Part shown: positions 1 to 23,817 of the stretch, piece after piece
Layout: each line of letters begins with the position of its first letter
Position numbering within the stretch: the first letter of the stretch is position 1
Origin: a virus
Length of the DNA stretch: 23,817 bases
IMG/VR virus record: IMGVR_UViG_3300046692_000137
Span: 1-23,817 of that record
Direction: 5' to 3' (one strand)
Translations under genes and position numbers: made by a program
The notes under the pieces: model-generated
Told to the model about the DNA's origin: nothing
Databases searched by the model: none
Seen by the model: only the letters and a program-made list of their open reading frames with translations

Positions 1-63
1 CGTGCACCCCATGCGGGGCTGTGGACGGCTGAAACGTAGGCAGAATGCGGCACTCAGGTTGCG

Positions 64-139
64 TCGTCTAATATACAGTACTGAAAGCGTACGATTAGAA
101 CGCAGCTAATCCGCTCGCTCCACTGTTGGAATTAGACGA
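64..139. repeat. Cluster of ATTAG-type motifs, possible recombinase or repressor sites
   Basis: TCGTCTAAT at 64-72 and ATTAGACGA at 131-139 are exact inverted copies of each other. Between them lie ATTAGA at 94-99 and GCTAAT at 104-109, so four related motifs fall within about 75 bp. The stretch 1-225 otherwise holds no gene I can support. The cluster is about 235 bp left of the tRNA-His-derived att core. Integrase arm-type or excisionase sites, or a repressor operator, are therefore possible. This is inference; no protein is matched to the motif. Confidence 0.3.
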
Positions 140-151
140 AATTTTGATGAT

Positions 152-166
152 TTAAGAATATCTTAA
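152..166. promoter_or_regulatory. Palindrome TTAAGA-N3-TCTTAA upstream of the 46-aa gene
   Basis: This is a perfect 6-bp inverted repeat with a 3-bp centre, in an AT-rich patch about 60 bp before the ATG at 226. The geometry fits a dimeric regulator operator. No convincing -35/-10 pair with standard spacing was found next to it. Confidence 0.25.
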
Positions 167-225
167 TTGCTAACTTTGCATTGTCGGCGCATGCTGTAAT
201 CTCCATAAACGATAGGGAGAAATAC

Positions 226-366
226 ATGGTTACTCGCAAAGTCGGGCGTGATGCCGGTAGCGGTCAATTCATTCCGGTAAAGGATGCTCAGCGCGATAAG
301 CAAGGCGCCGTCGTAGAGAAGATCAAATATCCAACCCCGGCGCCACCACCGAAAAAAGGGAAATGA
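226..366 (+). CDS. Small basic hypothetical protein (46 aa) next to the att site
   Basis: The start is the ATG at 226, which has a good ribosome-binding site (GATAGGGAGA, 5-6 nt spacing). The same frame stays open upstream to a TTG at 181, but that codon has no ribosome-binding site. The protein begins MVTRKVGRDAGSGQFIPV and ends in a Pro/Lys-rich tail (PTPAPPPKKGK). I have a general impression of similar 'KVGRDAGTGQFIPV' small proteins in proteobacterial genomes and prophages, with no assigned function. It ends 7 bp before the tRNA-His fragment, so it is the last gene on this side of the att core. It is too short for a fold prediction by eye. Function unknown. Confidence 0.7.
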   Translation: MVTRKVGRDAGSGQFIPVKDAQRDKQGAVVEKIKYPTPAPPPKKGK

Positions 367-373
367 TAGGAGC

Positions 374-428
374 GAGCCCAGGATTGTGATTCCTGTTGTC
401 GTGGGTTCGAGCCCCATCAGCCACCCCA
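374..428 (+). other. att core: 3' fragment of a tRNA-His gene (5' part missing)
   Basis: The fragment contains the anticodon arm CAGGA-TTGTGAT-TCCTG with a GTG (His) anticodon at 386-388. It also has a variable loop, a T arm (GTGGG-TTCGAGC-CCCAT), the 3' acceptor strand CAGCCAC, discriminator C and an encoded CCA. The region before 374 has no acceptor 5' strand or D-arm 5' half, so this is not a working tRNA gene. Phage integrases often use the 3' end of tRNA genes as the crossover site, which makes this a likely att core. A prophage end carrying a lone 3' fragment should have phage DNA on its left and host DNA on its right. Here the phage late genes lie to the right, so it may be attP of a free or circular genome, or a junction of tandem elements. 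Confidence 0.85.
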
Positions 429-447
429 AAGAATACGTAGTAAGATC

Positions 448-490
448 AAAGGGTTACACGCTTCGGCTTGTAGCCCTTTTTTCTTTTTTG
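448..490 (+). terminator. Rho-independent terminator after the tRNA-His fragment
   Basis: AAAGGGTTACA (448-458) pairs with TGTAGCCCTTT (469-479), with one G-U pair. The inner helix GC-TTCG-GC closes on a UUCG tetraloop. A T-rich run (TTTTTTCTTTTTT) follows. It could be the native tRNA-His terminator carried along with the att core. It would also stop transcription arriving from the left. Confidence 0.85.
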
Positions 491-519
491 GAAGATGATA
501 TTCCAATTTTTGGAAGATG
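485..519. repeat. 13-bp direct repeat beside the att core
   Basis: TTTTTGGAAGATG occurs at 485-497 and again at 507-519, a 22-bp period (about two helical turns). TTGGAA (488-493) and TTCCAA (501-506) also form an inverted pair across the first copy. Direct repeats at helical spacing 60-90 bp from an att core are what integrase arm sites look like, but no integrase is visible to confirm this. The rest of 520-595 holds nothing I recognise. Confidence 0.45.
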
Positions 520-595
520 CCCCACCCTACCTCAGCCCCCGCACTGAGCCGGCTGCGACATGTGAGTGAGTGAAAAGCGATGCCGTATGGATGAG

Positions 596-976
596 CTATC
601 CTTCGATATCATTGGGCCAGGCTCCGAGCGCCTTAGACGTGGGCGAGTCGAGATCGTGCCGCGTGCCCGACTTTCGCCTCAACCGGTCTACATACCGCTC
701 TCGCTCTATCTTTAGCATCTCATCGCGTTCAGCGGCCCACTGTTCCAGGACGGGGAAGCACTTCAATTCTTCTTTCAGCGCATTGAGAACGGCTCCTTCA
801 CCGCCGGAAGCGTACCGCATTATTCCGGCCAACTGATCCGCGCGCCGGAGAACAACATGGAGTCGCTTGATCTCCCACAGTAGCGCGATGACATCGTCAG
901 CAGACCTCCGCGCTTGGATGTCGCGTAGTTGCTCTAATGTCAATGATGGTCCAAAAAGCTCGCCCATGATGCTCAT
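596..976 (-). CDS. Hypothetical protein (126 aa), divergent from SRAP and sharing its LexA box
   Basis: I start it at the ATG at 976 (MSIMGELFGP...). The open frame continues upstream into the antisense of the SRAP gene, so a longer start is unlikely; a second ATG at 967 is an alternative. The ribosome-binding site is weak. The product looks soluble and mostly helical: a charged helix-rich middle (about residues 13-50 and 60-100), one Cys (73) and an Arg/Lys/Asp-rich tail. I see no signal peptide, membrane segment or catalytic motif. A TATACT -10-like hexamer on the minus strand overlaps the LexA box at 980-999, so SOS control is likely. I do not recognise the family. A damage-response partner of SRAP is a guess from position only. 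Confidence 0.6.
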   Translation of the reverse strand: MSIMGELFGPSLTLEQLRDIQARRSADDVIALLWEIKRLHVVLRRADQLAGIMRYASGGEGAVLNALKEELKCFPVLEQWAAERDEMLKIERERYVDRLRRKSGTRHDLDSPTSKALGAWPNDIEG

Positions 977-979
977 TAA

Positions 980-999
980 TGCTGTATGTGCGTACAGTA
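980..999. promoter_or_regulatory. LexA (SOS) box between divergent genes
   Basis: The sequence TG-CTGT-ATGTGCGT-ACAG-TA has both CTGT and ACAG half-sites at the correct 8-bp spacing, and matches the outer TA of the consensus on one side. It lies 4 bp before the minus-strand ATG (976) and 31 bp before the SRAP ATG (1031). The minus-strand -10 candidate TATACT (1001 to 996) overlaps it. LexA binding here would repress both directions until DNA damage. Confidence 0.8.
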
Positions 1000-1030
1000 T
1001 AGCAAATTGGAAATGCGGTAGTATGTTTGC

Positions 1031-1756
1031 ATGTGCGGCAGACTCGACCAAAACGATATCAGTAGAATCCTGGCGAACTTCGACTGGGTGGACGAAGTAT
1101 TGAACCGCAGCGATGCGCCGGCGCGGTGGAATGTCCCACCCGGCACTTATCGTCCTGTGCTGCACGTTGAAGCCGGCCAGCTGGTCGCCGACGACGTGTT
1201 CTGGAGTTACCGGCCCGCTTGGGCAGCTGCTGCGACGCCGGTGCCGCCGAAGAAGAAAATCCCAATTGCTGTGAACGCCAAGGTCGAGAAGCTACTTGGC
1301 GCGTACTGGAAGCCGCTGATGCGCGCCGGTCGCGGCATCGTCTGCGCCAACGGTTGGTACGAATGGACCGGCGCAAAGGGCAGCAAGCAGCCGTGGCACA
1401 TCCATCGCAAAGATCGTGAACCGCTGTTTCTTCTGGCGCTGGCCAACTTCGGCACCTTCGTTGAAAACCGGGAGGAAGCCGGCTTCGTGCTGGTCACCGC
1501 AGATTCGCTGGGCGGCATGGTGGACGTGCACGACCGGCGGCCCGTAGCGGTGTCCGAGGAAGATGCGAGGCGCTGGCTCGATCCGGCCCTCACGCCCGAA
1601 GCAGCCGAACATCTCGCCCGGACCGCCATGCTCGACGTAGAACTATTCACTTGGTTCGCGGTCACCCGCGCGCTGAACACCGGCGCCGACGGCCCGGAAG
1701 TGGCGCTGCCAATCGAATTGCCGGCCGACGTAGTGCCGACGCAACTGGAGTTGTGA
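1031..1756 (+). CDS. SRAP (HMCES/YedK-like) abasic-site crosslinking protein
   Basis: The 241-aa product begins MCGR. In this family the Met is removed and Cys2 forms a stable thiazolidine crosslink with abasic sites in single-stranded DNA, shielding them from error-prone processing. Family residues are visible: Cys2, Asn34 (WNVPPG), the NAKVE segment (82-86), Glu111 in GWYEW and His167 in VDVHDRRPV. Length matches the family (about 220-240 aa). The start fixes Cys at position 2, which the chemistry requires. Ribosome-binding sequence before it is poor. A LexA box lies 31 bp upstream, so damage induction is likely. Its stop overlaps the next start by 1 nt (TGATG). It could be a phage-carried gene that protects DNA, or a host gene flanking an att site. 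Confidence 0.93.
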   Translation: MCGRLDQNDISRILANFDWVDEVLNRSDAPARWNVPPGTYRPVLHVEAGQLVADDVFWSYRPAWAAAATPVPPKKKIPIAVNAKVEKLLGAYWKPLMRAGRGIVCANGWYEWTGAKGSKQPWHIHRKDREPLFLLALANFGTFVENREEAGFVLVTADSLGGMVDVHDRRPVAVSEEDARRWLDPALTPEAAEHLARTAMLDVELFTWFAVTRALNTGADGPEVALPIELPADVVPTQLEL

Positions 1757-1995
1757 TGGAAGAGAATGAAGATCGCCCGAAGGAAGGTGACTTCGTGCGG
1801 ATGGTAGGCGATCCGGATGGCCAGGTAATGTGGGTGACGTGCTCAGATCTGGGCGAGCAGCACGACTGGGAGGGCGTGAGGAACGGTATTCGTTGCGAGT
1901 GGGAAGCCGACGGCGAGCCGCAGTTTGAGGTTTTCAGGCCGGGCCAACTGGTCGTCGTGCAGCGCGCCGAACAGCTCAGCGGCAACTCGCAATAA
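1756..1995 (+). CDS. YodC/DUF2158-like small protein coupled to SRAP
   Basis: This 79-aa acidic protein starts at the ATG that overlaps the SRAP stop (TGATG at 1754-1758), so translational coupling is likely. The layout, EGDFVRMVGDPDG..M.V near the N-terminus, then IRCEWE and a final F.PGQLVVV, resembles the small beta-barrel YodC/DUF2158 family, whose molecular role is unknown. I place it there by pattern only. It is presumably co-induced with SRAP by the LexA-controlled promoter. Its last 20 bp overlap, tail to tail, the end of the Rz1-like gene on the other strand, and no terminator separates the two operons. Confidence 0.65.
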   Translation: MEENEDRPKEGDFVRMVGDPDGQVMWVTCSDLGEQHDWEGVRNGIRCEWEADGEPQFEVFRPGQLVVVQRAEQLSGNSQ

Positions 1996-2245
1996 CCGCC
2001 TCCAGCTTCCCTTCGTACTTCCGCCCCACCAGCCAATCATTGGCCAGAGCAATTACCTGCGCGCCATCGCTGGCCGTGGCCGGCAGCTTATCGAACTGAT
2101 AGACCGGCTTGACGGGTACCGCATCCGCATTGACACATGGAACCGGGACCGGCACCTCGACGCGCTGAGTTACCGGCGTTGGCGCACTGGCGCAGCCACC
2201 CAACGCCGCAGCCAGCAGCGCCGCCTTTATCTTCAGTAGCTTCAT
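1976..2245 (-). CDS. Rz1: Rz1-like outer-membrane spanin lipoprotein
   Basis: An 89-aa protein with a lipoprotein signal: a basic N-terminus (MKLLKIK), a hydrophobic Ala/Leu core and the lipobox L-G-G-C with Cys18. The mature part starts Pro-rich (APTP.., VPVPVPC), as in Rz1 o-spanins. O-spanins sit in the outer membrane and join the i-spanin across the periplasm, fusing the two membranes in the last lysis step. The ATG at 2245 overlaps the stop of the Rz-like gene (ATGA). The same frame is open further upstream, but that part is only the shadow of Rz. It is longer than lambda Rz1 (60 aa) and not nested inside Rz. It is the last gene of the late operon in this window and overlaps a convergent gene by 20 bp. 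Confidence 0.8.
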   Translation of the reverse strand: MKLLKIKAALLAAALGGCASAPTPVTQRVEVPVPVPCVNADAVPVKPVYQFDKLPATASDGAQVIALANDWLVGRKYEGKLEAVIASCR

Positions 2246-2649
2246 CGCACCTTCTCCAGTAGCTGATTCACGTAGGGCATGGCCTCGGCGCAAGTCGTTG
2301 CCTTGGCGCCGATCAGCTGCTGCAGCGCCGCGTCGAAGCGCTGGCCGTTGGCCGCAGCCTGTTGCTGGGCGGCTTGGCCGCGCGCCTTGGCATCCTCGGA
2401 TGCTCGGTACCAGGTCTGGATAGCGCGATTCTGATCGTCTACGCCGGCGCGCAGCCCGGCCGTAACCAGCTTCTCTGCGGCCAGATCGGTCAGCGCCTTG
2501 TCGCGCGCGGCGGCGGCCGACCACCACAGCGCGCCGCCGGCACTGCCACCTGCCAGCAGGATCGCCAGCAGCGCTACCGTGGCCACCTTCCACACCTTAC
2601 CTGCGAGCACGCCGCCGGCACCGGCCGCAATGTCGCCCAGGGCGCTCAT
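2242..2649 (-). CDS. Rz: Rz-like inner-membrane spanin
   Basis: A 135-aa protein starting at the ATG at 2649, which overlaps the endolysin stop by 4 nt. One membrane segment lies at about residues 20-44 (a V/A/L/I-rich run ending GGALWW). A periplasmic Ala/Gln/Glu-rich region of coiled-coil character follows. This is the usual i-spanin plan. Its position between endolysin and a lipobox protein, with ATGA overlaps on both sides, supports the call more than sequence similarity does. It pairs with the downstream o-spanin to disrupt the outer membrane. Confidence 0.8.
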   Translation of the reverse strand: MSALGDIAAGAGGVLAGKVWKVATVALLAILLAGGSAGGALWWSAAAARDKALTDLAAEKLVTAGLRAGVDDQNRAIQTWYRASEDAKARGQAAQQQAAANGQRFDAALQQLIGAKATTCAEAMPYVNQLLEKVR

Positions 2650-3140
2650 GCGAGTCTCCCGCCGGCGGCCGAGTAGATGCTGGCCAGTTGCGCCACCTTG
2701 CGCATCGGCTGTCCCGGGTAGTTCGCGCCGGGCAAACTCGCCCACAGGTTGCTCACGGCGGCCACAGCATCAGCGAACCGCCCCGCCTCGATCAGGGGCA
2801 ATGCGCGACGCTCGCGGATCAGCTGTACGGCCCAGGCATCCTGCGACGCCGGGGCGAAGTCGGGCAAACGCAGCAGGTCGCGATAATGCGCCCAGTCTCG
2901 CAGCATATGCTGGTACCGGCCGGAGGCCGTGCTCTTCAGGCCGGTGCTATTGATGAGCTTCGGCGCACGGCCTGCGGCGAACGGGTGCGCGTCGTAGTCG
3001 CTGAAGATCTCTGGACGGCCATCGGCGCCAGTGACGATCACGTCGTAGCCATTATTGCGCGTGGCGGGGCTGGTCGACGTACCCTCCGCCCACGCTATGG
3101 TATCCAGGAAGGCGCGCAAGTTGGCGCTGGCGGCGATCAC
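2646..3140 (-). CDS. Lambda R-type endolysin (lytic transglycosylase)
   Basis: This 164-aa protein closely follows lambda R in layout. It has AFLDTIAWAEGT with the catalytic Glu at residue 19, then TRN.GYDVIV, the STASGRYQ segment, FAPASQDAWAVQLI.ERRALP, and SNLWASLPGA.Y near the C-terminus. Lambda R cleaves peptidoglycan glycan strands, forming 1,6-anhydro products, once the holin lets it into the periplasm. No signal peptide is seen, so release depends on the holin. The ATG at 3140 overlaps the holin stop (ATGA), and its own stop overlaps the Rz start. The length equals the family norm (158 aa in lambda). Confidence 0.95.
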   Translation of the reverse strand: MIAASANLRAFLDTIAWAEGTSTSPATRNNGYDVIVTGADGRPEIFSDYDAHPFAAGRAPKLINSTGLKSTASGRYQHMLRDWAHYRDLLRLPDFAPASQDAWAVQLIRERRALPLIEAGRFADAVAAVSNLWASLPGANYPGQPMRKVAQLASIYSAAGGRLA

Positions 3141-3583
3141 AGCGCACCTCGCGCATCCTTGACTACCTCGGCCGCGTCGTGGACCATCTCACCGATGTCC
3201 TTGTCGCGGCGGCGGTCGAGCCAGCGGATCACGCCGCCGATCAACCACCAGGCCGGCAGGCCAGCAGCCACCATCACTGGCGCGGCAACGAACAGCACGC
3301 CCATTGCTGGGTCGCCGCCGTACAGGATGGTAACCGCCTTGGCCGAATCGAACAGCGAGGGCCACCAGCTGTGCACGGCCATGACCAGGAATGGGCCGAA
3401 GAGCGCACTGGTGGCGATCGTGCTGGTCAGTCGCAGGAACGCCTCGCGCAGCGTCTTGGGCCACATGAACAGGAACACCAGCGCGGTCGCGGCGGCGCCG
3501 GCCAGCACCGGAGCGCCGAAGATTTTAATCAGCGCGCCGCCGGCGGCGGAAGTTGTTTCGAGTGCGGGCATAGTTTCTTTCAT
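3137..3583 (-). CDS. Holin, three predicted membrane segments
   Basis: The 148-aa product from the ATG at 3583 has hydrophobic segments at about residues 20-40, 54-74 and 93-120. A strongly charged C-terminal tail follows (DRRRDKDIGEM...). Three segments with a cytoplasmic basic tail fits a class I-like holin, which opens the inner membrane at a set time to release the endolysin. It is the first gene of the lysis cassette, with an ATGA overlap into the endolysin. The start is uncertain: the ATG at 3583 lies only 5 bp after the T-run of a terminator and lacks a clear ribosome-binding site. A second ATG at 3571 gives a product 4 residues shorter. A dual start, as in lambda S, is possible but unproven. 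Confidence 0.8.
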   Translation of the reverse strand: MKETMPALETTSAAGGALIKIFGAPVLAGAAATALVFLFMWPKTLREAFLRLTSTIATSALFGPFLVMAVHSWWPSLFDSAKAVTILYGGDPAMGVLFVAAPVMVAAGLPAWWLIGGVIRWLDRRRDKDIGEMVHDAAEVVKDARGAL

Positions 3584-3588
3584 GGCGT

Positions 3589-3611
3589 AAAAAAACCCGC
3601 CGGAGCGGGTT
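3589..3611 (-). terminator. Rho-independent terminator before the holin
   Basis: On the minus strand AACCCGC (3611-3605) pairs with GCGGGTT (3600-3594) around a 4-nt loop. A run of seven T's overlaps the end of the stem (3595-3589). It lies between the 80-aa gene and the holin, inside the late operon, so it would cut lysis-gene expression unless read through. Confidence 0.85.
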
Positions 3612-3621
3612 GGGTAGTGGA

Positions 3622-3864
3622 TCAATTCGTAGCAGTCAGCTCGGGATCGCCTGCAGGTTCGTCAGGCGGCGCATAGTCCGGCCAGGTGGTCGGGTCGTCC
3701 GGATCCACGCCGCTCTCCCATGCCCAAGTCCACCCGTTGACAGCGCAGATGTACTCGGCAAAGCAACGGGAAGATGTGATCAGATTCAGGTATGCGCCAT
3801 CCTGGTACAAGATGACGCGCCCTTGGTTCTCCAGGTTCGTGCAGGTATAGGGGATGTCCGACAT
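3622..3864 (-). CDS. Small hypothetical protein (80 aa) after the tail fibre
   Basis: Starts at the ATG at 3864 with a strong ribosome-binding site (AAGGAG, 6 nt spacing). The N-terminal half looks beta-rich (YTCTNLENQGRVILYQDGAYLNLI). It contains three Cys and a Trp-rich stretch (NGWTWAWE), then an acidic Pro/Asp-rich tail. There is no signal peptide or membrane segment. It lies 10 bp after the fibre gene and just before a terminator and the lysis genes. A fibre-associated or chaperone role is possible from position, but I do not recognise the family. Confidence 0.75.
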   Translation of the reverse strand: MSDIPYTCTNLENQGRVILYQDGAYLNLITSSRCFAEYICAVNGWTWAWESGVDPDDPTTWPDYAPPDEPAGDPELTATN

Positions 3865-3874
3865 TCCTTGCTCC

Positions 3875-5830
3875 TTAAATAGTTTCGATAATGGCAAAAG
3901 CCGCACCACCGTCGCCGCTGTTTGTCGCGTCCCCGCTCGATGGTGCAGACATAGCTGCGCCACCAGATGCGCCGCCGTAATTAACCGACCCTGAGCCAAT
4001 CACGCCAATGGCGCTGCTGCCCGAGCACGCGACTGCGCCGCTGCCGCCGAGCATGCGGGAAGCCGCGGTTGTGAGCGTACTACTACCTACGACACCGCCC
4101 GATCCGGCTCCGAGGTCTGCCGCGGTTGTGCCGGACGTGCCGCCTTGCGCGGGCTGCCCGGCGCTACCCAAATTTAGAGGGGTAATAACCAAACCAAATA
4201 CAGATGGGGCCGCCAGCCCCGCGCCGACTGCGGTGCTCACCGCGTCAGTTGCGTTTGCCGAAGCAGACGCATAGCCGCCGCCTGAAGAAGCCGCGCGCAC
4301 CGTATTGGCTACGACGTCGCCACTTTTTCCGCCAACCCCTGCGCCACCTGAAGCCGCACAACGATTATTCGTTGTGCTGGTCGCGGTTGCAGAACCAGAC
4401 GGGACAGCCAATCCCCGGTATGGCGATGCGGCGCCACCGGTCGCTGCTGCATTGCCCAAGGCTGAGGTAGCCGTACCCGAGTTTGATCCTGGGATATTGA
4501 TATCTCCACCGGAACCGACGCCTCCGACAGCACCTAACGCTACAGCGTTGCCCGATGTAGCCAAAACGCCAACGCCCGCTTTTCCTCCGCCCGCAACCAC
4601 ATTAACGCCGTTACCTACAAAGGAGGATTGTCCGGCGTTGTTGCCATCCTGAGTTATGCCGCCGCCGCTCAGGGTGCCTACACCGACCCCAAAAGCCCCC
4701 AAGAGAAGCGTGTAAGTATTCCCGGCGATTGCATAGAACGTTTTTATGACAATTGCTCCGCTGGAACCGCCGGACGCAGCAGCGGCCTTGCCCAGATTTC
4801 CTGATGCAAGGCCGCCTGATCCGGCTGCTGCAACGAGCGTGATCTTTGTGGGGCCGGTTACTTTAGCAGTCCACACCTGCGAGCTGAGTAGAAGCTCAAC
4901 ATTATGGAAGCTGGCTGCTGCACTACCGTCGTTACGGCGAACGGTCACCAGGAACTTGGATACGGTGTCGGCCACGATGTCCAGCTCGTCGCCTGGATTA
5001 ATCACGGTCGAGCCACCATGCACGAAGAAGTTGGTGCTGCTGGTAATCGGAAACGTCGATTCGGCTTTCAGTGTGCGCTTGGCGCCGGCCTGCGGCGCGT
5101 TCGGCAATCCGGTGATGGTCGCAGTTTGCGTGATCGGCACGTAGTTACCGCCGGCATTCCAGATATCCGGCGTTGCACTGCTGGCCGGCGCCGTGCCCTT
5201 CAGCTCGTCCAACGCGCCAGTCAGCTGGCCGCCGGCCGTCCCGCCCGGGGCTCCATCTGCGCCGGCCGGTGCGATAACCCAGTCGCTGTACGTTGCGGCC
5301 GGGCCTTGCGTTTTGGTCGTCGTAATCGTCAGTGTGGTGCCCACGTAAGACGCTACGGTACCGAACATGCGCGCGGCCGGCGTGCCGGTGCTGCCGACCT
5401 GCACCAGCTCGCCAGGCGGGAACTGCTTCCCGGCGGGGACGGCGAACACCTTCGTGCCGTTACCCAGCACCACGGCGGTAGCGCTGTTTGCGGTCAGACT
5501 GGTCGAACTCCCCGCGGCAGCCGCCGCGCTGTCAGCAGCGGCTTGCGCGTAGCCACCCGCATCCTGCGCAGCCTGCACGGCGGCCGTCTTGTTGGTCAAG
5601 GCCTGGCCGGCGCTGGTCGTGGCAGACTGAGCACTTGCGTCAGCTGCAGAGGCGAAAGCCTGCACCGCCAGCGCATTCGCATAGACGTTGTCGCTCAGGG
5701 CGTTCATCTGGATACCGAAAGGGCGGAGGTCCGCGACAAACGCATCCGCCTCAGGATCGAAATTGTCCGGATCGTCAATGCTGGGGCCGACGGGAAGTAC
5801 ATCGGCATGGACCGGTGGCGTAACGCTCAT
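3875..5830 (-). CDS. Tail fibre with glycine-rich C-terminal domain
   Basis: A 651-aa virion protein. Residues 1-50 are an acidic start typical of fibre attachment ends (PSIDDPDNFDPEADAF). Residues about 50-110 are an Ala/Gln-rich helical stretch suited to a trimeric coiled coil. A short collagen-like GADGAPGG follows at 190-197, then beta-type repeats to about 330. From about 333 to the end the chain is very rich in Gly, Ser and Ala, ending GDGGAAFAIIETI. This end resembles glycine-rich domains at the tips of phage fibres, which bind host receptors. The ATG at 5830 has an AGAGGA ribosome-binding site. Receptor binding is inferred; the target is unknown. Confidence 0.85.
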   Translation of the reverse strand: MSVTPPVHADVLPVGPSIDDPDNFDPEADAFVADLRPFGIQMNALSDNVYANALAVQAFASAADASAQSATTSAGQALTNKTAAVQAAQDAGGYAQAAADSAAAAAGSSTSLTANSATAVVLGNGTKVFAVPAGKQFPPGELVQVGSTGTPAARMFGTVASYVGTTLTITTTKTQGPAATYSDWVIAPAGADGAPGGTAGGQLTGALDELKGTAPASSATPDIWNAGGNYVPITQTATITGLPNAPQAGAKRTLKAESTFPITSSTNFFVHGGSTVINPGDELDIVADTVSKFLVTVRRNDGSAAASFHNVELLLSSQVWTAKVTGPTKITLVAAAGSGGLASGNLGKAAAASGGSSGAIVIKTFYAIAGNTYTLLLGAFGVGVGTLSGGGITQDGNNAGQSSFVGNGVNVVAGGGKAGVGVLATSGNAVALGAVGGVGSGGDINIPGSNSGTATSALGNAAATGGAASPYRGLAVPSGSATATSTTNNRCAASGGAGVGGKSGDVVANTVRAASSGGGYASASANATDAVSTAVGAGLAAPSVFGLVITPLNLGSAGQPAQGGTSGTTAADLGAGSGGVVGSSTLTTAASRMLGGSGAVACSGSSAIGVIGSGSVNYGGASGGAAMSAPSSGDATNSGDGGAAFAIIETI

Positions 5831-5832
5831 AT

Positions 5833-6897
5833 TTACATTTCCTCTACTTGCAGGGTGATGATTCCGAATTCGAATTCCTTGAGGTTCAAGCTGAACTCCT
5901 TATGGATGCCGAAAATGAAAAGAGGCTCGAAGTAGTCGAGCGTGAAATCGTCCAGACCGGACCAGATCCCGGGTCGGCCGTTGAGCTGCTCGCGCAGTTC
6001 CATGATTTGACTGGTGAGCGACTTGTCGAACCAGACAGTGAGGTCGATCTTTGGCACCGATCGCTCTGGATCGAGCATGAGGTTACCGAACTTATCGCGC
6101 TCGACATTGGAGAAATTCAGGTGGTCCGAGGTGGCCTCGTATTGCGCCTCGCCGATGTACACCGCGTTGCCGATCATAATTCCACCGACACCGCGCTGAC
6201 CGGGACCAGGTTTGCTTGCGGTTACCGTGATCGTGGAATTGCGGTACGGGGGCAAGTCGAAGTACTGCACACTGGTCCGACTCTTAAACTTCCCGAAGAA
6301 AAACTCTTTCCAGCTCCGGCTCTTGCGTTTGCTGAGGTCCGCTGTAACGCGGTATTTCTCTACCCCGCCGACGGTCTGGGTAATCGTCACCGTGCGCGCG
6401 TCGAGGCCGATGACAGCGATCGACGATGCGCGGTCCGTAAGCTGAATCGACTGCACTATGTCCACCGGCGCCACGACCTGCGTGTTTCGCAGGTTGTCGA
6501 ATGCAGCCCACTTGTTCGTCGTTCCAGGAACTTTCAGCCATGCAGTCCCCGTCGCCAGCGGCTGTCCGGTGTTCGCGCCGGTTATTTGCGACTCGTAGAC
6601 CATGTGCGCGACCGGATCAATGACGCGATCGCCAAGCGCGTATGTGTGTGTGACGTCGTAGACCGAATATGTGGTACCGATGTTCTGCCACCAGGTCGGG
6701 CTGCCGGCCGGCGCGTGACCGGTGTTCCCGGCCTGCAGCGACTTCCAGGCGGTGATGACGCCGCCGACCGTCCCCGTGCTTGCGGTGGCGTCGACGGCGT
6801 ATGTCGTGCTCATGACGTGTGCTGGCGGCGGCGTCTCCACCACCGAGCTACTGACCAGCATAGCGTCTGTGATGGTGATTGGAGGGATCACTCTCAT
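5833..6897 (-). CDS. Post-tape-measure tail-tip protein (354 aa)
   Basis: Starts at the ATG at 6897, which overlaps the tape-measure stop (ATGA). It begins MRVIPPITITDAMLVSSSV. A central module with YALGDRVID, MVYES, NTGQPL and a following Trp has the look of small chitin/carbohydrate-binding modules. After NKWAAFD, a beta-rich second half runs to the end. I recall proteins of this type following tape-measure genes in other siphophages, without a firm role. Position suggests a baseplate or distal-tail component connecting the tube to the fibre encoded next. Sugar binding is an inference from motif spacing. It appears to stand in place of the lambda M-L-K-I-J set, none of which is visible here. 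Confidence 0.75.
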   Translation of the reverse strand: MRVIPPITITDAMLVSSSVVETPPPAHVMSTTYAVDATASTGTVGGVITAWKSLQAGNTGHAPAGSPTWWQNIGTTYSVYDVTHTYALGDRVIDPVAHMVYESQITGANTGQPLATGTAWLKVPGTTNKWAAFDNLRNTQVVAPVDIVQSIQLTDRASSIAVIGLDARTVTITQTVGGVEKYRVTADLSKRKSRSWKEFFFGKFKSRTSVQYFDLPPYRNSTITVTASKPGPGQRGVGGIMIGNAVYIGEAQYEATSDHLNFSNVERDKFGNLMLDPERSVPKIDLTVWFDKSLTSQIMELREQLNGRPGIWSGLDDFTLDYFEPLFIFGIHKEFSLNLKEFEFGIITLQVEEM

Positions 6898-9800
6898 GCG
6901 GCAGCCTCCTCTTTCGTGGACGCGTACAGCCGGTCGTTGCGGATGACGCGCTTCCACAGGCTGGTACCGGTCTCGCAGGAAGTCGCCGTCCGGGCGCTAG
7001 AGTTCTCCAGGTTCGCCACCTGGCGGCGCAGCGCGCGGATCTCGGCTACAAGCTCCGAGTTGTCGCCACCGCTCAGGATCGAGCGGGTCTGACTGGCGTT
7101 GAAGATGCGCGATGGACCAGTAGCTTCCAGCTCTGGACCGTTTTCGCCGACCAGCCGCAATCCACCGACGTGGTCGCCGCCGGCGGCGAAGCCGGGCGGA
7201 TGGAGCTTCTTGTACTCATCGCTACCCAAGAAGCCCTGCTTGACCTGATCCCAAGTCATTCCGTTCTTCAGAGCCGCCTCCCAAACATCTACGCCAGCGG
7301 CATCACCCTTGCGGCCAAGCAGCGATTGGTAAAGGCCCTGGATCTTCGCTTCGTCCGAACCCTTGATGGCGCCGACGATATCAACGCCATTCGCTGCCTG
7401 GTTTTGCCAGAAGTCGGTCTCGCTGCTGGTTGCGCTGCGACCCAAGTACTGCTGATACGCTGCAGCCGCTTGGGACGGAGCCGCCGCAATCGGATTGCCC
7501 TTCACGGAGGCGATCGCGGCGGCCACCTGAGAAAGTGCCTGCGGCAGCGACACCAACGAGGTGGCGATGCCATTGAGCAGGTCAACCTGGTTCTTTTCCG
7601 CAGTCAGCATGTCGTCCAGCTTGGCAAGCTCGGACTTGTGGTTGGCGTCAAGGGTAGATTTCTGGTCCTGCAGCGCCTTCAGCGCGCGCTCCTCGGTGGA
7701 CAACTCCGTGTCAGTAAAGCCAGCCAACTCGCTAACCGTATTTTTGGTGCGGTAGACGTCGCGCTGATAATCCAGGTAACTAGAGAATTGGCTGGATGCA
7801 TCCTTACTCACCGTCGCGAGAGCGTTTTTCAGGCTATCGACGTCCGGTAATGGGCCGCCGGCCTTCGCTATGGCCAGCGCCGCCTCAAGCTGCGCCTGCG
7901 CCGCTTGTCGGTCCGCCTTCTCGGAACCAGGCACAGTGATCGAGTCCAGCGTAGCGTGCAGGGATTGCGATAGGCTTTGCAGTTTCGTCACGCCACCGGA
8001 CACACTATCGATGCTTGCTTGCAAGCTGTCGGAGGCAGCCTGATACACGGAATTCATTTGGTTGCGGTCGCGCTCCGCCACCGCCTGCAGAACGGAATAC
8101 GCATTATTGACGTTGTCCAGCAAGCCCTTCGCAGACTCCTTGATCTTATCGATGGCGTCTTTCGCGGCTTGTGCAGCGATCACCTGGTCGTATAGCGCCA
8201 GGTTATGCCCGTCAATCGCATTGCGCGCCTTCTCTGCCAGCTGCTCCTGCGTCATGGTCAGCTGATCCAGCTGGTCTTGTAGCTTTGCGTGCTCGCTAAG
8301 CACCTCGGCGGCCGACTTCTCGCTGGCGTGCACTTGCGCGAAGGCATCCTGCAAATTCATCAGGCCGGCGTACAGCTTTTGACCGCTCTCAGAACTAAGA
8401 TCCAAGCCTGACACCAAATTCTTGAATTGCTCCTTCGTCTGCGGAATGGTTTTCAGCCCAAGTGCCGCCAGCTGCATATCCAGCTGCTTGGTGATCGGCG
8501 CCAGGCGCTCAGCATCGCTCAGGTAATTCTGGGCGAACGAGTTGGCCTGCGCAGCGAAGTTGTCGAGGCCACCCGACAGCAGGATGATCTGCGCGCGTGC
8601 TGCCTCCGACGCCAACCCAGCGGCGCCAAATGCGGTGGACATGTCCTTACCGAGAATTTGGGCGACCTGGTTGGTGGCGTTGAATTCATTGGTTATGCGG
8701 GTCAGCGCGGCGGCAGTAGACTCGGTTGGCGTCTTCAGCGCGGCGATCTGCTGCAGCGTCACCTTGGCGCCAAAGACCGCCTCGCCGGAATCACGCAAAG
8801 CGGCGCGATATGCCAGCAGCGCCTCAACCTCGGTAGCCAGTTCAGCGGAGGTGCCTTGGAATCCCGCTTCCAGATTCGAAAGCCCAGGCTCGATCCCTTC
8901 CAGAATGTTCATGATCCTGTCGTTGAACACCTGGGCCAACGCTTTTCCGGCATCAGCGGAATCGATGCCGCCTTCGGCACCGACGTGCGCCGTGTCAGTT
9001 TTGCCGGTGAGGTAGGACGTGACACCGGCCTTTTCCGACGTCGTCAGGTACTTCGCCAGCGCATCATCAGCCAAGCCCACGGTCTTGACGAAGTTCTGCA
9101 CGGTCGCGGCTTCAGCCGGCGCCCAGAAGGTGCTTGTGACGCCGAAGGTGCCGAACGACGACGCCGTGCTGGCGCCGGCAATGTACGAATCGGACTTGCC
9201 TTCGTTACCGCGCTCGTTGATCGAAATATTGCCAGCGGCATTGTTGCTGCCGAACGTGAGGCGCGTGTCGCCTTCCTTGCCACTTCCGAAAAGTGCACCC
9301 CAGGCCTTGTAGGCGACCACAGCGGCAGCCACGTACGGCATCGCTGTTGAGACGATGGCGCCGACGGTCGAGCCGGCGGTTAGCGCGCTGGCGATGGCGC
9401 CCTGCCCCGCTGCCGCATAGGCAGCAGCCGCGTCAGCAACAGCAGTGCCGCCCGCGAGACCGGAGCCGAATGCGGAAATAGCCGAAGAGCCAAACAGATT
9501 GCCAGCGGCCGTAATCGCTGAACCGGCACCGCTGGTCAACTTGAAGAGGCCGGCCGCGTTGCTCAGCGCGGCGATCGGATTATTACCTGTCGACTGGTAA
9601 CCGGTGCTGTTGTAGAACTGCTGCTGCGCAGCCTGCTCGGGCGTAAGACTGGCGCCGAGCATCTGCGCCTTCAGGTTGATCAGGATCGGCTTGGCGGTCA
9701 ACTCGTAGATGGCCGCAAGCAGTCCGGACCGCAGCGAATCCTCAGCCTTTTTGAACACCGACGAAAAGCCGTTGCTCATGTCCGTGAACGTGCTTTTCGC

Positions 9801-12362
9801 GGCTTGATCAATCGAGGTGAACAGGTCATCGTACTGCTGGTAGTAGCGCTGCTTGTTCGCTCCCAGGATCTGCTCGCTGTTGAGGTCGCGCATCGCTTGC
9901 GCGGTGCGGCGAATTACCTCTGCCTCATCCTCCCGTCCAGCGATAGAGCCGATCACGGCGGCGTTCGACTCCATGATCGCCGCGGCCTCGTCAACGCGGC
10001 GGGTCTTCAAGTCGTTCAGCTGCTGTGCCGACAGACCGATTTCCTCATTCTGATCACGCTGTGCGTTGACCTGCGCATTGGTGGCGTCCAGATCCGCACG
10101 GCGACTGTCGAACAGGGCGTTGTATGCCTGAATGGCTTGGCGGGTATTTTGAACATCGAGCACCAGCGCGTCGGCGGCGGCCTGTTTGCGCCGCGTCAGG
10201 ATCTGCTGATCCTGCGTGTCAATCTGGCCGCGCAGCTCCGCAAGCTTTTGCTCGTGCGCAGCCTGGCCATCAATAGAAACCGTCTCTTGCTGAGCCAGCG
10301 CTAGTTGTTGCTGTAACGTGTTCTTTCTAATCTGCAGCAAGCGCTCATCGAGTGCCGCCTTATCCTGGACATATTTAGCCTGATCGTCGAGCGCTACATT
10401 CCGCCCAGAATCTTGCTGAGCCTGAACTGGAATGAACGCACGCTTGGCCTGCTCCTCCTGAGCGGCGCCGAGCCGCTGCACTGCGGCTACCTGTCCGGCG
10501 ATGGTCTGGTTGTAAAAGTCCGCGTTGGCTTGGTAGATCTGCTTTATACGGTTCTGCACGCGTTCCTGCGTGACATCGGCAGGTTCACCACGTTGAGCCG
10601 CCGCCGCGCCATCAGCTCGGGCGGCCGCAATTTCCTTTTCGACCCGCTGTTTGGTTGTCAGGTACTGAAGCCCTTGCTGGTCAAACTTGATTGCCGCTTC
10701 GGCGCTCTTTGCATCCTCGCCAGTAATCCGCGCATGCTCTTGCTGGACGCGAAGAATCGCCTCCTGCAGCGCCAGTTCATCTTTATCTGCGGAAAGGGTC
10801 GAGCGGGCTTCAGAACGGCCGCTGAACTGCTCCTGCTGCTGCGCGAACAGCACCGAGCCGACGTCTTTGCCAGCCGGCCGTGCGATTGGCACCTCTGCCT
10901 TGGCGATGCGCGCCTTCAGCTGAGCAATCTTCTGCTCTACAGTCTCCTCACGGCCGACGTCGAGCATGGCATCCCATGCGCCTTTGGCGGCCCCCTTGAC
11001 GGCGTTCCATGCTCGCTCAGCGGTTCCGAGAGACTGCGCAATTCGCTGATTTGCGGCGTCTTGTGCAGCCGTATAGGCTTGCTGGGCGACTTTGGAGGCG
11101 TCTTGCGTTTTGCCCTGCTCTTGGAGTGCCTTGATCTGCTGGTAAGTGGCCAGCGTCAAGTAGCGGAACTGCTCGTTCAGCTTGAGTGACACTTGCAGCG
11201 GATCTTTGCCAAGTTCGGCATATGCCTTGGCCGTGTCTTCGATCGCTACACCGAGATATTTTTGCGACTGAATGGCGGTGGACGAGAACTTTACCAGCTG
11301 ATCACTGTTCGTGACGCCGGCGCCGACCAGTTTGGCGATAACGTCAGCATTCTGCCCCACCGTGCCGGCAGTGTCTGCTGCCTTGCGGGCAAGCCCGGCC
11401 AGTTGGCCACTGGTCACACCGGCCACGTTGCCAGTCATGACGATGGCTTTTTGATATGCGTCTGCTTCTTTGCTGCCCTGCTGGTATGCGAAAGCCAGAG
11501 CGACAACCGCCGCCGCCACCACGGTAAGCGGTGTAACCAGGCTAACGATATAACCCGCGAGGGCGCGCGCCGCTCCGCCGATGCTTCCGAACATATCGCG
11601 CAACTGACCGCCCTGCTGGAGAGCGACAGTAAGAATCGGTTGACCACCCTGAATGGACGTGACGATATCCGTGAACTGCGGCCCGACGGAGCGCAGCGCA
11701 GCCGCCGTCTGGGCAGCCGAAACACCGGTACGGGCAAGGCCGCCCTCGGCTTCACGCAACCGGGTGATGAACGGCGCGGCTTGGTCGCTTACGCCAAGCT
11801 GCGCGGCGCGTAACTCAAGAAGCTCAGACCGGGTTCGGCCGATTGCCTCAGCCTGACCGCGCAGCGACTCCACGAACGAGTCGCGCGTGCCCTGCGCCTG
11901 GGCGGCCTCCCTCTGCGCCTGAGCCTCCGCGCGCGCGGCATCCGCAAGGCGCTCCTCGGCCGCGCGGCGCTCCTCCGCCACTTGCACCAAGCGCTCTTGC
12001 TGCACACCGATCGCACGCAGCTGTTCCAGATAAGGAGCCAGCACGGCCGGATCCACCCCGCGCTGGCGGGCCAAGGATTCAAACCATTCTGCTGATCCCC
12101 GCGCGGCACCGCTGATACTCGATTCGACCGATGCCGTTTCCCGCTGGATCGAGGCGATTAAATTGCGCTGGGCCGACATGATCCGCTGCGTGGCCGCAGA
12201 TGCGCCTTCGCCGATGCCGGAAACTGCACGCTGCGCCTGTTCACCCGAGCGCGCGACACTGGCCGCCATACCGCTGGCCTGCTGTCCGATCTCGTTAAAG
12301 CCAGCACGCGTCCTTGTCGTATCGACTTCCGCAGCAAGCTGGATCCGGCGCTCTTCGTTCAT
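6894..12362 (-). CDS. Tail length tape measure protein
   Basis: At 1822 aa it is the largest gene. Residues 1-220 are Ala/Gln/Glu/Arg-rich and helical. Residues about 224-260 (RSVGPQFTDIVTSIQGGQPI, then LQQGGQLRDMFG) match the prophage tape-measure family (TMP_2), followed by a hydrophobic stretch at 268-293. Long coiled-coil regions alternate with an Ala/Gly-rich membrane-like block at about 920-1030. Near the C-terminus are two LGR-type repeats (YQQYLGR at 1636 and LYQSLLGR at about 1677) of DUF4214 style. Then come GFAAGG..VGENGPELEATGPSR, usual for tape-measure ends, and a short coiled coil. The protein sets tail length and is ejected with the DNA. At about 0.15 nm per residue it predicts a tail near 270 nm. 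Confidence 0.95.
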   Translation of the reverse strand: MNEERRIQLAAEVDTTRTRAGFNEIGQQASGMAASVARSGEQAQRAVSGIGEGASAATQRIMSAQRNLIASIQRETASVESSISGAARGSAEWFESLARQRGVDPAVLAPYLEQLRAIGVQQERLVQVAEERRAAEERLADAARAEAQAQREAAQAQGTRDSFVESLRGQAEAIGRTRSELLELRAAQLGVSDQAAPFITRLREAEGGLARTGVSAAQTAAALRSVGPQFTDIVTSIQGGQPILTVALQQGGQLRDMFGSIGGAARALAGYIVSLVTPLTVVAAAVVALAFAYQQGSKEADAYQKAIVMTGNVAGVTSGQLAGLARKAADTAGTVGQNADVIAKLVGAGVTNSDQLVKFSSTAIQSQKYLGVAIEDTAKAYAELGKDPLQVSLKLNEQFRYLTLATYQQIKALQEQGKTQDASKVAQQAYTAAQDAANQRIAQSLGTAERAWNAVKGAAKGAWDAMLDVGREETVEQKIAQLKARIAKAEVPIARPAGKDVGSVLFAQQQEQFSGRSEARSTLSADKDELALQEAILRVQQEHARITGEDAKSAEAAIKFDQQGLQYLTTKQRVEKEIAAARADGAAAAQRGEPADVTQERVQNRIKQIYQANADFYNQTIAGQVAAVQRLGAAQEEQAKRAFIPVQAQQDSGRNVALDDQAKYVQDKAALDERLLQIRKNTLQQQLALAQQETVSIDGQAAHEQKLAELRGQIDTQDQQILTRRKQAAADALVLDVQNTRQAIQAYNALFDSRRADLDATNAQVNAQRDQNEEIGLSAQQLNDLKTRRVDEAAAIMESNAAVIGSIAGREDEAEVIRRTAQAMRDLNSEQILGANKQRYYQQYDDLFTSIDQAAKSTFTDMSNGFSSVFKKAEDSLRSGLLAAIYELTAKPILINLKAQMLGASLTPEQAAQQQFYNSTGYQSTGNNPIAALSNAAGLFKLTSGAGSAITAAGNLFGSSAISAFGSGLAGGTAVADAAAAYAAAGQGAIASALTAGSTVGAIVSTAMPYVAAAVVAYKAWGALFGSGKEGDTRLTFGSNNAAGNISINERGNEGKSDSYIAGASTASSFGTFGVTSTFWAPAEAATVQNFVKTVGLADDALAKYLTTSEKAGVTSYLTGKTDTAHVGAEGGIDSADAGKALAQVFNDRIMNILEGIEPGLSNLEAGFQGTSAELATEVEALLAYRAALRDSGEAVFGAKVTLQQIAALKTPTESTAAALTRITNEFNATNQVAQILGKDMSTAFGAAGLASEAARAQIILLSGGLDNFAAQANSFAQNYLSDAERLAPITKQLDMQLAALGLKTIPQTKEQFKNLVSGLDLSSESGQKLYAGLMNLQDAFAQVHASEKSAAEVLSEHAKLQDQLDQLTMTQEQLAEKARNAIDGHNLALYDQVIAAQAAKDAIDKIKESAKGLLDNVNNAYSVLQAVAERDRNQMNSVYQAASDSLQASIDSVSGGVTKLQSLSQSLHATLDSITVPGSEKADRQAAQAQLEAALAIAKAGGPLPDVDSLKNALATVSKDASSQFSSYLDYQRDVYRTKNTVSELAGFTDTELSTEERALKALQDQKSTLDANHKSELAKLDDMLTAEKNQVDLLNGIATSLVSLPQALSQVAAAIASVKGNPIAAAPSQAAAAYQQYLGRSATSSETDFWQNQAANGVDIVGAIKGSDEAKIQGLYQSLLGRKGDAAGVDVWEAALKNGMTWDQVKQGFLGSDEYKKLHPPGFAAGGDHVGGLRLVGENGPELEATGPSRIFNASQTRSILSGGDNSELVAEIRALRRQVANLENSSARTATSCETGTSLWKRVIRNDRLYASTKEEAAA

Positions 12363-12369
12363 AAACGGT

Positions 12370-13148
12370 TCAATCCTTTTTCTCGTGAACCACGGCGAGC
12401 GCGGCGCCCTCCATCGTCAGGATGTCGTCCTTCCAGTCGTCAAAATCGGACGCGGAAATATCCATGCGATTGAGGTCTTGATATAAAACGTTGTAGTCGA
12501 TCCCGGTCATGCCGCCGGGGCCTTGGCGCCATTGTGTTTGCAGCGAGCAGAAGAGCTGAAAGGCTGCCCAGTTCTCCGGCCAGACTTCGATTTCTCTTGA
12601 TTGGTGTGCTGCGGCGATGTGCGCGAGGAAGGCGTTGCCAGGCTTCGGGCTGTCCTTCGGCTCGTAGAACGCCGCCGCAGCTTCCTTCAGTTTCCCCGAC
12701 GGCCTTCCAGCATCGCTTCACGATACGATTGGATGATCGCGTCGGCCGCTTGCGGCATCTCGTCGATCAGCTGATCGACCGCTTCGCGATCAAACGCGAT
12801 ATCGAGATCCCAGCCGAGTACGCAACCCATGATGTAGGCGGCTTGGTTTTGTGCCTTTTTGTCGTTTTGCTCGGTTTGGGTGGGGCCGAAATCCAGCTTC
12901 GGCGGCTCGACAGTCGCACCGGCTTTAGCGGCTTCTTCGGCGGCCTTGGCGGCGGCCTGAGCGGCGGCGATCATCGCTTCGCCTTCGGCCTTGATTGCAG
13001 CGGTCATGTCGTCAACGAATTTCGCAAATTCTTTGCGGGTACGGTATTGGTATTCCAACTTGACGGTGCCGATGCTGCCGTCCAGCTGTGGAATTTTCAG
13101 CTCCTTGGGTACGGTCTTTGGAGGATTGCCGAGTTTAATCTTTGCCAT
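12370..13148 (-). CDS. Tail assembly chaperone GT fusion made by -1 frameshift
   Basis: The G frame (13148 to 12687) ends in CGG-GGA-AAC-TGA. GGGAAAC (12696 to 12690) is a correct X-XXY-YYZ slippery heptamer in phase, directly before the stop. After a -1 slip, reading continues CTG-AAG-GAA without a stop to the TGA at 12372-12370, giving 153 + 106 = 259 aa. The added part contains EVWPENWAAFQLF and QTQWRQGPGGMTGIDY, typical of the DUF1799 family found just before tape-measure genes. It has no start codon of its own near the overlap. By analogy with lambda G/GT, the two products bind the tape measure and tube protein during tail assembly. It ends 7 bp before the tape-measure ATG. Confidence 0.88.
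12687..13148 (-). CDS. Tail assembly chaperone, G-like (unshifted product)
   Basis: A 153-aa protein starting MAKIKLGNPPKTVPKELKIP. It has a beta-type N-terminal third (about 1-45), then a helical middle with an Ala/Glu/Lys-rich run (about 50-85) and a helical end. Lambda G-type chaperones have comparable length and position, between tube and tape-measure genes. Most ribosomes are expected to stop here, giving an excess of this form over the fusion. The ribosome-binding sequence (GAAAGAAGA) is modest. Only the position, the slippery site and the DUF1799 extension identify it; the sequence alone would not. Confidence 0.88.
   Translation of the reverse strand: MAKIKLGNPPKTVPKELKIPQLDGSIGTVKLEYQYRTRKEFAKFVDDMTAAIKAEGEAMIAAAQAAAKAAEEAAKAGATVEPPKLDFGPTQTEQNDKKAQNQAAYIMGCVLGWDLDIAFDREAVDQLIDEMPQAADAIIQSYREAMLEGRRGN
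12690..12696 (-). other. Programmed -1 frameshift site GGGAAAC
   Basis: In the G frame the codons are CGG-GGA-AAC-TGA, so the heptamer G-GGA-AAC is in the phase needed for tandem slippage. Lambda uses GGGAAAG at the same gene position. The stop codon follows directly. Confidence 0.88.
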
Positions 13149-13250
13149 GGTCTTCTTTCGCGGGGTAGTAGATAAGTGCCCGTGCCGGCCGCCGCGCCCG
13201 CGAAGGCGACGGCAGCCGGTCGGTGCCTGGTTTGGCTTGCGCCGAAAGGG

Positions 13251-13892
13251 TTAGTAGGAAATCGAGCGGCCAGTCAGCGCCATTGCGACGTCGACGGTGT
13301 TCACCTGGTTGCTGTTCAGTTTCGGGAACTCGGATACGGCCATGTAGCCGTAGCCGTAGGTCAAGGCGCCGCCGTTGAGCACCTGCTTGAATGCCACCTT
13401 CGACAGACGGCGACTGATGCCCAGCATGGTTTTGTAGTTGGCGTTTGCCGCGTCGTGGCCGAGGGTCAGCGTCACGGTGGTCGGGTTGAAGCCCGTTGGG
13501 ATCTTGATGCCGTTGCGCTTGGCCAGCGGGTTCACGTCGGTGAATTTCGGATCTCCGCCACTGGCGCTGATGCTCAGCACCTGAGGCATCACGGTCCAGC
13601 CGGTGATTTTCTGCGCCGAGCCCAGGCCGGTACCGGCCGGGAAGAAGTTCGTATCCGAGCTGTCGATACCGTCAATACTGAAGGTATCAGCAGTCAGGAC
13701 GGTGACCTTGGCGACAACTTCATTCAGGTCTTCCCAGCCGGACAGCAACAGAACTTCGTCGCCGGTGTTGTAGCCGTGGGCAACACTGGTGGCGACGGCG
13801 GGGTTAGCGTTCGTCAGGACGGTGATATTTTTGGCGTTGGCCAGCGTGTTCGAGAACTGCTGGCTGGAGCCTTCCGGGAAATTGTAAGTCAT
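13251..13892 (-). CDS. Major tail tube protein
   Basis: A 213-aa protein in the usual tail-tube slot, between the tail terminator and the G/GT chaperones. It is rich in beta-strand patterns. The middle part (about 28-110) carries VAHGYNTGDEVLLL and other segments of the kind seen in lambda-type tube proteins. The ATG at 13892 has an AAGGG ribosome-binding site at 6 nt. A terminator lies 20 bp upstream (13913-13935), so this highly needed protein is preceded by a stop signal. It polymerises as rings round the tape measure to form the tube. The call rests on gene order and length plus general likeness. Confidence 0.85.
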   Translation of the reverse strand: MTYNFPEGSSQQFSNTLANAKNITVLTNANPAVATSVAHGYNTGDEVLLLSGWEDLNEVVAKVTVLTADTFSIDGIDSSDTNFFPAGTGLGSAQKITGWTVMPQVLSISASGGDPKFTDVNPLAKRNGIKIPTGFNPTTVTLTLGHDAANANYKTMLGISRRLSKVAFKQVLNGGALTYGYGYMAVSEFPKLNSNQVNTVDVAMALTGRSISY

Positions 13893-13912
13893 GGGAGCCC
13901 TTTCTGTGGACG

Positions 13913-13935
13913 AAAAAAAACCACCTCTTGGGTGG
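13913..13935 (-). terminator. Rho-independent terminator before the tail tube gene
   Basis: On the minus strand CCACC (13935-13931) pairs with GGTGG (13925-13921) round a 5-nt loop, followed by eight T's (13920-13913). It lies between the DUF3168 gene and the tube gene. Confidence 0.85.
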
Positions 13936-13995
13936 CTGGCTGCGCCCTATTCGGGCAAAAAGATGGCCCGGGGCGGGCCGGTTGCTGACTGATCG

Positions 13996-14349
13996 TTACC
14001 GGTCAGCCCAGATGCTGAAATCCTGTCTACTGCAATACCGCTCCATGTCGGCGTCGTAATCCGACACGGCAGCACCTTGTTGGCGGGCGACGAATTCTGG
14101 CGACGCGACGATCGCGGCCTCGATCTGCTTGATGGCCGTCTTGGCCGCCGTCCGGCTGTCCGCCCAGACGCTGATCTGCATGTCGGCGTTTTCCTTGCTG
14201 GCCACCTCATTTGCCAGCGTCTGGATTACCTCGCCTCCGATTTGCTGGAACGTGATGTACGGCCGTTGCGTTGTGGTGGGAGCGAAGTCAGCGAAAACAC
14301 GTGGCGAGACCGACTTGAGTATTGCAGTCAGCGTTGCTTCAAGGCTCAT
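13996..14349 (-). CDS. DUF3168 tail terminator/completion protein
   Basis: A 117-aa protein beginning MSLEATLTAILKSVSPRVFADFAP, followed by RPYITFQQIGG and MQISVWADSRTAAKTA. This order (N-terminal helix, PYI-F-Q strand, Q-ISVWA strand, then a helix) is the pattern of DUF3168 proteins, which include tail terminators capping the tube at the head-proximal end. The ATG at 14349 overlaps the stop of the gp10-like gene (ATGA). It is last in the connector run and is followed by a terminator. Confidence 0.88.
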   Translation of the reverse strand: MSLEATLTAILKSVSPRVFADFAPTTTQRPYITFQQIGGEVIQTLANEVASKENADMQISVWADSRTAAKTAIKQIEAAIVASPEFVARQQGAAVSDYDADMERYCSRQDFSIWADR

Positions 14350-14870
14350 AGAATCTCGTCCAGCAGTCGTTGGGTGGCTGCCGCCTCGGCCGCCGGGAAT
14401 AAGCTTGTCGCGCGGCGGACAAAAGACTTCGCCGCCACTTGGCGCGGCGATGGCAGCGGCACGTAGTAAGCATCCTTCTCGGCCTGCGATGCGCCCCGGC
14501 GCGGCTTGGGCGTGCCGCGCTTTTCAGGCCGCACGACGGTGAACCAGGTGCCGTCACTACGCACGTGAACCTGGTAACGCTGCACATAACCGAACTCCAC
14601 CAGGCCGCCGTGCGGCGCCTTGCGATGGTTCCAGCTCACGTGATACGTTGCCCGCCCGGGACCGCTGTTGTCATGCGAGAAAACCTGATAGATCGAACCA
14701 ACCAGCTTCCCGCTCTTCTGACCCAGCTGCTGCGCATTTCCCAACACCGCTTCGTATAGGACCTGCGCCGCCGCCTGCGCGGCGGGCCGAGCAGCGCTAT
14801 CCGCCTTATCAGCCATGCCGTCCAACACCAAGTGCAGCGCCGACAAATCGACGCTCAGCATACTGTTCAC
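14346..14870 (-). CDS. HK97 gp10-like tail component
   Basis: I prefer the GTG at 14870 as start (174 aa). It overlaps the previous stop (GTGA) and has AGGTGA a few bases upstream. The ATG at 14861, three codons in, is the alternative. Visible features are an Ala-rich helix (about 15-40), SGKLVGSIYQV, then HRKAPHGGLVEFGYVQRY with the HG.LVEFG signature of the HK97 gp10 family. The Arg/Pro-rich loop is followed by a C-terminal helix. Members help close or join the head-tail interface. It is coupled at both ends to its neighbours. Confidence 0.88.
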   Translation of the reverse strand: MNSMLSVDLSALHLVLDGMADKADSAARPAAQAAAQVLYEAVLGNAQQLGQKSGKLVGSIYQVFSHDNSGPGRATYHVSWNHRKAPHGGLVEFGYVQRYQVHVRSDGTWFTVVRPEKRGTPKPRRGASQAEKDAYYVPLPSPRQVAAKSFVRRATSLFPAAEAAATQRLLDEIL

Positions 14871-15187
14871 TGAATCACCTCGCACACCAGGTCCATGTAG
14901 GTCCGGCACGTACCTTCCGGCGGCACGGCCAGAATGTTGTAGACGACGGCGTCGTGGACGACCCGCATTCCGGCGTCAATGCCAGCGCGCACGCGAATCC
15001 GGATCGATACCTGAACCGTCGACGTCACGGCGCCGGCACGGATGCGCTCCATGCCGGTGCCGACTTTGATACCGGCCCAGACCTCGCATACCCGCTGCCA
15101 GTCGGTAAGATGGTTGCCCTCTTCGTCGCTTCCCTCTGTTCGCTTCTGGATGGTGACCCGCTTATTCAGCGTCAATGCAAAGCTCAT
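14867..15187 (-). CDS. Head-tail joining protein (Phage_H_T_join family)
   Basis: A 106-aa beta-rich protein: NKRVTIQKRTEGSDEEGN, then W..VCEVWAGIK, RIRAGAV, ISIR-type strands (VSIRIRVRAGI) and a final YNILAVPPE segment. This is the plan of the SPP1 gp16/HK97 gp9-like joining (stopper) proteins, which bind the connector and block DNA leakage before tail attachment. The ATG at 15187 overlaps the stop of the upstream gene (ATGA), and its own stop overlaps the GTG of the next. Confidence 0.88.
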   Translation of the reverse strand: MSFALTLNKRVTIQKRTEGSDEEGNHLTDWQRVCEVWAGIKVGTGMERIRAGAVTSTVQVSIRIRVRAGIDAGMRVVHDAVVYNILAVPPEGTCRTYMDLVCEVIQ

Positions 15188-15786
15188 TGGTAGCTCCGGC
15201 AGCGGTCCAGCAGGCCGTCAACGAACTTCGACTGCACCGTGTCGCGTTCCGTGCGGGTCGCAGGGTCGAACTGCTCGACCAGCTTGGCGAGGACGTACAG
15301 CTGCACCTCTTCCGGCGTCGCTTCTGGCGCGGTGCCGTAGCCAGCCTTGAGCACCACCACCACCGCAGCGTCGTCCTCGGCCGTCGCCGGCCAGCTGCTC
15401 CCGCGCGCCGGCGACAAGGAGCTCGAGTAGCGCGCCCGATTGAGGCGATAATTTTCCGGCGCCAGCAGCTGGCTGTTGCCGGCCTGGTCGATATAGCTGA
15501 CCGAGGTGATGCTTAGCACCGGATGCGGCAGACTGATCTCATCGGCCAGCTGGCGCGCCGCCTGGCCGAGCTGCCAGCGTGGTGCGCAGGGGAAGGCAGG
15601 CAGACGGACCTCCCAAGTCTGCTCCATCAGACATTGGCCAATCTCGTGCTCAAGGTCGCCGACGATGCCCTTGACCCATATCGTAACCAGCGCGTCCATT
15701 TCGTCGCCATCGATGCGCAACGCCGCCTTCGCGGAATCGAGCGTGACGGCCAGCGCGGCCGGTGCAGCGGTTCGGATCTTCGTCAT
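15184..15786 (-). CDS. Head-tail connector, phiE125 gp8 family
   Basis: A 200-aa protein with an N-terminal helical part (SLDSAKAALRID-type: VTLDSAKAALRIDGDEMD at about 14-31). It continues with IGQCLMEQTWEVRLPAFP, then the PHPVLSITSVSYID segment, which is characteristic of the phiE125 gp8 family of uncharacterised phage proteins, related to gp6-type adaptors. Adaptors of this type form a ring under the portal. It follows a 17-codon open frame that overlaps its start, and its stop overlaps the joining-protein gene. Ring formation is known for the gp6 relatives and inferred here. Confidence 0.87.
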   Translation of the reverse strand: MTKIRTAAPAALAVTLDSAKAALRIDGDEMDALVTIWVKGIVGDLEHEIGQCLMEQTWEVRLPAFPCAPRWQLGQAARQLADEISLPHPVLSITSVSYIDQAGNSQLLAPENYRLNRARYSSSLSPARGSSWPATAEDDAAVVVVLKAGYGTAPEATPEEVQLYVLAKLVEQFDPATRTERDTVQSKFVDGLLDRCRSYQ

Positions 15787-15836
15787 ACAAGAGCCCGCTT
15801 TTGACCCGCGACGACGCGGCTGCCGATAGTTTGCAT
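15783..15836 (-). CDS. Possible 17-codon open frame between the head-fibre and connector genes
   Basis: ATG at 15836, stop overlapping the connector start (ATGA at 15786-15783). It encodes MQTIGSRVVAGQKRALV. It fills nearly the whole gap between two genes and shares the coupling overlap seen elsewhere in this operon. It might therefore be a translated coupling peptide or the remnant of a longer gene. The ribosome-binding site is weak and chance cannot be excluded. Confidence 0.25.
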   Translation of the reverse strand: MQTIGSRVVAGQKRALV

Positions 15837-15838
15837 GA

Positions 15839-17548
15839 TCAAGCCAATCCGAATTTGGTCCGGTTGTCGTAGGCGTATTGCGCGATCGCCTCGTGACCAG
15901 GTTCGTTCAAGTGAATGACATCGACCGTGCTGCCGTCCGCCTTTTTGGTGAGGAACTCCGGGCGCATGGTGTTGGTCGTGATGTCAGCAGCGACGATGGC
16001 GCGTGCGTCGAGGACGGCCACGCCAGATGCGGCAAGTTTGTCGCAGTAGGCCTGGACGAGATTAAAACAGGCCATGTCCTGGCCTTGGCCAGCCCACGGG
16101 CGAACAATGATGATCTTCACGTTTCGCGCGGTCGCCATAGCGATCAGTTGCGACGTCCGCGCCAGCGCTGGCGGAACCGAAGCAACACCATCAGGCGCTT
16201 CATTCACGGACCATGGCATCAGCAACAGGTGCGTGATGCCACCGGTCAGCAGGCAGTTGTAAGCGCGATTGTGGAACAAAAGTGACTTGTTGCCGTATTG
16301 ACAAAGCGCGGTGTACGACGCAACGCCGCCACCGTCGATGATCTTCTGCACCAGGCGACGCGCCCAACCGTTGATGGTTCCGCCCCACTGAGGAACTGCG
16401 GTAGTCTGAACCCACCCCTGCATGATCGAATCGCCAGCACCCGCAATCGACTGGCAGAGCTTGCCGCGCAGCTGGAACAGCATGTCATACGAGGGAATGT
16501 TGCTTTGCACCGGCGGCGTACTCGGCGTGCTGCCGGTGTAGTCAGCCGCCCAGTAACCCGCCATATAGTCCGGATCGATTTGAGTCCAAGGATTGGCATT
16601 GCCGTTGTTGGCTTGCGCTACGCCGATGACGGCGGGAGGATTGGTACCCCAGATGCGAGTCATAATCAGCGGGCGGCGGGTAGGGAAGTCCGTGCGTGGC
16701 AGCGATTTGCAGGGAATCCAATCGGTCTGGAGCCGACCCTCGATCAGCGTAAAGTCCGAGTTCTGCCCGGACGTTCCGGTGACAACGCCGGTCGGCGCGC
16801 CGCCGCCGGTATTGCGGAAGTCGGTCAAATCCGTGCTGCCGAACGTGCCGACGATCGGCGCAATGACCGCGCCTGTCGCATCCACCGGGTGGAAGCCGTC
16901 GTTATAAGCGGCCGACGGCGACACACCTACCTTGAAAGCGTTCTCCGGCACCGACGCAGCTCCGGTCAGGACAACTTTGACAGCGTCGTAATGGTCTGGC
17001 GCCTGCCGAAGCTCATGCATGCAAGCGTTGATCGTAGCGTTGCTGACCACGCCGTAGATGCGCTGGTGGGCGATTGTGCTCAACGGTGGCGGCGTCGACG
17101 CCGGCGTTGCAGCAGCGGCCGTCGTAGATACGCTCAGCACTGCGTTAATATTGCCTGCAGTGCAGGTTACAAGATATTTTTGCGAGCCGGTCATTGCGGG
17201 AACATTCGTAACCCCAGCGCCCACAGCGATAGCTGCCCCCACTGGCGCGCTATTTTCATCCAGGCGCTGCACCGTACCAGCTGTCGAAGAAGCACCGGTA
17301 ACCGTGATTGCCAACCCTTCCGGCACGGTCAGCAACGTTTGCTCAAATGGGTTCAGCGAAACAGGGCCGCCACCAGTAAGGGCACGAACAAGAGCGGGGG
17401 CGCTCACTTGCGCGTAGTAGACGGCACCGCCGCTGAGATCAGACGAGGCCATTTTTGCCGAAATCAACCCTGTCTCCGTAGCCGCCGCCAGGGTGACGAT
17501 GGCGTTTGCAGGGTATTTGTCGTAGGCGCACAGCAGGCGGATGGTCAT
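15839..17548 (-). CDS. Putative head fibre/decoration protein with SGNH esterase domain
   Basis: A 569-aa protein. Residues 1-50 (YDKYPANAIVTLAAATETGLISAKM) resemble the N-terminus of phage head-fibre proteins. About 55-150 is Gly/Ala/Thr-rich and beta-like, ending in an Ala/Thr/Pro linker. The C-terminal part has SGNH/GDSL hydrolase blocks: GAGDSIMQGW with nucleophile Ser374, Gly419-Asn420 (QYGNKS), an Asn-bearing block PWSVNE (Asn449), and DVIHLNEPGH with Asp543 and His546. SGNH enzymes remove acyl groups from sugars or lipids. The gene sits among capsid genes, not tail-fibre genes, so the enzyme may be displayed on the head. The substrate is unknown. The start ATG at 17548 has a weak ribosome-binding site, 3 bp after the previous stop. 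Confidence 0.8.
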   Translation of the reverse strand: MTIRLLCAYDKYPANAIVTLAAATETGLISAKMASSDLSGGAVYYAQVSAPALVRALTGGGPVSLNPFEQTLLTVPEGLAITVTGASSTAGTVQRLDENSAPVGAAIAVGAGVTNVPAMTGSQKYLVTCTAGNINAVLSVSTTAAAATPASTPPPLSTIAHQRIYGVVSNATINACMHELRQAPDHYDAVKVVLTGAASVPENAFKVGVSPSAAYNDGFHPVDATGAVIAPIVGTFGSTDLTDFRNTGGGAPTGVVTGTSGQNSDFTLIEGRLQTDWIPCKSLPRTDFPTRRPLIMTRIWGTNPPAVIGVAQANNGNANPWTQIDPDYMAGYWAADYTGSTPSTPPVQSNIPSYDMLFQLRGKLCQSIAGAGDSIMQGWVQTTAVPQWGGTINGWARRLVQKIIDGGGVASYTALCQYGNKSLLFHNRAYNCLLTGGITHLLLMPWSVNEAPDGVASVPPALARTSQLIAMATARNVKIIIVRPWAGQGQDMACFNLVQAYCDKLAASGVAVLDARAIVAADITTNTMRPEFLTKKADGSTVDVIHLNEPGHEAIAQYAYDNRTKFGLA

Positions 17549-17551
17549 AGC

Positions 17552-17749
17552 TTATTCTTTCGCGGTGGATTCAGCGTATTCAACAGCAGCAGGATCGGCG
17601 TCGGCGACCCCGGCTAGCGCTTCGAGCTGAACGGCATCGATCGTCACCACATCATTGCATTTGCCCAAGTCGCAGTCGACCAGCAGGCGAACCTTGATCT
17701 CGCCTTCAAGCGCCGCAGCGGCGCCGGCCTTCGTTTGGCTCTTGCTCAT
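17552..17749 (-). CDS. Small acidic hypothetical protein (65 aa) after the capsid gene
   Basis: Starts at the ATG at 17749 with a GGAGAG ribosome-binding site. The N-terminal third is Ala/Lys-rich, the middle a beta-type strand with two Cys (VRLLVDCDLGKCNDVVTID), and the end acidic and Ala-rich. There is no membrane segment. It lies between the major capsid gene and the head-fibre-like gene, where accessory or decoration proteins are often found. At 65 aa it is small for a capsid decoration protein such as lambda D (110 aa). I do not recognise the family. Confidence 0.75.
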   Translation of the reverse strand: MSKSQTKAGAAAALEGEIKVRLLVDCDLGKCNDVVTIDAVQLEALAGVADADPAAVEYAESTAKE

Positions 17750-17769
17750 GTTCTCTCCATATGAAATTG

Positions 17770-17789
17770 CGGCGCGCGATGGCGCGCCG
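17770..17789 (-). other. GC-rich hairpin after the capsid gene
   Basis: CGGCGCG and CGCGCCG form a 7-bp stem with a 6-nt loop between the capsid stop and the next start. No T-run follows, so it is not a classical terminator. A role in mRNA stability after the capsid message is possible. Confidence 0.35.
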
Positions 17790-17802
17790 TTGATGAAAGG
17801 AT

Positions 17803-19020
17803 TTAGGTTGCCGAGTGCTGGTACAGCTTGATGCCGTTGGCATCCAGTAGGTTGCCGCCGGCGCGGGAGAAGGCCAGGAAGCCGACCTGACCTTTAGTGG
17901 CGAACGCCGAGTCATCGAAGCGATACAGCATGATGTCCAGCACGTCGCGGATCATGTAGCGGCTGAAATCGCCAAAGCCGATGGTCTTGGCATTAGCCGC
18001 AGGTTGAGCCATATCGTTGTTGATGGTGACGTCGGCGCCCAGCAGTTGGGCCGGCGTACCGGTCTTAATACCGGCTTCGTAAGATTCCGACCAGATTGGG
18101 CGGCCCGCGCTGTCCTTCATCTTACGAACAACCTTACGAGTCTGCTGGTGCATCATGAAGCGGCAGGTGCCCGCGTCTTGGTATGCCTGGTCGATCGACT
18201 CCTGCAGGTCGACCAGATCTTCGAAGGTCACGGTGACCGTCTGGCCGGTGCCGCCGATCTTGCCGACGCCAGCGGCGGTGACGTAGCCGGTAGGCTGGCC
18301 GGTACCGCTGCCGGTCGTGAATCCCTTGTTCATGGTGCGGCCGAGGCGGTCGCGAATGCGCTTATTCACCATCGCGATAACATCGATCGAACTGTCCATC
18401 AGCAGCTCAATCGGGATCGTGATGATCTTCGAGCTGGCTTTGAAGGTGTTCAGGCCGACCGTGCCGAACGATGGATCGGCGGACGTCGCCCCTACGTTCT
18501 CAGCGACCCACTCACCCTCTTCCGAAGTGCCGTCCGAGCTCGGATAGCCCAGTGGGTTACCTTGCGAGGTGGTGATGCTGGAGACGACGCCGCGCATGCC
18601 GCCGTAGGCTTTCAGCGCGTCGATCAGTTCCTTGGCCACGTCGGTTTGCACGGTGTAGCCGCCTTGCGATGGAGTCGTGGTCGACATGGTGTTGCGGATT
18701 TCGACCAGTTCGTCGCGGCTCAGTGCTTGCGGGCCTTCGCGCAACAGCTTTTCGAACAGAGCACGAGGCTTATTCTCGGCCAGCGCGCCTGGGTTGCGGC
18801 GGAAGTTTTCCACGTCGCGGTTGTGATCTTCGATCTCGATTTTCATCAGCCGCTCGAGGGCAGCGATCTCGGTTTCCAGCGCATCGATCTTGTCGGCGCG
18901 GGCATCGAAGGTCGCTTGGTCGTCTTTCGTCCAGGCGCGGTCGCCTTTCTGCTCCATCTGGTTGCGGGCTTCCTTAGCGAGTTGCTGACGTTCCTCGCGC
19001 AGTGCTTGAATCGATTTCAT
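17803..19020 (-). CDS. HK97-fold major capsid protein
   Basis: A 405-aa protein. Residues 1-105 are a charged coiled-coil region (ALREERQQLAKEARNQ...) that serves as the scaffold-like delta domain and is normally removed by the head protease. The capsid domain follows: TPSQGGYTVQTD, then GEWVAENVGATSADPSFG, IPIELLMDSSIDV, GSGTGQPTGYVT and SRYMIRDVLDIMLYRFDD, all typical of the HK97/phage_capsid family. It builds the icosahedral shell. The ATG at 19020 has an AAAGG ribosome-binding site. A terminator lies 24 bp upstream. Cleavage near residue 105 is inferred from the domain boundary; no exact site can be read. Confidence 0.95.
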   Translation of the reverse strand: MKSIQALREERQQLAKEARNQMEQKGDRAWTKDDQATFDARADKIDALETEIAALERLMKIEIEDHNRDVENFRRNPGALAENKPRALFEKLLREGPQALSRDELVEIRNTMSTTTPSQGGYTVQTDVAKELIDALKAYGGMRGVVSSITTSQGNPLGYPSSDGTSEEGEWVAENVGATSADPSFGTVGLNTFKASSKIITIPIELLMDSSIDVIAMVNKRIRDRLGRTMNKGFTTGSGTGQPTGYVTAAGVGKIGGTGQTVTVTFEDLVDLQESIDQAYQDAGTCRFMMHQQTRKVVRKMKDSAGRPIWSESYEAGIKTGTPAQLLGADVTINNDMAQPAANAKTIGFGDFSRYMIRDVLDIMLYRFDDSAFATKGQVGFLAFSRAGGNLLDANGIKLYQHSAT

Positions 19021-19043
19021 TGGATTTACCTTTCTACGGGCGT

Positions 19044-19066
19044 AAAAAAAGCCGCTCGAGGCGGCT
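19044..19066 (-). terminator. Rho-independent terminator before the major capsid gene
   Basis: On the minus strand AGCCGC (19066-19061) pairs with GCGGCT (19055-19050) around a 5-nt loop. The seven-T run (19050-19044) overlaps the stem end. It lies between the protease stop and the capsid start. Confidence 0.85.
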
Positions 19067-19088
19067 GGAGGTGGATTGCGCGAGAGCG

Positions 19089-19781
19089 TTATCCGATTTC
19101 ATGAAGGCGCAAGCGGTTGGCGTTGCGCTGGCGGACCACTTCCCAATCCGCAGTGTCGTCGCGCGGCGGTGGTGTGGGTGCATTGTTGTACGCGCTCAAG
19201 TCCCATTTGTTTTCGACCTTGGCCGAGTCGCTGACACTGTCCGCGAAGCCATTGGCTACAGCCTCGTCGGCGGTGAACCAGGTTTCCGCGTTCATCCAGG
19301 CGGCAATTTCGTCGCGGGATTTGCCGGTCTTTTTGGCGTAGTCGTCGATGATCGAGTCGTCGATTTTGCCAAGCAGATCGGCCGTCTTCAACAGGTCGTC
19401 TTTGTTCCCGTAAGCCATGGTCCAGGCGTTGTGGATCATGTAGAAGCTGCCAGCAGCGATCGACACCGAGGCGCAGGCTGCCGTCACATAGGTGGCCGCA
19501 CTGGCGGCCAGACCTTCGATGACGGCGTGCACGTCGCCGTGCTGCGCGATCGCGGCGGCCATGGCGCGGCCATCGAACACATCGCCGCCCGGAGAGTTGA
19601 CGCGCAGCGTCACCTTTTTGCCGCTCATGCCGGCAAGCGCCTTGTTGAACTGCGCGGCGCCAACGCCCCAATACGGGTCGATGATGTCGTACAGGTACAG
19701 CACTTCCGGCTCGCCCTCGGCGACGATCTTCGCCGGCGCGGCGCCTGCGCTGTTACGCAGCAGCTGGGCTATCTTCTTCAT
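19089..19781 (-). CDS. ClpP-like prohead maturation protease
   Basis: The 230-aa product starts at the ATG at 19781 with AAGGA 6 nt upstream; an in-frame upstream extension lies inside the portal gene and is unlikely. ClpP-like motifs are VNSPGGDVFDG (62-72), GLAASAATY with nucleophile Ser94, and YMIHNAW with His117. An acidic third triad residue probably lies near 141. Such proteases work inside the prohead, cutting the capsid delta domain and themselves before packaging. It overlaps the portal gene by 29 bp. It keeps the usual order portal - protease - capsid. Confidence 0.93.
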   Translation of the reverse strand: MKKIAQLLRNSAGAAPAKIVAEGEPEVLYLYDIIDPYWGVGAAQFNKALAGMSGKKVTLRVNSPGGDVFDGRAMAAAIAQHGDVHAVIEGLAASAATYVTAACASVSIAAGSFYMIHNAWTMAYGNKDDLLKTADLLGKIDDSIIDDYAKKTGKSRDEIAAWMNAETWFTADEAVANGFADSVSDSAKVENKWDLSAYNNAPTPPPRDDTADWEVVRQRNANRLRLHEIG

Positions 19782-21024
19782 TGGTGTCCTTGTTTGGAGA
19801 TTTTGCCGGTTGGGCCGGCTTTTCGGGGCGATACAGCACGTTTCCGCCCTCAACCGGCGGCAAATTCTTGATTTTCCGGATCTCGTTGATAGTCATCCAG
19901 CCAGGGCCCTGGGAACCGCCGACAGACTGCCGCATGTACTCGCCCTCTGCTTTCAGGTCGCCGGAAAGCAGGGCCTCCATCTTGTGCTCAGCGAACGGCG
20001 AGGCGCGGCGGAACAGTTTCCGGTTCAGCTCCTGGCGGATTCGGTTGATGTGCGGCTGCAGCGCGAACTTAATGAACCCCAGCGTGGTCTGTTCCACGCC
20101 TGTTCCCCAGGAGCTAGTCGTCTCCTGCGCGCCGATCAGGTGCGGCGGCACGCCGAAGGCCCGGGCGATGTCGATCACCTGCCATTTGCGCGTCTCCAGC
20201 AGCTGCGCGTCGTCGGCCGTCATGCTCATTTCCTTCAGATCGAGGCCTTGCGTCAGCACCATCGGCGTGCCGGCATTGTTCGCGCCGGCATATTTTTTCT
20301 TGTACTCGCCGCGCAGAAGCTCAACCTGCTCCTCATCCATTCGGCCGCTGGTCTTAATGACGTGCTTTGGTGCCGCACCATTCGCGAAGAAACTACCGGC
20401 GAACGTGTCTGCCGCTAAAGCGACTCCGATAGACTGGAAGGCCGCCCACTGAATCACCGACATGCTGCGAATCCCGTTAAATCCGAAACCAGCAAAGTGC
20501 AGCATGTCGTCCTGGTGGACGGCCCGCACAGTCCCGTCGTCATCGCAGACGGTGTAGAGCAGGTAATCGCCCACCTTGCGGGCTGCCACGCGGTCCGGAT
20601 GCAGCGGGCGCAGCGTCTTCACTGAGGGGCCCGCGCGGCGGATCTCGACGTAACCGTCCCCCCGCAGGCAGATCGACAGCATGATCCATTCCCACATCGA
20701 AGCGGCCGTCCAGCTCGGTGCCGGCTCTTCGTTCAGTAGCCACCACAATTCGGGGCTGATCGCCTCACGAACTCCGTCTTTTTCCCGGTATAGAGCGACC
20801 GGAATCGACGCGATTGCGCCGGCAAGCAGGCGCACGGCCGCGTACACTGCCGACACCCGCATTGCACTCTCCGGCGTGACGGCATAGCCAGACGACGAGC
20901 CGGTTCCGCCGAGGTGCGCGATGACCTGCGGGTCGCTGGACGACACCACCGTCGTGCTGTTCTCGATCGGCGCGACTTGGCCGCCCCCGAGCAGCGAGGC
21001 CAGCATTTTTAGTGGATTGATCAT
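19753..21024 (-). CDS. Portal protein, HK97 family
   Basis: A 423-aa protein of usual HK97 portal length. It has SAVYAAVRLLAGAIASIPVALY (a hallmark near residue 60-80), LRGDGYVEI, PLHPDRV, HFAGFGFNGI, and the ...RAFGVPPHLIG segment before TTLGFIKFALQPHINRI. The dodecameric ring forms the DNA gate at one vertex and docks the terminase and adaptors. The C-terminal tail is Pro/Lys/Glu-rich. Its ATG at 21024 overlaps the terminase stop by 1 nt (TGATG). Confidence 0.95.
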   Translation of the reverse strand: MINPLKMLASLLGGGQVAPIENSTTVVSSSDPQVIAHLGGTGSSSGYAVTPESAMRVSAVYAAVRLLAGAIASIPVALYREKDGVREAISPELWWLLNEEPAPSWTAASMWEWIMLSICLRGDGYVEIRRAGPSVKTLRPLHPDRVAARKVGDYLLYTVCDDDGTVRAVHQDDMLHFAGFGFNGIRSMSVIQWAAFQSIGVALAADTFAGSFFANGAAPKHVIKTSGRMDEEQVELLRGEYKKKYAGANNAGTPMVLTQGLDLKEMSMTADDAQLLETRKWQVIDIARAFGVPPHLIGAQETTSSWGTGVEQTTLGFIKFALQPHINRIRQELNRKLFRRASPFAEHKMEALLSGDLKAEGEYMRQSVGGSQGPGWMTINEIRKIKNLPPVEGGNVLYRPEKPAQPAKSPNKDTNEEDSPAAA

Positions 21025-22715
21025 CAGAGGGACACAAAGCCTTGGTCGATTGCGTTACTTTCGGGATTGAGCGACATCAACGAGACCGCGTTAAACACGG
21101 CCATCAGCGGGTCGATCTTTGCGGTACCGGACACTTGCTTTGTTATGAGCGTTGCGTTTCCGGTCGGGACCACCTTGGCGTTGCTAACGCACCAGGCCAT
21201 CATCTTCGAGCCGCTATGTACCATTTCCTTGCCTGCGATCTTCCGCTCGGTCGTCTTGATGGCGCCGCTCAGCCGCCACCCTTGGGAAACGCCGATGATC
21301 TGCTCCATCGTAAAACCGCGCGACACGTCGGGGTCGGTCAACTCATCGACGATGTCGCCGATGCCTGCCGGGTCGACTCCAATCGACTTCTCATCCGGCA
21401 GCAGGCGGGCATCGCGCACGCGGCAGATGATGTCCGCTACCTCAATGACATCCTGCCCGGGCTGTTCCACGATGGTCAGGTCGCCATCGGCAGCGAAGTC
21501 ACGCAGGGCGGGCGCGATTTCCATCCGGCGCTCCAGTACGATCTCGTGGGCCCAAGCGTGAATCCAGAGTAGCCACCGGCGCGTCTTACGCTCGCGGCCA
21601 ACTACAGCCAGGCCCAGCAGGTCGTCCAGCCCCCCGCCGTCGATGCCCACGACCGCCACCTCGCTACGGCGCAGCAGTTCGTCCAAAGTCAGCATGCCGA
21701 TGCCCTGCGCCTCCCAGAAGTCGGCGCCGGCCCAGCGGTCGGACCGCAGGTTCATGCCGATCTCGACGTTCAGGTGCTTGGCCAGGAACTGTTGGAACGA
21801 ACCGTCCTGCTTCGCCTGGTTCTTTTTGAGTTGGTCGGCAAGCCATTCCGCGCTGACCGAGCGCCCCAGGTTTGGATTGGTGATATAGAAATTCTTCGGG
21901 TCGAGGTACGCTTTCGAAGCGAGCATAGCCTTCGGGAATTCGTAAAGCACCCCGAGCGTCTTCAAGTCCTCGATCTTGCCATCGCGGACGTCACGCCAAT
22001 AATCCAACTTTTCCTTGAAAACCCCGGCCGGCGGGTCATCGCTCTGCGTGGTAAGGAAAATGACCCAGCCCTCGTCTCGCGATACTTGGCCGCCAAGCGC
22101 CTCCATGAACATCGCGACGGCATTCGACCGTTTACCGAAGAGCCACAGTTCGTCGACCAGAATCTTCCCGGACTTCTTCCCCGATACCGTGTCAGTATCC
22201 GCCGCGACCACCTTCAGGCTGTTCCGATTTACCCGGTGCGTGATGGTCCTGATGTGGTCCTGAATGTGGAACAGGTCCATCAGCTCGTCGTCAGCGCGGA
22301 TCATGCTCGCTGCGGGCTTAAAGCTGTTATCCGCTACCTCCTTGGTCGGCGCGAGGATAAGGTGTTCCTCCTCCTCGCGCCAGCACAGGATCAGCGCGGT
22401 CACCATGATGCCGGCGGCGATGGTCGACTTCGTATTCTTCTTCGAGATCAGCAGCCCATATTCGCGGATCATCTGCTTGCCAGTATCGGCGTCGTATCCT
22501 CCGAAAATTGCAGCAACGAAATCGAATACAAATTGGTCCGTGCACTCACCGAAAGTCGGCTTGCCTGGTAAATCGACGACCCGTAACTCCTTGAAGATCG
22601 CTAGGGCCTGCTCCGCCTGCTCTGGGAAGATCGGCGGCGGAATGATCGACTCACCCGCAATCAGCCGCGCTTCCCAGTCAAGACACGCGGTGACCCAAGC
22701 TGGAGTTGCGCCCAC
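21024..22715 (-). CDS. terL: Terminase large subunit
   Basis: A 563-aa packaging motor with an N-terminal ATPase and C-terminal nuclease. Walker A-like ISKKNTKST is at 90-98 and Walker B ILVDE at 185-189. The coupling-like LTTQS motif is at 221-225, and nuclease acidic residues lie in GIDGGGLDD (Asp359 and Asp364). This is the Terminase_1 (HK97-like) family. The start is a GTG at 22715, 2 bp after the small-subunit stop, preceded by an AAGAAGG-type ribosome-binding site. Confidence 0.95.
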   Translation of the reverse strand: MGATPAWVTACLDWEARLIAGESIIPPPIFPEQAEQALAIFKELRVVDLPGKPTFGECTDQFVFDFVAAIFGGYDADTGKQMIREYGLLISKKNTKSTIAAGIMVTALILCWREEEEHLILAPTKEVADNSFKPAASMIRADDELMDLFHIQDHIRTITHRVNRNSLKVVAADTDTVSGKKSGKILVDELWLFGKRSNAVAMFMEALGGQVSRDEGWVIFLTTQSDDPPAGVFKEKLDYWRDVRDGKIEDLKTLGVLYEFPKAMLASKAYLDPKNFYITNPNLGRSVSAEWLADQLKKNQAKQDGSFQQFLAKHLNVEIGMNLRSDRWAGADFWEAQGIGMLTLDELLRRSEVAVVGIDGGGLDDLLGLAVVGRERKTRRWLLWIHAWAHEIVLERRMEIAPALRDFAADGDLTIVEQPGQDVIEVADIICRVRDARLLPDEKSIGVDPAGIGDIVDELTDPDVSRGFTMEQIIGVSQGWRLSGAIKTTERKIAGKEMVHSGSKMMAWCVSNAKVVPTGNATLITKQVSGTAKIDPLMAVFNAVSLMSLNPESNAIDQGFVSL

Positions 22716-22717
22716 GG

Positions 22718-23182
22718 TCAGACCTTCTTACCGCCAGCAGCCACCAACTTAGGCGGGGCGGCAGCTGAGAAGCGGCCGGCTACTTTCTGGGCGGCCTCTT
22801 TCTGCTGCTCCTTCTTTCCGCCTTCGCCTTTACGGACGTGAACGAATGGCATCAGCGCCTTCGCCGCTTCGACTCGCAACTTTGGCGCGGCGGCTGGATC
22901 GTTCATCGCGGCCGTAAGGAACACCAGCGGGTCAGACGTGAGGAGTGCTGCCTTGATGTCAAACTTTGGCGTCGGCGGGGCCTTCGGCGCTGGAGGCGGC
23001 TTCGGTGCACCGGCCTTCTTATATTTTTTAATGAAGGCGACGATGGATGCATTCTTTGCCAGGCGCGAACCCTGCGGGCCAGCAGTCCTTTCGCTATAGC
23101 CTGCCGCTATCGCCGCCTCTTTGTTCGACATCCCGGCAAGAACCGCGTCCGCGAACGCCCTGTGCTTGCCTGTTAATTCCAT
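22718..23182 (-). CDS. terS: Terminase small subunit
   Basis: The 154-aa product starts at the ATG at 23182, preceded by GGAGGTGGGG; longer in-frame starts have no such signal. Residues 2-50 (LTGKHRAFADAVLAG, then NKEAAIAAGYSE.TA) are the helix-turn-helix of the Terminase_2 family, which recognises the packaging site and recruits the large subunit. A Pro/Lys/Ala-rich linker (about 60-75) separates it from a helical part (FLTAAMNDP.., ALMPFVHVRKGE). The end is Lys/Gln/Ala-rich. Confidence 0.92.
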   Translation of the reverse strand: MELTGKHRAFADAVLAGMSNKEAAIAAGYSERTAGPQGSRLAKNASIVAFIKKYKKAGAPKPPPAPKAPPTPKFDIKAALLTSDPLVFLTAAMNDPAAAPKLRVEAAKALMPFVHVRKGEGGKKEQQKEAAQKVAGRFSAAAPPKLVAAGGKKV

Positions 23183-23348
23183 TAACACCCCACCTCCAAG
23201 GGGGAAATTTTCTGTGCGTGGGATACCATGCGGTCTAGAGGCCAAGGCGGCCCAGACTTTGGACCACCCCCTCCCCTCGATGCTGCCTCGCAGATGCCGA
23301 TGCCGCTGCGCCACAGCCTCATGGCGCGACGATCACCGATCCGCTTCG

Positions 23349-23741
23349 TCAATACCCGTTCGCTTCCTCGCGTTGCTTGTCGCGGCTGTGGTGCGTCTGG
23401 CACAGCGACTGCCAGTTCGTCTTATCCCAGAACAGCTTCATGTCGCCACGGTGTGGCGTCACGTGGTCGACCACCTGTGCGTACGGCAGACCGATGCCAG
23501 CTTGCGTGCACTGTAGGCCGATGGCGACAGCGTCTTGCTCGTAGCTAATGCCGACCTCTCGCAGGCAATACGCGCAGAACGGGTGTGACAGAAGGTAGCC
23601 AGCGCGGGCCTGCTGCCACTTATAGCCGTAGCCACGAGCAGTGCTGCTCTGCTTGTCGGTGCGCCAGCTACCTGGCTGGATGATCTGAAGCCGCGACGGC
23701 ACGCCCACCAGCGAGGACCGGAGCGTGCGCAGGCGGCCCAT
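23349..23741 (-). CDS. HNH endonuclease next to terminase
   Basis: A 130-aa protein with zinc ligands C56-x2-C59. The ββα-metal core is VVDHVTPH (Asp92, His93, His97), then NWQSLCQTHHSRDK (Asn109, Cys114, His117, His118). HNH proteins beside terminase are common in cos-type siphophages of this class and act with the large subunit in genome cutting and head assembly in known cases (HK97 gp74). The N-terminal 50 residues are basic. The start at 23741 overlaps the upstream stop by 1 nt (TGATG). The 166-bp gap to the small-terminase start may hold the packaging site, which I cannot identify by eye. Confidence 0.92.
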   Translation of the reverse strand: MGRLRTLRSSLVGVPSRLQIIQPGSWRTDKQSSTARGYGYKWQQARAGYLLSHPFCAYCLREVGISYEQDAVAIGLQCTQAGIGLPYAQVVDHVTPHRGDMKLFWDKTNWQSLCQTHHSRDKQREEANGY

Positions 23742-23817
23742 CAGCGCGAGTCGTCGCCGAAGCCAGGTACGTCCTTCGTCACCTCGGTGAACATGCTGGC
23801 GATGTAAGCCACAGTCA
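23741..23817 (-). CDS. C-terminal end of an unidentified gene (cut by window edge)
   Basis: The last 24 codons are visible (...YIASMFTEVTKDVPGFGDDSR) and end in a TGA that overlaps the HNH ATG. The 1-nt overlap suggests it belongs to the same operon. Too little is seen to assign a family. Confidence 0.6.
   Translation of the reverse strand, partial: TVAYIASMFTEVTKDVPGFGDDSR

Follow-up and report, generated by a model that had tools for sequence, protein, structure and literature searches.

A modular gene in the capsid cluster of a siphophage encodes a candidate head decoration protein carrying an SGNH-type enzyme domain

The 569-aa gene and its place in the head operon

The stretch analysed here (the window) is the 23,817-nucleotide virus record IMGVR_UViG_3300046692_000137, a 23.8-kb siphophage late region coded on the minus strand. 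In the direction of transcription, the genes follow in the order: terminase/HNH end, portal (PF04860), ClpP-type protease, HK97-type major capsid protein (MCP), a 65-aa ORF, the 569-aa gene which is the subject of this work, gp6-like adaptor, Hc1, gp10-like, gp17-like, tail tube and tail assembly proteins and, at the far end, a 1822-aa ORF placed where the tape-measure gene is expected, followed by genes for a tail-tip protein, a candidate tail fibre and an endolysin. The names terminase, tape measure and tail fibre reflect our reading of the ORF list. The 569-aa ORF is intact and flanked by the genes for the MCP (PF05065, phrog_10) and the adaptor (phrog_442), which bears out the position between capsid and connector genes proposed in an earlier note on this DNA. 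The coordinates of all features are collected in Table 1. A tblastn search of cultured phages and plasmids gave no match to the 569-aa protein at E≤0.01.

The gene is separated by 3 bases from the 65-aa ORF and by 52 bases from the adaptor gene. On its strand, no promoter or terminator that could be its own rises above chance level, and its GC content is flat; the gene shows none of these features by which a moron would stand out. This close packing within the head operon, together with an N-terminus at which no signal peptide is visible by eye, argues against a non-virion cargo enzyme made in the cell, which could, for example, alter the acylation of the lysogen's own surface. Seven relatives do belong to phrog_6102 ("lipase"), which is filed under moron and auxiliary genes, and would agree with such a role; we consider it improbable.

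The 65-aa ORF is shorter than customary length cut-offs and has no family match. Small ORFs of this kind precede nearly all module A genes (see below) located behind HK97-type MCPs, at a distance of 1–3 bases. By eye, module A and the 65-aa ORF had seemed to be paralogues, which was rejected (hhalign probability 0.7%).

Downstream of the tail-tip genes lies a gene for a 651-aa glycine-rich protein (3875-5830, minus strand) without a Pfam or PHROG match, which we regard as the candidate tail fibre; the phage thus seems to own a receptor-binding protein separate from the SGNH protein. Ahead of the tape-measure gene, a tail assembly chaperone ORF (12687-13148, minus strand) is overlapped by another minus-strand ORF (12440-12721), the customary layout of a putative programmed frameshift. 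Beside the lysis genes, a 241-aa plus-strand ORF (1031-1756) starting with MCGR reads like an SRAP/YedK (HMCES-type) protein.

Table 1. Coordinates of the 569-aa gene, its parts and its neighbours in the window
Feature	Coordinates	Strand	Basis
569-aa modular protein: modules A and B, linker, beta-sandwich, SGNH domain	15839..17548	-	intact ORF, family, context
HK97-type MCP	17803..19020	-	PF05065 E=1.9e-64; phrog_10 E=1e-73
65-aa ORF P0002, between MCP and enzyme gene	17552..17749	-	ends 3 bases before gene
Head-tail adaptor, next gene downstream of 569-aa gene	15184..15786	-	phrog_442 E=5e-16
Module A, residues 1-48	17405..17548	-	relatives' alignments; MCP-type pairing; L005 DNA similarity stops exactly at 17405
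Module B, residues 62-140, all-beta; also alone behind P22-type MCPs	17129..17365	-	AF2 pLDDT ~80; HMM matches
Thr/Ala/Pro linker, residues 141-156 (Thr/Ala stretch VSTTAAAATPASTPPPL at about 139-156)	17081..17128	-	sequence
Beta-sandwich ahead of SGNH domain, residues ~157-360	16469..17080	-	AF2; Foldseek vs two-domain esterases; wider-family conservation
SGNH domain, residues ~361-569	15842..16468	-	PF13472, AF2, Foldseek, PDB profile search
Ser374 codon, predicted nucleophile, block I	16427..16429	-	invariant in 19 rows
Asn449 codon, block III, oxyanion hole	16202..16204	-	invariant in 19 rows
Asp543-His546 codons, block V, DxxH	15911..15922	-	invariant in 19 rows
Exchanged cassette	15824..17143	-	blastn, 88% DNA identity with L001 (unrelated, P22-type MCP)

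Anchor modules and enzyme half of the protein

The putative anchor half consists of module A (MTIRLLCAYDKYPANAIV...LSGG), module B and a linker. Neither module belongs to a named family in Pfam, PHROGs or PDB. The N-terminus had been described as head-fibre-like, a label that found no support: assignment to a named head-fibre family, phi29-type or other, was rejected for lack of a match in these three resources. In turn, the Thr/Ala linker of the earlier note is real, while module B, the beta-sandwich of the enzyme half and the 65-aa ORF had been overlooked. A full-length AF2 model built on a shallow alignment has a mean pLDDT of 41.6, in which module B alone is usable and module A is of low confidence. 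As Foldseek matches of module B are weak and spread over different beta folds (CBM_E1, CBM6, STIV A223, a designed beta-helix), we claim no function for it.

With the anchor HMM, 33 genomes were positive among 394 of the Oxalobacteraceae group and one, besides the seed genome, among 399 order-wide genomes, in a sampling centred on the Rugamonas rubra genome of locus L010. The two modules occur jointly in the window, while L008 has only A and L001 only B. Related SGNH enzymes are also found on a third type of N-terminus (MTISIPAATISQPV...) in L104 (4638-6452) and L105 (4605-6407), which are outside the counts given below; both genes lie directly behind a 716-aa ORF that, in our reading, resembles a P22-type portal gene.

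The active-site motifs of the enzyme half are G372-D373-S374, N449 within WSVNE, and D543-V-I-H546. Ser374, Asn449, Asp543 and His546 are exactly where the earlier note had placed them and, like D373, are invariant in a 19-row alignment of relatives from viral contigs and genomes, the most distant rows of which share 15–21% identity. Block III reads SVNE at N449 rather than GxND, and G419 (YGNKS) aligns to the oxyanion-hole glycine of block II, where several relatives show Ser. The Pfam family Lipase_GDSL_2 (PF13472) matches residues 372-554 with E=5e-6; its 27.6 bits fall short of the curated cut-off (32.9 bits), which is a library threshold and no biological feature. Comparison of the window-group profile with the wider family gave an hhalign probability of 98.7% (E=4e-16). 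Because of this score and the five residues that stay invariant at such distances, we consider the SGNH match to be more than chance.

The AF2 model of residues 151-569, based on the 19 rows (pTM 0.68, mean pLDDT 59.9, with 74–93 over much of the SGNH core), shows a beta-sandwich and, behind it, the strand-helix alternation of the SGNH (alpha/beta/alpha) fold. The earlier note had made its proposal depend on a catalytic triad that forms in a structure model, and this is supported at the fold level only. Foldseek searches with the enzyme model against SGNH structures gave E-values down to 3e-11 and TM-scores, normalized by target, of 0.7–0.76 for single-domain members. The best PDB neighbours, aligned across both domains, are a polyvinyl alcohol esterase and the acetyl-xylan esterase PbeAcXE, and the sequence-profile search of PDB also recovers the polyvinyl alcohol esterase (9kr0, E=1e-7). 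Based on these best matches, the modelled enzyme most likely acts as a polymer or carbohydrate esterase, which would fit the removal of acyl groups from surface polymers.

The succession of a beta-sandwich and an SGNH domain is shared with PbeAcXE (7toh), the polyvinyl alcohol esterase (9kqz), CE2 (2waa) and YxiM (2o14), yet these are cellular proteins without phage anchor modules and are only 13–15% identical to the window protein. Moreover, GNSI is the block I signature of the PbeAcXE family (PMC9105624), whereas the 569-aa protein has GDSI; hence, we do not file it in this family of acetyl-xylan esterases.

Gene position, capsid type and cassette exchange among relatives

We surveyed the gene context of 42 related loci and the window (43 loci), typing the upstream genes by PHROG; those of L079, L080 and L052 were also checked one by one, L077 was left without placement and the position of L044 is ambiguous. 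In 36/43 loci, the nearest large upstream gene encodes the major head protein, 17 of HK97-type (phrog_10) and 19 of P22-type (phrog_283). Module A is accompanied by HK97-type MCPs in 15/15 cases, including the window, L079 and L080, while module B without A is paired with P22-type MCPs in 19/21; the remaining two loci (L052 and L053) possess another N-terminus and a divergent HK97-type MCP. For the 33 classified loci, the association of anchor with MCP type gives a Fisher P of 2.6e-7, to be read as a pattern and not as a probability, since these are not independent loci (L066 and L067, for instance, stem from one genome). A gene that stands beside the MCP gene and co-varies with MCP type is what would be expected of a capsid decoration protein, though the counts here are uncorrected for relatedness.

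Five loci (L044, L046, L048, L050 and L073) are not located behind an MCP gene: L046 and L048 precede the gene for the terminase small subunit, L073 precedes an HNH gene and L050 follows a DnaB-like helicase gene. In L078, the gene is positioned between the portal and head-protease genes. A location between MCP and connector genes would suit equally well a neck or collar fibre (whisker) at the portal-adaptor junction, off the capsid faces, with the enzyme acting near the head-tail joint. We regard such a fibre as unlikely, since the five displaced relatives sit away from connectors and module A tracks the MCP type; the latter argument is a weak one, as the comparison covers MCP types alone.

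The enzyme half moves as a DNA cassette between phages of different capsid type. The window enzyme is 95% identical to that of L001, which rides a different anchor, and the shared cassette runs from the linker region to just beyond the stop codon; outside of it, the two sequences have no DNA match but one 90-bp piece. The reverse is seen for L005, a prophage that is the same as Rugamonas aquatica L009: it shares 82% DNA identity with the window from 23562 to 17405, that is, over the head genes up to the exact end of module A, loses the similarity over the remainder of the gene and regains it across the adaptor gene (15183-15786). One enzyme on different anchors was also found in the pairs L046/L047 (94% identity over 565 aa) and L069/L104 (82% over 499 aa).

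Homologues both with and without the SGNH part, which the earlier note had thought worth seeking, do exist, the same anchors bearing either SGNH or other cargos. Rugamonas rubra ATCC 43154 and R. aquatica FT29W, for example, have prophages in which the anchor is shared and the SGNH-like cargo differs. Lipase_GDSL_2 was detected in 18/42 members at E≤0.1, and about two thirds of the members are SGNH-like by our count from motif reading. Further cargos include a GH5-like domain (L078, E=9e-7), a right-handed beta-helix (L058, weak) and Fn3 (L060). In L068 (2380-4791, minus strand), located behind a P22-type coat gene, module B is joined to an FAD-dependent oxidoreductase (PF12831, E=5e-68) and a Golvesin-like C-terminal domain; a redox enzyme in the post-capsid slot is unexpected. 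Cargos of at least 120 aa form 14 BLAST clusters, with 11 singletons, and some members of the largest cluster are joined by Fn3 stretches. A single in-frame stop codon separates the anchor from a lipase-like part in L050 (4394-6133), and in L075 (2660-4770) and L062 (4482-6607) anchor and cargo are two ORFs overlapping by 4 bases; these split frames represent either decayed copies or a two-gene form of the same design.

Comparison with known virion proteins and a putative capsid cargo slot

An SGNH domain joined to a structural N-terminal part, as in the window protein, is known from gp63.1 of Escherichia phage G7C and gp66 of Pectobacterium phage Possum, tail-fibre enzymes which O-deacetylate surface polysaccharide (PMC9569702). 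These two reside on tails, whereas the window gene belongs to the head cluster and its N-terminal part tracks the MCP type. It could still be argued that the 569-aa protein belongs to the tail, as a fibre or tailspike, and that its gene stands in the head cluster by chance: those phage SGNH enzymes whose function is known (Possum gp66, PMC9569702) are borne by tail fibres, cargos as varied as SGNH, beta-helix and GH5-like domains are reminiscent of tail receptor-binding proteins, and the same enzyme type stands among the tail genes of Pseudomonas phage ZQG1. Yet, none of the 43 loci examined has the gene in a tail region, it is the anchor and not the enzyme that follows the capsid type, and a separate candidate tail fibre is encoded in the window, past the tape-measure gene. 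We therefore find a tail location hard to credit; the case of ZQG1 fits the anchor, rather than the enzyme, setting the place in the virion.

The closest precedent that we found for an enzyme in this position is, by analogy, gp33 of Iodobacter phage phiPLPE (L116, NC_011142, 17616-18971), a putative acylhydrolase of similar fold (Foldseek viral rank 3). Like the window gene, its gene follows the major head gene and precedes neck genes. Its neighbours gp34 and gp35 are annotated as virion-confirmed, while gp33 itself carries no such note; phiPLPE is a myophage, in contrast to the siphophage of the window, and has two putative tail-fibre genes near gp33. The placement of gp33 hints that the slot may exist beyond Oxalobacteraceae.

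Head-located proteins built of modular beta domains include T4 Hoc, T5 pb10, SPP1 gp12, phi29 gp8.5 and the capsid fibres of phage 7-7-1. Capsid decoration proteins and head fibres help in surface binding and, in the passages cited here, are described for binding and not as enzymes (PMC7602432; PMC12796354). Modules A and B have no sequence match in Pfam, PHROGs or PDB. A virion-associated GDSL esterase, P2_42, was detected by mass spectrometry in Vibrio phage Peru-2, where it is abundant and its place is unresolved (PMC13320782, preprint); Peru-2 is a T7-like podophage and the P2_42 gene adjoins the tailspike gene. Its authors speculate on an internal location, which would make the window protein, by extension, an internal head protein, packed and ejected to act on the cell envelope at entry. 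This seems very improbable, given that large multidomain cargos (Fn3, beta-helix, CBM-like parts) suit surface display and that we found no ejection feature. Within the open literature searched, there is no clear description of a capsid-borne SGNH enzyme, and our claim of novelty is limited to that scope.

We hold with moderate confidence that the 569-aa protein is best read as a head decoration protein bearing a swappable polysaccharide O-deacylase. The idea of an SGNH enzyme mounted on the head, put forward in the earlier note, has gained comparative support from the slot shared by 36/43 loci, the pairing of anchor with MCP type and the cassette swaps, and has lost its named head-fibre family; the SGNH residues and model, the separate candidate tail receptor-binding protein and the lack of an own promoter or terminator speak for it as well. 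Against it stand the five off-slot relatives, the ZQG1 tail relative, the sub-cut-off Pfam score, the relatedness of loci within the pairing and the low confidence of the module A model. A capsid-borne deacetylase is plausible since tail-fibre SGNH enzymes deacetylate (Possum, PMC9569702) and decoration proteins help in binding to surfaces (PMC7602432).

As a head decoration protein, it would bind the capsid surface through modules A and B, with the enzyme facing outward. Ser374 would then act together with Asp543/His546 and an oxyanion hole to which Asn449 belongs, taking O-acyl groups, most likely O-acetyl, off the capsule, O-antigen or exopolysaccharide of the host. This could ease the passage of the virion through surface polymers, or its docking on them, ahead of the contact between tail tip and receptor; alternatively, progeny may be kept from sticking to debris. 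Swapping of cargos might let a phage lineage keep pace with the sugar coats of its Oxalobacteraceae hosts as these change.

More tentatively, and at somewhat less than even chances, we propose that Oxalobacteraceae phages own a general capsid cargo slot: a post-MCP gene with a capsid-matched N-terminal anchor and an interchangeable surface-acting C-terminus, such as different SGNH esterases, beta-helix, GH5-like, FAD oxidoreductase or Fn3 domains, which would turn the shell into a multivalent enzyme platform recombining independently of the tail receptor-binding proteins. Phage enzymes acting on surface polymers are usually sought on tails. Should the head form a second platform for enzymes that evolves separately, tail-only searches would miss a class of deacetylases and depolymerases, the enzyme would be strongly multivalent at the copy number of the capsid, and the capsid-type-matched anchor modules would be natural tags for protein display on HK97-type or P22-type shells. 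Our findings suggest that the heads of these viruses, and not the tails alone, may bear enzymes.
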